From Selenomonas ruminantium subsp. ruminantium ATCC 12561 (lineage in GTDB: Bacteria; Bacillota; Negativicutes; Selenomonadales; Selenomonadaceae): DNA of 64,000 nt. The first letter of the stretch is position 1. Every line of letters starts with the position of its first letter. Under the pieces are notes generated by a model. The model made no database searches and was not told the DNA's origin. It was given only the letters and a program-made list of their open reading frames with translations. Below, piece by piece: positions 1 to 64,000 of this stretch. The DNA lies in NCBI RefSeq assembly GCF_000424065.1, contig NZ_AUJE01000011.1:1-64000 (forward strand), in the 5' to 3' direction. The translations under genes were made by a program, and so were the position numbers.

Positions 1-142
1 CTAAGCGTGAAGCCTGTCCCGAGATGAAGTATCTCATGGAGTAATCCAGTAAGATTCCTTGAAGAAGACAAGGTAGATAGGTTGGGAGTGGAAGTGCCGT
101 AAGGCATGCAGCGGACCAATACTAATAAATCGAGGGCTTATC
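1..142 (+). rRNA. rrl: 23S ribosomal RNA, 3' end (partial)
   Basis: The first ~140 bases read as the conserved 3' end of bacterial 23S rRNA, including the sarcin-distal tail with GCGGACCAATACTAATAAAT and the closing CGAGGGCTTA strand. The gene enters from outside the window on the left. The exact 3' end (about 142) is estimated from the terminal helix and could be a few bases off. A 5S gene and three tRNAs follow, as expected for the distal end of an rRNA operon. Confidence 0.95.
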
Positions 143-219
143 TTTCAAGAAACTGAAATGTTCAATACAAACGATTTCTTCTGTATAGTTTTGAATGTGC
201 ATAACATTCAAAAGAATAT

Positions 220-334
220 CTGGTGACGATAGCTGAGTGGTTCCACCTGTTCCCATACCGAACACAGTAGTTAAGCACTCATACGCCGAAAGTACTTGTC
301 TGGAGACGGACTGGGAGGATAGGGCGTTGCCAGT
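220..334 (+). rRNA. rrf: 5S ribosomal RNA
   Basis: About 115 nt starting CTGGTGACGATAGC, with the CCCATACCGAACACAG loop and the 3' strand ending GGGCGTTGCCAG; the ends pair (CTGG...CCAG). It lies about 78 bp after the 23S end and 6 bp before the tRNA-His gene, so it belongs to the same rRNA/tRNA transcript. Ends are placed by helix I pairing and may shift by one or two bases. Confidence 0.95.
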
Positions 335-339
335 TTCAT

Positions 340-416
340 GGCGGCTTTGGTGAAGCGGTTAACACACTGGATTGTGGCTCCAGCATGCATGGGTTCGATC
401 CCCATAAGTCGCCCCA
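340..416 (+). tRNA. tRNA-His(GTG)
   Basis: Cloverleaf with acceptor GCGGCTT/AAGTCGC, T-arm GGGTTCGATCCC and anticodon loop TTGTGGC (anticodon GTG). The extra G at 340 faces discriminator C413, the identity feature of tRNA-His. CCA is encoded at 414-416. Confidence 0.97.
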
Positions 417-428
417 TTTTTAATATTT

Positions 429-504
<76 letters not shown>

Positions 505-511
505 TATATAC

Positions 512-602
512 GGAGTGGTACTCAAGAGGCTGAAGAGGACGGTTTGCTAAATCGTTAGGCTGGGTAACCGGTGCGGAGGTTCGAATCCTCTCCACTCCGC
601 CA
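512..602 (+). tRNA. tRNA-Ser(GCT)
   Basis: A class II tRNA with a long variable arm. The acceptor is GGAGTGG/CCACTCC, the anticodon loop TTGCTAA (anticodon GCT), the T-arm GAGGTTCGAATCCTC, and CCA is encoded at 600-602. It is the last gene of the rRNA/tRNA transcript. Confidence 0.97.
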
Positions 603-612
603 CTTGAAATGA

Positions 613-640
613 TAGGTCATTGCTGAGCAATGGCCTTTTT
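613..640 (+). terminator. Terminator of the rRNA/tRNA operon
   Basis: A GGTCATTGCT/AGCAATGGCC hairpin with a 2-nt loop followed by CTTTTTG, 12 bp after tRNA-Ser. Confidence 0.85.
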
Positions 641-670
641 GTTTATTTCCGCATTTCTCATTTTGCCATA

Positions 671-708
671 AAAAATGACTGGTCAAACAATTGGCCAGTC
701 GTTTTTTT
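671..708 (-). terminator. Terminator of the arsR-nlpC/P60 operon
   Basis: Stem GACTGGCC/GGTCAGTC-type hairpin (one wobble) flanked by A6 and T7 runs, so it could work in both directions. It overlaps the stop codon of the minus-strand hydrolase gene. Confidence 0.8.
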
Positions 709-1474
709 ATTTTACTATATGTTTGCCGCCTAAATAGCGTGGAGCCCAGTAGTCATCTTTGAGCGTATCGACACGTACGCCCCGGCTGGAGCTGGCGTGG
801 ATGAATTTATCCTCGCCCAGATAAATACCGCAGTGTGAGGCACCGGCTTCGTAGGTGGTGAAAAAGACCAAATCTCCGGGAACAAGCTGCTGGCTGCTCT
901 TGGTACGCAGTCCCAGCTTGTACTGTTCATCGGCTGTGCGGGGAATATTGATGCCGTTTTTGGCAAAGACGTATTGCAGATAGCCTGAACAATCGAAAGC
1001 TTTGGGGGTAGCACCGCCAAATTGATAGGGAACGCCGATATAGGAACGGGCAGTTTTTAATAAGGCATTGACCTTGCTGCGGGCGAGAATCGGTGTATTA
1101 TTTGGAGCCAATGGCCCTTTCGATTTTAGCGTTGAGCTGTTTTTAGTAGGGAGGGGCTTATGAACATCGCTGCCCCATTTTACCTTTTTGGCCTTTTGCA
1201 AAGCCCGCCAGGTGGCATTATTGACGATACCCGTGATGCGGATCTTATTGTCACGCTGAAATTCTGCCACAGCTCGTTCGGTTTCTGCACCATAAATACC
1301 ATCCACAGAGGATATGGTATAGCCGACAGCCTGCAGTTTTTTCTGCAAGAGCAGTACATCATGCCCATGAGAGCCTTCTTGCAGGGTAGGGGACGCGAAA
1401 ACCGTCTGGGCAGCAAACATCATGCTAAGTCCCAGGATAGCTCCGGTTTTTAGAGCAAACTTTTTCATCATCAT
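707..1474 (-). CDS. Secreted NlpC/P60 peptidoglycan endopeptidase with PG-binding domain
   Basis: A predicted cell-wall hydrolase that cuts stem peptides. Residues 4-27 form a signal peptide ending VFA. Residues ~30-90 are a PG_binding_1 domain (LQxxLxxxGY, VDGIYGAET), and ~135-250 an NlpC/P60 (C40) domain. Visible catalytic residues are C162 (DCSGY), H214 (SHCG) and H226 (FIHAS). Three consecutive ATGs start the frame (1474, 1471, 1468). The AAAGGA at 1477-1482 sits best with one of the inner two, so the protein may be one or two residues shorter. It follows an ArsR-type regulator gene by 18 bp and is probably co-transcribed with it. Confidence 0.9.
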   Translation of the reverse strand: MMMKKFALKTGAILGLSMMFAAQTVFASPTLQEGSHGHDVLLLQKKLQAVGYTISSVDGIYGAETERAVAEFQRDNKIRITGIVNNATWRALQKAKKVKWGSDVHKPLPTKNSSTLKSKGPLAPNNTPILARSKVNALLKTARSYIGVPYQFGGATPKAFDCSGYLQYVFAKNGINIPRTADEQYKLGLRTKSSQQLVPGDLVFFTTYEAGASHCGIYLGEDKFIHASSSRGVRVDTLKDDYWAPRYLGGKHIVK

Positions 1475-1492
1475 CGTCCTTTCGGCAATATT

Positions 1493-1867
1493 TTATGCTT
1501 GTCTTTCCCGAACATGGTCAAGACCCTGCAGCATCAAGGTAAGTACATGGTCATCGTCAAGGGAATAAAAGGCTTCCTTGCCTGCCTTGCGGAATTTTAC
1601 CAGCCGGGCAGCGCGGAGCACACGCAGCTGATGGGAAATGGCTGACTGTCCCATTTGCAGGGATTCTGCAATATCGCATACACATAGTTCATCTTCTGCT
1701 GCCAACAAAGATAAGAGCTTGATGCGGGTTTTATCCCCGAGAATTTTGAACAGGTCTGCAAGCTCCAGACTGGTTTCATCATCAAGCTTGTGCAGAGTAC
1801 AGTGCTTAACCTTATCGGGATGAACATGATGTATATCGCAAATATCTGTTGTATTGGTTTCAGACAT
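1493..1867 (-). CDS. ArsR/SmtB-family metal-responsive repressor (zinc-sensor type)
   Basis: A 124-residue winged-helix repressor. The recognition helix region is QMGQSAISHQLRVLRAA. Two metal sites known in this family are visible. One is an alpha3-type ELCVCD (C62, C64, D65), probably completed by Cys/His in the N-terminal tail (C10, H13, H14, H16, C23). The other is an exact alpha5 zinc motif D105-x-H107-x10-H118-xx-E121. Both together resemble the zinc sensors ZiaR/SmtB. A good AGGAAGGA site precedes ATG 1867. It is the first gene of a two-gene operon with the NlpC/P60 hydrolase, so zinc-controlled expression of that hydrolase is inferred. Confidence 0.88.
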   Translation of the reverse strand: MSETNTTDICDIHHVHPDKVKHCTLHKLDDETSLELADLFKILGDKTRIKLLSLLAAEDELCVCDIAESLQMGQSAISHQLRVLRAARLVKFRKAGKEAFYSLDDDHVLTLMLQGLDHVRERQA

Positions 1868-2018
1868 AAAATTTGTATCCTTCCTAGTTTAGACTTACTG
1901 CTAATTATATCACAATTTTTACTGACGGTGAAAATTTTCTTAATACACAGTTAACAAGTTTCCGATCATAAATATCCCTATGTATATCTCATACACACTT
2001 AAATATTATTCAGACTAA

Positions 2019-2047
2019 TTGTAATCAATAGAAAAATAAGATATAAT
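2019..2047 (+). promoter_or_regulatory. Sigma-A type promoter of the dcuC-peptidase pair
   Basis: TTGTAA (2019-2024), a 17-bp spacer and a perfect TATAAT (2042-2047), 43 bp before the chosen start codon. Confidence 0.6.
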
Positions 2048-2090
2048 TATGTTTGCATAAATTATTTCAGTGAGCTTAGGAGGTATTTAT

Positions 2091-3365
2091 ATGTTACTCG
2101 CTGGCGGTATTATCGTTGTCCTGACTTTTGCGCTGATTATCAAGAAGATTGAAGCGCGGCTGGTACTCTTTCTGGCAGGCGTTATCATGTGTTTGATTGG
2201 CGGTTTGCCGGAAGATATCATGAAAGCCTTTATGAAGGCCATGACGAATAATTCTTTGGTGCCAACTATTTGTACGGTAATGGGTTTTTCCTATGTGATG
2301 AAACTCACCGAATGTGACCAGCATCTGGTGCAGTCGATTTCCGGAATTCTCAAAAAGGGACGTACGGTTTTGGTGCCCCTGTCCTTTTTCCTGACTTGGT
2401 GGATTAGTCTGGCCATTCCTTCAGCTGCCGGCTGCTCGGCTGCGGTGGGCAGTATTCTGATTCCGACCTTGATTGCCGCAGGTGTCCATCCGGCGATGGC
2501 AGCAGCTACGGTGCTGGCCGGAACGTGGGGCAGCGCCATCAGCCCGGGCAATGCCCATAATCCCTTTGTGGCAGATTTAGCCGGTACGGATATGATGACG
2601 GTCATCATCAACGAAACGCCGGCATCGATTATTGCATCGTTTGCCTGCATAGCGGTGATGACGGCTTATGCAGTGTTCATGAAAGAAGGTGCCAGTGAAG
2701 AACGCCGTGAGGCATATCTGGCCACGCTGGAAAAGGAACAGCACCATGATATGCATGACTTTAAGGTAAATCCGCTGCGGGCTGTTGTTCCTTTGGTACC
2801 GCTGTTACTGCTGATTTTGGGTTCCAAGCAGGTTGCGGTTCTGCCGGAAATGAGCGTGGCTCTGTCCATGATTATCGGTGTAGTTTTGGGACTCCTCGCT
2901 ACCTGGTCCAACGCGCAGGAAGTCTGCAAGAATTTCTTTGATGGTATGGGCAGCGCCTATGCCAATGTTATCGGTTTGATTGTCTGCGCTAGTGTATTCA
3001 CTACGGGGATGGCAGCAGTGGGCCTTACGGGGGCACTGACGGAAGTGATGAAGGGTTCCCAGTCGGCAGCTGCTGCTGCGGGTACCTTTGGCCCGTTCCT
3101 GATTGCTGTAATTTCCGGTTCCGGTGATGCGGCAGCCTTTGCCTTCAATGGTGCGGTGACGCCCTTCGCGGAAAGTTTTGGCATGAGCATTATGGATTTG
3201 GGGTCGCTCGCGCAGATTGCCGGGGCGATGGGCCGTTCCATGTCGCCTGTGGCTGGTGCTGCGATTATTTGTGCAGGTCTTGCCAAGGTCAACCCCATGG
3301 AAGTTTCCAAGCGCAATGCTCTGCCTTGTCTGGCAGCGGCGTTGGTACTGATGCTGTTCCTGTAA
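2091..3365 (+). CDS. DcuC-family C4-dicarboxylate carrier
   Basis: A 424-residue membrane protein with about 12 hydrophobic segments, read as a DcuC-type anaerobic C4-dicarboxylate (fumarate/succinate) carrier. Typical conserved stretches are IPSAAGCSAAVGSILIPTL and GTWGSAISPGNAHNPF. The frame is open from a GTG at 2070, but AGGAGG at 2078-2083 lies 7 nt before ATG 2091, so the start is placed there. An M20 peptidase gene follows 29 bp later and is probably co-transcribed. The substrate could instead be another short carboxylate or peptide-derived acid; the family assignment is firmer than the substrate. Confidence 0.82.
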   Translation: MLLAGGIIVVLTFALIIKKIEARLVLFLAGVIMCLIGGLPEDIMKAFMKAMTNNSLVPTICTVMGFSYVMKLTECDQHLVQSISGILKKGRTVLVPLSFFLTWWISLAIPSAAGCSAAVGSILIPTLIAAGVHPAMAAATVLAGTWGSAISPGNAHNPFVADLAGTDMMTVIINETPASIIASFACIAVMTAYAVFMKEGASEERREAYLATLEKEQHHDMHDFKVNPLRAVVPLVPLLLLILGSKQVAVLPEMSVALSMIIGVVLGLLATWSNAQEVCKNFFDGMGSAYANVIGLIVCASVFTTGMAAVGLTGALTEVMKGSQSAAAAAGTFGPFLIAVISGSGDAAAFAFNGAVTPFAESFGMSIMDLGSLAQIAGAMGRSMSPVAGAAIICAGLAKVNPMEVSKRNALPCLAAALVLMLFL

Positions 3366-3394
3366 TTTTAGCTTGATGGAAGAAGGTATAACAG

Positions 3395-4513
3395 ATGATT
3401 AATGAACAGCGTGTATTGGATGAATTTTTGGAACTGGTGCAGATTCGCTGCTCCACCCATGATGAGCGGGAAGTTGCTGACCTGCTCACGAAGCGTCTGA
3501 CGGATTTAGGCGGCAAGGTTAAGGAAGACAACGCCGGTGAAAAAATCGGCGGCAATACCGGCAATCTGGTAGCGGATTTTCCGGGAACGATAGAGGCACC
3601 AACCGTCATGCTGACCGCGCATATGGATTGCGTGGAACCCTGTGCCGGTGTGAAGCCGGTGGTAAAAGACGGCATTATCCGTTCGGATGGCACGACGATT
3701 TTAGGCGGTGACGATAAGGCAGGCGTAGTGGCGATTTTGGAAACCCTGCGCCAGCTCAAGGAAAAGAATATTCCGCATGGGCCGCTGCAGGTTGTCTTTA
3801 CCGTAGCTGAGGAAAATGGCGTACATGGTTCGCAGAACCTTGACCAGAGCCTGTTGCATGCCGATTTTGGCTATACGCTGGATACCCATAATCACCCGGG
3901 GAATATGACTTTTATGGCACCGGGCAAGAATCAGATTAAGATTCATATTGAGGGCAAGGCCAGTCATGCTGGTGTAAATCCCGAAGCGGGTATTAATGCG
4001 ATATGTGCCGCAGGACTATTGATTGCCGATGCCCCGCAGGGACGTATTGATGAGGAAACCACCTGCAATCTGGGCAAAATTGTCGGTGGTTCTGCTACCA
4101 ATGTCGTAGCCGAAACCTGTGATGTGTTCTACGAAAGCCGCAGCCGCAACAAAGCGAAACTGGATAAGATTACGCAGGAAATCTGCGACCATTTTGTAAA
4201 CGGCGCGGAAAAGACCAGCTGTAAGATTACAGCCGAAGTCAGTCCGGACTATGGCCCCTATCTGCTGGACAAAGATGCTCCCGCTATACAGATGGCCATT
4301 AAAGCAGCTGAAAGGCTGGGCCTGCCGGTGAATCTGGAAGAATCCGGCGGTGGTTCGGACGCAAACCATTTCAATACCTATGGTATTCCTACCGTAGTGC
4401 TTTCTGTAGGGATGGAAAATGCTCATACCAAGGACGAATACATTGAAGAAAAGGATTTGTATGATGCCGCCAGATGGGCGCTGGAAATCGTCAAAACCGC
4501 AGCGGAAAAGTAA
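3395..4513 (+). CDS. M20-family dizinc peptidase (PepT/YqjE-like)
   Basis: A 372-residue cytosolic metallopeptidase of the M20 family. The dizinc-site motifs are visible: TAHMD (H76, D78), GGDDKAG (bridging D106) and the catalytic/ligand pair EE at 139-140, with the PepT-like SGGGSDANHF further on. Length matches peptidase T-like proteins. It is expected to cleave small peptides. AAGAAGG precedes the ATG. It follows the DcuC-type carrier closely, suggesting joint use of a transported substrate, which is inference. Confidence 0.85.
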   Translation: MINEQRVLDEFLELVQIRCSTHDEREVADLLTKRLTDLGGKVKEDNAGEKIGGNTGNLVADFPGTIEAPTVMLTAHMDCVEPCAGVKPVVKDGIIRSDGTTILGGDDKAGVVAILETLRQLKEKNIPHGPLQVVFTVAEENGVHGSQNLDQSLLHADFGYTLDTHNHPGNMTFMAPGKNQIKIHIEGKASHAGVNPEAGINAICAAGLLIADAPQGRIDEETTCNLGKIVGGSATNVVAETCDVFYESRSRNKAKLDKITQEICDHFVNGAEKTSCKITAEVSPDYGPYLLDKDAPAIQMAIKAAERLGLPVNLEESGGGSDANHFNTYGIPTVVLSVGMENAHTKDEYIEEKDLYDAARWALEIVKTAAEK

Positions 4514-4523
4514 ATAGACGAAA

Positions 4524-4560
4524 AAAAGGCCATGGAGCGGGATTAACTCCATGGCCTTTT
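4524..4560 (+). terminator. Terminator after the M20 peptidase
   Basis: A 14-bp perfect stem AAAAGGCCATGGAG/CTCCATGGCCTTTT with a 9-nt loop, ending in T4. It starts 10 bp after the stop codon. Confidence 0.85.
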
Positions 4561-4838
4561 AGGGAAGGGATGATAAAAAATTTGAGAAATGGGAAGCAAG
4601 AAGGGTGGGATATTCCTTCTTGTTTAGGGAATCAATAAGAGCATGTAACTTGGGGGATTAACCAAGTATCTCTTACCGACAAGCTTATTATAGCGAAGTT
4701 TTATGAAAACAATATGTAACTGAGGTTACAAAACACAAAAAAATGATATTTTTTTGCCGAAAAATTTTCAGCTAGCTTTAATATTAGTGTGATAAAATGG
4801 AAACGATAAGAAAATTTGGATGTAATGAGGTGATTCCT
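4561..4838. other. Intergenic stretch before the M48 gene
   Basis: An AT-rich gap with no convincing ORF on either strand. It holds a small ACTTGG/CCAAGT dyad near 4649-4668 of unknown meaning and the promoter candidate listed next. Confidence 0.5.
4754..4782 (+). promoter_or_regulatory. Candidate promoter of the M48 protease gene
   Basis: TTGCCG (4754-4759), a 17-bp spacer and TTTAAT (4777-4782). A start site near 4789 leaves only ~8 nt ahead of the ATG at 4797, which favours the downstream TTG start at 4839. Confidence 0.45.
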
Positions 4839-6647
4839 TTGTTTATTCGCAGCTTGCATAAAAAAATAACTACGATTGTAGCTACCGGTTTAGTGGGGGC
4901 TGGTATATGGCTGCCCTTGCCTAAAGCTGAGGCCGTAGATGCCTGGGGAGCGGCGGCACAGGCTTTGGGCGTATTTGCAGCCTATCAGTCCAGCCTGGCC
5001 AGTATTTTGGATTTGGGTAACAATGTCAGTGCGCAGGTGCAAAGCCGGGCGCAGGATTTGGAACAGAACGGCCTTGACCCCAATGCCCATGATGTACAGG
5101 TGGTCGACCAGGTGATGGAACAGCTGGTTAATAAGGGGGATTACGTGCTGAAGGTTAATTCCCTGCCGTTTATTTGGGCAGTGAACGATAGCAAGGACTT
5201 TAATGCGGCCTGTTATCCGACCAATTATATCAGCATTAACCGGGCACTGGTGCGGGGGCTGAATCTCGAACCAGATGAACTGGCGGCGGTATTTGCCCAT
5301 GAAATGACGCATGGCCTGGAACAGCACAGTGCCAAGAATTATGCCAAGGCCGTAGCCCAGTATATGGGCATGAGCATGATCAATATGGAAACCGGCTCCA
5401 TGGACTGGAATAAGCTCAATGGGCTGGCAGGTTACTCCATTGCCAAAAACATCACCCTGCCCACGGAGAATGAAGCCGATGAAGGCGGTTTTTACATCAT
5501 GACCAGCGCCGGTTTTAATCCCGGCGGCGGTGCAGCGGCCATGGCTCGTATGGGATATTATCTCACCTACGAAACCCAGAACTTTTTGGAATATCAGGAC
5601 CCTGACCCCAAAAAACAGGAACGGGAAAGCTACAGCGATCACCCTGAGACCAGGCAGCGTGAGGAACGGCTGGCAAAACTCATGTCCGACTATGGCTGTG
5701 GCCATGTGACGGTGCAGAACAGGCAGGATATCTATATCGATGGCGAAAAACTCCTGACGGTGACGCCCACCTCTGAGGATTACGATAACACTGTGGAAAC
5801 GGCCTATCTAACGGCTGGTGCACTGGCCAAAGCCTTTCATGACTATGATCGTATTCAAGGCTGGAATTTCCGTACAGATAGTACGGGCCGCATAACCTGT
5901 CTGTCCAATGACCGGGTCAATGTTGCATTGTTGGATAATTTGGCGAAAACACAAACTGGCGAAAAATTGCAGGCACTCGTGGAGAAAGCCTATGCGCGTG
6001 AAGCGGTTGACGGCGCCCGGAATAAAATGTGGGCGGCTGCTGTGAAACGGGTACAGGCATTGGATAACCGGCGGGAAGATGTGCTCAATGCCGATGGCAA
6101 AGCCGTAAAAAAGATGCGGGAAAACGCCGATGCCTACAGCGATTTCGGCTGGGGTGAAAAGGCCAACTTGCAGATGAAACGCGTATTTGCCAGCCGCAAG
6201 CTGGACAATCTGGCGGAAAGCCAGGCCATCAGTGCCCGTGCAAAGGCGGTAAATGGTGACTTTGCCGGAGCACTCAGCGAAGCGGATAAGGCCGTAGCAA
6301 CGGACAGCAAGAACATCTACACCTACCTCAACCGGGCAGATATCTATCATATGCAGGGCGAATGGGATAAAGCCCTGGCCGATTTGGCCAAAGCCAAGGA
6401 AATCGACAAGAAAAATGCCATTTCCTATTACCTGGCAGCCGTGATTGAGGACGAACAGGGAAACAGTGAGGCAGCCAAGGCGGATTTTGCCGAACTTTAC
6501 CGCCTGCAGCCCAAATCGGTGAGCAAAATTCCTGATGTTTATTTGCAGGACATTGCCCCCAAAGAATACAATGCACGGGAAAAGAAAAAAGCCGAGGCGC
6601 GGAAAAAATACGCGGAAGAGTGGAAGAAGTCGCATAAAGACAAATAG
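4839..6647 (+). CDS. Secreted M48-family metalloprotease with TPR repeats
   Basis: A zinc metalloprotease exported across the inner membrane, resembling BepA-type envelope quality-control proteases. From the TTG at 4839 it has a signal peptide (KK, hydrophobic core, AEA at 30-32). The zinc motif is HEMTH (H154, H158) with a downstream ENEAD. C-terminal TPR-like helices follow (AKAVNGDFAGALSEADKA, RADIYHMQGEWDKAL), and a Lys-rich tail ends the protein. The frame is open from ATG 4797, but GAGGTG at 4827-4832 lies 6 nt before TTG 4839 and gives a cleaner signal peptide. A strong terminator follows, so it is monocistronic. Confidence 0.85.
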   Translation: MFIRSLHKKITTIVATGLVGAGIWLPLPKAEAVDAWGAAAQALGVFAAYQSSLASILDLGNNVSAQVQSRAQDLEQNGLDPNAHDVQVVDQVMEQLVNKGDYVLKVNSLPFIWAVNDSKDFNAACYPTNYISINRALVRGLNLEPDELAAVFAHEMTHGLEQHSAKNYAKAVAQYMGMSMINMETGSMDWNKLNGLAGYSIAKNITLPTENEADEGGFYIMTSAGFNPGGGAAAMARMGYYLTYETQNFLEYQDPDPKKQERESYSDHPETRQREERLAKLMSDYGCGHVTVQNRQDIYIDGEKLLTVTPTSEDYDNTVETAYLTAGALAKAFHDYDRIQGWNFRTDSTGRITCLSNDRVNVALLDNLAKTQTGEKLQALVEKAYAREAVDGARNKMWAAAVKRVQALDNRREDVLNADGKAVKKMRENADAYSDFGWGEKANLQMKRVFASRKLDNLAESQAISARAKAVNGDFAGALSEADKAVATDSKNIYTYLNRADIYHMQGEWDKALADLAKAKEIDKKNAISYYLAAVIEDEQGNSEAAKADFAELYRLQPKSVSKIPDVYLQDIAPKEYNAREKKKAEARKKYAEEWKKSHKDK

Positions 6648-6649
6648 AT

Positions 6650-6691
6650 AAAAGCGATTGCAGAGGAACTATTGCTGATGCAATCGCTTTT
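6650..6691 (+). terminator. Terminator after the M48 protease
   Basis: Perfect 13-bp stem AAAAGCGATTGCA/TGCAATCGCTTTT with a 16-nt loop. Confidence 0.8.
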
Positions 6692-6695
6692 ATGA

Positions 6696-7385
<690 letters not shown>

Positions 7386-7390
7386 CAGCA

Positions 7391-7434
7391 AAAAATGAGC
7401 CTGACCGCTAAATGGTGGTCAGGCTCAAAATTTT
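7391..7434. terminator. Bidirectional terminator between recombinase and lacI-type gene
   Basis: Stem TGAGCCTGACC/GGTCAGGCTCA flanked by A5 and T4 runs, between two convergent genes. Confidence 0.85.
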
Positions 7435-7452
7435 ATTGGTCATTTGTGGAGA

Positions 7453-8469
7453 TTAGAGGTTTTCAAAGAGTTTTATTTCATTTTTGTAAATGAATTCCTC
7501 TTTTTCCGGCAGCCGTCCATGTACCAGGTATTCAAAGGCTTTGTTGACAGCACTGAATCCTTGCCGGTAGGGGTGCTGGTAGATGGTGGCCTTGATGATG
7601 CCGAACTGCATCATTTCTACGGTGGTGGGAACGGTGTCGAAGGCGATGATCAAGGGCCGTTTTTCTTCCGGCAACTGCATGACGGCACGGCAGGTGCCGT
7701 AGACACCGGCGGCCAAAATGCTGATGGCATTGATTTCCGGATGAGCGGTTAAAAGCTCCTTGGTTTTTTCGTAGGCGTAAATGTCATCATCATTGTTTTC
7801 CAGCACGGTTGCCAGCTGAAAATCCGGCAATCGCTGCATGCGGGATTTGAAACCTTCCAGACGGAGGCGATGACCGCGCAGTTTCAGGCTGCCGAGGATA
7901 ATGGCCAGATTGGCTGTTTTGCCCACGAGCGCTTCCATCAGTGCACAGGATGTTATGCCGCCGTTGTAGTAGTCACTGCCCACATAGCAATGGCGCTTTG
8001 TACCTTCAATATCGTTGTTGACGGTTACCACGAAGACGCCTTTGTCAATCATGCGATTGATTTGGCTGACAATAGCTGGGTCATCAATGGGGTTGATGAT
8101 GAGCGCCTGTACCTGGTCTTCGATTTTTTGCAGGGTTGCTAACTGTTTGGCCGGGTCATAACCTTTCATCGTATGGTATTTTATTTGGACACCATAGATT
8201 TGATATTGGGCAGCTGCTTCTTCCATGCCCTTTAGTACATCGTCAAAGAAGGGGTTGTTCTCAGAGGGGATTACAATGCCGATGACTGGTCTTTTTTTTC
8301 GGGCTGAAAGTGCTTTGCCGGCAGGGTTGGGGGTATAGCCTAATTCCTTGGCGATTTGACGGATTTTGTCAGCGGTTTCTGAGTTTACCCGGCCGCGGCC
8401 ATTTAATGCGCGGTCTACTGTGCCTCGGGAAACACCGCATATTTCCGCAATACTTTTCATCGTAACCAT
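7453..8469 (-). CDS. LacI-family regulator of the pentose operon
   Basis: A 338-residue repressor with an N-terminal LacI helix-turn-helix (MKSIAEICGVSRGTVDRAL) and a periplasmic-binding-protein-like sugar domain from ~60. GGAGGT lies 6 nt before ATG 8469. It is the last gene of the six-gene xylB-to-lacI operon, 53 bp after the xylosidase gene. The natural inference is that it senses a pentose or xylo-oligosaccharide and binds the two palindromes in the 15.2-15.5 kb control region, making it autoregulated. The ligand cannot be read from the sequence. Confidence 0.85.
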   Translation of the reverse strand: MVTMKSIAEICGVSRGTVDRALNGRGRVNSETADKIRQIAKELGYTPNPAGKALSARKKRPVIGIVIPSENNPFFDDVLKGMEEAAAQYQIYGVQIKYHTMKGYDPAKQLATLQKIEDQVQALIINPIDDPAIVSQINRMIDKGVFVVTVNNDIEGTKRHCYVGSDYYNGGITSCALMEALVGKTANLAIILGSLKLRGHRLRLEGFKSRMQRLPDFQLATVLENNDDDIYAYEKTKELLTAHPEINAISILAAGVYGTCRAVMQLPEEKRPLIIAFDTVPTTVEMMQFGIIKATIYQHPYRQGFSAVNKAFEYLVHGRLPEKEEFIYKNEIKLFENL

Positions 8470-8522
8470 GCCTGTACCTCCAGTTAGCTCTTTTATCTAT
8501 TATTTTAACAAGTAACGTGAAT

Positions 8523-10139
8523 TCAGTCCAGTTCCTTGTAAGTGAAATAATCAAAGTCAGCGGGAAGCGCTGTGCCGGTAATATCAATGGCGTTTATGCC
8601 GACGAAAGCACCAGTGAAGAATCCGCCGCCGCGCACATAGTCATCGGAGAGTTTCCAGCTGGGCAGTTCTATGGGCAGGGTGTGGAAGGTTTCGCCATCG
8701 AAGGAATAAGCGTATTGGTAGATTCTGCCGCGCACGGATACCTTGAAGTGGACGGTCTTTACTTCATCGGGAATGGGGATTTCTGCTCCGGCAAGCGGCA
8801 TGGAGAAGGTGCCGTTGTCGGCGGTGACCAAATCGATGATACGGCCTTTTTCTTCGTTCCAGGTCACATGGATGCTGGACCAGTTTTCCGTATTGTAGTA
8901 GCAGGTAAGACCGGCCATCTGCTGGAAGGAGTTCGGAGAAAATTCCACGCTGGTTCCAGCATCGAAATTGAAGGACTGCCAGCGGCGGGCAATATGGGCC
9001 TGGGTAAATTTGGACTGCAGGGATTCGCGGCCGTACAGGCGCAGGAAGCCGGGACGGGCGGTGAGACTGCCCAAATGCTCACTGAAGGGGATACGCAGGG
9101 TCTGGAAGTTGATGTTTAAGGTGTCCTTATCGAAGTCATCGCGTTCTTCGTAAGTCGGTGCCCATTCCTGCTGGGGCAGGTCAGGTGCTTCGACTTCTAA
9201 GGAACCCTGCTGACCGCCAACGACTACGGGCCAGCCGTCCTGCCATTCGATTTTTTGGATGGCGGTTTCTCTGCCCAGCGGACAGAAGGCATGCTGTTCG
9301 CGTTCGCGGCTGGGGAAGCCGGCGGGGGCAGGCAGGGGTCTGCCAGTCAGATGGGCTAAGTACCACTGGCCGTTTTGCGTTTCGACTAATGATGCATGGC
9401 CGCATTTCTGCAGGGGGTTATGGACTTCCTTCCATGCCGACAGCAGGGGATAGTCCGGCTGTATTTCATAGGGCCCGTGGATAGTCTTGCTGCGGGCGAT
9501 GGTCTCAGAATGCTGATACGTCGTGCCGCCTTCAGCTGTCATGAGGTAATACATATCGTTGATATAGTAAAGGTGGGGACCTTCGGTATAGGCAATATCG
9601 GTACCCTTATAGATGATTTCCGGCTTGCCGATGAGTTTTTCTTCGGCTACGGAATATTCCTGCAGGGCAATGCCGTAGAAATTATGATGGTAGACGCGCT
9701 GATCCCAGTACATATTGACCAGATATTTTTTGCCGCTGGGGTCATGGAACAGGGAGGCATCAAAGCCAGCACCGTTCAGGAGTATCGGTTTTGACCAGGG
9801 GCCTTTTATGTCTTCGGCGGTGGTCAGGTAGTTATGACAATCCTTCCACATGCCGTCTACGACCTTTACATCGGTGTAAATGAGCCAGAACTTGCCATCG
9901 GCATAGGAAAGGTCAGGTGCCCAGATGCCGCCGGAATCCGGATTGCCTTTCATATCCAGAAATTCCGTGGTGGAAAGGGGATGGGCAACGAGGTGCCAAT
10001 GTACTAAATCTTTGGAATGATGAATCTGCACACCGGGGAACCACTCGAAGGTGGAGGTGGCAATATAGTAGTCATCGCCTGCCCGGACAATGCTGGGGTC
10101 GGGGTTAAAGCCTTTTAATACGGGATTTTGAATGTTCAT
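8523..10139 (-). CDS. xsa: GH43 beta-xylosidase/alpha-L-arabinofuranosidase (SXA-like)
   Basis: An intracellular enzyme releasing xylose from the non-reducing ends of xylo-oligosaccharides, with arabinofuranosidase side activity in the characterised homologue. There is no signal peptide. A five-bladed GH43 propeller occupies the N-terminal ~320 residues and a beta-sandwich the rest. The catalytic base D14 (FNPDPS), the acid E186 (AYTEGP), the third acidic residue D127 and the subsite -1 R290 all fall at the positions I recall for S. ruminantium SXA, which is also 538 residues. GGAGA precedes ATG 10139. It follows the GPH symporter by 27 bp, consistent with import of xylosides followed by cytosolic cleavage. 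Confidence 0.96.
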
Positions 10140-10166
10140 CTTGAAGTCTCCAATTTAAACACGTTT

Positions 10167-11582
10167 TTACAAGGTGCTGGCAGCCAGCTGACTGTCATCT
10201 GTGTAATGCTTTTCCTGCTGGTGACGTTGTTCCAGTTCGGTAATGATCTGATGATAGCGCTTATCGTCAAGACCATAGAAGCAGATGTCGATAAAGGCCA
10301 GAGCCAAAAAGAGGATGGGGATGATGGTCGTGGTGAGAAGAATGCCTTCCAAAGCTTCCGGTGTCTGTACCTGATTGGCCACATAGCCGAAGTGAGCCAG
10401 CATAAAGCCGGGGACAATGCCGCCGAGTGCCAGGCCAAATTTGAAGAAGAAGCCGATGATGGCATAAATCATACCGCTCAGGCGTTTGCCAGTTTTGTAT
10501 TCGCCATATTCGATGGTTTCGGGAATCAACGCCCACATAAAGCCGCCGGCGACGATAATGCCGCAGGAGCCGATGAAGCGGGCAACCATGATAGCCGTGA
10601 TGTTTTCAGCAGGCACAACATAGGTAACGGCGCAACCGATGATACCCAGAGCGAGGGAAATGCGCAAGAGATTAATCTTGCCGACTAATTTATTGAACGT
10701 GGGGACGAGAGGGAGCAGGAAAAATGCGGGGAGGGTACCGATGAGGCCGTACCACTGAATGAGGTCAGGGCGGTTGCAGTTATAGGTGACGAAGTAGGTG
10801 CCGATGGAGTTCATTACCGCCATCATGCCAAAGAGAATGATGAAGAACAGGCTCAGGACAACCAGGGGACGGTTTACCTTGAACTGTTTGAACACGTCGA
10901 CGAAGCGGAGTTTTTCCTCATTGGAGGGGTCAATCTGAATGCGCTCCTTAGTCTGGGAGAAGCAGTAGAGCAGCAAGAGGGCGCCAACAACGCTGTAAAG
11001 GCCCATGGTCACCTGCCAGCCAAAGCGGGATTCCTCACCGGTATAGCTGCCGGAAATCATGGTGACGAGAACGGGGATGCCGAAGGAAACGATAAGACCG
11101 CCTAAGTTAGCGCAGAGCATGCGGATGGAGGTCATGCTGACAACTTCCTTGTTGTCACGGGTCATAGCGGCAGTTAGCGCACCATAGGGGATATTGATGG
11201 TGGTGTATACCAACGACAGGCCGATGTAAGTCGCATAAGCATAGAGAATGCTGGCGCCTTCAGACAGTGCCGGGGTGCTGAAGCAGAGAATGCCCAGCAC
11301 CGCAAAGGGGAATGCACCGTAGAGGAGATAGGGACGGAACTTGCCGTACTTAAATGTATGCTTATCGACGAAGGTGCCGACAATGGGGTCAACAATGGCA
11401 TCCATTACGCGGACCACTAAAAACATGGTCGCCACAATTTCGGCGGGCAGTCCATAGACGTTGGTGTAGAAAAACAGCAGATAACTGCAGACTGTGGTGT
11501 AGATGAGATTGCAGGCCAAATCGCCCATGGCGTAACCTGTTTTTTCCCGCATTGACAGCTTGTAATTTTTCAATGCATCCAT
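10167..11582 (-). CDS. GPH-family (MelB/XynP-like) xyloside:cation symporter
   Basis: A 471-residue, 12-helix transporter of the glycoside-pentoside-hexuronide family. Family features include the N-terminal REKTGYAMGDLACNLIY, DPIVGTFVDKHTFKYGKFRPYLL (loop 2-3), and NIPYGALTAAMTRD. Located directly before the GH43 xylosidase, as in many xynPB pairs, it most likely imports xylo-oligosaccharides or xylosides with Na+ or H+. AAAGGAG precedes ATG 11582. The exact substrate is inferred from context. Confidence 0.9.
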   Translation of the reverse strand: MDALKNYKLSMREKTGYAMGDLACNLIYTTVCSYLLFFYTNVYGLPAEIVATMFLVVRVMDAIVDPIVGTFVDKHTFKYGKFRPYLLYGAFPFAVLGILCFSTPALSEGASILYAYATYIGLSLVYTTINIPYGALTAAMTRDNKEVVSMTSIRMLCANLGGLIVSFGIPVLVTMISGSYTGEESRFGWQVTMGLYSVVGALLLLYCFSQTKERIQIDPSNEEKLRFVDVFKQFKVNRPLVVLSLFFIILFGMMAVMNSIGTYFVTYNCNRPDLIQWYGLIGTLPAFFLLPLVPTFNKLVGKINLLRISLALGIIGCAVTYVVPAENITAIMVARFIGSCGIIVAGGFMWALIPETIEYGEYKTGKRLSGMIYAIIGFFFKFGLALGGIVPGFMLAHFGYVANQVQTPEALEGILLTTTIIPILFLALAFIDICFYGLDDKRYHQIITELEQRHQQEKHYTDDSQLAASTL

Positions 11583-11621
11583 GTAGTGTTCTCCTTTCGT
11601 TTTTACAATATATTCATCCGT

Positions 11622-12245
11622 TTACAAAGAGAGGTTTTCGCCTTTCAGGCCAATCCAGGCGCCGGATTTATCCAGACCGCTTTCTTCATGGGCGATAAGC
11701 CATTTGTTTTCGGCAAACAGCAAACGTTCTTCGCCCTGTGCTTTGCTGGTATCTTCGGTAAGTTCCTCATTGGTGTGCCGCGGCAGAACTACGCCGCAGC
11801 GGAATTCTTTGCCGTCAACGCCGCAGGGAGCAAAATGCAGGGTCGTGGCATAGAGTTCCACGGCGGTTCCGGCAGGTACCAAAAAGCATTCGACGTTTTC
11901 CGTATCATAGGTATAATCGTTCAGGTCAATATCCTGCTGGAGTCCGACCATCAGTACAAGGTCGGTCGCGGCGATGTCGATTTCCGAGCTGCGGTGATAT
12001 TCCAACGCATTGAGCTTGTTGTTCCAGCCGCTGCAATGACCAAATTCCACCGGCATCTGGCCGTAAACGATGTTTTCCATGGTCTGGTAAAGGGGAAGCT
12101 GTTCAAATTCAGCTACTGATGGTTCGTAAACCACTTCGCCCTGTGCCGTTACGGGATGGGCATTGATTGCCTTTACGAAATCCTGCGTATCGACATCCAA
12201 AACGCGGCCATAGATATTGAATTCTTTATCCATTACAGTTTTCAT
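11622..12245 (-). CDS. DUF4867 family protein in pentose operon
   Basis: A 207-residue soluble protein matching the DUF4867 family, which I know only as an uncharacterised, cupin-like group found in sugar operons. It has no signal peptide or membrane segment; possible metal or substrate residues lie in EFGHCSGWNNKLNALEYHRSSE and TLHFAPCG. The frame is open from ATG 12263, but GAGGTG lies 6 nt before ATG 12245, so translation probably starts there. Position third in the operon between two sugar transporters suggests a sugar-handling role such as epimerisation or anomer conversion. That is a guess. Confidence 0.75.
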   Translation of the reverse strand: MKTVMDKEFNIYGRVLDVDTQDFVKAINAHPVTAQGEVVYEPSVAEFEQLPLYQTMENIVYGQMPVEFGHCSGWNNKLNALEYHRSSEIDIAATDLVLMVGLQQDIDLNDYTYDTENVECFLVPAGTAVELYATTLHFAPCGVDGKEFRCGVVLPRHTNEELTEDTSKAQGEERLLFAENKWLIAHEESGLDKSGAWIGLKGENLSL

Positions 12246-12266
12246 TTGTAACACCTCATTCATTAA

Positions 12267-13682
12267 TCAAATACCGATATTTCTCAGTTTTTTGCCGGCC
12301 ATCAGATTCTGTTCAATCTTTTCCAGGGAAACATTTTTGGTTTCCGGTACATAATACATGGTCAAAGCGATGAACAGGCCGTTGAGTACGGCATAGAGCC
12401 AGAACGTATGGGCAGAACCCAGCGTATCGACCAGGGAGAGGAAGGTCGCACCAACGATGGCGCAGGTAATCCAGTTGGTCATGGTGGAGCAGGCAATACC
12501 GAATTCACGGCTCTTTAAGGGCTGGATCTCGGAGCAGAGCACCCAGACAATCGGGCCGGCGCTCATGCCGAAACCGGCAATGCTGACCATCGTCATGATG
12601 GCGGCCAGATAGGATACGCTGATGGGGGCATTGCCGGCTTCGAGCAGGGACATGCAGACGCCTACCACAGCCATGGCAAGGGCCATAACGGCAAAACCAA
12701 CTTTCAAGGCAGGCTTGCGGCCGGATTTATCCACCATCCAGATGGCAATAAACGTGGACAGGGTGAAGACAATACCGTTGATTACGGTACCAATCATCTG
12801 TTCTTCGGTAGTGGAGAAACCGGCAAGGCTTAAAATTTTCGGGGAATAATACATGATGACGTTAAAACCGGTGAATTGCTGCATGGCCTGCAACAGCACG
12901 CCTAAGAATACTGCACGGCGCACATTGCTGTTGGTCTTGAAGAGCTGCCAGCCGGCTTGTTTTACCTTCAGTGATTCCTCAATGTCAGTCATCTCCTCAT
13001 GAGCTGCCTGAGGATCGGGGTTAAGACTTTTGATGACCGTATCAGCCTCTTCCTTGCGGCCAACGGCTGCCAACCAGCGGGGACTGTCGGGCAGTTTGGC
13101 TACGGTGAGAATCAATACGACGGCGGGGATGGCGATAACCGTCAGCATCATGCGCCAGTTACCGGTGTAGCTGAATGCTGTATCAGAAAGAAAGGCGGCG
13201 AGAATACCTACCGTGACCATGAGCTGGTAGCCGGAAATCACCTTGCCTCGGGCGTTTTTATCGGCCATTTCGGCCAGATAAAGGGGAGCGGTATAGGAAG
13301 CAATTCCTACGGAAAGGCCCAGAATCAGGCGGGCGGCAATCAGCATATCCGCACTGCCGGCAAGGCCTGAACCTACAGAACCCACAATGAACAGGGCGGC
13401 GCCAATCACGAGACTCTTTTTCCGGCCAATGGCTTTGGCCATAAAGGAGGCACAAATCGCGCCGACAGCTGCGCCGACCATCATGGAGCTTACCACCCAT
13501 TCCTGGGCACTGCTGGAAAGATTCCATTCCTGGCTGATAAACGGCAATGCGCCGGAAATAACGCCCTGATCCAAACCAAAGAGAAGACCTGCCATACCGG
13601 CAGCAAAGTAAATGAAAAATTTAAGTCGGGAAGCCTGTTTTTCTAACTCGGTGTTTTCAATTGCTGAAGCAATGTTTTCCAC
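12267..13682 (-). CDS. MFS sugar porter (AraE/XylE type pentose:H+ symporter)
   Basis: A 471-residue, 12-helix member of the sugar porter family. Family signatures are visible: [16 protein letters not shown] in helix 1, a GRKKS loop, LPDSPRWL after helix 6, [19 protein letters not shown] in helix 7, and [12 protein letters not shown] at the end. It probably imports free D-xylose or L-arabinose. The start is GTG 13682 behind AAAGGGGA. It lies 40 bp after xylB and 21 bp before the DUF4867 start region, within the same operon. Galactose is an alternative substrate. Confidence 0.9.
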
Positions 13683-13722
13683 GGTAACAATCCCCTTTCG
13701 TTCTGTAAACAGAAATGAAAAT

Positions 13723-15216
13723 TTACAAAGCAGCTAAATCTCCATAGCATTCTTTGAGCTGATCATAAAGCTTGTTGTACAGTTTATGTACCTTGCCATA
13801 ATATTCATGGGCATCCGGTTTGGGCTGGCAGACCGAAGCCGTACCGACAAATCTCCGGCAGGCCGTGGGCACATCTTCGTAGATACCGGCGGCAACACCG
13901 GCTAAAATGGCCGCACCCAAAACCGCTCCGCCGCCTTCGCCGCCTACTTTTACCGGGCAGCCATACATATTGGCCAGCATCTGCCGCCACAGGGGACTCT
14001 TGCTGCCGCCACCGCAGGCCATCATATCCTTGACTTTGATGTTCATTTCCTGCAAAATGTTCCAGCAGTCGAGCAGGGAGAAGCTTACGCCTTCCATAAC
14101 GGCCCGCAGCATATCGGCACGCTTGTGCATAGCGGAAAGACCGAAGAATACGCCGCGGCAGTCTGGGTTGAGGTGTGGTGTGCGCTCACCCATCAGATAG
14201 GGGAGATAAATCAGGCGGCGGCTGCCGCGGGGGACGCCGGCAATGGCCTGATTGATGGCATCATAATCCATGTTTTCGGCCAGGTTTTCCCGGAACCACT
14301 TCAGGGAAAGGCCGGCTGCCTGCGTGACGCCCATGACGTGCCAGCAGCCCGGCACAGCGCAGCAGAAGGTGTGTACCCGGCCCTGCGGGTCGATAACAGG
14401 GGTATTGGTGTGGGCAAAAACTACACCGCTTGTGCCGATGGTGGTAAAGGCCTTGCCTTCCTCAACAATGCCTGTGCCAACCGCTGCGGCAGCATTGTCA
14501 CCAGCGCCGCCGGCGACAACGCAGTTCACGGAAAGACCAGTTCTCTGGGCAAATTCCGTGGAGATATGTCCGGTGACTTCCGGTGATTCAAAGACTTTGG
14601 GCAGAAGATTTTCGTCAATGTCGAGCTTTTCCAGGATTTCCTTTGACCAGCAACGGTTCGGCACATCTAAAAGCTGCATGCCGCTGGCATCGGAAACTTC
14701 CGTAGCATATTCGCCGGTCATCACAAAGCGTACATAATCCTTGGGGAGCAGGATATGACGGCAGTTGGCGTAATTTTTGGGTTCGTGGTTGCGTACCCAG
14801 AGAATCTTGGAGGCGGTAAAGCCGGTCAGTGCAGGGTTCGCTGTGATTTCGATAAGCCGTTTCGCACCGACTTTGGCGGTGATTTCCTCACATTCAGCAG
14901 CTGTCCGCTGGTCACACCAGATAATCGCCGGCCGGATGACATCATTGGCTTCATTGAGCATGACCAGGCCGTGCATTTGTCCGGAAAGGCCGATGCCTTT
15001 GATGTCTTCGGCATTTACGCGGCTCTTGGCGATGACTTCACGGATGGTACTGGCGGCAGCTTCTTCCCAGTCCTGGGGATTTTGTTCGGCCCAGCCGTTT
15101 TGGGGCTGATACAAGGGGTAGTCCGCAGAAGCTTCGGCAACCGGACGGCACTCCTCATCGTAGAGCACGGTCTTGGTGGCCGAGGTTCCGACGTCTACAC
15201 CAATCAAGTAATTCAT
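13723..15216 (-). CDS. xylB: Xylulokinase
   Basis: Phosphorylates D-xylulose to xylulose-5-phosphate with ATP. It is a FGGY-family sugar kinase of normal length (497 residues), with N-terminal phosphate loop [14 protein letters not shown], the xylulokinase motif [10 protein letters not shown], catalytic-base region [12 protein letters not shown], and C-terminal FGGY signature around [24 protein letters not shown] precedes ATG 15216. It is the first gene of the minus-strand operon and is read from the promoter at 15286-15314. Confidence 0.95.
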
Positions 15217-15251
15217 TTCAAGTTCCTCCTAAAATGGTTCTATGATTGCTA

Positions 15252-15272
15252 TTGGCGTGCTTGTGCACGCAA
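15252..15272. promoter_or_regulatory. Operator 1 of the pentose control region
   Basis: Palindrome with core GCGTGCTTGTGCACGC, just downstream of the predicted xylB transcription start. It is the exact reverse complement of the core of operator 2, 210 bp away. Likely bound by the LacI-family repressor encoded at the end of the operon. Confidence 0.7.
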
Positions 15273-15285
15273 AATAACTGTAATC

Positions 15286-15314
15286 AATATAGCACAGGAT
15301 AAAACAAGAATCAA
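15286..15314 (-). promoter_or_regulatory. Promoter of the xylB operon
   Basis: On the minus strand TTGATT (15314-15309), a 17-bp spacer and TATATT (15291-15286). The predicted start near 15279 lies just before operator 1. Confidence 0.6.
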
Positions 15315-15422
15315 TACTTTTTGTGTGACAATTTTTTATTTTATGTGACCTTAGAAAAAACCACTAATAATATTAAACCTGGAAAATATTTTTATAGACC
15401 AATAAAAATCAAAATAAAACGA

Positions 15423-15451
15423 TTGACAAGTGAATCCTATGGTGCTATGCT
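15423..15451 (+). promoter_or_regulatory. Promoter of the FucI-like isomerase gene
   Basis: TTGACA (15423-15428), a 17-bp spacer and TATGCT (15446-15451). The predicted start near 15458 lies just before operator 2, mirroring the xylB side. Confidence 0.7.
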
Positions 15452-15461
15452 TTGTACATGG

Positions 15462-15482
15462 TTGGCGTGCACAAGCACGCAA
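15462..15482. promoter_or_regulatory. Operator 2 of the pentose control region
   Basis: Palindrome with core GCGTGCACAAGCACGC, immediately downstream of the isomerase promoter. The centre-to-centre distance to operator 1 is 210 bp, close to 20 helical turns, so looping between the two is plausible. Confidence 0.7.
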
Positions 15483-15536
15483 GACCGTATTACATTCCAT
15501 CCAAATCATTATGTGTCAAAAAAGGAGCGCTTAAAC

Positions 15537-17033
15537 ATGAGTAAGCTGACGAACATCCCTTCGGTCAAATGTGGTATTATTTCCGTAAGCCGTGACTGCT
15601 TTATTATTTCCCTGTCGGAAAATCGCCGTAAAGCAATTGTCGAGGCTTATGGCCAAAAATATGGTGAACTTTATGAAGTGCAGAAAACGGTAGAAAATGA
15701 AAAGGATATGTTAGAGGCTGTGGCAGAAGCCAAGGAAGCGGGTTGCAATGCGCTGGTGGTATTCCTCGGCAACTTTGGCCCGGAAACGCCGGAAACGTTG
15801 ATTGCCAAGGTTTTTGACGGCCCGGTTATGTATGTGGCAGCTGCAGAAGAAACGGGCAAGAATCTCATCAATGGCCGTGGCGATGCTTACTGTGGTATGC
15901 TCAACTGCTCCTATAATCTGGGGCTGCGTCATCTGAAAGCCTTTATCCCGGAATATCCGGTAGGGACGGCTGAAGAACTAGCCAAAATGATTGCGGAATT
16001 CCAGCCGGTAGCGCGTACGCTCTTAGGTCTCAAAGACCTCAAAATCATCACCTTTGGCCCGCGTCCGCAGGATTTCTTCGCCTGCAATGCGCCGATTCAG
16101 CCGCTCTATGACCTCGGTGTGGAAATCGAGGAAAATTCGGAGCTGGATTTACTGGTGGCTTATCGTGCGCATCAGAATGACCCGCGCATCAAGGACGTGG
16201 CGGAGGACATGGCTAAAGAACTCGGCCAGGAGGGCAATCCTTATCCGGAGATGCTGCCCCGTATGGCACAGTTTGAGCTGACGCTCCTGGATTGGGCTGA
16301 GGAGCACAAAGGTGCCCGCAAGTATGTGGCCTTTGCCGATAAGTGCTGGCCGGCCTTCCCGAAGGAATTCGGTTTTGAACCCTGCTATGTCAACAGCCGT
16401 CTGGTCAGCCGTGGCATTCCGGTATCCTGTGAAGTGGATATCTATGGTGCGCTCAGCGAATACATTGGCCTCTGTGTCAGCGGGGATGCCGTTACGCTCC
16501 TGGATATCAACAACTCTGTACCGAGAGACATGTTTGAGGATTCCATTAAGCCGTTTGGGCTGTACAAGTTGGAAGATACCTTTATGGGCTTCCATTGCGG
16601 CAATACGCCACTCTGCAAACTGCGTAAAGGCGGCGTGAAATACCAGCTCATTCAGAACCGTCTGCTCGAAAATGGCGGCACGCCGGACTTCACGCGCGGT
16701 ACGCTCGAAGGCGATATTGCCGATGGAGACATCACGTTCTTCCGCCTGCAGAGCACTTCGGACGGTCAGCTTAGAGCCTATATTGCGCAGGGTGAAATCC
16801 TGCCGGCAGCCACGAATTCCTTTGGCGGCATTGGCATTTTTGCCATTCCGGAAATGGGCCGATTCTATCGTCATGTGCTCATTGAAAAGCGCTTCCCGCA
16901 TCATGGTGCAGTAGCTTTCGGCCATTATGGCAAAGCTATCTATGATGTGCTCAATTACCTTGGTGTTGCGGATATTTCCTATAATCAGCCTGCGGGCAAT
17001 CTTTATCCTACGGAAAATCCCTTCCATAAATAA
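15537..17033 (+). CDS. L-fucose/L-arabinose isomerase-family sugar isomerase
   Basis: A 498-residue protein of the FucI/AraA-like isomerase fold, expected to interconvert an aldose and ketose with a divalent metal. Candidate metal and catalytic residues are the E and D of SCEVDIYGAL, the D of TLLDINN and the C-terminal His pair in RFPHHGAVAFGHYG. AAGGAG lies just before ATG 15537; the frame extends upstream to 15321 but that part contains the promoter and operator. It is divergent from xylB and shares its control region, so it probably supplies the ketopentose for XylB. No XylA-type xylose isomerase is present in the window. Whether it acts on xylose, L- or D-arabinose cannot be decided here. 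Confidence 0.8.
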   Translation: MSKLTNIPSVKCGIISVSRDCFIISLSENRRKAIVEAYGQKYGELYEVQKTVENEKDMLEAVAEAKEAGCNALVVFLGNFGPETPETLIAKVFDGPVMYVAAAEETGKNLINGRGDAYCGMLNCSYNLGLRHLKAFIPEYPVGTAEELAKMIAEFQPVARTLLGLKDLKIITFGPRPQDFFACNAPIQPLYDLGVEIEENSELDLLVAYRAHQNDPRIKDVAEDMAKELGQEGNPYPEMLPRMAQFELTLLDWAEEHKGARKYVAFADKCWPAFPKEFGFEPCYVNSRLVSRGIPVSCEVDIYGALSEYIGLCVSGDAVTLLDINNSVPRDMFEDSIKPFGLYKLEDTFMGFHCGNTPLCKLRKGGVKYQLIQNRLLENGGTPDFTRGTLEGDIADGDITFFRLQSTSDGQLRAYIAQGEILPAATNSFGGIGIFAIPEMGRFYRHVLIEKRFPHHGAVAFGHYGKAIYDVLNYLGVADISYNQPAGNLYPTENPFHK

Positions 17034-17062
17034 TATATACTAACAACGTTTAATCCCCTTGG

Positions 17063-17106
17063 CGGTTGGACTGTGGCTTGGCAGCAGCAGTTCAGCCGTT
17101 TTTTTT
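17063..17106 (+). terminator. Terminator after the isomerase gene
   Basis: An 11-bp stem CGGTTGGACTG/CAGTTCAGCCG with two wobble pairs and a 14-nt loop, followed by T8. Confidence 0.8.
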
Positions 17107-17121
17107 CTGCACTTGCCTGAA

Positions 17122-17150
17122 TTGACTTATGTACCTGTCTTTGTTAATAT
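17122..17150 (+). promoter_or_regulatory. Promoter of secA-prfB
   Basis: TTGACT (17122-17127), a 17-bp spacer and TAATAT (17145-17150), 40 bp before the secA start. Confidence 0.6.
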
Positions 17151-17189
17151 TGTAAGGTAGGTTTAATAATAGGATTGGAGTGATTTTGT

Positions 17190-19796
17190 TTGCTGGGATT
17201 TCTCAAAAGATTCTTAGGCGACAATAACGATAAAGAGATTGCCCGTTATCGCGAGGTTGTCGAAAAAATCAACGCCCTGGAGCCGCAGATGGCGAATCTG
17301 ACGGATGACAAGCTGACGGGTTATACGAGAAAATTTAAGGAGCGTCTGGCTGAAGGTGAAACGCTGGACGATTTGCTGCCGGAAGCCTTTGCGGTAGTGC
17401 GTGAAGCTTCCCGCCGTACGCTGGGCATGCGTCATTTTGATGTGCAGATGATTGGCGGTATGTGCCTGCATGAAGGCCGTATTGCAGAAATGCGTACCGG
17501 TGAAGGTAAGACTTTGGTCGCAACGCTGCCGGTATACCTCAATGCGCTGACGGGCAAGGGCGTGCATGTGATTACGGTCAATGACTATCTGGCCCGCCGC
17601 GACAGCGAGGAAATGGGCAAGCTCTATCGTTTCCTGGGGCTGACGGTTGGTCTTGTGGTGCACGATATGGACTTTCCGGAACGCAAGTATGCTTATAGCT
17701 GCGATGTAACCTTCGGTACGAACAATGAGTTCGGTTTTGACTATTTGCGCGACAACATGGTCATTTATCCCGACCAGATGGTACAGCGGGAACTCAATTA
17801 CGCCATCGTCGATGAAGTGGACTCCATTCTCATCGATGAAGCGCGTACGCCGCTTATTATTTCCGGCCCGGGCGCAAAGTCCACGGATATGTATGCGACC
17901 ATGGCCCGCGCTGTTGCTACGCTTAAAGAGGGCGTGGATTACAAGGTCGATGAAAAGCAGAAGACGGTGGCGCCGGACGACAGCGTTGTGCCCAAAATTG
18001 AAAAGATGCTGGGCATTAGCAATCTCTATGCACCGGAAAATATCGAGCTGTCCCATTGCTTCACGGCAGCTCTGCGTGCCAAGGCGCTCATGAAACGTGA
18101 CCGTGATTATGTGGTACGCAATGATGAAGTCATCATCGTCGATGAATTCACGGGCCGTCTGATGGAAGGCCGCCGTTATTCCGATGGTCTGCATCAGGCT
18201 ATCGAGGCCAAAGAGGGCGTGAAGATTCAGCGTGAATCCCAGACGCTCGCGACGATTACCTTCCAGAACTACTTCCGTATGTACAACAAGCTCTCCGGTA
18301 TGACCGGTACGGCCAAAACCGAGGAAGACGAGTTCCTGAAGATTTACAATCTGCCGGTAATCGTGGTGCCGACCAACCGTCCAGTACAGCGCATTGACCA
18401 TCCGGATCTTATCTATAAGAACAAGGCGGCCAAATACCGCGCTGTGGGCAAGTTCGTCAAGGAACTGCACGAGAAGGGACAGCCGGTGCTTATCGGTACG
18501 ACCTCCATTACGCAGTCGGAAGAACTCAGCAATGTGCTCAAGAAAAACGGTATTCCGCATAACGTATTGAACGCTAAGTTCCATGAAAAGGAAGCAGAAA
18601 TCATCGCCGATGCCGGTCAGCGTGGTGCCGTTACCATTGCCACTAACATGGCTGGCCGTGGTACGGATATCAAGCTCGGCGAAGGTGTGCCGGAACTCGG
18701 CGGCTTGTTCATCGTGGGTACGGAGCGCCATGAATCCCGTCGTATCGACAATCAGCTGCGCGGCCGTTCCGGCCGTCAGGGAGACCCCGGTGCATCCCGT
18801 TTCTTCCTGTCCTTGGAAGACGATTTGTTGCGTCTGTTTGCTTCCGATAGAATTGCCGGCATGATGGATAAGCTGGGCATGGAAGAAGACGAACCGATTG
18901 AACATAAGCTCATCACCAACTCCATCGAACATGCACAGAAGAAGGTCGAAGCGCGTAACTTCGATATCCGCAAGCACGTGCTCGAATACGATGATGTCAT
19001 GAATCAGCAGCGTGAGGTTATGTACGGCGAACGCCGCAAGATCTTGCTCGGCGAAAACCTGCGTGAAAACATCATGGGCATGGTCAATCATATCATCAAA
19101 GATGAGATGAACCAGTATGCCAATGAACAGCTCTATCCGGAAGAATGGCAGCTCGATGGCCTTATCGAGGATGCCGAAAAGATTTACGCGCCGGCAGGTG
19201 CTTTGAAGAAGGAAGAACTGGTTGAGCTTTCCCGCGATGAACTGAAGGAAAAACTCGAACAGACGGCTGCCGATGGCTATCATCAGCGTGAACTGCTGTT
19301 CGGTGAAGAGAATATGCGTGAGCTCGAAAAGGTTGTTATGCTCCGCGTAGTCGACAGCAAGTGGATGGAACATTTAGACCACATGGATATGCTGCGTGAC
19401 GGCATCAACCTGCGGGCTTATGGCCAGCGCAATCCGCTCGTGGAATACAAGATTGAAGCGCTCGATATGTTTGAGGAAATGGAATCGGCCATCATGGACC
19501 AGATTGCTTCCCTGATGTATCATGTGAGCATTGTAACGCCGCAGCAGCAGGAAGCTGAAGCGGAAGGTCGGCCGGTCGAAGCCAGTGTCACGCAGAAGCA
19601 GAAGATGGAAGAAACCATTAAGGCACAGCGCTCTCAGTTGTCTGACCACCTGAGCAGTGCTCAGGCCAGCCATGGTGATGAAGTCAGCACGGCAACGGCA
19701 CACAAGGCACAGGCTGCAGAAAAAGTCGGCCGCAATGACCCCTGTCCCTGCGGCAGCGGCAAGAAATATAAAAATTGCTGTGGGCGCAATAAGTAA
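17190..19796 (+). CDS. secA: Preprotein translocase ATPase SecA
   Basis: The motor that drives unfolded preproteins through SecYEG using ATP. Full length at 868 residues. Walker A MRTGEGKT is at 101-108, the DEAD-type Walker B region [15 protein letters not shown] follows near 207, then the preprotein cross-linking, helicase 2 ([13 protein letters not shown]) and scaffold domains. A C-terminal SEC-C zinc motif [13 protein letters not shown] closes the protein. The start is a TTG behind TTGGAGTG. prfB follows after 14 bp, the usual Firmicutes order. Confidence 0.98.
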
Positions 19797-19810
19797 GAAA
19801 GGTGTAAAGA

Positions 19811-20917
19811 ATGCTTGAAGATTTGAAACCCCGCTTAGGCGAACTCAAGGAAAAACTCGACCATATGGGCGAGTCTTTGGAAATTCCCCGCAAGGAAGAG
19901 AAAATCGCCGAGCTCGAATATAAGATGGGCGAACCCACGTTTTGGGATGATGCGGAAGCCGCCCAGAAAATCAATCAGGAACTGGCGGACTTGAAATCCA
20001 GTGTGGATAAGTATAAGTCCCTGGTATCCAAGCACGAAGATGCGGAAACCCTGCTGGAAATGGGTCTTGAAGAAGATGACCCCAGCATGGAAGATGATGT
20101 GAAGTCCGAACTCGATGAAGTGGCCGAAGGTCTTGAAGCTTTGCAGCTCGAAGTGTTGCTTTCTGGCCCCTATGATGGCAATAATGCCATCCTGACCCTG
20201 CATGCTGGTGCGGGCGGAACGGAAGCTCAGGACTGGACGCAGATGCTTCTGCGCATGTACGGCCGTTGGGCTGAACGCCATGGTTTTACCGTGGAAACAG
20301 CCGATTTGCTGCCCGGTGATGAAGCGGGCGTAAAATCCGCTACGCTCTTTATCAAGGGCCATAACGCTTATGGCTTCCTGAAATCGGAAAAAGGCGTACA
20401 TCGTCTCGTGCGTATTTCGCCCTTTGATGCCAATGCCCGCCGTCATACGTCGTTCTCGGCCTGCGATATCATGCCGGAAATTGACGATGCGGTGGAAGTG
20501 GATATCAACATGGCTGATGTGCGCGTGGATACCTATCGTGCATCTGGTGCCGGCGGTCAGCATATCAACAAGACGTCCTCGGCTGTGCGTATGACCCATG
20601 AGCCGACGGGCATCGTGGTACAGTGCCAGAACGAACGTTCCCAGCTGCAGAACCGCGAGCAGTGTCTCAAAATGCTCCGCGCCAAGCTCTTTGAACTCGA
20701 AATGGAAAAGAAGGAAGCAGAGCTGGCGAAGCTGGAAGGCGACCAGCAGAATATTGAATGGGGCAGCCAGATCCGCTCCTATGTGTTCCAGCCCTATACC
20801 ATGGTCAAAGACCACCGCACGAGCCAGGAAACGGGTAATGTGCAGGCGGTTATGGATGGGGATATTGACCCCTTTATCCGCGCATTTTTGGCGGCAAAGG
20901 CCAATCACGAAATTTAA
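19811..20917 (+). CDS. prfB: Peptide chain release factor 2
   Basis: Class I release factor for UGA and UAA codons. The tripeptide anticodon SPF is at 203-205 and the catalytic GGQ at 248-250. The 368-residue reading frame is continuous. At the place where most bacterial prfB genes carry the CTT-TGA programmed +1 frameshift (around codons 22-25), this gene reads TCT TTG GAA with no in-frame stop. It is in an operon with secA, 14 bp downstream, and is followed by a short hairpin terminator. Confidence 0.97.
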   Translation: MLEDLKPRLGELKEKLDHMGESLEIPRKEEKIAELEYKMGEPTFWDDAEAAQKINQELADLKSSVDKYKSLVSKHEDAETLLEMGLEEDDPSMEDDVKSELDEVAEGLEALQLEVLLSGPYDGNNAILTLHAGAGGTEAQDWTQMLLRMYGRWAERHGFTVETADLLPGDEAGVKSATLFIKGHNAYGFLKSEKGVHRLVRISPFDANARRHTSFSACDIMPEIDDAVEVDINMADVRVDTYRASGAGGQHINKTSSAVRMTHEPTGIVVQCQNERSQLQNREQCLKMLRAKLFELEMEKKEAELAKLEGDQQNIEWGSQIRSYVFQPYTMVKDHRTSQETGNVQAVMDGDIDPFIRAFLAAKANHEI

Positions 20918-20927
20918 GCATTTCGAT

Positions 20928-20960
20928 AAGCCTTCCCGGAGGGGAAGGCTTCTATTTTGA
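20928..20960 (+). terminator. Terminator after prfB
   Basis: Stem AAGCCTTCCC/GGGAAGGCTT with a GGAG tetraloop, followed by CTATTTT. The T-tract is interrupted, so termination may be partial. Confidence 0.65.
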
Positions 20961-20975
20961 GGGGGAGGGCTGATT

Positions 20976-21671
20976 TTGCGAAAAGGCTTGACTATTCTGG
21001 GTGCTTTATTCATAATAATAATCGTGTTTAGTGAGACGCTGCTTCCCTGGCTGGCCAATGTGACCTTGCAGACCCGCATGAATGAGCGCCTTTCGACCAG
21101 TGATTCCCAGGTAGCGGCAGACAGCCAGCCGGGGCTTCTGCTTCTCTTTGGGCAGATACAGCATATGCATGCTGTGGCACATCAGGCCAAGGTGGGGCAG
21201 GTCTATTTCCGGGAAATCAGTCTTTCCGGGGAAAATGTGCGCCTGAATGTCGGGGATTTGCTGCAGGCGGGAAAGGTCGCGCTGAGGTCCGCAGATAAGC
21301 TGGTCTTAAAGGGCGTGGTCGATGAGGAAAATCTGCAGGAAGCCCTGACCCGCAAACTGGAAAAGGTGGAAAATGTTCAGGTCAGCATTAAGCCGGAGCG
21401 TGTATTGGTTACGGCCAATACCAAGTTATTGGGCCGTGTGGTGGACATTGAACTGGAAGGGAATGTCATTGAAGACAGTGGTTCCCTGTATTTTCAGATG
21501 ACGCATTTGGCCTTTAAGAACAGCCGCATTGGTACGGCAAAGTTGGGGGATATGTTTGGCAATATCCAGCTGGCACCGCCGAGCAGGCTGCCCATGGGGA
21601 TGCAGATAAACGATGTGCAGCAGACCGATGGTGCTATTGTGGTTACGGCTGCGCGAGATAATGTGGAATAA
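20976..21671 (+). CDS. LmeA-like (DUF2993) envelope lipid-binding protein
   Basis: A 231-residue protein with one N-terminal membrane anchor or signal segment (residues 5-25, LTILGALFIIIIVFSETLL) and an extracytoplasmic domain of the DUF2993/LmeA type, a tubular lipid-binding fold. The start is TTG 20976 behind GGGGGAGGG. It is followed by the DUF5693 gene (15 bp) and csaB in what looks like one envelope operon. A role in binding or moving phospholipid or polymer intermediates is inferred from the family only. Confidence 0.75.
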   Translation: MRKGLTILGALFIIIIVFSETLLPWLANVTLQTRMNERLSTSDSQVAADSQPGLLLLFGQIQHMHAVAHQAKVGQVYFREISLSGENVRLNVGDLLQAGKVALRSADKLVLKGVVDEENLQEALTRKLEKVENVQVSIKPERVLVTANTKLLGRVVDIELEGNVIEDSGSLYFQMTHLAFKNSRIGTAKLGDMFGNIQLAPPSRLPMGMQINDVQQTDGAIVVTAARDNVE

Positions 21672-21686
21672 GGTGGAAAGAGGATA

Positions 21687-23744
21687 ATGAAGGATTTTAA
21701 GTATAACCGGGGATTGGTACTGGTTATCATAGTCGGTTTGATCGCGGCGCTTATGATAAGTTTTGCCCGGCATGATGTGGAGGAAGCGAATCGTCAGATT
21801 GATTTGGCAACCAATTATGAGGACTTGCTGGAACTGGCTGATCGGGAAGGTCTGCCGGCAGACGAGGTGCTGGCTAAGGCCAAAGAGGCAGGAATCACCT
21901 CGCTGGCGGTTTATGATACCACCTTTAAGAAGCTCAATGCCAATGGCAAAGCTACGGCCATTGCCGGCAGCGAGATTCTGGCCAATTATCATAGTGGCAC
22001 TTTATCTGACTCAATGTGGCGGCAGCTGGTCGCCAATGGCAAAATTCAGGGTAACGAAATCTACATCGTGGGGCATGATGCCCGTACCTGGAAAGAGCTT
22101 AAGGAAGATGTGCCCCGCCGCTTAGGCAAGGAACGTGTGGAACTTTTGCAGGTGGGCAGCGAAGAAGTGATGGCGGTCAAGGCACACTTTGAGTCCTTTG
22201 TGAAGATGGATATCGGTATGCCCACAGATGAAATGGAAGCGGTGAACAAAGCCGGTTTTCACGTCATCGCTCGTCCCAGCAATTTCAGCCAGTGCACCGA
22301 TGACGATGTAAAAGCCATGTTCAAGCGTTTGGACGGCATAGATGTTTCCGAAGTGGTCTTCTCCGGCTCGCAGGTATTAGGTGCGAATAAAGCCCTGCAG
22401 ACCACGGTTGATGAAATGAAGGCCCGCAACCTGACCATGGGACTGATTGAGGGGGTGACCCAGCTGCAGTTCTACAAGCAGGACGGCATGGACGAAGTGG
22501 TTAAGGGCATTGGTTATGATAAAGTTGCCCGCCTGTACGCTATTCCTAAAGATGAACAGCCGAAACTCAAAATCGATACGGCGGTGGAACGCTGGGCAAA
22601 TACCGATGAGGAGCGCAATATCCGCATTGATTTGCTGCGCATTTACGATAAGCCCTCGCCGAATATGAGCCTGATGGAAACCAATATGCAGTATTTCCAG
22701 GATACGCATGATATCCTGGTTGCCCATGGCTATACGGTCGGCCCTTCTGGTACGTATGCTGCATTCTATCCGAGCAAATTCCTGCGTGCGCTGGTGATGG
22801 CCGGCGTAGCTGCAGCAGCAGTGCTGTACTTGAGCCTCGTTATTCCGTCGCTTAATACGGCCGTGAAAAAACAGTGGCTGCTTTTTGCTGTGTTTGCCCT
22901 GTGTGCAGCAGTGCCTGTACTGATGGGAACCGGTGCGAAAATCCGGGTGCTCGCAGCTTTGGCCAGCGCCAATTTATTCCCTGCGCTGGCGGTTATCTTC
23001 CAGTTGGATAGAATCCGCTATCTGCGGGATAAGATTTCCCTGGGCTTCGGCAAGATGCTCGTTACGGGGCTTGTTGCCCTCTTTGTAACCGGAGCACTTT
23101 CCTATATCGGCGCGGCTTATCTTTCCGCTTCTTTGGCCGATACGGAATATCTGCTCGAATTCCAGATTTTCCGCGGAATTAAGCTGACTTTCGTACTGCC
23201 GCTGATTCTGGTGGGCATTGCCTTCCTGCAGCGCTTTGATATCTTCGATGGCCGGATGGACGATACAGATGGCGTGATGAATCAGCTCAAAAAGATTCTG
23301 GATATGCCGGTGAAGATTAAGACGCTTTTCCTGATGTTTGCCGTGCTGATTGCCGGTGTCGTCTTTGTGGCCCGCAGCGGTCATACCTCCGGTATGCCGG
23401 TTTCGGCTACGGAACTGAAGTTCCGGGCATTCTTGGAACAGGCATTCTATGCCCGTCCGCGTACCAAGGAGCTTTTGATTGGGCACCCCGCCTTTATGCT
23501 GGCGGTGATGGCGTTCTGGCGCAAGTGGCCGACGATGGTCTTCTTCGGCCTGGTACTGATTGCGACCATCGGTCAGGGGTCTATGGTTGAGACGTTTGCC
23601 CATATGCGGACGCCGGTTTACATGTCCTTTATGCGCGGCATTGGGGGCATTGTCTTAGGTGCCGGAATTGGTGCAATTGCCATGATGCTGGTGCAGCTGT
23701 GGCAGACGGTTATTTCACGAGCAAAGGAGCGTAAAGCAGCGTAA
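21687..23744 (+). CDS. DUF5693 polytopic membrane protein
   Basis: A 685-residue protein with one N-terminal membrane segment (~9-25), a large extracytoplasmic domain of ~340 residues, and a C-terminal half with about eight membrane helices. It matches DUF5693, a family I recognise as a regular neighbour of csaB. No catalytic motif is evident to me. GAGGA precedes the ATG, and the stop overlaps the csaB start by 1 nt, indicating translational coupling. A role in making or exporting the polymer modified by CsaB is a reasonable guess. Confidence 0.8.
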   Translation: MKDFKYNRGLVLVIIVGLIAALMISFARHDVEEANRQIDLATNYEDLLELADREGLPADEVLAKAKEAGITSLAVYDTTFKKLNANGKATAIAGSEILANYHSGTLSDSMWRQLVANGKIQGNEIYIVGHDARTWKELKEDVPRRLGKERVELLQVGSEEVMAVKAHFESFVKMDIGMPTDEMEAVNKAGFHVIARPSNFSQCTDDDVKAMFKRLDGIDVSEVVFSGSQVLGANKALQTTVDEMKARNLTMGLIEGVTQLQFYKQDGMDEVVKGIGYDKVARLYAIPKDEQPKLKIDTAVERWANTDEERNIRIDLLRIYDKPSPNMSLMETNMQYFQDTHDILVAHGYTVGPSGTYAAFYPSKFLRALVMAGVAAAAVLYLSLVIPSLNTAVKKQWLLFAVFALCAAVPVLMGTGAKIRVLAALASANLFPALAVIFQLDRIRYLRDKISLGFGKMLVTGLVALFVTGALSYIGAAYLSASLADTEYLLEFQIFRGIKLTFVLPLILVGIAFLQRFDIFDGRMDDTDGVMNQLKKILDMPVKIKTLFLMFAVLIAGVVFVARSGHTSGMPVSATELKFRAFLEQAFYARPRTKELLIGHPAFMLAVMAFWRKWPTMVFFGLVLIATIGQGSMVETFAHMRTPVYMSFMRGIGGIVLGAGIGAIAMMLVQLWQTVISRAKERKAA

Positions 23745-24835
23745 TGAGCAGAATCGTCGTATCGGGGTATTACGGCTCAAAAAACGCCGGAGATGAAGCC
23801 ATGCTGGCTGCCATGCTGGAAGTTCTCGGCGACCTCGACCCAAAACTTCATATTACGGTGATTTCTGCCGACCCGGAGGACACCCGGAAACGTCATGGTG
23901 TTGATGCGATTTCCTGGCTGGGATTTCCGGCCATTATCCGGGAACTTCGGAAAGCTGACCTCCTTATCAGTGGCGGCGGCAGCTTGCTGCAAAATGTCAC
24001 CAGCCGCCGCAGTCTTTACTATTATATGTTCATCATCATGCTGGCACATATTCTGGGAACCAAGGTTATGCTCTATGCACAGGGCATTGGCCCTATTATC
24101 GGCCGGGTAGCCCAGCTGGCCATGGGCTTTTTGGGCAATCATGTGGATTTGATCACGGTTCGGGACGAAGGTTCCTTGCGGGAACTGGCCCGGCTGGGTA
24201 TCCATAAGACCGCTATTGAATGTACTGCAGATCCGGTGCTGGCGATTCACCCGGTGGGCAAAGAAGCCGGCAGAGCCATCTTCAAGGCCTATAATGCCGA
24301 TGGTGCTAAACCGGTTCTGGGGATTTCGGTGCGGGAATGGCAGGGCTGGCGTCATTATAAGGAAGTCCTCGCGGAGGTTTCCGATATGGTGGTGCGGGAA
24401 CTGGGGGCACGTGTAGTATTCATTCCCATGCAGTTCCCCGATGATGTAAAGGCGGCGCAGGCTATAGCGGCCCTTACACATGAAGAATGCACGGTATTGA
24501 AGGACGAATACACGACCAGCGAGTTCCTCTCATTGGTGGGCAATATGGACTTGATGCTGGGCATTCGCCTGCATGCCTTAATATTTGCCGGTGTAATGGG
24601 CGTGCCGATGCTGGGGATATCCTATGATCCCAAGATTGACCGTTTTTTGTCCTCCATTGGTGAGGAACCGGTGGGAAATCTGCGTGATGTAACCGCTGAG
24701 GAACTCATGGCGGAAATTCGCCGCAAATGGAATGACAAGCAGACCTTCCGGCAGAGAAACGGCGAGCTTTTGGCAGAACTTCGGGAGCTGGCTGCCCATA
24801 ATGCGGAGCTGGCCGTAAATTTAGCACATAAGTAA
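23744..24835 (+). CDS. csaB: Polysaccharide pyruvyl transferase CsaB
   Basis: Expected to add ketal-linked pyruvate to a cell-wall polymer, the modification recognised by SLH domains in Gram-positive bacteria. It is a 363-residue cytosolic enzyme of the polysaccharide pyruvyltransferase family: N-terminal SGYYGSKNAGDEAML, ISGGGSLLQ, AQGIGP, and the C-terminal GIRLHALIFAGVMGVP. In Selenomonas, SLH-type outer-membrane proteins attach to peptidoglycan through bound cadaverine, so the true substrate here is worth asking about. Coupled to the DUF5693 gene. Confidence 0.9.
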   Translation: MSRIVVSGYYGSKNAGDEAMLAAMLEVLGDLDPKLHITVISADPEDTRKRHGVDAISWLGFPAIIRELRKADLLISGGGSLLQNVTSRRSLYYYMFIIMLAHILGTKVMLYAQGIGPIIGRVAQLAMGFLGNHVDLITVRDEGSLRELARLGIHKTAIECTADPVLAIHPVGKEAGRAIFKAYNADGAKPVLGISVREWQGWRHYKEVLAEVSDMVVRELGARVVFIPMQFPDDVKAAQAIAALTHEECTVLKDEYTTSEFLSLVGNMDLMLGIRLHALIFAGVMGVPMLGISYDPKIDRFLSSIGEEPVGNLRDVTAEELMAEIRRKWNDKQTFRQRNGELLAELRELAAHNAELAVNLAHK

Positions 24836-24842
24836 TGAATAA

Positions 24843-24873
24843 AACCTGCTCCGTACATTAGGGGCGGGTTTTT
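24843..24873 (+). terminator. Terminator after csaB
   Basis: Stem AACCTGCTCC/GGGGCGGGTT with wobble pairs, followed by TTT and GTTTTG. It lies only ~20 bp before the condensin operon, so that operon may depend on readthrough. Confidence 0.6.
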
Positions 24874-24894
24874 GTTTTGTTAGGGGGAATTTTT

Positions 24895-26355
24895 TTGCCC
24901 AATCATCACGATATGACCTATGAACACTTGCAGGCCCTGCGGCAAAATCACGCTGCCTGGCGGTTGCTGCGGGCGGACTACGCGCCTTTGGCAGCAGCAT
25001 TTTTCTATCAGGTGTTTATTGCGCCTAAGCGGCGGGGGATTGAAGCGCAGGAGCTTTTGGATGCTCTGGATATGTTTCTCTACGATTGCAGTCAGCAGGA
25101 CGGCGCATTTGCCCGCTCACCCAAGGATTATCTGGAAATGTGGGCAGACAGCAGTTACGGCTGGCTGCGCAAGTATGAATATCACGGGGATTGGTATTAC
25201 GATTTGACGGCACCCGCTCAGAAGGCTGTGGAGTGGCTGGCGGGGCTGCAAAAGCAGGAATTTATCGGTACGGAGTCCCGTCTGCGTACGGTGTTTAACC
25301 TGCTGCATGAGATTGAGCAGGAAACGGATACCAATGCTGAACATCGTCTGGCCTGTTTGCGAGGGCAGGCGGAAAAGATTGCGGCAGAAATCCAGACAAT
25401 TGAAGATACGGGGGAAGTAAGACCCCGCTTGGACGAGGTGCAGATAAAGGAGCGCTTCTTACAGGCTGAATCCACAGCCAAAGCGATACTGGCGGATTTT
25501 CGTGAGGTTGAGGAGAACTTCCGTGAACTGACCCGTCAGGTACAGGCTGATGTGGTGAAGTGGACCAAGGGAAAAGGGGAACTTTTAGAAAAGATTTTCA
25601 GTGAGAGCGACATTATCCGCAAATCTGAGCAGGGGCGCAGCTTTATGGCATTCTGGCGTTTTTTGATGTTCTCTCAGCAGCAGGATGATCTGCGGGAAAC
25701 ACTGGAGCGAGTGGAAAATACGCCGGCGGTGAAGGCGCTTGTTCAGGAGCACAGTCTGGCGGATATCCATCATGAATGGGTACAGGCGGCTGCTGCCGTG
25801 CAAAAGACCCTGGCGCAGCTTTCTGCGCAGATCCGCCGCTATGTCGATGAGGATTATCTGCGGGAAGAACGCAGTATTTATCAGCTTATTGGGCGCATTG
25901 AAAGCAAGGCTGTGGACAGGCGTAACGAGATGCCGCAGGGCGTGTTTATGGAAATGGATATTCTGCCCAAGGTGCAGCTGCCCATGGAGCGCCGGTTGTT
26001 TGCTCCGCCGAAGAAGACGCGGCTGGACAGCCCGGAACTGGTGGCCGGTGATGGCAGCCACGGCAGTATCGAAGCGATTTTTAATCAGGTTGTTGTGGAT
26101 AAGGAAAAATTAAAGGCGAATGTGCAGGCGTGTCTGCAGGAACGGGCCGAGATAACTTTGGCTGAGGTTTTGGCGGTTTACCCCTTGGAACATGGACTGG
26201 CAGAACTCTTGGGCTATATGGTATTGGCCAGTAAGGAGCAGGCGGCTGCTTTTGCCGAGGATAAGCTGGAACATATTGTCTTTGCCCGTGATGGACATAA
26301 ATTACAGGCGGTCTGCGAGCAGATTACCTTTCGGAGAGGAGCAGGGAGTTTTTGA
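24895..26355 (+). CDS. jetA: Kleisin subunit of an SMC condensin (JetA/MksF, DUF3375)
   Basis: A 486-residue protein of the DUF3375 family, the kleisin-like subunit (JetA in Wadjet, MksF in MksBEF) that bridges the SMC heads. A mostly helical protein with a winged-helix-like N-terminus (LLDALDMFLYDCSQQD) and a long alpha-helical middle (residues ~130-340). The frame is open from TTG 24877, but TAGGGGGA sits 6 nt before TTG 24895, which gives MPNHHDMTYEHL. The stop overlaps the jetB start by 3 nt. First gene of a three-gene operon. Confidence 0.85.
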   Translation: MPNHHDMTYEHLQALRQNHAAWRLLRADYAPLAAAFFYQVFIAPKRRGIEAQELLDALDMFLYDCSQQDGAFARSPKDYLEMWADSSYGWLRKYEYHGDWYYDLTAPAQKAVEWLAGLQKQEFIGTESRLRTVFNLLHEIEQETDTNAEHRLACLRGQAEKIAAEIQTIEDTGEVRPRLDEVQIKERFLQAESTAKAILADFREVEENFRELTRQVQADVVKWTKGKGELLEKIFSESDIIRKSEQGRSFMAFWRFLMFSQQQDDLRETLERVENTPAVKALVQEHSLADIHHEWVQAAAAVQKTLAQLSAQIRRYVDEDYLREERSIYQLIGRIESKAVDRRNEMPQGVFMEMDILPKVQLPMERRLFAPPKKTRLDSPELVAGDGSHGSIEAIFNQVVVDKEKLKANVQACLQERAEITLAEVLAVYPLEHGLAELLGYMVLASKEQAAAFAEDKLEHIVFARDGHKLQAVCEQITFRRGAGSF

Positions 26356-27020
26356 GTACAGCAGAAGAAATCGCAGAGCGCAGCGAAGAAAATTTTTCGC
26401 GGGCGGCGATTATGTTATTAAAGGGAATTGTGAGCCGGGGAAAAGATGAGGTCCTGTGGCAGAGTATTGTAAATGAACGGGCAGCGCTGGGGGATTATTT
26501 CCATCGTTTAGGACTGGTGCTGATTCTTGATGAAGTTGATGAATACGCTTATTTGCAGCAGGAGGAAAACAGCAGCCTGCCTCATCTGGTGCAGCGTTAT
26601 CCGTTGAGTTACCCGGTGTCCATGCTGTTGGTCGAACTGCGCAAGGCTTTAGGTCAGCAGGATACGGCCAGCGGTGATACCCGTCTGGTGCTGAGTTTTG
26701 CTGATATCATGCGGCGCATGGAGCCGTTTTTGCCCGTGAACACCAATGAAATGAAATACCGCCAAAATATTGAGCATATCATCAACCAGGTTGTGCAGCT
26801 GGGTTTTTTACAAAAGATAAAGGGCGGGGAAGAAAACTATGAGGTGCGGCCGGTGCTGCGCCGTTTCGTTGATGCCCAGTGGCTCAGTGACTTTGCCGCC
26901 AAACTGGCTGAGTATGAAGAGCATGGACAAAAGCTCCATGCCGGCAGCGGTACAGAACAGGCTGAGCGAGACGACAGCAGAGAGGAGGGGTTGTTAGGTG
27001 GATTTGTTCACCATGAATAA
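26352..27020 (+). CDS. jetB: KITE subunit of an SMC condensin (JetB/MksE, DUF4194)
   Basis: A 222-residue DUF4194 protein, the KITE (tandem winged-helix) subunit that dimerises and binds the kleisin. Recognisable stretches are LVILDEVDEYAYL-like LGLVLILDEVDEYAYLQQ, YPVSMLLVELRKAL and INQVVQLGFLQKI. The start is TTG 26352 overlapping the jetA stop; GAGCAGGGAG precedes it. The end overlaps the SMC gene start by 23 nt, so all three genes are translationally coupled. Confidence 0.85.
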   Translation: MSTAEEIAERSEENFSRAAIMLLKGIVSRGKDEVLWQSIVNERAALGDYFHRLGLVLILDEVDEYAYLQQEENSSLPHLVQRYPLSYPVSMLLVELRKALGQQDTASGDTRLVLSFADIMRRMEPFLPVNTNEMKYRQNIEHIINQVVQLGFLQKIKGGEENYEVRPVLRRFVDAQWLSDFAAKLAEYEEHGQKLHAGSGTEQAERDDSREEGLLGGFVHHE

Positions 27021-30000
27021 TGCGGCAGAGGTGCCGCTGGGCTTTCGGCTGCAACGGCTGGAAGTTTATAACTGGGGAACCTTTGATGAGCAGGTATGGT
27101 CTTTGGAACTGAATGGGGAAATGTCGCTTCTGACCGGTGATGTGGGTTCAGGCAAGTCTACACTCGTAGATGCTCTGTTGACGCTGCTCGTACCGCCCCG
27201 CAAGGTAACGTACAACAAGGCTGCCGATGCCAGCGCCAAGGAACGCAGTCTGGCCTCCTATGTGCGGGGGTATTATGGCCAGAAACGTACGGAAAATGGC
27301 GGTGGCCGTCCGGAAGCCCTGCGTGATAAAAATAAGTACAGCGTGATTCTGGGGGTGTTCGCGGACAAAAACTTTGGCCGTACCGTGACGCTGGCGCAGG
27401 TATTTTGGTTCCCTGATGAAACGGCAGCTTCACCCAAGCGTTTTTATGTGCTCGCCCAAAAAACGCTGTCCATTACGGACAGATTTTCCGGTATCGGCGG
27501 AGATATGCGCACCTTCCGCAAAAATTTGGAACGAGACAGTTTTATCAAGACCTTTGATGATTATCCCCAGTATGGGCATGAGTTCCGCAAGATTTTTGGT
27601 ATCCGGCAGGTACAGGCGATGGATTTATTCCAGCAGACCGTATCCATGAAAAAAGTGGACAGTTTAACCAGTTTTGTGCGGCAGAATATGCTGGAAGTGC
27701 CGGATACGGAGCAGGAAGTGCAGCTCATGCTGCGGCAGTATCACGATTTGGAAGCGGCCCATCAGGCGGTGCAGAAGGCCAAACAGCAGCAGAAGATGCT
27801 TCAGCCCATCGAAAAACTTGGACAAAGCTATGCAAAAGCCAGCCGCGAACAGGCAGAAACGCAGGCCATGCAGGCGGTTTTGGAAAGCTGGTATGCCCAG
27901 CAGGATTATCAGGCGCGGGCAGAGCAAATGACCTCCATGGAACAGTCGTTGAAACAGCTGGAACAGAAGATTGCTGAACAAAGCAGGCTGGTACAGGAGA
28001 AGCAGGGCGAACTTACTGCGTTACAGGGAAATATTGCCCGCAATGGCGGCGCCCGTCTTGATGAGGTGCGCCATCAGCTGGATATGGTCACGGAGAAAAA
28101 AGCCCGTTGTGAAGAAAAACGGGAAAGATTCCAACAGGAACTGTCCCTGCTGGATATGGACATACCGGCAGATGAGCAGTCGTTTGTCACTGTTCATGAG
28201 CACATGAATCAGCGTAAGACGGAATTGGAGGAACGACAGGAAGAATTAGGGCGTGAGGCAAGTGAGATGCGGGCCAATCGTCTGGAGATGGAACAGGAAG
28301 AACGGCGCATTCAGGCAGAAATCGATTCTCTGGCGCAGCGTAAATCCAATATCCCGCAAAAATTTATTGCAATCCGGGAAGAAATTTGCAGGACTTTGGA
28401 TTTGGCTGAAAGTGAAATGCCTTTTGCCGGCGAATTGATTGCAGTCAAGGAAGAGGAAGCCGAATGGGAAGGCGCTATTGAACGGCTTTTGCACAGTTTT
28501 GGCATCTCACTCTTGGTGCCGGAGGCTCATTATGGCGAGGTCGCTGACTTTATGGAACAGCATGACCTCAAGATGCGCATGGTTTATTTCCGGGTGCCAG
28601 CCTATCCGGAACAGGTTCATGACAATGCAGCCGATGATGCCGTGTGCCGGAAACTGCAGCTCAAGGAAGACAGTCCCTTGTCGGCCTGGCTGGAAGCGGA
28701 ACTGCTTACCCGCTTTAATCATATTTGTTGTGAAAGCATAAAGGAATTCCGACAGCAGCGGTTTGCCCTGACTAAGGCTGGTCAGGTGAAGGCAGGAGGC
28801 AAACGGCATGAAAAAGATGACCGGCATGATATCCATGACCAGCGTCATTATGTATTGGGCTTTTCCAACCTGAAGAAGATACAGGCACTGCAGGACGAAA
28901 TCATCAGCAAGCGGGAAGAACAGGACTTTTTCCGTCAGAAGGAAAATCAGGCCAAACGGGCAGGGCAAAAACTGCGTAAGCAGAGCGAGGCCATTGTCCG
29001 GGCAGAAGTGGTGGCCTCTTTTACTGAAATCAATCTGGAGCCTTTGCAGCAGCGAATGGCACAGCTGCAGGAGCAGGTAGAGAAACTGCAGGTGGAAAAT
29101 GATGTTTTACGGCAGCTGCAGGAAGAGGAACAGCAGCTGAAAGCCGAAATTGGCCGGGAATATGCCGGTCTGGAAAGTGCGCGGAACCAGCGCAGTCAAT
29201 TAGAAGAGCGCATGCGGCAAACGAAGAATGAAATGGTTAACGATGAGGAGATTTTCGTGGGAACCGATGCGGCTGAACGGGAAAAGGGATATCCACTGCT
29301 GCAGCATTATGCTGCACTGGCCCTGGAAAAAATGGGCAGCCCGCAATTTGATCCGCAAAAACGCAGTATCCAGCAAAAAGAGTATAACCAGTGGTTAAAT
29401 GCTCGGGCACATCAGGCAGGTGAAGACAAGCGCAAAAACGGTGAAGAACTGGTTACGGCGATGACGGAATTCCGTCAGGCCTATCCGGAGGCGGGCAGTG
29501 AACTGCTATCTGATCCGGACAGCTGTGCAGATTATGTGACCTTGCTGCAGCGGCTGCAGGAAGATGATTTGCCGAAATTTGAAAGCCGGTTCAGTCATCT
29601 TTTGCGGGAGAACACCATTAATCAGATTGCGCTCTTCCAGACGCATTTAGACGAGGCCTGTCATGAGATTCGTGACCGTATTGCGCTGATTAATGATTCA
29701 TTGGCAGAAATTGACTACAACGAAGGTCGTTATATTCAGATTGAGTGCAATCCGGCAGTCAGTGATACGATAAGTGCTTTTCGCCGGGAACTGCGGGCCT
29801 GTACCGATGATGCCCTGTGTGATAATCAGGAAAACAGCTACAGCGAGGAAAAATTCCAGCAGGTAGCTAAAATCCTGGAACGACTGCAGGGCCGGCCGGG
29901 CATGACGGAGATTGATGCCCGCTGGCGGAATGAAGTCATTGATGTACGCAACTGGTTTGTCTTTGCCGCTTCGGAATTATGGCGTAATCCGGTATCCGGC

Positions 30001-30390
30001 ACGGATGCGGAATATGAACATTATACGGATTCCGGCGGCAAATCCGGCGGGCAGAAGGAAAAACTGGCCTATACCATTCTGGCTGCCAGCATCGTCTACA
30101 ATTTCGGTCTGCGGGGCCGCAGGGTGGGCGAACAGTCCTTCCGCTTTGTCGTGATTGATGAAGCATTCTTAAAGAGCTCCGATGAATCGGCAAGGTTTGG
30201 TCTGGAGCTTTTCCAAAAACTCGACTTGCAGCTGTTGGTGGTTACGCCTTTATTAAAGATTGCCACCATTGAGCCTTTTGTCCATCATGTAGGCTTTGTT
30301 TACCAGCGTGATGAGGAACACCGCTCCTACTTGCGCAACCTTACCATTGCGGAATTGCAGACAGAGAGAAACGCCCATAACCAAACGTGA
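26998..30390 (+). CDS. jetC: SMC-like condensin ATPase (JetC/MksB)
   Basis: A 1130-residue MukB/MksB-type SMC ATPase. Walker A GDVGSGKST is at 47-55. Two long coiled coils follow (about 230-480 and 640-920) around a hinge-like middle. The ABC signature SGGKSGGQKEKL begins at 1012 and Walker B FVVIDE is at 1050-1055. The start is GTG 26998, 7 nt after GAGGAGGGG; an ATG lies at 27013. No jetD (DUF3322/DUF2220 nuclease) gene follows: the next feature is a terminator and then a chemoreceptor gene. Function is therefore closer to a chromosome-organising MksBEF than to plasmid-cutting Wadjet, unless jetD lies elsewhere. Confidence 0.88.
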   Translation: MDLFTMNNAAEVPLGFRLQRLEVYNWGTFDEQVWSLELNGEMSLLTGDVGSGKSTLVDALLTLLVPPRKVTYNKAADASAKERSLASYVRGYYGQKRTENGGGRPEALRDKNKYSVILGVFADKNFGRTVTLAQVFWFPDETAASPKRFYVLAQKTLSITDRFSGIGGDMRTFRKNLERDSFIKTFDDYPQYGHEFRKIFGIRQVQAMDLFQQTVSMKKVDSLTSFVRQNMLEVPDTEQEVQLMLRQYHDLEAAHQAVQKAKQQQKMLQPIEKLGQSYAKASREQAETQAMQAVLESWYAQQDYQARAEQMTSMEQSLKQLEQKIAEQSRLVQEKQGELTALQGNIARNGGARLDEVRHQLDMVTEKKARCEEKRERFQQELSLLDMDIPADEQSFVTVHEHMNQRKTELEERQEELGREASEMRANRLEMEQEERRIQAEIDSLAQRKSNIPQKFIAIREEICRTLDLAESEMPFAGELIAVKEEEAEWEGAIERLLHSFGISLLVPEAHYGEVADFMEQHDLKMRMVYFRVPAYPEQVHDNAADDAVCRKLQLKEDSPLSAWLEAELLTRFNHICCESIKEFRQQRFALTKAGQVKAGGKRHEKDDRHDIHDQRHYVLGFSNLKKIQALQDEIISKREEQDFFRQKENQAKRAGQKLRKQSEAIVRAEVVASFTEINLEPLQQRMAQLQEQVEKLQVENDVLRQLQEEEQQLKAEIGREYAGLESARNQRSQLEERMRQTKNEMVNDEEIFVGTDAAEREKGYPLLQHYAALALEKMGSPQFDPQKRSIQQKEYNQWLNARAHQAGEDKRKNGEELVTAMTEFRQAYPEAGSELLSDPDSCADYVTLLQRLQEDDLPKFESRFSHLLRENTINQIALFQTHLDEACHEIRDRIALINDSLAEIDYNEGRYIQIECNPAVSDTISAFRRELRACTDDALCDNQENSYSEEKFQQVAKILERLQGRPGMTEIDARWRNEVIDVRNWFVFAASELWRNPVSGTDAEYEHYTDSGGKSGGQKEKLAYTILAASIVYNFGLRGRRVGEQSFRFVVIDEAFLKSSDESARFGLELFQKLDLQLLVVTPLLKIATIEPFVHHVGFVYQRDEEHRSYLRNLTIAELQTERNAHNQT

Positions 30391-30485
30391 ATAGTTCGTG
30401 AGGAAGTATACAATAAACATTTTCATGAAATATTAATGAAAAAATAATGATATAATGCATTAAAATAAGCTAAATCAGAAAAATG

Positions 30486-30517
30486 ACCATCAATCGAAAG
30501 GCGATTGATGGTTTTTT
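30486..30517 (+). terminator. Terminator of the jetABC operon
   Basis: An 11-bp stem ACCATCAATCG/CGATTGATGGT with a 5-nt loop, followed by T5-6, about 95 bp after the jetC stop. Confidence 0.85.
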
Positions 30518-30583
30518 CTTTAATTTGTATGAAAATAGCAATCAATTAGCAGATTTTGAATAAACTTTCCTAGTGCAAAAGTC

Positions 30584-30671
30584 CTAAACCTGTGATATGG
30601 TTTAGCAAGTGTTCGGGATAACACTGTGGGATAAGACGTAAGTACACTCGAGCGGCCGCAGGGATACGGCC
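30584..30671 (+). promoter_or_regulatory. Structured leader of the chemoreceptor gene
   Basis: Three consecutive predicted hairpins: CTAAACC/GGTTTAG (30584-30605), AGTGTT/AACACT (30608-30625) and GGCCG/CGGCC (30654-30671). GGGATA occurs three times (30615, 30628, 30661), falling wholly or mostly in the loops of hairpins two and three. It matches no riboswitch class I can name. CsrA-type binding to the GGA-containing loops is one idea. No clear promoter was found in 30520-30583. Confidence 0.4.
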
Positions 30672-30694
30672 AATGTAGAAAGGCATGTGAGGAA

Positions 30695-32401
30695 ATGAGA
30701 TTGAAAGATGTTCGGATTGGAGCGAAGATTTTGGTGCTGGTGGTTATCGGCATCGTCGGTATGGCAATTTTGAGTTTTTCAGGTTACAGTGCAATGAGCA
30801 AGGCGGGGGATGACCTTGACAACATGTACAATCGTAAGCTGAAAGCAACCCGTATGCTGGGCGATGAAATCAACTATATGCGTATGATTCAGGTACGCAT
30901 CGTAAAGCATATCATCGACCCCAAGGATGCAAAGATTAATGCCTCGATTGATGAGGCCATGAACAGTTATGAAACGAAGTGGCCGGAGTATAAGGAGCTG
31001 GGAATGCGTGCTGAGCAGGCCGCTGCCGAAATTCCTAATACGGAGAAAAAATGGGCAGAGTATAAAAATGGCATTCGGGAAGCCCGTAAGCTGGCTGATG
31101 CCGGTAAGCCTCAGGAAGCCTGGAACTATTACAAAGGCGTGGAAGCCGGTGTAACACAGGATCTTTTAAAGAGCTTGGTGGTTTTGCAGAAAGTGGCAGA
31201 TGACAATGCCGAGGCCCTCAATGAGGAAATTGCAGAACGCAATGCCAGTGAAATGTATTTGATGATCATTACGACTGTGCTGTGTTTTGCTGTACTGATG
31301 GGGATTGCCTTCTTCATCGTCCGGGATATTGTGACGAATCTGGACCGGATGGTTATGGAATGCAACCGCATGAAAGATGGGGACTTCAGACTCAATGGTT
31401 CTTATGAGCCGCGTGGTGACGAAATCGGTCAGATGGAAGCGGCTATGCAGGATATGCGCAAGACGCTTAATAAGCTGATGCGTCATGTCAGTGAATCCTC
31501 TGAACAGCTGGCTGCATCTTCTGAGGAACTTACCGCCAGCGCCGGTCAGGCTGCACAGGCCGCAACGCAGGTGGCCCAGTCCGCTACGGAAGTCGTTGAG
31601 TCCGTAGAACATCAGCAGCAGTCCGTAATGGACAGCAATGAAGCGGTTCAGAGTGCTGAAGCATCTGTAGAAGAAATCCGCCAGAAATCCGACCAGGTAG
31701 AGGCAAATTCCAATGCAGCGGCAACGCGTGCGGAAAAGGGCAATCAGGCAATCGATGCTTCTGTCCGTCAGATCAAGGACGTTGAGGAAACCGTTACGGC
31801 TTCGGCTAAGATGGTTGACCGTCTGGGTGAGCGTTCCAAGGAAATCGGCGAAATCGTAGATACCATGACGGGGATTGCGGAGCAGACCAACCTGCTCGCG
31901 CTGAATGCTTCCATCGAAGCTGCCCGCGCCGGTGAACATGGCCGCGGCTTTACGGTAGTAGCAGGTGAGGTTGGCAAGCTGGCACAGGAATCCAAGGAGT
32001 CCGCTGAAAAAATCGCCAGAATCATCAAGGAGATTCAGGGCGATACGGAAGAAGCCGTGCTCTCGATGCGTGCGGGCCGGGAAGCGGTAGTCGAAGGTGC
32101 ACAGAGCGTAGAATCCCTGCGTACCATGTTTGAGGAAATCAATCAGCTTGTAGTCGGTGTATCCGGCGAAATCACGCAGGTAACGGAATCCATCAATGCC
32201 ATGGCCGATGCGACCAACGATATCGCCAGCGAAATGAACGATATCAACAGCTACAGCGGCAAGGTGGCCAGCGAAATGCAGGCCGTATCCGCTGCTACGG
32301 AAGAACAGTCTGCTTCGGCTGAAGAAATTGCTGCAGCCAGCGAGTCCCTGGCAAAACTTGCGCAGGACCAGCAGGAAGCATTGTCTAAGTTCCGTTTTTA
32401 A
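30695..32401 (+). CDS. Methyl-accepting chemotaxis protein with 4-helix-bundle sensor
   Basis: A 568-residue transmembrane chemoreceptor. The first membrane helix (~10-30) and second (~188-210) bracket a periplasmic, mostly helical 4HB_MCP-type sensor domain. A HAMP domain follows (~211-265), then a long signalling domain with the canonical hairpin tip [27 protein letters not shown] precedes the ATG. It has a structured 5' leader and is followed by a cluster of hairpin repeat elements. The ligand is unknown. Its presence implies a motile cell, as expected for Selenomonas. Confidence 0.93.
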
Positions 32402-32418
32402 CATCGAGCAATAAAGAC

Positions 32419-32498
32419 GCGCGGTGACTGGTAATACCTTTCCTTCGCCATAGACAAGCTTGTCAAAAGCTGCGGAAAGGCATCACCAGTCACCGCGC
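32419..32498 (-). repeat. Hairpin element copy A1 (type I core)
   Basis: An 80-nt inverted-repeat element in the gap after the chemoreceptor. The outer arm of 14 bp (GCGCGGTGACTGGT and complement) is perfect. The inner arm CCTTTCC/GGAAAGG is separated from it by AAT-A against C-ATC. The loop contains GACAAGCTTGTC. The A.C mismatches on the plus strand become G.U pairs on the minus strand, so minus is taken as the functional strand. Confidence 0.85.
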
Positions 32499-32534
32499 TT
32501 AGTGCGTACATGGATTCCGGCGTGGTGCTAAGAC

Positions 32535-32617
32535 GCCCGAGGGGGCCGGTCATATTTTTCCTCTGCTTAGACAAGCTTGTCAAACGCGACGGAAAAACAC
32601 GACCGGCCCCCTCGGGC
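32535..32617 (-). repeat. Hairpin element copy A2 (type II core)
   Basis: A 17-bp perfect outer arm GCCCGAGGGGGCCGGTC, different in sequence from A1 but equally well paired. The inner arm TTTTTCC/GGAAAAA again has two A.C positions that become G.U on the minus strand. The core reads (minus) TTTGACAAGCTTGTCTAAG. Confidence 0.85.
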
Positions 32618-32647
32618 TTAGTGCATGCATTACATGGATGTGTAAAG

Positions 32648-32730
32648 GCGCGCAGCGGCTGGTAATAACGTCACTTCGCCATAGACAGGCTTGTCAAAAG
32701 CTGCGGAAAAACATCACCAGTCTCACGGGC
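32648..32730 (-). repeat. Hairpin element copy A3 (degenerate)
   Basis: Same core as A1 (minus: CTTTTGACAAGCCTGTC), but the outer arms no longer match (GCGCGCAGCGGCTGGT against a GCCCGTGAGACTGGT-type arm). Only CTGGT and a few inner bases still pair. Reads as a decayed or hybrid copy. Confidence 0.7.
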
Positions 32731-32784
32731 TTATTGCGTACATTACAGTTATATGTTAAGACGATTCAAGAGGGCTAAAACTAA

Positions 32785-32867
32785 GGCGGGAGGGAGAGGC
32801 GATGGCTTTCGGCAGCGTTTGACAAGCCTGTCTAAGCAGACGAAAGTCATTGCCTCTCCCTTCCGCC
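32785..32867 (+). repeat. Hairpin element copy A4 (opposite orientation)
   Basis: A 16-bp outer arm GGCGGGAGGGAGAGGC with one G.U. The inner arm GATGGCTTTCG/CGAAAGTCATT has two more G.U pairs, this time on the plus strand. The core GCGTTTGACAAGCCTGTC is also in plus orientation, consistent with the wobble rule seen in the minus-oriented copies. Confidence 0.85.
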
Positions 32868-32898
32868 GCCTTTCGCCTCGAAAAAAATTTTCTTAATC

Positions 32899-32935
32899 AA
32901 AAAAAAGCAAGCCGCGTTATGCAGCCTGCTTTTTG
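32899..32935 (-). terminator. Terminator of the YgbA-family gene
   Basis: On the minus strand, stem GCAGGCTGC/GCGGCTTGC with two wobble pairs and an ATAAC loop, followed by T8. Confidence 0.8.
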
Positions 32936-32939
32936 GGGG

Positions 32940-33401
32940 TTATTTCTTTTCCTTGCGGTCTTTAGCGCGCTTTTTAGCGGCTTCTTCTTTTGCCTTTACT
33001 TTGTCGCTGATTTTCTTTTCTTGCTGGAACTTGGCGTAATCTACGCCCATGCTGGCTAGTTTGTGTTTGATGGCCATCATCGGGTGGGACAGGAACATGC
33101 GTTTCTGCGTGCCGTTCATAATGGCCATGAATTCCTGTGCCTGTTTGGCGCCAAAGCACATAGCGGCACGGTCACAGCGGTCGCAGATGGGCTTGGTGAT
33201 GCCGTATGGACAGCGGTTCATCTTGGTCATCACCGTGGCGAGCAGTGCTGTGCATTTGGGGCAGAGCTTATCGTCCTTGGTGTCATGGTGTTTGTGGCAG
33301 TAAAGGCCGAAGGTCTTTTTGATGTTTTCCTTTTCCTTCGGAATATTGTTTTTGATTTCTACCGGCTTGCGCTTGGGCAGAAAACGCGAAAAAATGCTCA
33401 T
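32940..33401 (-). CDS. YgbA-family (nitrous oxide-stimulated promoter) protein
   Basis: A 153-residue protein of the YgbA_NO family, linked in E. coli to nitrosative stress. The conserved Cys-rich pattern is visible: LYCHKHH, LCPKCTALL, RCPYG, KPICDRC and CF, followed by AIMNGTQKRMFLSHPMMAIKH. The clustered Cys/His residues suggest metal or Fe-S binding. The C-terminal ~30 residues are a Lys/Glu-rich tail. It is monocistronic, convergent with the chemoreceptor, and separated from it by the hairpin element cluster. Confidence 0.85.
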   Translation of the reverse strand: MSIFSRFLPKRKPVEIKNNIPKEKENIKKTFGLYCHKHHDTKDDKLCPKCTALLATVMTKMNRCPYGITKPICDRCDRAAMCFGAKQAQEFMAIMNGTQKRMFLSHPMMAIKHKLASMGVDYAKFQQEKKISDKVKAKEEAAKKRAKDRKEKK

Positions 33402-33492
33402 GGTCGTATCACCTTTCGATTATGGATATATAATACACCCTCTTATTTTAATGGCATTTTAGGATAAAAGCAAGGGCAAGGGTGGAATACTC

Positions 33493-33520
33493 TTGACCTG
33501 CCGTGGTTTTTTAGTATAAT
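33493..33520 (+). promoter_or_regulatory. Promoter of the degS-tmk-rsmA operon
   Basis: TTGACC (33493-33498), a 16-bp spacer and TATAAT (33515-33520). It lies ahead of a run of six closely spaced plus-strand genes. Confidence 0.65.
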
Positions 33521-33550
33521 TTAAAGTGTAAGATTGTATTTCGTAAAGAA

Positions 33551-33757
33551 TTGAGGGTGGAGAAAATAGAATTCATTAAGACTCACGGGAAAGTTATTAC
33601 CAATATCCTCGTTGTCCTTTTGGTCATTTTGGCAGTTTACACCAAATTGCAGGAAAATGGTATGGAGTCCCTGTTCAAACTGACGGATTTGTATATTTTG
33701 GCAGGGGGCATTTTGGGGCTGCTGGTGATTCGTTTTATCGGCAAGCGTAAAAAATAA
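33551..33757 (+). CDS. Small two-helix membrane protein, unknown
   Basis: Up to 68 residues with two hydrophobic segments (NILVVLLVILAVY and LYILAGGILGLLVIRFI) and a basic tail GKRKK. I do not recognise a family. The start is uncertain. TTG 33551 has only weak pairing upstream, and GTG 33557 overlaps GGGTGGAG, which itself would suit a non-standard start a few codons later. It lies 24 nt after the predicted transcription start and 39 nt before degS, so it is the leader gene of that operon. Confidence 0.6.
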   Translation: MRVEKIEFIKTHGKVITNILVVLLVILAVYTKLQENGMESLFKLTDLYILAGGILGLLVIRFIGKRKK

Positions 33758-33796
33758 GTTTTTATAACGAGGTGCGGCAGCATTAAGGAGGCCAAT

Positions 33797-35077
33797 ATGG
33801 CAGACCAGCATGGTGGGAGCCTCCCTGCCGAAATGGGCGGGATGCAGGCACAGTCCCTGAAAAAAATATTAAGCAACACCATAAACACCATAGAAGATAA
33901 CAAAACACAGATTTTTGAAATCTACGAGACTGCCCGCTCGGAAGTGGAAAGCAGCCGCAAGCTGCTCGAGGATTTGCGGGAGCAGACCCGGAAGACCATA
34001 GAACGGGTCGATGCCCTCTCCAAACAGGAGCAGCAGGAAAAGCAAAAGCTGGTCAAGGTCAGCAGCAACTTTCAGAATTATTCTGAGGAAAAGGTGCGGG
34101 AAAGCTATGAAGCGGTAAAAAATGTGCAGGTATCCTTGGGCGTGGAACGGGAGAAGGAAGCAAATCTCCGTTCCCAGCGGGATAAGCTGGAACTGCGCCT
34201 GCGGAATTTGCAGATTATGCTGGCTCAGGCAGAGCATTTGGCCCTGGCTGTTGGTTCAGTTCTTTCCTATTTAAGTACACAGGTCAATGGCGTAATCTGG
34301 AAAATCGAAGCCGTACAAAAGGAAAAATTTGTGGGAGCACGGATTATCAAGGCGCAAGAGGAAGAACGCTACCGTATTTCCCGGGAAATTCATGATGGGC
34401 CGGCGCAGGATTTGGCCAACCTTATTTTCCAGACTTCGATTGCTGAAAAACTGGTGGACTATGACCCGGACGAAGCCAAGCACACCTTACAGGAACTGCG
34501 TCAGCAGATGCGGGACTGTTTGGGCAGTGTGCGGGAAGTTATTTTCGATATGCGCCCCATGGCTCTGGACGATTTGGGACTGGTGCCGGCACTTAATCAG
34601 CTTATTGGCCGTCTGGCTTCGCGGGGGACGCTGGCTATTGATTATTCCATGGACGGCAAGGTATATGATTTGCCCAAGCATGTAGAGATAGCTATTTTCC
34701 GCATTGTGCAGGAGGCACTGAATAATATCTGTCATCATGCGGAGGTGGACAGGGCAAAGGTCAGGTTATTGTACTCCAAAACGGCAGTATCGGTACTGGT
34801 GGAGGACAATGGCAAGGGCTTTGACCCGGAGGCAAAACCGGAAGCCTTAGATGAAAATGGTGAACCTTTGCCGCCGGAACTTGCGGAAGCACATAACCAT
34901 TTTGGTTTAATGGGCATGGAGGAAAGGGCCAGAATTATCGGCGCGGATTTTAAACTCACGTCTGCACCGGGCGAAGGCACGCGGGTACATCTGCGTGTAC
35001 CACTGCAGGTCCCGCAGGATGACACCAAAGAGGTAAAGGTAATCAAGACTCCCGAAAAAAAGGGCAGAGGTAAATGA
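33797..35077 (+). CDS. DegS-like cytosolic sensor histidine kinase
   Basis: A 426-residue two-component kinase without membrane segments. An N-terminal coiled-coil sensor region (~15-150, DegS type) is followed by a HisKA_3 dimerisation domain with the phospho-acceptor H199 (SREIHDGPAQDLANL) and a HATPase_c domain (NNICHHAEV, VEDNGKGFDP, FGLMGMEERA). AAGGAGG precedes the ATG. Its stop overlaps the next start by 4 nt. No DegU-type response regulator gene is adjacent or anywhere in the window, so the partner is unlinked. Confidence 0.9.
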   Translation: MADQHGGSLPAEMGGMQAQSLKKILSNTINTIEDNKTQIFEIYETARSEVESSRKLLEDLREQTRKTIERVDALSKQEQQEKQKLVKVSSNFQNYSEEKVRESYEAVKNVQVSLGVEREKEANLRSQRDKLELRLRNLQIMLAQAEHLALAVGSVLSYLSTQVNGVIWKIEAVQKEKFVGARIIKAQEEERYRISREIHDGPAQDLANLIFQTSIAEKLVDYDPDEAKHTLQELRQQMRDCLGSVREVIFDMRPMALDDLGLVPALNQLIGRLASRGTLAIDYSMDGKVYDLPKHVEIAIFRIVQEALNNICHHAEVDRAKVRLLYSKTAVSVLVEDNGKGFDPEAKPEALDENGEPLPPELAEAHNHFGLMGMEERARIIGADFKLTSAPGEGTRVHLRVPLQVPQDDTKEVKVIKTPEKKGRGK

Positions 35078-36540
35078 CAACAGAGCAAAACCAATTGCGA
35101 GCGCCGGTTGCGGAGGCGATGAAAGCCTACGCGGGAGACGGCGCTCTCGCATTTCATACACCGGGGCACAAGCAGGGGCTGGGGGCACATCCACTCCTGC
35201 GGCAGCTTATAACCCCGCAGGGATTAAAAGAGGAAGTCTCCCTGATGGAGGAACTCGATGACCTCCATGAACCGACCATGTGCATAAAAGAAGCGCAGGA
35301 ACTTGCGGCGCAGCTCTATGGAGCCGATGCCGCTTATTTCATGATTAACGGCACGAGCGGGGCCATCCATGCGATGATTATGGGAACGCTAAGCCCCGGC
35401 GATACGGTACTGGTGCCCCGCAATGCGCATCGTTCAATGATTGGTGCACTGATTCTGGCCGGTGTTACGCCAGTTTATATTCAGCCACGTATTGATAAAG
35501 TTTTGGGAATTCCCATGGGGCTGGAATTAAAAGATATCGTGGCAACGGCAGACGAACACCCGGAAGCCAAAGCGCTTTTGCTGGTCTATCCTACGTATTA
35601 TGGCGTAACCATTGATCTGGCGGCTGTGGCAGCGTTTGTTCATAGTCGTGATATGCTGCTGCTGGTGGATGAGGCACATGGCCCTCATTTGAAATTCAGC
35701 GATAAGCTGCCGCAGCAGGCATTAGATGCTGGCGCGGATATGGCGGCACAGAGTACCCATAAGATTTTGGGCTCTATGACGCAGACCTCCATATTACTGG
35801 CGCGTTCGGCTCGCGTGGATTTGGAGCGGGTGCGCTCGGCGGCCAGCCTTTTGCAGTCCACGAGTCCCAATCAGCTGTTATTGGCGTCACTTGATATTGC
35901 CCGCCTGCAGATGGCCGAGCAGGGAACGGAACTAGTAAACCGGGCGGTAAACCTCGCGGAAAAACTGCGGCAGGCGGTCAATGAAATTCCCGGCTTGTGT
36001 AGTTTTGGGGCAGATTATCTGCCAGACGGTGAGTCATTGGATTTGACCAAGGTCACGGTAAGTGTCCGCAGGCTGGGCATTACCGGTGTGCAGGCCGAGT
36101 CCATTCTGCGCCATCAGTATAAGATTCAGTGTGAGCTGTCCGATGCCTACAATCTGCTCTTTATCATTTCCTATGCAGATACGGAAGCACAGGTACGGAT
36201 TTTGACCAATGCCCTGCAGGGGCTGGCTGAGCAGTTTGCCGGGGCGCAGGAACTTGTCCTGCCCGTGGAGATTCCGCCGGTACCTTCTTTGGGGCTTGAA
36301 CCGCGGGCGGCGTTTTTTGCCGGACGGGAGACTATCGACTTTGAGGAAGCGGCTGGCTGTATTGCCGCTGAACAGGTGATGTTCTATCCGCCGGGAATTC
36401 CCATATTGGCGCCCGGCGATGTGATTGAACCGGCGGCCATGTACTATATCCGCAGTATGCAGCAATTGGGGCTGAAAGTCGTTGGCCCCGCGGATACGAC
36501 ACTCAAAACCATCCAAATTGTGAGGGATAAGAACAGATGA
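35074..36540 (+). CDS. PLP-dependent Orn/Lys/Arg decarboxylase-family protein (YaaO/SpeA-like)
   Basis: A 488-residue fold-type I PLP enzyme. The PLP lysine is K230 in STHKILGSMTQTS, and the family hallmarks FHTPGHKQG, NGTSGAIHAMIM and VDEAHGPHLKF are present. Members decarboxylate arginine, lysine or ornithine, but the substrate is not readable. The order decarboxylase-tmk matches the yaaO-tmk arrangement of Bacillus. It overlaps degS and tmk by 4 nt on each side. It is unrelated to the eukaryotic-type lysine/ornithine decarboxylase described from S. ruminantium. Confidence 0.88.
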   Translation: MTTEQNQLRAPVAEAMKAYAGDGALAFHTPGHKQGLGAHPLLRQLITPQGLKEEVSLMEELDDLHEPTMCIKEAQELAAQLYGADAAYFMINGTSGAIHAMIMGTLSPGDTVLVPRNAHRSMIGALILAGVTPVYIQPRIDKVLGIPMGLELKDIVATADEHPEAKALLLVYPTYYGVTIDLAAVAAFVHSRDMLLLVDEAHGPHLKFSDKLPQQALDAGADMAAQSTHKILGSMTQTSILLARSARVDLERVRSAASLLQSTSPNQLLLASLDIARLQMAEQGTELVNRAVNLAEKLRQAVNEIPGLCSFGADYLPDGESLDLTKVTVSVRRLGITGVQAESILRHQYKIQCELSDAYNLLFIISYADTEAQVRILTNALQGLAEQFAGAQELVLPVEIPPVPSLGLEPRAAFFAGRETIDFEEAAGCIAAEQVMFYPPGIPILAPGDVIEPAAMYYIRSMQQLGLKVVGPADTTLKTIQIVRDKNR

Positions 36541-37211
36541 AAGGCAAGTTAATCATAATTGAAGCTGGCGACGGCAGCGGCAAGGCAACACAGACCAAGG
36601 CACTCTACGACCATCTGAAAGCAGATGGTCATAAGGTACACCGCATTGAGTTTCCCGATTATGCCGATGATTCCTCGGCGCTCGTGCGCATGTACTTAGG
36701 CGGCGCCTTTGGCGAAAAGGCAGCCGATGTGAATGCCTTTGCGGCATCGACCTTTTTTGCCGTTGACCGGTTTGCCTCCTATCAGCGCAAGTGGCGCGAT
36801 TATTACGAGGCTGGCGATATCATTTTGGCTGACCGCTATACTACGAGCAATATGGTGCATCAGGCCGTAAAACTCACGGATAAAGACGAGCGGGAGGCTT
36901 TTTTGGACTGGCTCTGGGATTTTGAGTTCGTCAAAATGGGCCTGCCGGTGCCGGATAAGGTGATTTTCCTCGATATGGCACCAGAGGTAGCCGATAAGCT
37001 CATTGCGGCCCGGGCTGAGGAAACAGCAACGAAAAAGGACATTCATGAGCGGGATACCGCTTATTTGCACCGCTGTCACGCAGCTTATCTAGAACTGGCC
37101 GACAAATATAAATGGGATAAAGTCATTTGCAACGCCGGGGAAGATCCCCGTAGTATTGATGCAATCCATCAGGAGGTTTACACGCTGGTGGAGCAGATGT
37201 TAAAGAAGTAA
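36537..37211 (+). CDS. tmk: Thymidylate kinase-family protein
   Basis: Converts dTMP to dTDP for DNA synthesis. The P-loop EAGDGSGKATQ replaces the more usual EGxDGAGKSTQ, with Ala where Ser is common. DRYTTSNMVHQ matches the DR(Y/F) motif, and VIFLDMAPEVA is the substrate region. At 224 residues it is slightly long. It has a 4-nt overlap with the decarboxylase gene and a 9-nt gap to rnmV. The altered P-loop is a small oddity shared with some Firmicutes homologues. Confidence 0.88.
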   Translation: MKGKLIIIEAGDGSGKATQTKALYDHLKADGHKVHRIEFPDYADDSSALVRMYLGGAFGEKAADVNAFAASTFFAVDRFASYQRKWRDYYEAGDIILADRYTTSNMVHQAVKLTDKDEREAFLDWLWDFEFVKMGLPVPDKVIFLDMAPEVADKLIAARAEETATKKDIHERDTAYLHRCHAAYLELADKYKWDKVICNAGEDPRSIDAIHQEVYTLVEQMLKK

Positions 37212-37220
37212 GGAGTTACC

Positions 37221-37775
37221 ATGATAAAGGAAGTTTTGGTGGTGGAGGGCAAGATGGACGTTGTGGCCATCGACAAGGCCGTGGAGGCCGATTGCATCAT
37301 CACCGAAGGATTTAATCTCAAAAAACAGGCGTTAAAAAATATCGAGCAGGCTTATAAAAAGCGGGGCATCATCATCATGACGGACCCGGACTCGGCAGGC
37401 GAGCGAATTCGTAGCTATCTCACTAAGCGCTTCCCCAATGCCAAGCACGCCTTTGTGCCGGTGGAAGATGCCACGGATAATGACGATATCGGCATCGAAC
37501 AGGCAAAGCCTGACGCCATTCGCAAGGCCTTGGAGAAAGTCCGCACCATGGACTGGGAGCCGACCAATAATTTCAGCGGGGCAGATTTAATCGTCAATGA
37601 CCTGTCCGGAGCAAATGCCGCCGCCAGCCGCCGGGCAAAATTGGGTGCGAAGTTGGGCTTGGGCTTTGCCAATGCCAAGACCTTTTTGAAGCGGCTCAAT
37701 CATTACGGCGTGACGCGGGAAGAATTTGAACGTGCCGTAGCAGAACTGAATGCAGAAGGGGAGGAAAACGCATGA
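37221..37775 (+). CDS. rnmV: Ribonuclease M5
   Basis: A Toprim-domain RNase that matures the ends of 5S rRNA. It has 184 residues. The catalytic Toprim residues are visible in VVEGKMD (E at 10) and MTDPDSAGERIR (DxD). AAGGAG precedes the ATG. It overlaps rsmA by 4 nt, the conserved Firmicutes pair. Confidence 0.93.
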   Translation: MIKEVLVVEGKMDVVAIDKAVEADCIITEGFNLKKQALKNIEQAYKKRGIIIMTDPDSAGERIRSYLTKRFPNAKHAFVPVEDATDNDDIGIEQAKPDAIRKALEKVRTMDWEPTNNFSGADLIVNDLSGANAAASRRAKLGAKLGLGFANAKTFLKRLNHYGVTREEFERAVAELNAEGEENA

Positions 37776-38635
37776 GCGAAAAAGCCATACAGCCGAAAAT
37801 TGCCAGCCGGGAAGTGACGACCCATATCCTGAAGGCATTTGGCCTGCGCATGAGCAAGAAACTGGGGCAGAATTTCCTGATTGATGCCGGCATCGTGCAG
37901 GGTATTGTGGATGCGGCGCAGATTGAGGAAGGCGACCGCGTGCTGGAAATCGGCCCCGGTATCGGCACGCTGACGCAGGGGCTGGCAGAAGCCGGTGCCG
38001 ATGTCACGGCGGTGGAGCTGGATAAGAAGCTGCCGGCAGTTCTTGCGGAAACCCTCAAAGGTTACGATAATGTACGCATTGTGCCGGGCGATATCCTCAA
38101 GGTCAATATCCCTGAAATCATGGGGGATAAGCCCTTCAAGGTGGCGGCAAATCTGCCCTACTATATCACGACGCCGATTCTGATGGCGCTACTGGAGCGT
38201 CATCTGCCCATCACCCATATGGTCACCATGGTGCAGAAGGAAGTGGCCCTGCGCATGGTGGCAAAGCCGGGCGGCAAGGATTACGGCGCGCTGTCCGTAG
38301 CCGTGCAGTATTACACTGAGCCGGAAATCGTGCTCGATGTACCGCCGCGCTCCTTTATTCCGGCGCCGGAAGTCGACAGCGTGGTTATCGCTTGCAAGGT
38401 GCGGGAAACGCCGGCCGTTGCGGTACAGGATGAAAAGATGTTTTTCCGCGTGGTCAAAGCCGCCTTCGGTCAGCGTAGAAAGACGCTGGCTAATGCGTTA
38501 AAAGGCGGTGGACTGCCCAAAGAGCAGGTGCGCGATGCCATGGAACGTGCCGGCATTGACCCGACGCGGCGCGGGGAAACGCTTTCGCTTACGGAATTTG
38601 CGCAGCTTGCGGATGCGTTTAGTGCGCTGGGATAA
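37772..38635 (+). CDS. rsmA: 16S rRNA (A1518/A1519) dimethyltransferase
   Basis: Dimethylates two adjacent adenines near the 3' end of 16S rRNA (KsgA). It has 287 residues: N-terminal KKLGQNFLID, SAM loop LEIGPGIGTLTQ, and catalytic NLPYYITTPI. It is the last gene of the operon starting at 33551. Downstream there is no simple terminator but a run of four hairpin elements. Confidence 0.96.
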   Translation: MSEKAIQPKIASREVTTHILKAFGLRMSKKLGQNFLIDAGIVQGIVDAAQIEEGDRVLEIGPGIGTLTQGLAEAGADVTAVELDKKLPAVLAETLKGYDNVRIVPGDILKVNIPEIMGDKPFKVAANLPYYITTPILMALLERHLPITHMVTMVQKEVALRMVAKPGGKDYGALSVAVQYYTEPEIVLDVPPRSFIPAPEVDSVVIACKVRETPAVAVQDEKMFFRVVKAAFGQRRKTLANALKGGGLPKEQVRDAMERAGIDPTRRGETLSLTEFAQLADAFSALG

Positions 38636-38657
38636 GTTAACATCTATATGCTAAGAC

Positions 38658-38739
38658 GCCCGTTGGGGCTGGTAATATTTTCCTTCGCCATAGACAGGCT
38701 TGTCAAAAGCTGCGGAAAACATCACCAGCCCCAACGGGC
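38658..38739 (-). repeat. Hairpin element copy B1 (type I core)
   Basis: Perfect 16-bp outer arm GCCCGTTGGGGCTGGT. The inner arm TTTTCC/GGAAAA is joined by AAT-A against C-ATC, giving G.U pairs only on the minus strand. The core (minus) CTTTTGACAAGCCTGTC equals A3. Starts 22 bp after the rsmA stop. Confidence 0.85.
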
Positions 38740-38792
38740 TTATTGCGTGTGATTACAGGCATTGATTTTGTTTACGTCGTGGCGCGAAGGAC

Positions 38793-38871
38793 GCCCGGGG
38801 GCGGATAATATTTTTCCTCTGCTTAGACAGGCTTGTCAAACGCGCCGGAAAAGCATCACCAGTCCACGGGC
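38793..38871 (-). repeat. Hairpin element copy B2 (partly decayed)
   Basis: Type II core (minus GCGTTTGACAAGCCTGTC) and intact inner arm TTTTTCC/GGAAAA, but the outer arms GCCCGGGGGCGG and CCAGTCCACGGGC pair only at their ends. Confidence 0.7.
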
Positions 38872-38904
38872 TGTTTTCGTGCGTACTGGCATATAGTAGG
38901 TATT

Positions 38905-38975
38905 AAGCCCGGCGATAGGGGGATGGCTTTCGGCAGCGTTTGATGAGCCTGACCAGGTGGGAGAAAGCGTATAGC
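38905..38975 (+). repeat. Hairpin element copy B3 (strongly decayed)
   Basis: A plus-oriented remnant: GGATGGCTTTCGGCAGCGTT matches A4 and is followed by TTGATGAGCCTGACC, a mutated core. The right arm is not recognisable beyond GAGAAAGCGTAT. Confidence 0.6.
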
Positions 38976-38984
38976 AGGCACTAA

Positions 38985-39063
38985 GTCAGAGGTCAGGGGA
39001 TGCCTTTCGGGAACGTTTGACAAGCCTGTCTAAGTGGACGAAATGTATCCCCTGACCTCTGAC
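38985..39063 (+). repeat. Hairpin element copy B4
   Basis: Perfect 16-bp outer arm GTCAGAGGTCAGGGGA. The inner arm TGCCTTTCG/CGAAATGTA has one G.U and one mismatch. The core ACGTTTGACAAGCCTGTC is in plus orientation. Its outer arm is unrelated in sequence to those of the other copies. Confidence 0.8.
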
Positions 39064-39222
39064 GCCTTATCACCACGATGTAAACTGAACGCTCAGCGGA
39101 GAAATAAACTTGCAAAAAATGCCTTAATGCTCTTGCTACTATGCAAAAAATGTTATACAATTAGGTTCGTGTATTGTATTAGGAAAATATTTCGCTAATG
39201 TATAGCAGAAAGCAGGTAGGTT
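39064..39222. other. Gap between element B4 and nhaC
   Basis: No ORF or hairpin element here. It presumably holds the nhaC promoter; AT-rich boxes such as TTGTAT near 39173 occur, but none with convincing spacing. Confidence 0.4.
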
Positions 39223-40725
39223 ATGGCTGAATCGATTTGGTCCATCCTGCCGCCAGTTATCACTATTTTACTGGCTTTGTGGACAAAGGAAGTCTACATG
39301 TCCCTGATCGTTGGTATCTTCTCCGGTGCCATGCTCTTTACAGGGGGCAACTTCTTAGAATCCACGCTGACCATGTTTAAGGTTATGGCGGACAAGGTGG
39401 GCGGCAATGTCAACATCTTGGTATTTTTGGTAATTTTAGGTATCTTAGTGGCGGCAATTACCCGTAGCGGTGCCACCAGTGCTTATGGTGAATGGGCAGC
39501 GCGCACGATTAAAGGCAAGCGTCAGGCTTCCCTGATCACGGCTCTTTTGGGTCTGGTCATCTTTATTGATGACTACTTCAACTGCCTGACCGTAGGTACG
39601 GTTATGCGTCCGGTGACGGATAAGTTTAAGATTTCCCGCGCCAAGCTGGCCTACATCATCGATGCTATGGCAGCACCTATCTGCATTATCGCACCGGTGT
39701 CGAGCTGGGCGGCGGCTGTTGGTTCGTCTCTGCCGGAAGGCTCGGAGATTGATGGTTTCTCGCTGTTTATTCAGACGATTCCGTTTAATCTCTATGCATG
39801 GCTGACGCTTATCTTCCTGTTCTTCATCATTTGGACGGGCAAGGACTTTGGGGCGATGGCGCATGATGTCAAGCGCAGCAATGAGCATTTTGAGATTCCC
39901 AAGGAATATCAGGAAAGCGGCGAAGTACACAAGGACCAGCAGGGCAATGGCCAGATAATTGACTTGATTTTGCCGCTTTTGGTGCTGATTGCCGCCTGCG
40001 TTTACGGCATGCTCTATACCGGCGGGATTCACGAGGGCAAGAGCATTGCCGATGCCTTTGCGGATTGTGATTCTTCCAAGTCCTTGGTGCTGGGCTCCTT
40101 TATCGCCTTTGTATTTACGGGTCTGCTCTACCTGCCCCGCAAGGTGATTACGTTCAATGCCTTCTGTGACAGCTTTGGCTGGGGCTTCAAGGCCATGACA
40201 CCGGCTATCTTCATTCTGTGCCTGGCTTGGACGCTTTCGGGTATTTGCAGTGACAAGTATCTGAATCTGGGCGGCTTTGTCGGCGGCATTGTCAGCGCGA
40301 ATGCGACTTTGATTATGCTTTTGCCGCCGATTTTCTTCCTCGTGGCCATTGGTCTGGCCTTTGCGACCGGCACGAGCTGGGGAACCTTTGGTATTTTGAT
40401 TCCTATTGCGGTAGCTGTCGTAGGGGCTGACCCGCAGATGCTGACCATCTGTGTGGCCGCTATCCTCTCCGGTGCTGTGGGCGGTGACCATGCTTCGCCG
40501 ATTTCCGATACCACGATACTGGCGTCAGCCGGTGCGCAGTGTGACCATTTGGACCATGTGAGCACGCAGCTGCCCTACGTTATGACCGTGGCAGCCTGCT
40601 CGCTGATTGGTTATGTGGTGGACGGCTTTACCGGCAATGGCTGGATTGGCCTGGGGACGGCGCTAGTTTGTCTCTGTGTTGCGATGACGGTTATTTCCGC
40701 TAAAGTAAAATCGTTGGATAAATAA
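39223..40725 (+). CDS. nhaC: NhaC-family Na+/H+ antiporter
   Basis: A 500-residue membrane protein with about 12 helices, of the NhaC family. Conserved family stretches are LVIFIDDYFNCLTVGTVMRPVTDK, APVSSWAA, FATGTSWGTFGILIPI and SGAVGGDHASPISDTTILAS. It is expected to expel Na+ in exchange for protons, or an organic acid in some family members. AGGTAGG precedes the ATG. It stands alone between hairpin elements B and C. Confidence 0.88.
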   Translation: MAESIWSILPPVITILLALWTKEVYMSLIVGIFSGAMLFTGGNFLESTLTMFKVMADKVGGNVNILVFLVILGILVAAITRSGATSAYGEWAARTIKGKRQASLITALLGLVIFIDDYFNCLTVGTVMRPVTDKFKISRAKLAYIIDAMAAPICIIAPVSSWAAAVGSSLPEGSEIDGFSLFIQTIPFNLYAWLTLIFLFFIIWTGKDFGAMAHDVKRSNEHFEIPKEYQESGEVHKDQQGNGQIIDLILPLLVLIAACVYGMLYTGGIHEGKSIADAFADCDSSKSLVLGSFIAFVFTGLLYLPRKVITFNAFCDSFGWGFKAMTPAIFILCLAWTLSGICSDKYLNLGGFVGGIVSANATLIMLLPPIFFLVAIGLAFATGTSWGTFGILIPIAVAVVGADPQMLTICVAAILSGAVGGDHASPISDTTILASAGAQCDHLDHVSTQLPYVMTVAACSLIGYVVDGFTGNGWIGLGTALVCLCVAMTVISAKVKSLDK

Positions 40726-40771
40726 AATAACATTATATATAAAGGTGCGCATTACAGCGATCTACTAAGAC

Positions 40772-40850
40772 GCCCGCTGACTGATAATACTTTCCCTCTG
40801 CTTAGACAGGCTTGTCAAACGCGACGGGAAAGCATCATCAGTCAGCGGGC
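40772..40850 (-). repeat. Hairpin element copy C1 (type II core)
   Basis: Perfect 14-bp outer arm GCCCGCTGACTGAT, then AAT-A against C-ATC and inner arm CTTTCCC/GGGAAAG. The core (minus) is GCGTTTGACAAGCCTGTC. All mismatches are A.C on plus and G.U on minus. It begins 46 bp after nhaC. Confidence 0.85.
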
Positions 40851-40900
40851 TTATTTAGTGCATGCTGGTATTGTATTACAACGATATATTATTATACGCA

Positions 40901-40939
40901 AACTTCCTTGCTGCAATATTATGTGTCAAGGGAGTTTTT
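40901..40939 (+). terminator. Terminator between nhaC and the ABC importer operon
   Basis: A 9-bp stem ACTTCCTTG/CAAGGGAGT with one wobble and a 16-nt loop, followed by T5. The rest of the gap up to 41045 holds a CCCCATGGGG palindrome at 40972-40981 and a possible -10 TATGAT at 41007, with no convincing -35. Confidence 0.65.
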
Positions 40940-41045
40940 GTTTACCGTTTTTTCCGTCACAAGATTTCATCCCCCCATGGGGCTTATAAAAATGGAAAAA
41001 ATTTTGTATGATTAAATTATTATATGCATGGGGGCGATAACGAGC

Positions 41046-41987
41046 ATGAATTATGCGTTTAAGCGCTTAATACAGCTGATACCGATTCTGTTTGGCATTA
41101 CGTTTCTATCTTTTTTGCTGATGTATATGGCGGGCAGTGATGCCGTGACGGAAATGTACAGCAACCGCGGTGTGGAAGTCGCGCAGGAAATCATTGACGA
41201 GCGCAAGGCGGCTTTGGGACTTAATCTGTCCTTTGGCGAACAGTATATAAACTGGCTCTGGGCCATGTTGCATGGCGATATGGGGGTTAGTTTCGTCACG
41301 GGGGAAAACGTGCTCAAGGCGTTCCTGCGAAAACTGCCGGCAACGCTTATGCTTACGGGGCTGTCTATTGCCCTGACGTTGCTTATCTCCCTGCCCTGTG
41401 GCATACTGGCGGCGATACGCCATGACCGGGGGATTGATTTAATTTTGCGCTTTGGCAGCTTTATGGGCAATGCCATGCCCAATTTCTTTGTGGCCATGCT
41501 TCTGATGGAGTTTTTGGGCATTCAGCTGGGGCTTTTGCCGGTAATTTCGAGCGGTACGGACTTTGAAAGTGCTTTGCTTCCCACGCTTACGCTGGCTATA
41601 GCCATGTCGGCTAAATATATGCGGCAGGTGCGCTCGGCGGTGCTTGAAGAATTGGGCAAGGATTATGTGCTGGGGGCCAAGGCGCGGGGGATTAGCGACA
41701 GCGTTATCCTTTGGAAAAATGTAATGAAAGCGGCAATGCTGACCATTATGACCCTGCTGGCGCTTTCGATTGGCAGCCTTTTGGGGGGCACAGCCATTGT
41801 CGAGAGTATATTTATGTGGGACGGCGTGGGGAAACTGGCGGTAGATGCCATCAATATGCGGGATTATCCCATGATTCAGGCCTATGTAATGTGGATGGCG
41901 ATTATCTATGTGCTGGTGAATCTTGTGGCGGATTTGCTCTATCACGAGCTTGACCCGCGGATTCGTCTGGGGGTGAATGGGAAATGA
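41046..41987 (+). CDS. ABC importer permease 1 (nickel/peptide, NikB/DppB type)
   Basis: A 313-residue inner-membrane permease with six helices and a BPD_transp_1 domain. The EAA loop reads LGAKARGISDSVILWKNVM, and the family's C-terminal ELDPRIRLG is present. The frame is open from ATG 41028, but GGGGGCG precedes ATG 41046, giving MNYAFKRLIQL. It overlaps the next permease by 4 nt. First gene of a five-gene importer operon of the nickel/dipeptide/metallophore class. Confidence 0.88.
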   Translation: MNYAFKRLIQLIPILFGITFLSFLLMYMAGSDAVTEMYSNRGVEVAQEIIDERKAALGLNLSFGEQYINWLWAMLHGDMGVSFVTGENVLKAFLRKLPATLMLTGLSIALTLLISLPCGILAAIRHDRGIDLILRFGSFMGNAMPNFFVAMLLMEFLGIQLGLLPVISSGTDFESALLPTLTLAIAMSAKYMRQVRSAVLEELGKDYVLGAKARGISDSVILWKNVMKAAMLTIMTLLALSIGSLLGGTAIVESIFMWDGVGKLAVDAINMRDYPMIQAYVMWMAIIYVLVNLVADLLYHELDPRIRLGVNGK

Positions 41988-42838
41988 GTCAGTCAGCGGC
42001 ACCAACGATTCGCCTGCAAAATGTGCGGAAGAATACCTTGCAGCGGAAGTTGTATTTCTTTGGCGCTCTGGCTCTGCTATTGGTTGTAGCGTCGTTTTTC
42101 AGTGAGCAGCTTTGCCCATATGACCCGTATATGCAGGATATGAGTCTGACGAAAGCAGCACCATCAGCTGAGCATCTTTTGGGGACAGACCGCTATGGGA
42201 GGGATATGCTTTCGCGGGTTATCGCGGGCAGCAAGACCAGTATTTTTTCGACCTTATTGTTGGTGAGTTTTATCACGCTCTTTGGCAGTCTTATCGGTAT
42301 TATCTGTGCCTGGATGGGCAGGAAAACAGACACGGTTCTTATGCGCCTGTCGGATATGTTCCTCGCCTTTCCGGGGCTGGTATTTGCGCTCGCCGTAGCT
42401 GCCGTTTTAGGCGGCGGTGTACACAATGCGATTTTTGCTTTAGCTGCCATTAGCTGGCCCAAATATGCGCGGCTGGCGCGCAGTCAGACTTTGGCCTTGC
42501 AGGCCGCGCCCTTTATGCAGGCGGCGAAGATGGCGGGGAGCGGCACCTTTAAGCTCATTTATAAGCATGTCATTCCCAATATCTCTGGGCCGATTCTTGT
42601 CACGGCGGTGCTCGATATCGGCACGATGATGATGGAACTGGCGGGGCTGTCTTTTTTGGGGCTGGGTGCAAAGCCGCCTATCCCGGAATGGGGGAGCATG
42701 ATGAGCGATACCCGCAATCTCCTGCCCACCCAGCCCTGGGTGACGCTGGCACCGGGCTTTGCGATTTTCTTTTCCGTGATGATTTTTAATCTGCTCGGCG
42801 ATACGGTGCGGGATTATCTCGACCCGAAACGGAGGTAA
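41984..42838 (+). CDS. ABC importer permease 2 (nickel/peptide, NikC/DppC type)
   Basis: A 284-residue partner permease with an N-terminal helix (LYFFGALALLLVVASFF), the family motif HLLGTDRYGRDMLSRVI and the EAA loop AAKMAGSGTFKLIYKHVIPN. It forms the heterodimeric channel with permease 1. Two nucleotides separate its stop from the first ATPase gene. Confidence 0.9.
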   Translation: MSQSAAPTIRLQNVRKNTLQRKLYFFGALALLLVVASFFSEQLCPYDPYMQDMSLTKAAPSAEHLLGTDRYGRDMLSRVIAGSKTSIFSTLLLVSFITLFGSLIGIICAWMGRKTDTVLMRLSDMFLAFPGLVFALAVAAVLGGGVHNAIFALAAISWPKYARLARSQTLALQAAPFMQAAKMAGSGTFKLIYKHVIPNISGPILVTAVLDIGTMMMELAGLSFLGLGAKPPIPEWGSMMSDTRNLLPTQPWVTLAPGFAIFFSVMIFNLLGDTVRDYLDPKRR

Positions 42839-42840
42839 CG

Positions 42841-43662
42841 ATGGCAGAAATAATCCGTTATGAACAAGTGGATATTCACTACAATGGCGCACGCGCTGTC
42901 CATGATGTCAGTTTTTCCGTGGCTGAAGGGGAAATCCTCGGCATTGTGGGGGAAAGCGGCAGCGGCAAGTCTACGCTCCTCAAAGCGGCTATGGGGATGC
43001 TGGGCCGTGAAGGGCTGGTGACCCGCGGCGATATTTATTACAAGGGACTGGATTTGCCGGATATCAGCGACAAGGAACGGCAGAAAATCAGCGGTGCGGA
43101 AATCGGCATGATTTTTCAACAGGCGGGCAGCAGCTTTTGTCCGATTCGCCGCATCGGCACGCAGATAAAGGAAATGATGGCGGCGCATGGCTATACCGAT
43201 GCGCGGGCCGTGGAAATAGAAGCCTGCGAACTGCTGCATAAATTCGGCTTTGCCGAGCCTAAGCGCATTTTTGCAAGTTACCCTTTTGAACTCTCCGGCG
43301 GCATGCAACAGCGGGCGGCGGTGGCGGCGGCCATGCTCTTAAAGCCCAAAATCCTGCTTGCCGACGAGCCGACCTCGGCCCTCGATGTTACCGTGCAGAA
43401 ACAGGTCATTGAGGAAATGCTGCTGGCGCGGGAACTGTTTGGCACGGCGATTATTTTGGTCACGCATAATATCGGCGTCATCCGTGCGATGGCCGATACT
43501 ATGCTCGTGCTTCATCAGGGGGAAGTGATGGAATATGGCAAAGCCAAGGAAATCTTAAATAGCCCGCAATCGCCGTACACGCAAAAACTGTTGGCGGCGG
43601 TGCCCAGGCTCAGGAGGTCAGGAGTAACCTATGGACAAGATTCTGCAAGTCAGGCATCTTAA
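42841..43662 (+). CDS. ABC importer ATPase 1 (NikD/DppD type)
   Basis: A 273-residue ATPase with Walker A GESGSGKST (37-45), signature LSGGMQQRAAVAAAM and Walker B ILLADEPTSALD. The short C-terminal extension ends VPRLRRSG. Its 3' end overlaps the second ATPase gene by 32 nt. A pair of distinct ATPases is typical of peptide/nickel importers. Confidence 0.9.
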   Translation: MAEIIRYEQVDIHYNGARAVHDVSFSVAEGEILGIVGESGSGKSTLLKAAMGMLGREGLVTRGDIYYKGLDLPDISDKERQKISGAEIGMIFQQAGSSFCPIRRIGTQIKEMMAAHGYTDARAVEIEACELLHKFGFAEPKRIFASYPFELSGGMQQRAAVAAAMLLKPKILLADEPTSALDVTVQKQVIEEMLLARELFGTAIILVTHNIGVIRAMADTMLVLHQGEVMEYGKAKEILNSPQSPYTQKLLAAVPRLRRSGVTYGQDSASQAS

Positions 43663-44392
43663 AAAGATTTTTCCCCGGCAGGAGGGCGGCGAAATCGTCG
43701 CGGTGGATGCTGTGAGTTTTACGCTTTCGGCAGGGGGAAAACTCGCCATTATCGGCGAAAGCGGCAGCGGCAAGACCACTGTGGCGCGCATGATTGCCCG
43801 CCTGATTCCGCCGACTGCGGGCAGGATTTTTTTGGCGGGCGAGGAGATTACGCAGGCCAAGGGGGCGCAACTCAAAAAGGCGTATGCCCAAATGCAGATG
43901 GTGTTCCAAAATCCTGTGGACAGCTTCGATCCCAGGTGTACACTCGGGGATGGCATCAGCGAAAGCCTGATTAATCACGGCAGGAGCCGGGAACAGGCCA
44001 AGAAGATAACCGAGAATCTGCTGGCACTCTGTGGACTGCCAGCAGATTTTGCTGACCGCTATCCGCATGAGGTCAGCGGCGGCCAGTGCCAACGGGCGGC
44101 AATCGCCCGTGCCCTGGCGATTGAGCCGCAGCTTGTGATTCTCGATGAAGCGACTTCGGCACTGGATGTGACGGTGCAGGCGGAAGTTTTGTCCCTGCTC
44201 AACCGTCTGCAGCAGGATAGGGGCATGGCCTATCTCTTTATCTGTCACGATATCGCCCTGGTGCAGGATTTTTGTGATAGGGTAATCGTGATGAATAACG
44301 GCAGGATTGTTGAAGAAGGTACACCCGATGAGGTGATTAACCATCCGCAACAGGAATATACGCAAAAACTGATTGACAGCGTGTTGTTATAA
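43631..44392 (+). CDS. ABC importer ATPase 2 (NikE/DppF type)
   Basis: A 253-residue ATPase with Walker A GESGSGKTT (42-50), signature VSGGQCQRAAIARAL and Walker B VILDEATSALD. The start ATG 43631 is preceded by AGGAGGTCAGGAG and lies inside the end of the previous gene. The substrate-binding protein gene follows after 36 nt. Confidence 0.9.
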   Translation: MDKILQVRHLKKIFPRQEGGEIVAVDAVSFTLSAGGKLAIIGESGSGKTTVARMIARLIPPTAGRIFLAGEEITQAKGAQLKKAYAQMQMVFQNPVDSFDPRCTLGDGISESLINHGRSREQAKKITENLLALCGLPADFADRYPHEVSGGQCQRAAIARALAIEPQLVILDEATSALDVTVQAEVLSLLNRLQQDRGMAYLFICHDIALVQDFCDRVIVMNNGRIVEEGTPDEVINHPQQEYTQKLIDSVLL

Positions 44393-44428
44393 TAGATTTA
44401 TGTAAAACAGGAAGGGAGTTTTTGGCAA

Positions 44429-45979
44429 ATGAAATGGAAAAAACTGTTGGCTGCAACCTTGGCGCTGGGCATAAGTGCCGTTGTAATGGCTGGCTGTGGC
44501 AGCGACAAGGCCGCAAGCAATGGGGAAAAGGCGCTGGTTATCGGCGATACCACCTTTAACAGCTCCAACGAGGAACCGGATGTCAATCCGCATAATGCCT
44601 ATGCTGGCTGGGCCTGCATCCGCTATGGTATCGGTGAGACGCTTATAAAGTACTCCGACAAGATGGAGCTTCAGCCCTGGCTGGCAACCAAGTGGGAAAA
44701 TGTGGACGAGTTTACCTGGAAATTCACCCTGCGGGATGATGTAACCTTCTCGAGCGGGCGCAAAATGGATGCTGCAGCCGTAAAGCAGTGCCTTGAGCAC
44801 CTTATCGCGAATAACAAGCGGGCGGCACAGGATTTGAAGATTGCTGCTATCGAGGCCAACGGTCAGGAACTAATCATCAAGACCACGGAGCCGAGACCGG
44901 CACTCTTAAACTATCTTGGCGACCCCTACGGCTGCATCATTGATGTGGATGCCGGCTTTGAACAGGGCATCGTAGCTGGTACTGGCCCGTACATTGCCAC
45001 AGATATCAAGACGGATGACCATCTGGTCTTGAAGAAAAATGAGCATTATTGGGGCGGCACGCCGAAACTCGACAAGATTACCATTCGCACCATTACGGAC
45101 GGCAACACGCTTTCGAGTGCCCTGCAATCCGGCGAAGTCCAGGCTGCTTACGGCATGGCCTATGAAAGCTATCCATTGTTCAAGAATGACAAATACAATA
45201 TCTCCCAGATTTCTACTTCCCGCTGCTTCTTCGGGAAGATGAACTTTGACCCGGATTCGGTCTGCGCAGACCCCGCAGTGCGTCAGGCCATCGCGATGGG
45301 CATTGACAAGGAAAACTTCGTGGCCAAACTCTTGGACGGCAATGGTTTTCCGGCTAACGGCGTATTCCCCGCAGGCCCGGCCTTTGGCGGCGACAAGGTA
45401 AAGGCCGAAAAATTTGACCTTGATGGCGCCAAGAAGGTACTGGAAGCTGCCGGCTGGGTGGATACGGATGGCGATGGTATCCGCGAAAAGAACGGCAAAA
45501 AACTCGTGATCAAATGGCTGACCTATCCGAGCCGTCAGGAACTGCCGCTGCTGGCTGAATCCGCACAGGCAACATTGAAGGAAATCGGCATGCAGGTGGA
45601 AATCAACAACACCGCCGACAACAATCAGGTGGTCAAAGATACCAAGGCCTGGGATGTCTATGCCATGGCCAATGTACAGGCACCGACCGGCGACCCGGAA
45701 TACTGGTTCACGGTGTTTGCAACCTCCAATGCTACCAAGAATCAGGGTAAGTACAGAAGTGCCCGTCTCGACGCATTGGAAAATCAGTTGAGCCGCGAAT
45801 TTGACCCGGCCAAGCGTGCACAACTGGCGCTCGATATGCAGCAGGTCGTGCTCGATGACCATGCGTTTGTGTTCTGCTCCTTCCTCAAGATGAGCATGAT
45901 TTCCAAGGCCAATGTGAAAAATTATACATCCCATGCCTGCGATTACTATCAGGTGACGGCGGATTTGGATGTGGAGTAA
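44429..45979 (+). CDS. ABC importer substrate-binding lipoprotein (NikA/CntA/DppA class)
   Basis: A 516-residue SBP_bac_5-family lipoprotein. The signal peptide ends in a lipobox MAGC with acylated C23. The mature part carries the class hallmarks WENVDEFTWKFTLRDDVTFSSG, AVKQCLEHL, GTGPY and DPAVRQAIAMGIDKE. It captures the substrate for the two permeases and two ATPases upstream. Nickel, a metallophore complex or small peptides are all possible. The phrase LTYPSRQELPLLAESAQATLKEIG resembles metal/opine-type binders more than oligopeptide binders, which is a soft argument. Confidence 0.85.
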   Translation: MKWKKLLAATLALGISAVVMAGCGSDKAASNGEKALVIGDTTFNSSNEEPDVNPHNAYAGWACIRYGIGETLIKYSDKMELQPWLATKWENVDEFTWKFTLRDDVTFSSGRKMDAAAVKQCLEHLIANNKRAAQDLKIAAIEANGQELIIKTTEPRPALLNYLGDPYGCIIDVDAGFEQGIVAGTGPYIATDIKTDDHLVLKKNEHYWGGTPKLDKITIRTITDGNTLSSALQSGEVQAAYGMAYESYPLFKNDKYNISQISTSRCFFGKMNFDPDSVCADPAVRQAIAMGIDKENFVAKLLDGNGFPANGVFPAGPAFGGDKVKAEKFDLDGAKKVLEAAGWVDTDGDGIREKNGKKLVIKWLTYPSRQELPLLAESAQATLKEIGMQVEINNTADNNQVVKDTKAWDVYAMANVQAPTGDPEYWFTVFATSNATKNQGKYRSARLDALENQLSREFDPAKRAQLALDMQQVVLDDHAFVFCSFLKMSMISKANVKNYTSHACDYYQVTADLDVE

Positions 45980-46007
45980 GCAGCAGGAAAAAATATATTG
46001 ATGGATA

Positions 46008-46048
46008 AACTCCGTTGGTGTGTAACTTTATGCACTAACGGAGTTTTT
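46008..46048 (+). terminator. Terminator of the ABC importer operon
   Basis: A ~14-bp stem AAACTCCGTTGGTG/CACTAACGGAGTTT with one wobble and a 12-nt loop, followed by TT. Confidence 0.8.
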
Positions 46049-46112
46049 AGGTAAATTGCAGTTTGTCGGGGAGTTCAGTTCGTGGTAAAGGTATCTTGTT
46101 CATACGTGGTCA

Positions 46113-46306
46113 GGGGCGAACGGGGGAGTACTTTTTCTGATTCCGCTAAACGACCCTCCCTGAAAGAAATCGCTATTTAGCTATATGCGCCGGGCAGGCC
46201 GGCGGCGCGTCTTTCAACGTGCTTTCTAGTTGCTGCCTGCGTCGGGCCGGCCTTCACTGCGTTCAGGCAGTCGCTCCTACAGAAAAAGCACTCCCCCATT
46301 CGCCCC
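46113..46306 (-). repeat. Large hairpin module M1
   Basis: 194 nt closed by 27-nt arms (46113-46139 and 46280-46306) that pair except for two plus-strand A.C positions, which are G.U on the minus strand. Inside lie a GC-rich palindromic block (46186-46210, shared with M2) and a small hairpin GCCT/AGGC around loop GAACGCAGTGA (minus orientation). A further helix CGGCCC/GGGTCG is also present. Confidence 0.7.
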
Positions 46307-46318
46307 AAGTTACGGATT

Positions 46319-46653
46319 AGCCCATTGCCACGGACTCGTTGCTCCCGTAACAAAAACATCGATGTACTTGTTGCTTATCATCACAACATCGCCACATATG
46401 ATACATACATAACTTTGGTGGGAGAGCAGTTTATTCAGCCAAAGCTGCGATTTAGCCCATTGCCACGAACTCTTTGCTCCCGTAACAAGAACATCGATAT
46501 ACTTGTTGCTTGCCATCACAACATCGCCAGATGTTACATACATAACTTTGGTGGGAGAGCAGTTTATTTATCCGAAGCTGCGATTTAGCCTGTTGCCACA
46601 AACTCGTTGCTCCTGTAACAAGAACATCGATGTACTTGCTGCTTATCACTACG
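46319..46653. repeat. Tandem direct repeat, about 134-bp unit, 2.5 copies
   Basis: Units begin at 46319, 46454 and 46587 (AGCCCATTGCC or AGCCTGTTGCC), so the periods are 135 and 133 bp. Shared landmarks are GTAACAAGAACATCGAT, CATAACTTTGGTGGGAGAGC and GAAGCTGCGATTTAGCC. The third unit is truncated. The changed period breaks any common reading frame. Confidence 0.85.
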
Positions 46654-46682
46654 AAAATGACGGTTTGTACGGACATCACTTA

Positions 46683-46877
46683 GGGCGGAGGTGGTGATGC
46701 TTTTCGCCGTGGAACGACTGTCCGAACGCAGTGAGGACTGGCCCACAAACAAAAAGTTCCTAGAAGTTGAGCTGAACATACGCGCCGCCGGCCTGCCCGG
46801 CGCAGGTGCCTAAAAAGCCCATACATTTCCTTGTGGGTCATTCAGTGTAACGGCGAAAAGTATTACCACCTACGCCC
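46683..46877 (+). repeat. Large hairpin module M2
   Basis: 195 nt closed by ~28-bp arms (46683-46710, 46849-46877) with one G.A mismatch and two G.U pairs on the plus strand. Internal parts match M1 in reverse orientation: hairpin GTCC/GGAC around loop GAACGCAGTGA, helix TGGCCCACAA/TTGTGGGTCA, and the 25-nt GC-rich block at 46780-46804. That block is the exact inverted copy of 46186-46210. Confidence 0.7.
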
Positions 46878-46993
46878 AAACTGAGCTGTAACAAATAAAT
46901 TCAATCTCGTAAGAACATCGATAAACTGCAATTTGTAATTTGAGCAGCAAATGAATAAATATACTGAAAACTTATATAAACATGAAAAATGAC

Positions 46994-47023
46994 TTGATGT
47001 ATTCGTTGGGGTTATGCTATAAT
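46994..47023 (+). promoter_or_regulatory. Promoter of ptsG
   Basis: TTGATG (46994-46999), an 18-bp spacer and a perfect TATAAT (47018-47023), giving a ~108-nt leader before ptsG. Confidence 0.6.
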
Positions 47024-47056
47024 AGCGCAAGTGAATATATTAAAATTATTCTCATG

Positions 47057-47113
47057 GGTGGCATTTTGTATGCAAATTTCTTTTGTAAAAATGCATATGG
47101 ATGCTTTTTTTAT
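47057..47113 (+). promoter_or_regulatory. Candidate leader attenuator of ptsG
   Basis: Within the leader, GGCAT...TATGCA pairs with TGCATA...ATGCT, and T7 follows directly. It looks like an intrinsic terminator upstream of the coding region. This is the arrangement controlled by GlcT-type antiterminators in Bacillus ptsG; no glcT-like gene is in the window and the antiterminator hairpin itself is not clear. Confidence 0.45.
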
Positions 47114-47137
47114 TGGGAATAAGAGAGGATGTGTCTA

Positions 47138-49258
47138 ATGAAAGACGAGATTTTTAGCGTACTGCAACGTGTCGGCCGCAGTTTCATGCTGCCGGTTGCG
47201 GTATTGCCGATTGCAGGTCTTTTGCTGGGCCTTGGTGCTTCGTTTACCAACCCCACGACAATCAAGACCTATGGACTAGAAGCCATCTTTGGTGATGGCA
47301 CGATGCTGCACTCTTTGCTTACCGTTATGAGTGCGGCTGGCGGTACGATTTTTGGCAACTTGCCGATTATCTTTGCCGTGGGTGTAGCCATTGGTATGGC
47401 TAAGGCCGAGAAGGAAGTAGCAGCACTGGCAGCCATGATTTCCTTCTTCGTCATGCATGTTTCCTGTAATGCTATGCTGCAGCTGACGGGCAAAATCCTG
47501 GCCGATGGTTCCATTGCGCCGGGCGTGCTCGAAGGTACGATTGCTTCTAGCTGCGGCATCATGTCCCTGCAGATGGGCGTATTTGGCGGTATTATCGTTG
47601 GTATCGGTGTAGCCATGCTGCACAATCGCTATTATAAGATTGTTCTTCCCGATGCGCTGTCCTTCTTTGGCGGCTCCCGCTTTATCCCCATCGTATCTAC
47701 GGTGGTTTTCCTGTTCGTGGGGATTGCCATGACCTTTATCTGGCCGATTGCGCAGGATATCATCTTCGGTCTCGGCAATGTGGTCACGGGTACGGGCTAT
47801 ATCGGTACGCTGATTTTCGGTATTGTTAAGCGTGCGTTGATTCCGTTTGGTCTGCACCATGTATTCTATCTGCCGTTCTGGCAGACGGGCGTGGGCGGCA
47901 GCATGATGATTGATGGTCAGCTCGTTCAGGGCGGTCAGAACATCTTCTTTGCTCAGCTGGCTTCGCCGAATGTGGCACATTTCAGTGCTGACGCAACCCG
48001 GTATTTCTCCGGTGAATTTATCTTCATGATTTTCGGTCTGCCCGGTGCAGCTTTGGCTATGTACCGCTGCGCTCGTCCCGAAAAGAAAAAGGTGGCTGGG
48101 GGTCTCTTGCTGTCTGCAGCCCTCACGTCCATGCTCACGGGTATCACGGAACCGATTGAGTTCTCCTTCCTGTTTGTTGCTCCGCTGCTGTTCGGTGTAC
48201 AGGTAATTCTGGCCGGTGCAGCGTACATGATTGCCCATATCCTGAATATCGCCGTAGGTCTTACCTTCTCCGGCGGTCTTCTCGACTTGTTCATCTTCGG
48301 TATTCTGCAGGGCAATGACAAGACCAGCTGGATGCTGATTATCCCGGTTGGTATCATCTATTTCTTCCTGTATTACTTCGCGTTCTCCTTCTTAATCAAG
48401 AAGTTCAACTTCAAGACGCCGGGCCGCGAAGAGGATGACGAAGAAACCAAGCTCTACACCAAGGCTGATGTCAATGCCCGCAAGGCTGGCGAAAACGGCA
48501 CTGATGAACTGAGCAGCACGATTGCCCGCGCTTTGGGCAGCAAGCGCAATATCACTTCTGTGGATTGCTGTGCAACCCGTCTGCGCTGCTCGGTAGCCGA
48601 TTCTTCGCTCGTTGACCAGAAACTCTTGAAGGCCACCGGTGCTTCCGGCGTTATCGTCAAGGGTACGGGCGTACAGGTTATCTATGGCCCGAAGGTTGCT
48701 GTGATTAAGTCCAATCTGGAAGAATATCTGGTAACGGCTCCGGAAGTTGAAGCAGGCGCAGAAGCTCCGGTAGTGGAAGAACCTGCTGTACAGGAAGAAA
48801 CGCCTGTGGCTGTTCATGGCGACCATGAATTCTACGCACCGGTAGCTGGTACGGCGCATGCCATCACGGAAGCTCCGGATGCAGCTTTTGCCGGCAAGAT
48901 GATGGGCGATGGCTTCTTCATTGCTCCGGCTGATGGTACGGTTGTGGCTCCCTGCGATGCCGAAGTCATGTTTGTGTTTGATACGAAGCATGCCATTGGC
49001 ATGAAGGCCGCTGACGGCACGGAATTCCTGATTCACTTCGGCGTGGATACGGTAAAACTGGGTGGTCAGGGCTTTGAAACCTTTGTCCAGCAGGGTCAGC
49101 AGGTCAAGAAGGGCGATAAGCTCATGCAGGTTGACCTCGATTACGTCAAAGCCAATGCACCTTCTGATGTCTGCCTGGTAATCTTCACCGGCGGTCAGGC
49201 GGTTCATGTGGAAAAATCCTATGGCATCAAGGCTCTTGACGCTGTAGCAACGTATTAA
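47138..49258 (+). CDS. ptsG: PTS glucose-family permease EIICBA
   Basis: A 706-residue fused sugar phosphotransferase permease, domain order IIC (1-430, ~10 helices, LIPFGLHHVFYLPFW and GITEPIEFSFLFVAP), IIB (~450-530) and IIA (~560-700). The phospho-accepting Cys is C478 in CATRLR and the IIA His is H633 in FLIHFGVDTVKL. Similarity to Bacillus PtsG runs along the whole length, so glucose is the likely substrate; N-acetylglucosamine is an alternative. The frame is open from ATG 47129, but GAGAGG at 47123-47128 suits ATG 47138. An Ala/Glu/Pro-rich linker separates IIB and IIA. Confidence 0.92.
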   Translation: MKDEIFSVLQRVGRSFMLPVAVLPIAGLLLGLGASFTNPTTIKTYGLEAIFGDGTMLHSLLTVMSAAGGTIFGNLPIIFAVGVAIGMAKAEKEVAALAAMISFFVMHVSCNAMLQLTGKILADGSIAPGVLEGTIASSCGIMSLQMGVFGGIIVGIGVAMLHNRYYKIVLPDALSFFGGSRFIPIVSTVVFLFVGIAMTFIWPIAQDIIFGLGNVVTGTGYIGTLIFGIVKRALIPFGLHHVFYLPFWQTGVGGSMMIDGQLVQGGQNIFFAQLASPNVAHFSADATRYFSGEFIFMIFGLPGAALAMYRCARPEKKKVAGGLLLSAALTSMLTGITEPIEFSFLFVAPLLFGVQVILAGAAYMIAHILNIAVGLTFSGGLLDLFIFGILQGNDKTSWMLIIPVGIIYFFLYYFAFSFLIKKFNFKTPGREEDDEETKLYTKADVNARKAGENGTDELSSTIARALGSKRNITSVDCCATRLRCSVADSSLVDQKLLKATGASGVIVKGTGVQVIYGPKVAVIKSNLEEYLVTAPEVEAGAEAPVVEEPAVQEETPVAVHGDHEFYAPVAGTAHAITEAPDAAFAGKMMGDGFFIAPADGTVVAPCDAEVMFVFDTKHAIGMKAADGTEFLIHFGVDTVKLGGQGFETFVQQGQQVKKGDKLMQVDLDYVKANAPSDVCLVIFTGGQAVHVEKSYGIKALDAVATY

Positions 49259-49276
49259 AATCGCATAATAAAATCA

Positions 49277-49312
49277 GCGCTCTGCGGGAAAAAATCCTGC
49301 AGGGCGTTTTTC
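49277..49312 (+). terminator. Terminator after ptsG
   Basis: Stem GCGCTCTGC/GCAGGGCGT (wobbles) extended by GGG/CCT, followed by TTTTTC. Confidence 0.75.
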
Positions 49313-49415
49313 TTGCGGTATATGGGCCCATTCCTTTACTTTGCCCCCTATCTTTGTTATACTTAGGAAGTTGAATTTTTGAGTTTAGCTTATATTTTAT
49401 GAGGAGCAGGTAATC

Positions 49416-50738
49416 ATGCGGCAAAGGCGCAGGGGAAAGCGCAGTTATAAGCGGGTAAAGTGGATATTGGGCATTGTATTGGCGGTGCTGGTGGCGATAG
49501 CCGGTGTGATGGCAGCAAGGCATCATAATGGTGATGGCGGGGAAACTACGGTCGTGGACGGTGGTCTGGTCAAACACGAGCACATCACCCATGTGCTGCT
49601 ATTGGGCGTTGACCGCCGGGAAGGCGATGTGGGGCGCAGCGATACCATGATGGTCGCAGCGCTTGACGAAGACAAGGAAAAGGCATCGTTGCTTTCTGTT
49701 CCGCGCGATACGCGGGTGCAGATTGAGGGCAATGATTATGAGAAAATCAATCATGCTTATGCCTATGGTGGTCACAAGCTGAGTCAGGAAGCCGTGGAAA
49801 AACTGCTGGGGGCGAAGATTGACCACTACATCATCATCGATACCAAGGCTTTTGAACGGATTATCGATGCGCTCGACGGCGTGGATATCAACGTGGAAAA
49901 GCGCATGTATTACGAAGACCCCTGGGATGATAATGGGGGGCTCGTGATTGACCTTTATCCCGGCGAGCAGCATATGGACGGCAAAAGAGCTATCCAGTAT
50001 GTGCGCTATCGTGACGGTGAGGGCGATATTGGCCGTATTGGCCGCCAGCAGAAGTTTATGAAGGCGGTGCTGGCCAAGATTATTTCTCCTTCAGTACTGC
50101 CTCGTCTGCCTAAACTGGTGGAAGAAATCAAATCGGCCATTCAGACGGATATGAGTTTGGCGGAACTGGTGGAATTTGCAGGCAAGATGAAAAACATCCA
50201 CGATAATGGCTTGTCTGCCCAGATGGTACCGGGACAGCCGGCCTATATCAAGGACGTCAGCTATTGGATTCCCGATATTACGGATTTGCGCGAACTTATG
50301 GCTGAGCAGTTGGAGTTGACGCTCAGTGATGAAGATAAGGAACGGGCGCAGCAAGATGAAGATGCCTATATGGGCACCCTGCCGAAGGGCATGCAGCTGC
50401 TGGCGAAGTCCAAGAGCAACGGCAAGGTGGAAACGGACGATACGGCCAAAGAGAAGGAAAAGACCGAGCCCATGAAGCCCAATGAAATATCGGTTATGGT
50501 CATCAACGACAGCGGCATCAATGGTGCGGCGGCTGAAGTGGCAGAGATTCTGCAGCGCAAAGGGTTTATTATCTCGGGCGTGGAAACGGGCAAGACCAGT
50601 TCCCGTGCGCAGACCACGATTACCACATCCACCCGCAATACGGATGTATTCTATGGCATGCCCTTTACCTGTGTGATTATGGACGGGGGCAGTTCCAATC
50701 AGGCTGTGGTGCATATCGGACTGGATTACAGGAAATAA
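49416..50738 (+). CDS. LytR-CpsA-Psr family cell-wall polymer ligase with LytR_C domain
   Basis: A 440-residue membrane-anchored protein. A basic cytoplasmic tip (RQRRRGKRSYKR) and one helix (~17-34) precede an extracytoplasmic LCP domain (~55-220) with the typical HVLLLGVDRREGDVGRSDTM, LSVPRDTRV, and YVRYRDGEGDIGRIGRQQ. A C-terminal LytR_C domain follows (~350-438, ISVMVINDSGINGAAAEVAEIL). LCP enzymes attach polymers to peptidoglycan from lipid-linked precursors. Probably monocistronic: it ends at a small terminator. Confidence 0.92.
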   Translation: MRQRRRGKRSYKRVKWILGIVLAVLVAIAGVMAARHHNGDGGETTVVDGGLVKHEHITHVLLLGVDRREGDVGRSDTMMVAALDEDKEKASLLSVPRDTRVQIEGNDYEKINHAYAYGGHKLSQEAVEKLLGAKIDHYIIIDTKAFERIIDALDGVDINVEKRMYYEDPWDDNGGLVIDLYPGEQHMDGKRAIQYVRYRDGEGDIGRIGRQQKFMKAVLAKIISPSVLPRLPKLVEEIKSAIQTDMSLAELVEFAGKMKNIHDNGLSAQMVPGQPAYIKDVSYWIPDITDLRELMAEQLELTLSDEDKERAQQDEDAYMGTLPKGMQLLAKSKSNGKVETDDTAKEKEKTEPMKPNEISVMVINDSGINGAAAEVAEILQRKGFIISGVETGKTSSRAQTTITTSTRNTDVFYGMPFTCVIMDGGSSNQAVVHIGLDYRK

Positions 50739-50740
50739 TC

Positions 50741-50768
50741 AAGACGGAGCATAGCTCCGTCTTTGTCT
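50741..50768 (+). terminator. Terminator after the LCP gene
   Basis: Stem AGACGGAGC/GCTCCGTCT with a 3-nt loop followed by TTGTCT. The poor T-tract suggests only partial termination ahead of the ABC-F gene. Confidence 0.55.
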
Positions 50769-50789
50769 ATACTTTAAGGAGAATTTATT

Positions 50790-52736
50790 TTGGGTATATT
50801 GAAGGTTAACGGCCTCAAGAAGGCCTTTGGCATAGATGAACTTTTCCATGATGTGAATTTTGAGGTGCGGGGCGGTGATAAGGTCGGTCTGGTCGGCGCC
50901 AATGGTGCGGGCAAGACCACCCTGATGAAGATTCTCATGGGGCAGGAAGAAGCTGACGGCGGTTCCGTGCAGCTTGACCCGGCCGAAACTATCGGCTACG
51001 TCCAGCAACAGGCGGATTTTGGCGAAGGCACACTCTATGATGAATTCCGCCGGGCCTTTGATGATATTATTGAGCTCGGTGAGCGCAAGCGTTCCTTGGA
51101 AAAGCGCATTGCTGCTGGGGAAGAAGAACTTCTGGACACCTACGGCAAGGTCGTGGAGCGCTTTGAACAGTTAAACGGCTATGAATTTGACAGCCGCATC
51201 AAAAAGGTTGCCTATGGGCTGGGCTTTACGGATGAGGATTTCCAAAAGAATGTCGAACATTTCTCCGGCGGTCAGAAGACGCGTATCTGTCTGGCCAAGG
51301 CTTTGCTTCGCGAGCCGGATTTCCTCTTTTTGGACGAGCCGACCAACCATCTCGACATTGGGATGATTGAATGGCTTGAAGGTTTTCTGCGCACCTATCG
51401 CGGTGGCGTGCTCATCATCTCCCATGACCGCTATTTCCTCGACAAGGTGGCCACCCGCATGGTGGAACTGGAAAATCATACCGTCACCAGCTATGAGGGC
51501 AACTACACCTACTTTATGCGGGTCAAGACGGCCCGGCGGGAGGCGCTCAAATCCGCTTACGAAAAACAGCAGGAACATATCAAAAAGACGGAGGAATATA
51601 TCCGCAAGTACAAGGCGGGCATCAAGTCCAAGCAGGCCAGGGGACGACAGAGCCAGCTCAACCGCCTTGAGCGCATTGTGCTGCCGCCGGAAGCCGCGTC
51701 CTTTAATTACTTTGCCTTCCATAAGCCGCCTGAATGTGCACAGCGTGTGGCAGAACTGGAAGAAGTCACCTTTGGCTATGGCAGTGAGCCGGTATTTAAG
51801 GACTTGTCCCTGCTGATTCGCAATGGTGACGGCGTGGCGCTCGTTGGCCCCAATGGTGCGGGCAAGACCACCCTGCTCAAAGTCCTCGTAGGTGAGCTGG
51901 AAGCCGCCAAAGGCCGGATAAAAATTGGCAGCCGGGTGAAAATCGGTTATTTTTCGCAGCAACATGAAACTTTGCATATGGATATGACGGTGCTCGATGA
52001 AATCATCTACACCTATGGTGTAGACGAGGAACAGGCCCGCCGTTATCTGGGGGCTTTCCTGTTCCATGGTGATGAAGTCCTGCGCAAGATTGGCGACCTC
52101 TCCGGCGGCGAGCAGTCCCGCGTGGCCTTTTTGAAGCTGATGCTTACAGGCGCCAACTTCCTGATTTTGGACGAACCGACCAACCATTTGGATATTCCCG
52201 CCAGAGAAGCGGTGGAGGAAGCCCTGATGGCTTATCCCGGCACATTCCTCGCGGTATCCCATGACCGTTACTTCCTCGACAAGGTGGCTAACTGCACCCT
52301 GGAACTCGATAACGGTCAGCTTACCGAATACAGCGGCAATTACAGCTACTATCTGATGAAGAAAGAAGCTGAACGTGAAGCCGAGGAAGAAGCGCGCTTA
52401 GAAGCAGAAGCAGCAAAACATGCGGAGAAAAAAGCTGCAAAGCCTGCAGCCGTTGAGCAGCAGGACGCCGCCGAAAAAGCCGCCGCCAAGGAGCGGGCGG
52501 AAGCCGGCAAGATTCAGAGCATGAGCGATGCTAAGCGCACGGAAATGATTCAGCGCGCCGAAGCGGAAATCGCCATGGCCGAAGCGGAATTAAAGGGACT
52601 GGAATTTCAGATGAATCAGCCGGAAGTACAGGCTGACCCTGCAGAAAGTCAGCGCATTGCCGAAGAATATGCCGCCAAGGAAGCGGAAATCGAAGAGCGC
52701 TATGCCAAGTGGGAACGGCTGGCAGCCAGCGAATAA
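50790..52736 (+). CDS. ABC-F family ribosome-associated ATPase
   Basis: A 648-residue soluble protein with two ABC domains and no membrane part. Walker A sites are GANGAGKT (36-43) and GPNGAGKT in the second domain, each with FSGGQKTR- or LSGGEQSR-type signatures and DEPTNHLD. The interdomain linker is rich in Lys/Arg (EEYIRKYKAGIKSKQARGRQ) and a C-terminal coiled coil runs from ~525. ABC-F proteins act on translating ribosomes. The start is TTG behind AAGGAGAA. recD2 follows after 29 bp. Confidence 0.9.
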   Translation: MGILKVNGLKKAFGIDELFHDVNFEVRGGDKVGLVGANGAGKTTLMKILMGQEEADGGSVQLDPAETIGYVQQQADFGEGTLYDEFRRAFDDIIELGERKRSLEKRIAAGEEELLDTYGKVVERFEQLNGYEFDSRIKKVAYGLGFTDEDFQKNVEHFSGGQKTRICLAKALLREPDFLFLDEPTNHLDIGMIEWLEGFLRTYRGGVLIISHDRYFLDKVATRMVELENHTVTSYEGNYTYFMRVKTARREALKSAYEKQQEHIKKTEEYIRKYKAGIKSKQARGRQSQLNRLERIVLPPEAASFNYFAFHKPPECAQRVAELEEVTFGYGSEPVFKDLSLLIRNGDGVALVGPNGAGKTTLLKVLVGELEAAKGRIKIGSRVKIGYFSQQHETLHMDMTVLDEIIYTYGVDEEQARRYLGAFLFHGDEVLRKIGDLSGGEQSRVAFLKLMLTGANFLILDEPTNHLDIPAREAVEEALMAYPGTFLAVSHDRYFLDKVANCTLELDNGQLTEYSGNYSYYLMKKEAEREAEEEARLEAEAAKHAEKKAAKPAAVEQQDAAEKAAAKERAEAGKIQSMSDAKRTEMIQRAEAEIAMAEAELKGLEFQMNQPEVQADPAESQRIAEEYAAKEAEIEERYAKWERLAASE

Positions 52737-52765
52737 ATTGCTTTACGGCAGGAGGGAGTAAAGTT

Positions 52766-54985
52766 ATGGCTAATAAAAACGAACAGATGGCGCTGGGCTT
52801 TGCACCGGGAGCCGTACAGGAAGAAATCGAAGGTTTGGTCGACAGCATTATCTTTGCCAGTGAAGATGGCAAATTTGCCGTTTTTCGCCTGCAGCCTAGC
52901 GGACAAAACAGCCGTGTGACCGTGACCGTAAGCTGTGAACCGCCGCTGGTTGGACAGCAGGTACATCTTACTGGTTCCTGGGTTACGCATCCCCGCTTTG
53001 GCCAGCAGTTCAAGGCGGCAAGTCTGCGGTTGGAAGCGCCGACCAGTGTAGAAGGCATAGAGCGCTTCTTAGCGTCCGGCGTTATTGATGGTGTGGGCCC
53101 GGCTATGGCTAAGCGCCTCGTGGCCAAATTCGGCGCCGATACACTCGATATTATCGAGCAAAAGCCCAAGCTGCTGGAAACGGTGGAGGGCATTGGCAAA
53201 AAGACTGCGCAGAAGATTGTCGCGTCCTATACCGCCCAGTCGGAACTGCGGGAAATCATGCTCTGGCTCGAAAGCCATAATGTCTCGGGGGCGCTTGCGG
53301 CACGGATTTTCAAGAAATACAGTTCCTTTGCCTTGGAGGTGCTCGAAAACCATCCATATAAACTCGCACAGGAAGTGGAGGGTATTGGCTTTGCTACCGC
53401 CGACGCCATTGCCGCCAGTCTCGGCATGGCCGGTGATGATGAAAACCGCGTGGCGGCCGGCATTGACTATGCCCTGCAGCAGATTTCCACCAACGGCCAT
53501 TGCTGTATTCCCGAACAGCCCTTGATTGACCGCACGGCAAAACTCTTGCGGGTAGACCCGCTGCGCGTGGGCGAGGTGCTCAAAAAGCAGCTGAAACTGC
53601 AACGGTTGGCCGTAGAATCCGTAGGCGGAACGACGCTTATCTATTCGCCCTATCTCTATCGGGCAGAGAAAAAAGTTGCCCGCAAGCTCCTGTACTTGCA
53701 GCGCTATGCCGATGTGCTCAATGTGGAAAATCCTGAGGGGCTGGTGGCGCATTGGGAGGAATTGACAGGGCTTGATTTGGCCAAGGCACAGAAAGAAGCC
53801 ATGGTAGCGGCGCTTACGCACGGTATACTCGTGCTGACCGGCGGCCCCGGCACAGGCAAGACCACCGTGGTGCGGGGCATGATTGATATGCTGGAAATGG
53901 CCGGTCTTGAAATCCTGTTGGGCGCACCGACAGGCCGTGCCGCTAAGCGTTTGGCTGAAGCCACAGGGCGCAAGACCATGACGGTACACCGTATGCTCGA
54001 AGCGCAGGGCGGGCGGCAGGACGATGGTTCCTCGATGTTTGCCAAGGACGCAGACGAGCAGTTGGAGGCTGATGCCATCATTTTGGACGAGGTGTCCATG
54101 ATGGATATTGTGCTTATGCAGCATTTCTTGGATGCTGTGCCCGACGGCTGTCATGTAATTCTCGTGGGCGACGTAGACCAGCTGCCCGCCGTTGGCCCCG
54201 GCTCGGTACTCAAGGACATTCTGCGCTCGGAGGTCATTCCTTCGGTGCGTTTGACGGAAGTCTACCGCCAAAATGAGGAAAGCACCATTGTCTTAAATGC
54301 CCATGCCATCAATGCCGGAAGATTGCCGCTGTGCAAACCTGCCGGAGATTTTCAGTTTTGGGAAATCGCTGACCCTGCGGAAGTCGCGCAAAACATCGTG
54401 CACCTCTGCAAAGAGATTTTGCCCAAGCAGGGCTGGAATCCCCTGACTGATGTGCAGGTGCTCTCGCCCATGCACCGCCAGGAATGTGGCGTGGAAAACC
54501 TCAACAAACTTCTGCAGGAGGCACTCAATCCGCCTGCTGAATACAAGGCCGAATACAAGAACAGCATCCGCACCTTCCGCCTGAATGATAAGGTCATGCA
54601 GACCAAGAACAATTACAGCAAAATGGTCTTTAACGGGGATATCGGCTTTATCACCGCTGTGGAGTCCGACCATATCACCGTCCAGTTCAGCGAAGATTTG
54701 CAGGTGGACTATGAGAAAAATGAACTGGTAGAACTGCAGCTGGCCTATGCCATGAGCGTGCACAAGAGCCAGGGCAGTGAATACCCCGTGATTATCCTGC
54801 CGCTGACGTCGGGACATTATATCATGCTGCAAAGAAATCTTCTCTACACCGCTGTAACCAGAGCCAGTAAGCAGGTTATTCTCTTAGGCACGAAAGCTGC
54901 TCTTAACACCGCTGTAGAAAACGACAGAACCCGCAAGCGCTATACCCTGCTCGCCGAACGGCTGGCGGGAGCGCTGAATGAATAA
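52766..54985 (+). CDS. recD2: RecD2-family 5'-3' DNA helicase
   Basis: A 739-residue SF1B helicase of the stand-alone RecD2 type found in bacteria without RecBC. An N-terminal OB-like region is followed by helix-hairpin-helix motifs (DGVGPAMAKRLV, EGIGKKTAQKIV, EGIGFATADAIA). The ATPase core carries Walker A GGPGTGK (359-365), Walker B IILDEVSMMD and the UvrD-like C-terminal motif AYAMSVHKSQGSEYP. The frame is open from 52709, inside the previous gene, but GGAGGG at 52751-52756 fixes ATG 52766. Confidence 0.93.
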   Translation: MANKNEQMALGFAPGAVQEEIEGLVDSIIFASEDGKFAVFRLQPSGQNSRVTVTVSCEPPLVGQQVHLTGSWVTHPRFGQQFKAASLRLEAPTSVEGIERFLASGVIDGVGPAMAKRLVAKFGADTLDIIEQKPKLLETVEGIGKKTAQKIVASYTAQSELREIMLWLESHNVSGALAARIFKKYSSFALEVLENHPYKLAQEVEGIGFATADAIAASLGMAGDDENRVAAGIDYALQQISTNGHCCIPEQPLIDRTAKLLRVDPLRVGEVLKKQLKLQRLAVESVGGTTLIYSPYLYRAEKKVARKLLYLQRYADVLNVENPEGLVAHWEELTGLDLAKAQKEAMVAALTHGILVLTGGPGTGKTTVVRGMIDMLEMAGLEILLGAPTGRAAKRLAEATGRKTMTVHRMLEAQGGRQDDGSSMFAKDADEQLEADAIILDEVSMMDIVLMQHFLDAVPDGCHVILVGDVDQLPAVGPGSVLKDILRSEVIPSVRLTEVYRQNEESTIVLNAHAINAGRLPLCKPAGDFQFWEIADPAEVAQNIVHLCKEILPKQGWNPLTDVQVLSPMHRQECGVENLNKLLQEALNPPAEYKAEYKNSIRTFRLNDKVMQTKNNYSKMVFNGDIGFITAVESDHITVQFSEDLQVDYEKNELVELQLAYAMSVHKSQGSEYPVIILPLTSGHYIMLQRNLLYTAVTRASKQVILLGTKAALNTAVENDRTRKRYTLLAERLAGALNE

Positions 54986-54990
54986 TGCAC

Positions 54991-55029
54991 AAAAAAACTG
55001 ACAAGTCAAATCTGACCTGTCAGTTTTTT
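54991..55029. terminator. Bidirectional terminator between recD2 and the cupin gene
   Basis: Stem AAAAAACTGACA/TGTCAGTTTTTT with an inner AGTCA/TGAC pairing, flanked by A and T runs between convergent genes. Confidence 0.85.
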
Positions 55030-55043
55030 ATTGCCCTAAAGGC

Positions 55044-55388
55044 TTATTTCTTGATAATCAATGCCATAAACACTAAATCTTCCGTTTTGGACGGGTTGGC
55101 GATGCCGTGTTTTTCGCCGTCCGGGCAGAAGGTGGTGCTGCCTGCGCCAATGGTTACTTCTTTGCCGTTGTCGTTGTATAGGGCGGTGCCGGAGAGGATG
55201 TGGTAAGTCTCCGTGTTGCCATGGTGTTCATGTACCCCGATGGAGCAGAGGGGCGGGATGATGACCTTGGCGTACATATCGCACTTGCCGTCGAGTTCCT
55301 CCGGCGTCAAGAGTTTCACGATGGTGATAGTGCCCTGACCATCTGCTTTGTTGGTTGCCTGAAGCGGATTCGGTTCAATAAAAGCCAT
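55044..55388 (-). CDS. Small cupin-domain protein
   Basis: A 114-residue single-domain beta-barrel. Likely metal ligands are in GVHEHHGNTETYHIL and DGEKHGI. No enzyme family is clear; such proteins range from isomerases to sugar sensors. AAAGGAGG precedes the ATG. It lies 18 bp after the branching-enzyme gene on the same strand and is probably co-transcribed with it. Confidence 0.8.
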   Translation of the reverse strand: MAFIEPNPLQATNKADGQGTITIVKLLTPEELDGKCDMYAKVIIPPLCSIGVHEHHGNTETYHILSGTALYNDNGKEVTIGAGSTTFCPDGEKHGIANPSKTEDLVFMALIIKK

Positions 55389-55406
55389 GTTAAAGCCTCC
55401 TTTGGT

Positions 55407-57428
55407 TTATTTCTTCTTCCGCAGAACTACGGCACTGCGGGCAGGAATGTAGATTTTAAGCCATTCCTTACCGTCTTTTTCGTAGAGCGGGTCGAAATTG
55501 GTTTTGTGAACTACGCTGTCGTCAGCCAGGCCGTTGCCGCCGAATTCCTTGGCATCGGTGTTGAGCACGACTTCGTATTCTCCTTTGGGCACGAGGAAAC
55601 CGTAGTCCGGGAAGGACTGCGTGGGGGAGAAGTTGAAGACGAAGACGAGGTCGCCACGGCTGTAGGCGAGAACCTGGTCGCCGTCGTTGTGCCAGATTTC
55701 GACAACCGGCTGCTTCTGAATGTTTTTGACCGTCTTGAGGGTGGCGAGCATTTCCCGGTCGAAGTCGCCAAGATAATGATAGCAGAGTTTTTTATCATCG
55801 ACAAGGTGCCACTGACGGCGGGCATATTTATAGCTCCAGCCGTTGCCTTCACGCGGGAAGTCAATCCATTCGGGATGGCCGAATTCGTTGCCCATGAAGT
55901 TCAGGTAGCCGCCGTTAATCGTCGAGGCCGTGACCAGACGAATCATCTTGTGCAGGGCAATGCCGCGGTCAACCATGCCGTTGCGGTTGTCCTTGGAGAA
56001 ATGCCAGTACATATCGGCATCAATCAGGCGGAAGATGATGGTCTTGTCGCCTACGAGTGCCTGGTCATGGCTTTCGGCGTAGGAGATGGTCTTTTCATCG
56101 GCGCGGCGGTTGGTCATTTCCCAGAAAATGCTGGACGGATGCCAATCTTCGTCCTTCTTTTCCTTGATGGTCTTAATCCAGTAATCCGGCACGTTCATGG
56201 CCAGACGATAGTCAAAGCCGTAACCGCCGTCCTCGAATTTGGCTGCGAGCCCCGGCATGCCGCTGACATCCTCCGCGATGGTGATGGCATTGGGCTTGAT
56301 TTCGTGAATGAGTTTGTTGGCCAGCGTCAGATAGCAGATGGCGTTGTCGTCCTGATGGCCGTTGAAGTAGTCGCCGTAGTTCATAAAGGCTTCGCCGAGT
56401 CCATGGCTGTAGTAGAGCATGGAGGTGATGCCGTCAAAGCGGAAACCATCGAAATGGAATTCTTCCAGCCAGTATTTGCAGTTGGACAGCAGGAAGTGCA
56501 TAACATCGTCCTTGCCGTAGTCAAAGCACAGGCTGTCCCAGGCCGGATGTTCGTGACGGTCACCGGGATAGAAGAACTGGTTGGGGTCGCCGCAGAGGTT
56601 GCCGAGGCCTTCCACTTCGTTCTTGACGGCATGGCTGTGGACGATATCCATGATAACTGCCAGCCCCATCTTGTGGGCGGTGTCGATGAGTTCCTTCAAA
56701 TCTTCCGGCGTTCCGCAGCGGCTGCTCGGTGCAAAGAAGGAGCTGACATGGTAGCCAAAGCTGCCATAATACGGATGTTCCTGAATGGCCATAATCTGAA
56801 TGCAGTTGTAGCCGTCCTTTTTGACCCGGGGCAGGATATTCTTGGTGAATTCCTTATAGGTACCGACCTTTTCTGCATCCTGTGCCATGCCGACATGGCA
56901 TTCATAGATGAGGAGCGGTGCGGTAGTGGGCTTGAATTTGGCATCGTGCCAGGTATGTTTCGTGCGCGGATTCCAAACCTGCGCAGAGAAAATCTTGGTT
57001 TCTTCGTCCTGTACCACGCGCGTAGCCCAGGCAGGAATGCGTTCCCCTTCGCCGCCGCGCCAATGGACTTTCATTTTGTACAGGTCTTTGTGTTTGATTT
57101 TACCTGCGGGAATCTTGAGCTCCCAATTACCGGTGCCCGGAATGTGGTGGCAGCGGAATTCTTCCTTTTCCTGCCAGTCGCTGAAATCACCAATCAGGTA
57201 AATGTCCAGCGCATTCGGTGCCCATTCACGGAACACCCAGCCGCGTCCCTGTTTGTGCAGGCCGTAATAAAGGTGTCCGGTGGCAAAATCCGAGAGTTTC
57301 TTTTTGCCGTTTTGCGTGAGCTGATTGATTTTCCAAACCGCATGTTCGTGACGTCCGCGGATTGCGTCCTCATAGGGTGCCAGCCATTCATCGTTGGCGA
57401 TAATCCCCAGCTTTTTGTTATTAGCCAT
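55407..57428 (-). CDS. glgB: 1,4-alpha-glucan branching enzyme (GH13_8, eukaryote-like type)
   Basis: A 673-residue glycogen branching enzyme: N-terminal CBM48 (REWAPNALDIYLIGDFSDW), GH13 barrel and C-terminal beta domain. Catalytic residues: nucleophile D332 (DGFRFDGITSM), acid/base E386 (IAEDVSG), and the Asp of SHDQAL. The DGFRFDGITSMLYYSHG and EFGHPEWIDFPREGNGWSY stretches are those of the eukaryotic/Bacteroides-type GH13_8 group rather than the GH13_9 enzymes of glg operons. No other glg gene is nearby. Confidence 0.9.
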   Translation of the reverse strand: MANNKKLGIIANDEWLAPYEDAIRGRHEHAVWKINQLTQNGKKKLSDFATGHLYYGLHKQGRGWVFREWAPNALDIYLIGDFSDWQEKEEFRCHHIPGTGNWELKIPAGKIKHKDLYKMKVHWRGGEGERIPAWATRVVQDEETKIFSAQVWNPRTKHTWHDAKFKPTTAPLLIYECHVGMAQDAEKVGTYKEFTKNILPRVKKDGYNCIQIMAIQEHPYYGSFGYHVSSFFAPSSRCGTPEDLKELIDTAHKMGLAVIMDIVHSHAVKNEVEGLGNLCGDPNQFFYPGDRHEHPAWDSLCFDYGKDDVMHFLLSNCKYWLEEFHFDGFRFDGITSMLYYSHGLGEAFMNYGDYFNGHQDDNAICYLTLANKLIHEIKPNAITIAEDVSGMPGLAAKFEDGGYGFDYRLAMNVPDYWIKTIKEKKDEDWHPSSIFWEMTNRRADEKTISYAESHDQALVGDKTIIFRLIDADMYWHFSKDNRNGMVDRGIALHKMIRLVTASTINGGYLNFMGNEFGHPEWIDFPREGNGWSYKYARRQWHLVDDKKLCYHYLGDFDREMLATLKTVKNIQKQPVVEIWHNDGDQVLAYSRGDLVFVFNFSPTQSFPDYGFLVPKGEYEVVLNTDAKEFGGNGLADDSVVHKTNFDPLYEKDGKEWLKIYIPARSAVVLRKKK

Positions 57429-57674
57429 AATTCATACCACTGCGGCCTGACCCGCAGTGACTATCCCCCTATCTGAAATAAAGATAATAAAAAGCTACTT
57501 AAACATTATAACATAAATTTTCATAAAAATGACGGAAAGGGAAATATTATTGCCATAAAGACAAATTGCGGTTTAGGACATTTTGCCTTGCATTATAAGC
57601 CGGTTTCGGCTAAAATAACTGGATATCTGTCTTCCATTGGTGTGAGGACGGATTTTTTCTTGAAGGAGTTTTTT

Positions 57675-59081
57675 ATGCGGAAAAATCTTTTGGGGCGCAT
57701 CCGCAAGGGTGAACCTTTTACATTTGGCGAGCTTTTGCTGCTGACATGGCAGCTCAGCGTGCCCGCCATTATGGCGAAAATCACCACGGTGATGATGCAG
57801 TATATTGATGCCTCGATGGTGGGCATGATTGGTGCAGGTGCGGCGGCATCCATCGGTTTGGTCAATTCCACGACATGGCTTATCGGCGGCATCTGCTTTG
57901 CCATGTCCATGGGCTATACGATTCAGCTGGCGCAGGCCATTGGCGCCGGTGAAGACCTGAAGGCGCGCAGCCTTGTGCGGCATGGCCTGTGGGCGGTGCT
58001 GATTTTCAGCCTGGTCATGGGCGGCGGCAGTGCTGCCCTCAGCGGTTATCTGCCATACTTTTTAGGCGGGACGGCAGATATTGCCGGCGATGCTTCACTT
58101 TATCTGGAGATTTATGCTTTGGGGCTGCCCCTGCTGGCGGTAAATTTTGCCGCTGCTTCCATGCTGCAGGCCAGCGGCAATATGAAGGTGCCCAGCCTGC
58201 TGAGTGTTTTGATGTGCGTGCTCGATGTTCTCTTTAATGCCTTGCTGATTTTCCCCTCCCGCGAGGTGGAGATAGGGGGACTTTCTATATGGGTGCCCGG
58301 TGCCGATTGGGGCGTAGCCGGTGTGGCGTTTGGCTCGGTACTGGCAGAAGCCTGCTGCATGACGGCCATGCTCTATGTATTGTTGAAAAAATCCCGACAG
58401 TTGCACTATCGGCGGGAACAGCTCGAACCCTGGCAGGGCGAATTGCGACAGGCAACTTCTTTGGGGATTCCCATGGTGCTCGAACAGATTGTCATGGGCA
58501 GTGCTTATGTGGCCTTTACCTGCATTGTGGCACCGCTAGGGACGGTAGCGCTCGCGGCCAATTCCTTTGCCATCACGGCGGAAAGCCTTTGCTATATGCC
58601 CGGTATCGGCGTGTCCACAGCGGCGCAGACCCTGGTCGGACAGAGCGTGGGGGCAAAGCGGACCAAACTTGCCCAGCGCTTTGGCTATGTCAGCGCCGGC
58701 CTCGGCATGGTGGTCATGATGGTCATGGGCGTGGTCATGTATATCCTCGCGCCGCAGATGATGGCCCTGCTGTCAGCAGACAGCGCGGTTATCGCCGCGG
58801 GGACGGAAATCCTGCGCATCGAAGCCTGGGCAGAACCACTTTTTGCCGCCGGTATCATCGTCACGAGCATCTTTCGCGGTGCAGGCGAAACGAAATTGCC
58901 TACCATATTGAACCTCGTAGCCATGTGGGGCATTCGCATTCCTTTGGCCATTTTCCTTGCAGTAGACTACGGCCTGCCCGGCGTATGGGCGGCGATGTGT
59001 GTCGAACTCTGTGCCCGTGGTATGTTGTCCCTAGGCGTATTGATATGGCGTGGGGAAGGGCTGTATCAAAAAAAGTCTTAG
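57675..59081 (+). CDS. MATE-family multidrug exporter
   Basis: A 468-residue, 12-helix cation-coupled efflux protein with two MatE domains (LSVPAIMAKITTVMMQYIDASMVG; LGIPMVLEQIVMGSAYV). The frame is open from 57588, but AAGGAG lies 7-8 nt before ATG 57675, giving MRKNLLGRIRKG. It is preceded by a ~150-bp AT-rich gap and followed at 81 bp by a diguanylate cyclase gene. The substrate is unknown. Confidence 0.9.
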   Translation: MRKNLLGRIRKGEPFTFGELLLLTWQLSVPAIMAKITTVMMQYIDASMVGMIGAGAAASIGLVNSTTWLIGGICFAMSMGYTIQLAQAIGAGEDLKARSLVRHGLWAVLIFSLVMGGGSAALSGYLPYFLGGTADIAGDASLYLEIYALGLPLLAVNFAAASMLQASGNMKVPSLLSVLMCVLDVLFNALLIFPSREVEIGGLSIWVPGADWGVAGVAFGSVLAEACCMTAMLYVLLKKSRQLHYRREQLEPWQGELRQATSLGIPMVLEQIVMGSAYVAFTCIVAPLGTVALAANSFAITAESLCYMPGIGVSTAAQTLVGQSVGAKRTKLAQRFGYVSAGLGMVVMMVMGVVMYILAPQMMALLSADSAVIAAGTEILRIEAWAEPLFAAGIIVTSIFRGAGETKLPTILNLVAMWGIRIPLAIFLAVDYGLPGVWAAMCVELCARGMLSLGVLIWRGEGLYQKKS

Positions 59082-59162
59082 CATTTTCCTATTCGTTAGC
59101 AGGTTTTTGCTTGTCAGCATTGAATATAGATGTAGGGATAATGCAAGAGGGAGGGGGAGCGG

Positions 59163-60800
59163 ATGCGTTCGATACGAGCAAAATTCATTTTGCTGACATT
59201 AAGTGCGATTATTGCCGCGTTAAGTGTTGCTACCTATATTGGCGTTTACTCCATCAAAACCTTGGGAAAAAGCGATGCGGACCAAATGCTTCATCTGAAA
59301 TGTACAACCGGTGCAATGAATTTGGAAACCTATTTTGATGATGTAGAGCGTTCGGTAGAAACGGTTGCTACCCTTGTGCAAGATAACCTTGAGACTATGC
59401 CGGATGAACAGTTTGTCAATGAGGTTGAAAATGTACGCCATTTGTTTAGTAAAATTGCGCATAACACCAATGGTGTACTCACCTACTATTTCCGCGTCGA
59501 CCCCGAATTTTCCAAAGAACATTCGGGTTTTTGGTATGTCAAACAAAGCGGCAGGGAATTTCAGGAACACGAAGTAACGGATATCACCCAATATGACACC
59601 AACGACACTTCCACGCTGGTTTGGTTTACGATTCCCAAAGCTGAAAAAAAAGGCGTATGGCTGCCACCTTATCACACCGAAAATTTTGGGGCCAGGGTCA
59701 TTTCCTACAATGTTCCCGTTTACCGGCATGGGCAGTTTGTAGGCGTTGTGGGGATAGAAATCGATTATGGAACCTTAGTCTCCGAGGTAGAAAAAATCAA
59801 GCTCTTTGAAAATGGTTATGCCTTTATCCTCGACGAGCATTCCAATGTAATTTACCATCCGCAGATGGATTCCACCTTGCAGTATGGAGAAAAAATAGCC
59901 ATAGATACTCCGGACGCGGTCAAGGGGGATCAGCATGTACAATATCATTTCAATGGCATCAAGAAGGAGGCTGTCTGGAGGTCGCTGAGCAATGGGATGC
60001 GGCTCTATGTGACGGTGCCTTTAGGGGAAATCAACAGCGTATGGCAGGGCCTGATTTCGCGCACGTTATTCGCTTCCTTTATCATTCTGCTGTTGGCGAG
60101 TTTCGTGATGATGCGTTTTGCCGACCGTATCACCAAACCGCTTCATCGGCTGACCAACGCAGCCCAGCAGGTAGCTGTTGGGAATTATGATGTTGTCTTG
60201 GACGATACGGATGATGATGAAATCGGTATGCTCACCCGAACCTTCAAGGGACTGGTCGAGAATACCAAAGCAAATATCGATACACTCAATCGAAAGGTCT
60301 ATATTGATGCATTGACTGCCGTACGGAATAAGGCAGGCTATGGCGCTTATATGCAAAAAATACAGGATTTGCTGGACAGTTCTGCCCAAAAGCCTGAGTT
60401 TGCTATTGGGGTATTCGACTGTGACAACCTTAAATACATCAATGACTTTTACGGCCATGACAAAGGCGATATATACATCAAAAAAGCCAGCCAGTTAATC
60501 TGCCGCACCTTCCAGCACAGTCCCGTCTTCCGCATTGGCGGCGATGAATTTGCCGTCATTCTGGAAAATGACGATTTTCGTAATCGGGAAAAGCTCTTTG
60601 CCCAGTTCCGCGAAAAGCGCGCAGAAATACGCGCCTCGGCTGAACACGAGTGGGAACAGGCGAATATATCCATGGGGGCTGCCGTGTACGACCCCGAAAC
60701 TGATCCCGCCGTCATCGACGTTGCCCGGCGGGCAGACAAAGCCATGTATGAAAATAAACGGCTGAGGAAAGAAAATCAGCAGGCAAGAATAAAAACGTAA
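59163..60800 (+). CDS. Membrane diguanylate cyclase (Cache-HAMP-GGDEF)
   Basis: A 545-residue sensor enzyme making cyclic di-GMP. A membrane helix (~7-29), an extracytoplasmic double-Cache-like sensor (~35-295), a second helix (~298-318), a HAMP domain (~318-372) and a GGDEF domain follow. The active-site loop is an intact GGDEF at 459-463. No RxxD inhibitory site is seen at the usual position before it, so product feedback may be absent. GAGGGGGAGCGG precedes the ATG. Confidence 0.92.
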   Translation: MRSIRAKFILLTLSAIIAALSVATYIGVYSIKTLGKSDADQMLHLKCTTGAMNLETYFDDVERSVETVATLVQDNLETMPDEQFVNEVENVRHLFSKIAHNTNGVLTYYFRVDPEFSKEHSGFWYVKQSGREFQEHEVTDITQYDTNDTSTLVWFTIPKAEKKGVWLPPYHTENFGARVISYNVPVYRHGQFVGVVGIEIDYGTLVSEVEKIKLFENGYAFILDEHSNVIYHPQMDSTLQYGEKIAIDTPDAVKGDQHVQYHFNGIKKEAVWRSLSNGMRLYVTVPLGEINSVWQGLISRTLFASFIILLLASFVMMRFADRITKPLHRLTNAAQQVAVGNYDVVLDDTDDDEIGMLTRTFKGLVENTKANIDTLNRKVYIDALTAVRNKAGYGAYMQKIQDLLDSSAQKPEFAIGVFDCDNLKYINDFYGHDKGDIYIKKASQLICRTFQHSPVFRIGGDEFAVILENDDFRNREKLFAQFREKRAEIRASAEHEWEQANISMGAAVYDPETDPAVIDVARRADKAMYENKRLRKENQQARIKT

Positions 60801-60803
60801 AGA

Positions 60804-60857
60804 AAAGGCGGAAACTTGACGAGTCAATTTTGACTGGTCAAGTTTCCGCCTTTTTTG
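60804..60857. terminator. Bidirectional terminator between the GGDEF and Uma2 genes
   Basis: A long stem AAAAGGCGGAAACTTGAC/GTCAAGTTTCCGCCTTTTTT with inner AGTCA/TGACT pairing. Confidence 0.88.
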
Positions 60858-60860
60858 TCG

Positions 60861-61415
60861 TTACATTTCAAATATATCTTTGACCTGTATCTCCAGTTCA
60901 TCATACAGGCTGATTTTGAGGGAGAGATTTTGTTCGGCTTTTTGTTCGTCGGTCAGCCGTTCCCATTCTTCTGGGGTGAAATTTTGGTAGAGGTTGTCCA
61001 GATAGTAGCAGCCCTGCTCGTTAAGACGGTAGACTTCGATACATTCTTCCTTAGGATTGATAATCCAGTATTCTTTGACACCAAAGCGCTCGTAGGTGTC
61101 TTTCTTGACCGTTATATCTTTGCGGCGGGTGCTGGGGGAGAGAACTTCGACTACAAAATCGGGGGCACCTTCAATATGGGTGTCCTTGATTTGGGCTGGC
61201 TCACAAACGATGCAGATATCAGGAATCAGATGGTCTATGGGACTGAGTCTGACTTCTGCTTCGGCAAAAACTTCGCATTTTTTGCCTTGGAGAAAGTTGC
61301 CAATAATCATGGTCAATCTTCTCTGAATGCGAATGTGCTGGATATTTGCTGGACTCATATCGTATTCAACTCCGTTAATCCGTTCTGTCTTGATGTAATC
61401 GGCTAATGCATACAT
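60861..61415 (-). CDS. Uma2-family (DUF820) PD-(D/E)XK-like protein
   Basis: A 184-residue protein of the Uma2 family with a restriction-endonuclease-like fold. The core reads HLIPDICIV, then PDFVVEVLSPST, then KKDTYERFGVKEYWIINP. The function of these proteins is not established; they are often linked to transposon remnants or called putative endonucleases. GGAGG precedes the ATG. A lone gene between convergent and divergent neighbours, with no toxin or transposase partner visible. Confidence 0.82.
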   Translation of the reverse strand: MYALADYIKTERINGVEYDMSPANIQHIRIQRRLTMIIGNFLQGKKCEVFAEAEVRLSPIDHLIPDICIVCEPAQIKDTHIEGAPDFVVEVLSPSTRRKDITVKKDTYERFGVKEYWIINPKEECIEVYRLNEQGCYYLDNLYQNFTPEEWERLTDEQKAEQNLSLKISLYDELEIQVKDIFEM

Positions 61416-61487
61416 ATCAAGTTGCCTCCTTCACCGTTGTTCTTTAAGTATATGATAGCACAAGGCCGCAAAAATAAATAGAGAATT

Positions 61488-61517
61488 TTGCCTTGCCCCG
61501 TCCTTTTATGGTAAAAT
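61488..61517 (+). promoter_or_regulatory. Candidate promoter of ftsEX-envC
   Basis: TTGCCT (61488-61493), an 18-bp spacer and TAAAAT (61512-61517), about 40 bp before ftsE. Confidence 0.45.
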
Positions 61518-61555
61518 AGAAGTTAGTCTATTCAAATGCAGGAGGATTTTTCCTA

Positions 61556-62242
61556 ATGATACAAATGCGGGAGGTCAGCAAGACCTATGATACTGGCGTG
61601 GTCGCCCTGAACCATGTCAACGTAGATATCAAGAAGGGCGAATTTGTGTTCGTGGTGGGGCCCAGCGGTGCGGGCAAGTCCACGTTTATCAAGATGTTGT
61701 TCCGGGAGGAACTGCCCACGGAGGGCAAGCTTTTGGTGAATGGGCATGATGTGGTGCATATGGAGCGTTCGGAGGTTCCGTATCTGCGCCGCGAGTTGGG
61801 GGTAATCTTTCAGGATTACCGTCTGCTGCCCGACAAGACGGTGTTTGAAAACGTGGCGTTTGCCCTGCAGGTAATCGAAGCACCCCGCCGCACAATGCAG
61901 CGCAGTGTAAATTCGGTGTTGGACGTAGTAGGCCTGCGGGATAAGTACCGCAGTTTCCCTTCGCAGCTTTCTGGCGGCGAGCAGCAGCGTGTGGCTATCG
62001 CGCGGGCGATTGTGAACAATCCGTCCATTGTGATTGCCGACGAACCCACAGGCAACCTTGACCCGGAAACGAGCTGGGATATCATGGACATTTTCCGCCG
62101 TATCAACAAGGCGGGCACGACCATTGTCATGGCAACCCATGACCGCAATATTGTGGATACCATGAAACGGCGGGTTATTGCCATCGAAGACGGGCGCATT
62201 GTCCGTGACCAGCAGCGGGGAGGATATGGTTATGAAGCTTAG
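61556..62242 (+). CDS. ftsE: Cell-division ATPase FtsE
   Basis: Cytoplasmic ATPase that, with FtsX, transmits ATP-driven conformational change to peptidoglycan hydrolases at the division site. It has 228 residues, Walker A GPSGAGKST (35-43), Q-loop FQDYRLLPDKTVFENVAFAL (typical FtsE), signature LSGGEQQRVAIARA and Walker B VIADEPTGNLD. GGAGGA precedes the ATG. Its end overlaps ftsX by 11 nt. Confidence 0.95.
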   Translation: MIQMREVSKTYDTGVVALNHVNVDIKKGEFVFVVGPSGAGKSTFIKMLFREELPTEGKLLVNGHDVVHMERSEVPYLRRELGVIFQDYRLLPDKTVFENVAFALQVIEAPRRTMQRSVNSVLDVVGLRDKYRSFPSQLSGGEQQRVAIARAIVNNPSIVIADEPTGNLDPETSWDIMDIFRRINKAGTTIVMATHDRNIVDTMKRRVIAIEDGRIVRDQQRGGYGYEA

Positions 62243-63119
62243 AACAGGTGAATATTTTATTCAGGAGGTATTCCGTTCCCTGCGGCGCAACAACTGGATG
62301 TCCTTTGCCTCGATTGGTACAGTGGCGGTATCGCTGTTTGTGCTGGGCGTGTTTTTGATTCTGGTACTCAATATGAACCGCATGGCATCCATGCTCGAAT
62401 CACAGGTGCAGATCAGTGTTTATCTGCAAGATGAAGTGACGAAAAATGAGCGTATTGACCTGCAAAGCGATATTGAAAAGATGCAGGGGATTGATACCGT
62501 GAAGTTCGTGGATAAAGATGCGGCCAAGGAACGTCTGTCTGAACGTTTGGGCGACCAAAAGTATCTTTTGGATGCGCTGGGCGACAAGAATCCGCTGCCG
62601 GATTCCTTTGAAGTGACGGTGAAAACACCGGAAATGGTGGAAACGGCCGCTAAAGCGATTGAGCGCATGGAAGGCGTGGAATCGGCGAAATATGGTCAGG
62701 ATGTGGTGGAACATCTCTTTGACATCACGCGCCTGATGCGTATTTTCGGTTTGGTGTTGATGCTGCTTTTGGCTGGGGCTACGATTTTCATTATCTCGAA
62801 CACCATTCGCCTGACGGTCTTTGCGCGGCGCAAGGAAATCGCCATCATGAAGTATGTGGGCGCGACGGACTGGTTTATCCGCTGGCCGTTCCTGATGGAA
62901 GGCATTGTATTGGGCTGTATCGGCGGCATTTTGTCGGCTATCGCCCTGCGCAGCTTCTATGCGGCGATGGCGGCAAAGATTTATAATACACTGGCGTTTT
63001 TCCCGCTGATGCCGCAGTATCCCTTTATGAATTATGTGACGGCAGCCATCATCTTTTCGGGGATGCTGATTGGTGCCATCGGTTCTGCGTTCTCGCTGAA
63101 ACGGTTCCTTGAGGTTTGA
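62232..63119 (+). CDS. ftsX: Cell-division membrane protein FtsX
   Basis: A 295-residue protein with four membrane helices and a large extracytoplasmic loop (~45-160) between helices 1 and 2, where FtsX contacts an EnvC-type activator. The start is set by GGGGAGGA at 62217-62224, 7 nt before ATG 62232 (MKLRTGEYF); an upstream ATG at 62226 lies too close to it. One nucleotide separates the stop from the next gene. Confidence 0.94.
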   Translation: MKLRTGEYFIQEVFRSLRRNNWMSFASIGTVAVSLFVLGVFLILVLNMNRMASMLESQVQISVYLQDEVTKNERIDLQSDIEKMQGIDTVKFVDKDAAKERLSERLGDQKYLLDALGDKNPLPDSFEVTVKTPEMVETAAKAIERMEGVESAKYGQDVVEHLFDITRLMRIFGLVLMLLLAGATIFIISNTIRLTVFARRKEIAIMKYVGATDWFIRWPFLMEGIVLGCIGGILSAIALRSFYAAMAAKIYNTLAFFPLMPQYPFMNYVTAAIIFSGMLIGAIGSAFSLKRFLEV

Positions 63120-63120
63120 T

Positions 63121-64000
63121 ATGATGAAAAAATGGCAGACAATAACTGCAGCTACGTTGTCGGTAATCCTGACTGCTTCCACAGCGTATGCTTCGCTGGA
63201 GGATGACAAGGCTGGTTATGACAAGAAGGCAGAGGACTTAAAGAGCAAGAGCAACGCACTGCAGTCCAAAATTGAATCCCTGTCCGAGGAAAAGCGGCTG
63301 GTGGATGCAGAGGCAGATGAGGCGATTGCCGAGCACAAGACCTTGCGGGCGGCTTTGGATGAAACCCTGGAGCGCATGGAGAAAAATGAGTCCCGGCTCA
63401 AAGAGGTAGAGGCCGATTACAAGAAAAAGAGCACGAAACTCGGCACACGTGTGCGCGACATTTATGTCAATGGTCAGATTTCCTATCTTGATGTGCTCTT
63501 TGGCGCCAAGGATTTTTCCGATTTGATGACGCGCATGGACTTGCTCAAAAAGGTCATCAAGCAGGATTATGATTTGGTGCATCTGGTACTCGATGAAAAA
63601 GCGGAAATCGAAAGCACCCAAAAGAGTCTGGAAAAAGACCGTGCGGCTAAGGCTGAGCAGGAGCTGAAGGCGCGGCAGGCGCGGGAAATCATGGAGGAAA
63701 AGGTTCGCAAGCGCAAGGCCATCATTGACCAGATGAAAAGCGACAAGGCCACGATTGACCGTCAGTATGATGAAATGATGGCGGCGTCCAAGCAGATTGA
63801 AGATATGCTGCGGCGCAGCAGCATGGCCAATGCGCCAGCAGGGGCAGCCGCCAGCGGCAACGGCTCCATGATTTGGCCGGTGGGCGGCACGATTACCTCG
63901 GAGTTTGGCTGGCGTACCCATCCGATTACGGGCACGCAGAAATTCCACAGTGGCATTGATATCGGTGCTGATTATGGGGTGCCCATTGCGGCAGCAGCTG
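63121..64000 (+). CDS. EnvC-like M23 (LytM) peptidoglycan hydrolase/activator, 5' part
   Basis: The first 293 codons of a gene running off the right edge. A signal peptide (KKWQ...STAYA, cut after ~residue 23) precedes a long coiled coil (~28-235, Lys/Glu/Asp/Leu-rich). The start of an M23/LytM domain follows, with VGGTITSEFGWRTHPITG and the zinc motif HSGID. With ftsE and ftsX immediately upstream it is the expected extracytoplasmic partner of FtsEX. Whether it cleaves peptidoglycan itself or activates an amidase depends on the missing C-terminus. ATG 63121 or 63124 could be the start. Confidence 0.9.
   Translation, partial: MMKKWQTITAATLSVILTASTAYASLEDDKAGYDKKAEDLKSKSNALQSKIESLSEEKRLVDAEADEAIAEHKTLRAALDETLERMEKNESRLKEVEADYKKKSTKLGTRVRDIYVNGQISYLDVLFGAKDFSDLMTRMDLLKKVIKQDYDLVHLVLDEKAEIESTQKSLEKDRAAKAEQELKARQAREIMEEKVRKRKAIIDQMKSDKATIDRQYDEMMAASKQIEDMLRRSSMANAPAGAAASGNGSMIWPVGGTITSEFGWRTHPITGTQKFHSGIDIGADYGVPIAAAA

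Follow-up and report, generated by a model that had tools for sequence, protein, structure and literature searches.

A probable pair of LacI-family operators over divergent pentose genes in Selenomonas ruminantium

Candidate operator pair and gene cluster

The intergenic region between the divergent genes for a xylulokinase (xylB) and a FucI-family isomerase in Selenomonas ruminantium harbors two 16-bp sites, which most probably (we put the probability at roughly 0.87) serve as operators for the cluster's own LacI-family protein, which would repress both promoters until a pentose binds. Within the window (the whole stretch of 64,000 nucleotides that was analyzed), the xylB-side operator GCGTGCTTGTGCACGC, a near-palindrome, is located at 15255-15270 on the plus strand, and the isomerase-side operator is located at 15465-15480 on the minus strand, where the plus strand reads GCGTGCACAAGCACGC; both are exact matches and are kept in relatives. 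A preliminary description of this DNA had proposed LacI-family operators over divergent pentose genes, arranged as mirror images and engaged by a looping repressor. The operators over divergent pentose genes are supported by the analysis below, whereas the mirror image and the looping are unsupported as stated.

The cluster contains six closely spaced minus-strand genes, with xylB (13723-15216; TIGR01312, 579 bits against a cut-off of 380) as the first and the gene of the LacI-family protein (7453-8469) as the last, the position at the end of the xylB run that had been given for the repressor gene. The genes between them encode a sugar porter of the MFS type (12267-13682; TIGR00879 over cut-off, PF00083), a DUF4867 protein (11622-12263; PF16161), a GPH-family symporter (10167-11582; TIGR00792 over cut-off), and a GH43 glycosidase with a beta-xylosidase-type C-terminal domain (8523-10139; PF04616 and PF17851). 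From its context, the GPH symporter may transport xylosides, and DUF4867 is described as a member of the cupin superfamily (PMC11968277). The LacI-family regulator, which probably binds both operators, has a helix-turn-helix domain (PF00356, 48 bits; cut-off 27) that covaries with the operators and a sugar-binding core (PF13407, 154 bits; cut-off 35). On the plus strand, the isomerase gene (15537-17033; PF02952) encodes a probable xylose isomerase of the XylA-II type. A resolvase-like (serine recombinase) reading frame, named from its sequence, adjoins the end of the LacI-family gene in convergent orientation (6777-7385, plus strand). Named relatives of the locus belong to S. ruminantium and its allies.

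The two 16-mers are present exactly as had been described, that is, 15465-15480 is the exact reverse complement of GCGTGCTTGTGCACGC at 15255-15270, with a start-to-start distance of 210 bp. In the own genome (3,386,012 bases in 67 contigs), the 16-mer at up to two mismatches matches these two places only, as does GCGTGCNNNNGCACGC. When the 320-bp intergenic region was shuffled 5000 times with its dinucleotides preserved, 2 shuffles contained an exact 16-bp inverted repeat, 16 contained at least one GTGCN4GCAC, and none contained two. The sequence GTGCNYRNGCAC is found at 10 places in the own genome, i.e., at eight besides the operator pair, and none of these eight has GC on both outer arms; one of them, ATGTGCTCATGCACAA (C10:72235), belongs to the AT/TT type and is located within long open frames.

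Each window site is itself a 6+4+6 palindrome (GCGTGC-4-GCACGC), so the exact reverse complementarity of the pair rests on the four central bases only. Among the 42 genomes with at least two sites, an exact inverted pair is found in four, namely the own genome and three others (G008, G011, and G016) whose isomerases are at least 97% identical to that of the window, and one genome (G202) has two identical sites on the same strand. The "mirror-image" relation thus appears to be incidental.

Conservation and placement of the sites

The isomerase was located at 58 places in 380 genomes of the class, and the upstream DNA of 55 of these, own included, was examined (the three places left out are G281, G283, and G284). 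The divergent neighbor of the isomerase is xylB in 42 of the 55 regions, own included, and in G080 a DUF4867 gene lies between the divergent xylB and isomerase genes. At least two sites are present in 40 of the 42 divergent regions and one site in the other two (G107 and G097); a second, weaker candidate in G107, with three mismatches, was left uncounted, as was its 124-bp spacing. A LacI-family gene is located on the examined stretch in 37 of the 42 divergent regions, and 36 of these 37 have at least two sites.

Sites were picked by allowing at most one mismatch to GTGCN4GCAC and, if there was one mismatch, by requiring at least four of the six arm pairs to be symmetric, so conservation of the core derives in part from the selection of sites; the centre was not used for picking. 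Six near-matches at xylB coding positions, with one mismatch and a centre other than YR, were left out. The 93 sites obtained from 46 genomes (48 distinct sites) yield the motif NNGTGC-N-YR-N-GCACNN, in which half-site position 3 is kept in 186 of 186 half-sites, positions 4 and 6 in 185, and position 5 in 166 (all four were used for picking), and in which the outer two bases are GC or AT/TT, depending on lineage. The centre is a pyrimidine-purine step in all 93 sites and all 48 distinct ones, with the central dinucleotide being CA in 45 sites, TA in 25, TG in 20, and CG in 3. In three rearranged clusters (G040, G037, and G047), sites are located elsewhere in the cluster, and two CC-centred sites, TTGTGCTCCTGCACAT in G040 and G037, are outside the 93. 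Exact GTGCN4GCAC occurs 69 times in intergenic stretches compared to 11 times in the remaining 482,327 bases of these regions, and 8 of these 11 are in rearranged clusters in which a LacI relative is also encoded. Within the genus, GCGTGCN4GCACGC is found beside the isomerase in all 17 genomes with an isomerase and in none of the five genomes without one (two of the five are only 86% and 68% complete).

Three sites upstream of the isomerase were observed at the loci L134 (G200), L223 (G343), L224 (G342), L127 (G102), and L130 (G101). Of 242 named loci found, the best 80 were examined, and 57 of these 80 are outside the Negativicutes. On the stretches covered, none of these 57 loci has a LacI relative above 39% identity (E 1e-20), and GTGCN4GCAC lies within 600 bp upstream in four of the 57 (L166, L169, L180, and L191). 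Related palindromes, e.g., ATGTGCTCGAGCACAT with the classical CG centre, were observed near the isomerase start in L166, L169, and L180.

The predicted xylB promoter (TTGATT-17-TATATT; 15286-15314, minus strand) and the predicted isomerase promoter (TTGACA-17-TATGCT; 15423-15451, plus strand) were identified from their hexamers and from alignment, and both have TG just 5' of the -10 box. One site lies just past each predicted transcription start, as previously proposed, at 15 bp after the predicted -10 box on the xylB side and 13 bp on the isomerase side. Using the best-scoring promoter hexamers in each genome, the corresponding distance is 12-15 bp in 44 of the 45 genomes scored for the isomerase (4 bp in the remaining one) and 11-16 bp in all 41 genomes scored for xylB. 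Where a genome has three sites, this scoring was based on the two closest to the isomerase, as were the phase test and the leader folding described below; in G202, with its two identical sites, only one site was placed and no promoter from this genome entered the distance scoring. When the inter-operator stretches of 24 genomes (own included) are aligned, the isomerase promoter and the xylB -10 box stand out, the xylB -35 box is variable, and a large part of the middle shows little conservation.

Assuming a transcription start seven bases downstream of the -10 box, the first base of each site would fall at roughly +6 to +11, and a protein bound there would prevent RNA polymerase from initiating or escaping. 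In Caldicellulosiruptor bescii, sites in 5' leaders or over promoter elements are treated in the published account as a sign of repressors, a reading applied there to all 12 LacI- and DeoR-family regulators of this organism (PMC8579813). In the circuit that we propose for S. ruminantium, a dimer of the LacI-family protein would occupy each site when inducer is absent and, being bound a few bases past the predicted start, would block initiating or just-escaping polymerase at both divergent promoters. Binding of a pentose, most likely D-xylose, to the sugar-binding core would then cause the protein to leave the DNA, and this release would allow synthesis of the xylulokinase, transporters, glycosidase, isomerase, and the repressor itself. 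As the repressor gene is within the repressed run, negative autoregulation would be expected.

The probable regulator and alternative explanations

The recognition stretch SRGTVDR is identical in all 42 LacI-family sequences extracted, and the outer bases of the operators change in step with residues 27 and 29 in the DNA-binding region. The covariation set consists of 39 genomes with both regulator and sites (82 sites, 42 distinct, giving 164 half-sites), while 11 of the 93 sites were outside the count as their genomes have no repressor gene on the examined stretch. Outer GC is present in 101 of 104 half-sites where the protein has Arg27 and Asn or Ser29 (26 genomes, 6 genera), in none of 36 half-sites where it has Lys or Asn27 and Lys29 (8 genomes, 5 genera), and in 5 of 24 where it has Arg27 and Lys29 (5 genomes, 1 genus). 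This covariation follows clades (6, 5, and 1 genera, respectively) and is therefore inflated by shared ancestry, although the intermediate class with Arg27 and Lys29 makes a mere clade effect less likely. We consider it good, though not independent, evidence that the cluster protein may be the one that recognizes the sites. Residue 27 is presumably the counterpart of His29 of Escherichia coli LacI, which contacts DNA. The structure model of the LacI-family protein has a helix at residues 51-55, the expected place of the hinge helix, with a local pLDDT of about 59, and its sensory core is similar to binding proteins for glucose/galactose, ribose, arabinose, and xylose, which fits a sugar inducer without fixing which sugar.

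Against the operator reading, the centre of the sites departs from the CG typical of this family, and the two sites of rearranged clusters have a CC centre. A paralogue in the own genome (G000:C21), 51% identical to the cluster protein and also containing SRGTVDR, could in principle bind the sites as well. That the sites belong to this paralogue or to another regulator, e.g., a ROK-type XylR, is improbable in our assessment. The own-genome paralogue has Asn27 and Lys29, the type paired with AT/TT outer bases, and in the five genus genomes without the isomerase and the site the best LacI matches are relatives of the paralogue, with 46-51% identity. Moreover, apart from one loose match (L245), a YR-centred GTGCN4GCAC was absent from seven paralogue loci of 8.5-11 kb, six of which encode Asn27/Lys29 and one Lys27/Arg29. 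On these comparisons, the paralogue is disfavored as the regulator of the operator pair. The paralogue gene (locus L239, 4996-6015) lies beside a phosphomannomutase-like gene, named from sequence, and an operator of its own was not found at its locus. Alternatively, as both sites are predicted to be transcribed, both leaders could carry a hairpin (GCGUGC-ACAA-GCACGC) that acts on the messenger through stability or an RNA-binding protein. The two window leaders do fold into an extended stem (z = -1.5 for the isomerase and z = -5.75 for xylB), and the xylB leader folds unusually well because the operator flanks extend the stem. However, at least one arm position is non-pairing in 43 of the 93 sites, at the fifth pair in 17 of them, and the four central bases, which would form the loop, vary among sites. 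Among 87 leaders, none has an extended stem at p ≤ 0.05, and the mean of 1.6 extra pairs equals the 1.6 found in shuffles (G202 contributes one leader to this test, under a wrong label). There was also no Rfam match at E ≤ 1. With non-pairing arms, no conserved stem extension, and no Rfam match, we rejected the hairpin as a conserved function and regard it as highly improbable. For the xylB leader in the window (15213-15278, minus strand), none of 200 shuffles was as stable.

The operator reading itself may be extended by looping, in which one repressor complex would hold both operators at fixed helical turns and the resulting DNA loop would shut both promoters; this would add to simple operator binding and does not exclude it. 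Looping is known from the lac operon, where a LacI-family protein binds two sites at a loop-compatible distance. Across 23 genomes belonging to three Selenomonas-like genera, the site-to-site distance is 208-211 or 217-221 bp (SD 5.4); at 10.5 bp per turn, 210 bp makes 20 turns and 220.5 bp makes 21. In the same 23 genomes, the shorter distances between a site and the start codon are more variable (SD 10.8 and 11.3, with start codons estimated from protein alignment), and thus the spacing looks constrained, with two classes approximately one turn apart. On the other hand, the full range of spacing is 196-289 bp, with outliers such as 289 and 206 bp, and conservation is low over much of the stretch between the promoters in the 24-genome alignment. 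The phase test on 42 genomes (19 lineage values; G040 and G037, with pairs spaced 290 and 293 bp, are not included) resulted in R = 0.38 at the preset period of 10.5 bp, with p of about 0.07, a fit no more than suggestive, and a scan of periods of 9.5-11.5 bp was matched by 26% of null draws, while a 13-bp period scores higher. G202 was used correctly in the phase test, the inter-operator alignment, and the spacing SDs.

The protein also has no LacI-type C-terminal tetramer helix in either the alignment or the structure model. Residue 314 of its 338 residues aligns to position 309 of the 358 positions of NF007075, a model that we take to stand for E. coli LacI, leaving 24 residues, and the last elements of the structure model are a strand and a 3-residue helix. 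The Selenomonas pair therefore differs from the lac operon in lacking this helix, in its non-significant phasing, and in that each site serves its own promoter, which it is placed to block alone. Because the p-value at the preset period is about 0.07 and the period scan is non-significant, we do not claim looping, and the earlier proposal of a loop of about 20 helical turns is not upheld as stated; it is doubtful, with cooperation of the two sites by looping, perhaps through another contact, being a possible form of it. Somewhat more doubtful still is the fuller proposal that a repressor without the tetramer helix couples the promoters through a selected loop of 20-21 turns, with its outer-base preference set by residues 27 and 29. 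If true, this would provide a natural series of repressor-operator pairs whose specificity is readable from sequence.

The sugar and relation to known systems

For the isomerase, no related sequence was found in the PDB at E 0.01. Its structure model (mean pLDDT 76.7) is nearest to L-arabinose isomerases, followed by D-arabinose and L-fucose isomerases, with a TM-score of about 0.7 and 11-14% identity to these neighbors. Classical XylA (TIGR02630) was found in none of the 22 genus genomes (own included; these are drafts with a completeness of 68-100%) and in 4 of 60 genomes in all, while 6 of 14 control genomes match. In Clostridium acetobutylicum, the FucI-family protein XylA-II (CAC2610), encoded near xylB, is reported to have been shown to be a xylose isomerase (PMC2873477). 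The window protein is likewise a FucI-family (PF02952) protein encoded near xylB in a genome where classical XylA was not found, a likeness of family and gene context. Genes for DUF4867 proteins often adjoin PF02952 and FGGY kinase genes according to the text of PMC11968277, in which 434 of the 557 members of the largest DUF4867 cluster are placed in aldose/ketose contexts. Taken together, the lack of a detected XylA in the genus, the XylA-II precedent, and the DUF4867 contexts point to D-xylose as the most likely pentose, and the isomerase in the window is probably a xylose isomerase of the XylA-II type that replaces XylA in the genus. The inducer would be the same sugar, as suggested by the gene context and the similarity of the sensory core. 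Isomerase relatives with 73-79% identity outside the Negativicutes occur in bacteria of the rumen and gut from several phyla (Treponema, Clostridia, and Prevotella). One genome has a second isomerase copy, 58% identical (L142, on contig 48 of G003), and no such site was found upstream of it.

By the features tested, the circuit belongs with the local sugar repressors of the LacI/GalR family and is otherwise an ordinary sugar-repressor circuit. It shares with those described in the main text of Ravcheev et al. (2014; PMC4052901) a LacI-type helix-turn-helix domain joined to a sugar-binding core, a regulator gene within the controlled run, and operators that are even palindromes lying upstream of the linked sugar genes. 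In the same text, autoregulation is given for 72%, and the operator centre is CG for 1173 of 1303 regulators, different for 49, and degenerate for 29. The Selenomonas-type centre (CA, TG, or TA, and rarely CG) differs from this majority, in which CG is usual and not defining. Neither "XylR" nor "Negativicutes" is mentioned in the text of that paper, supplements aside. XylR of Caulobacter crescentus is described as a repressor of D-xylose genes (PMC8625115) and as "LacI-type" in the title of the original paper, as cited there; it is likewise a xylose repressor, but controls an oxidative xylose pathway.

Closer in gene content are XynR (LacI family) and XylR (ROK family) of Caldicellulosiruptor and XylR of C. 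acetobutylicum, for which the published accounts describe xylose or xylan genes, xylB, and sites in repressor-type positions (PMC8579813; PMC2873477). In Caldicellulosiruptor, however, the xylose isomerase gene is assigned to the ROK-family XylR and C. bescii xylB to the LacI-family XynR (PMC8579813), whereas in Selenomonas a single LacI-family protein has a predicted site at both genes. The literature searched, which included few subscription papers, contained no account of the motif or of a xylose repressor in Selenomonas or the Negativicutes. The operator pair and its regulator may provide a testable xylose-use regulon for Selenomonas and its relatives, together with a usable series of 39 genomes and 42 distinct sites that shows covariation between two positions in the DNA-binding region and the outer bases of the operators.
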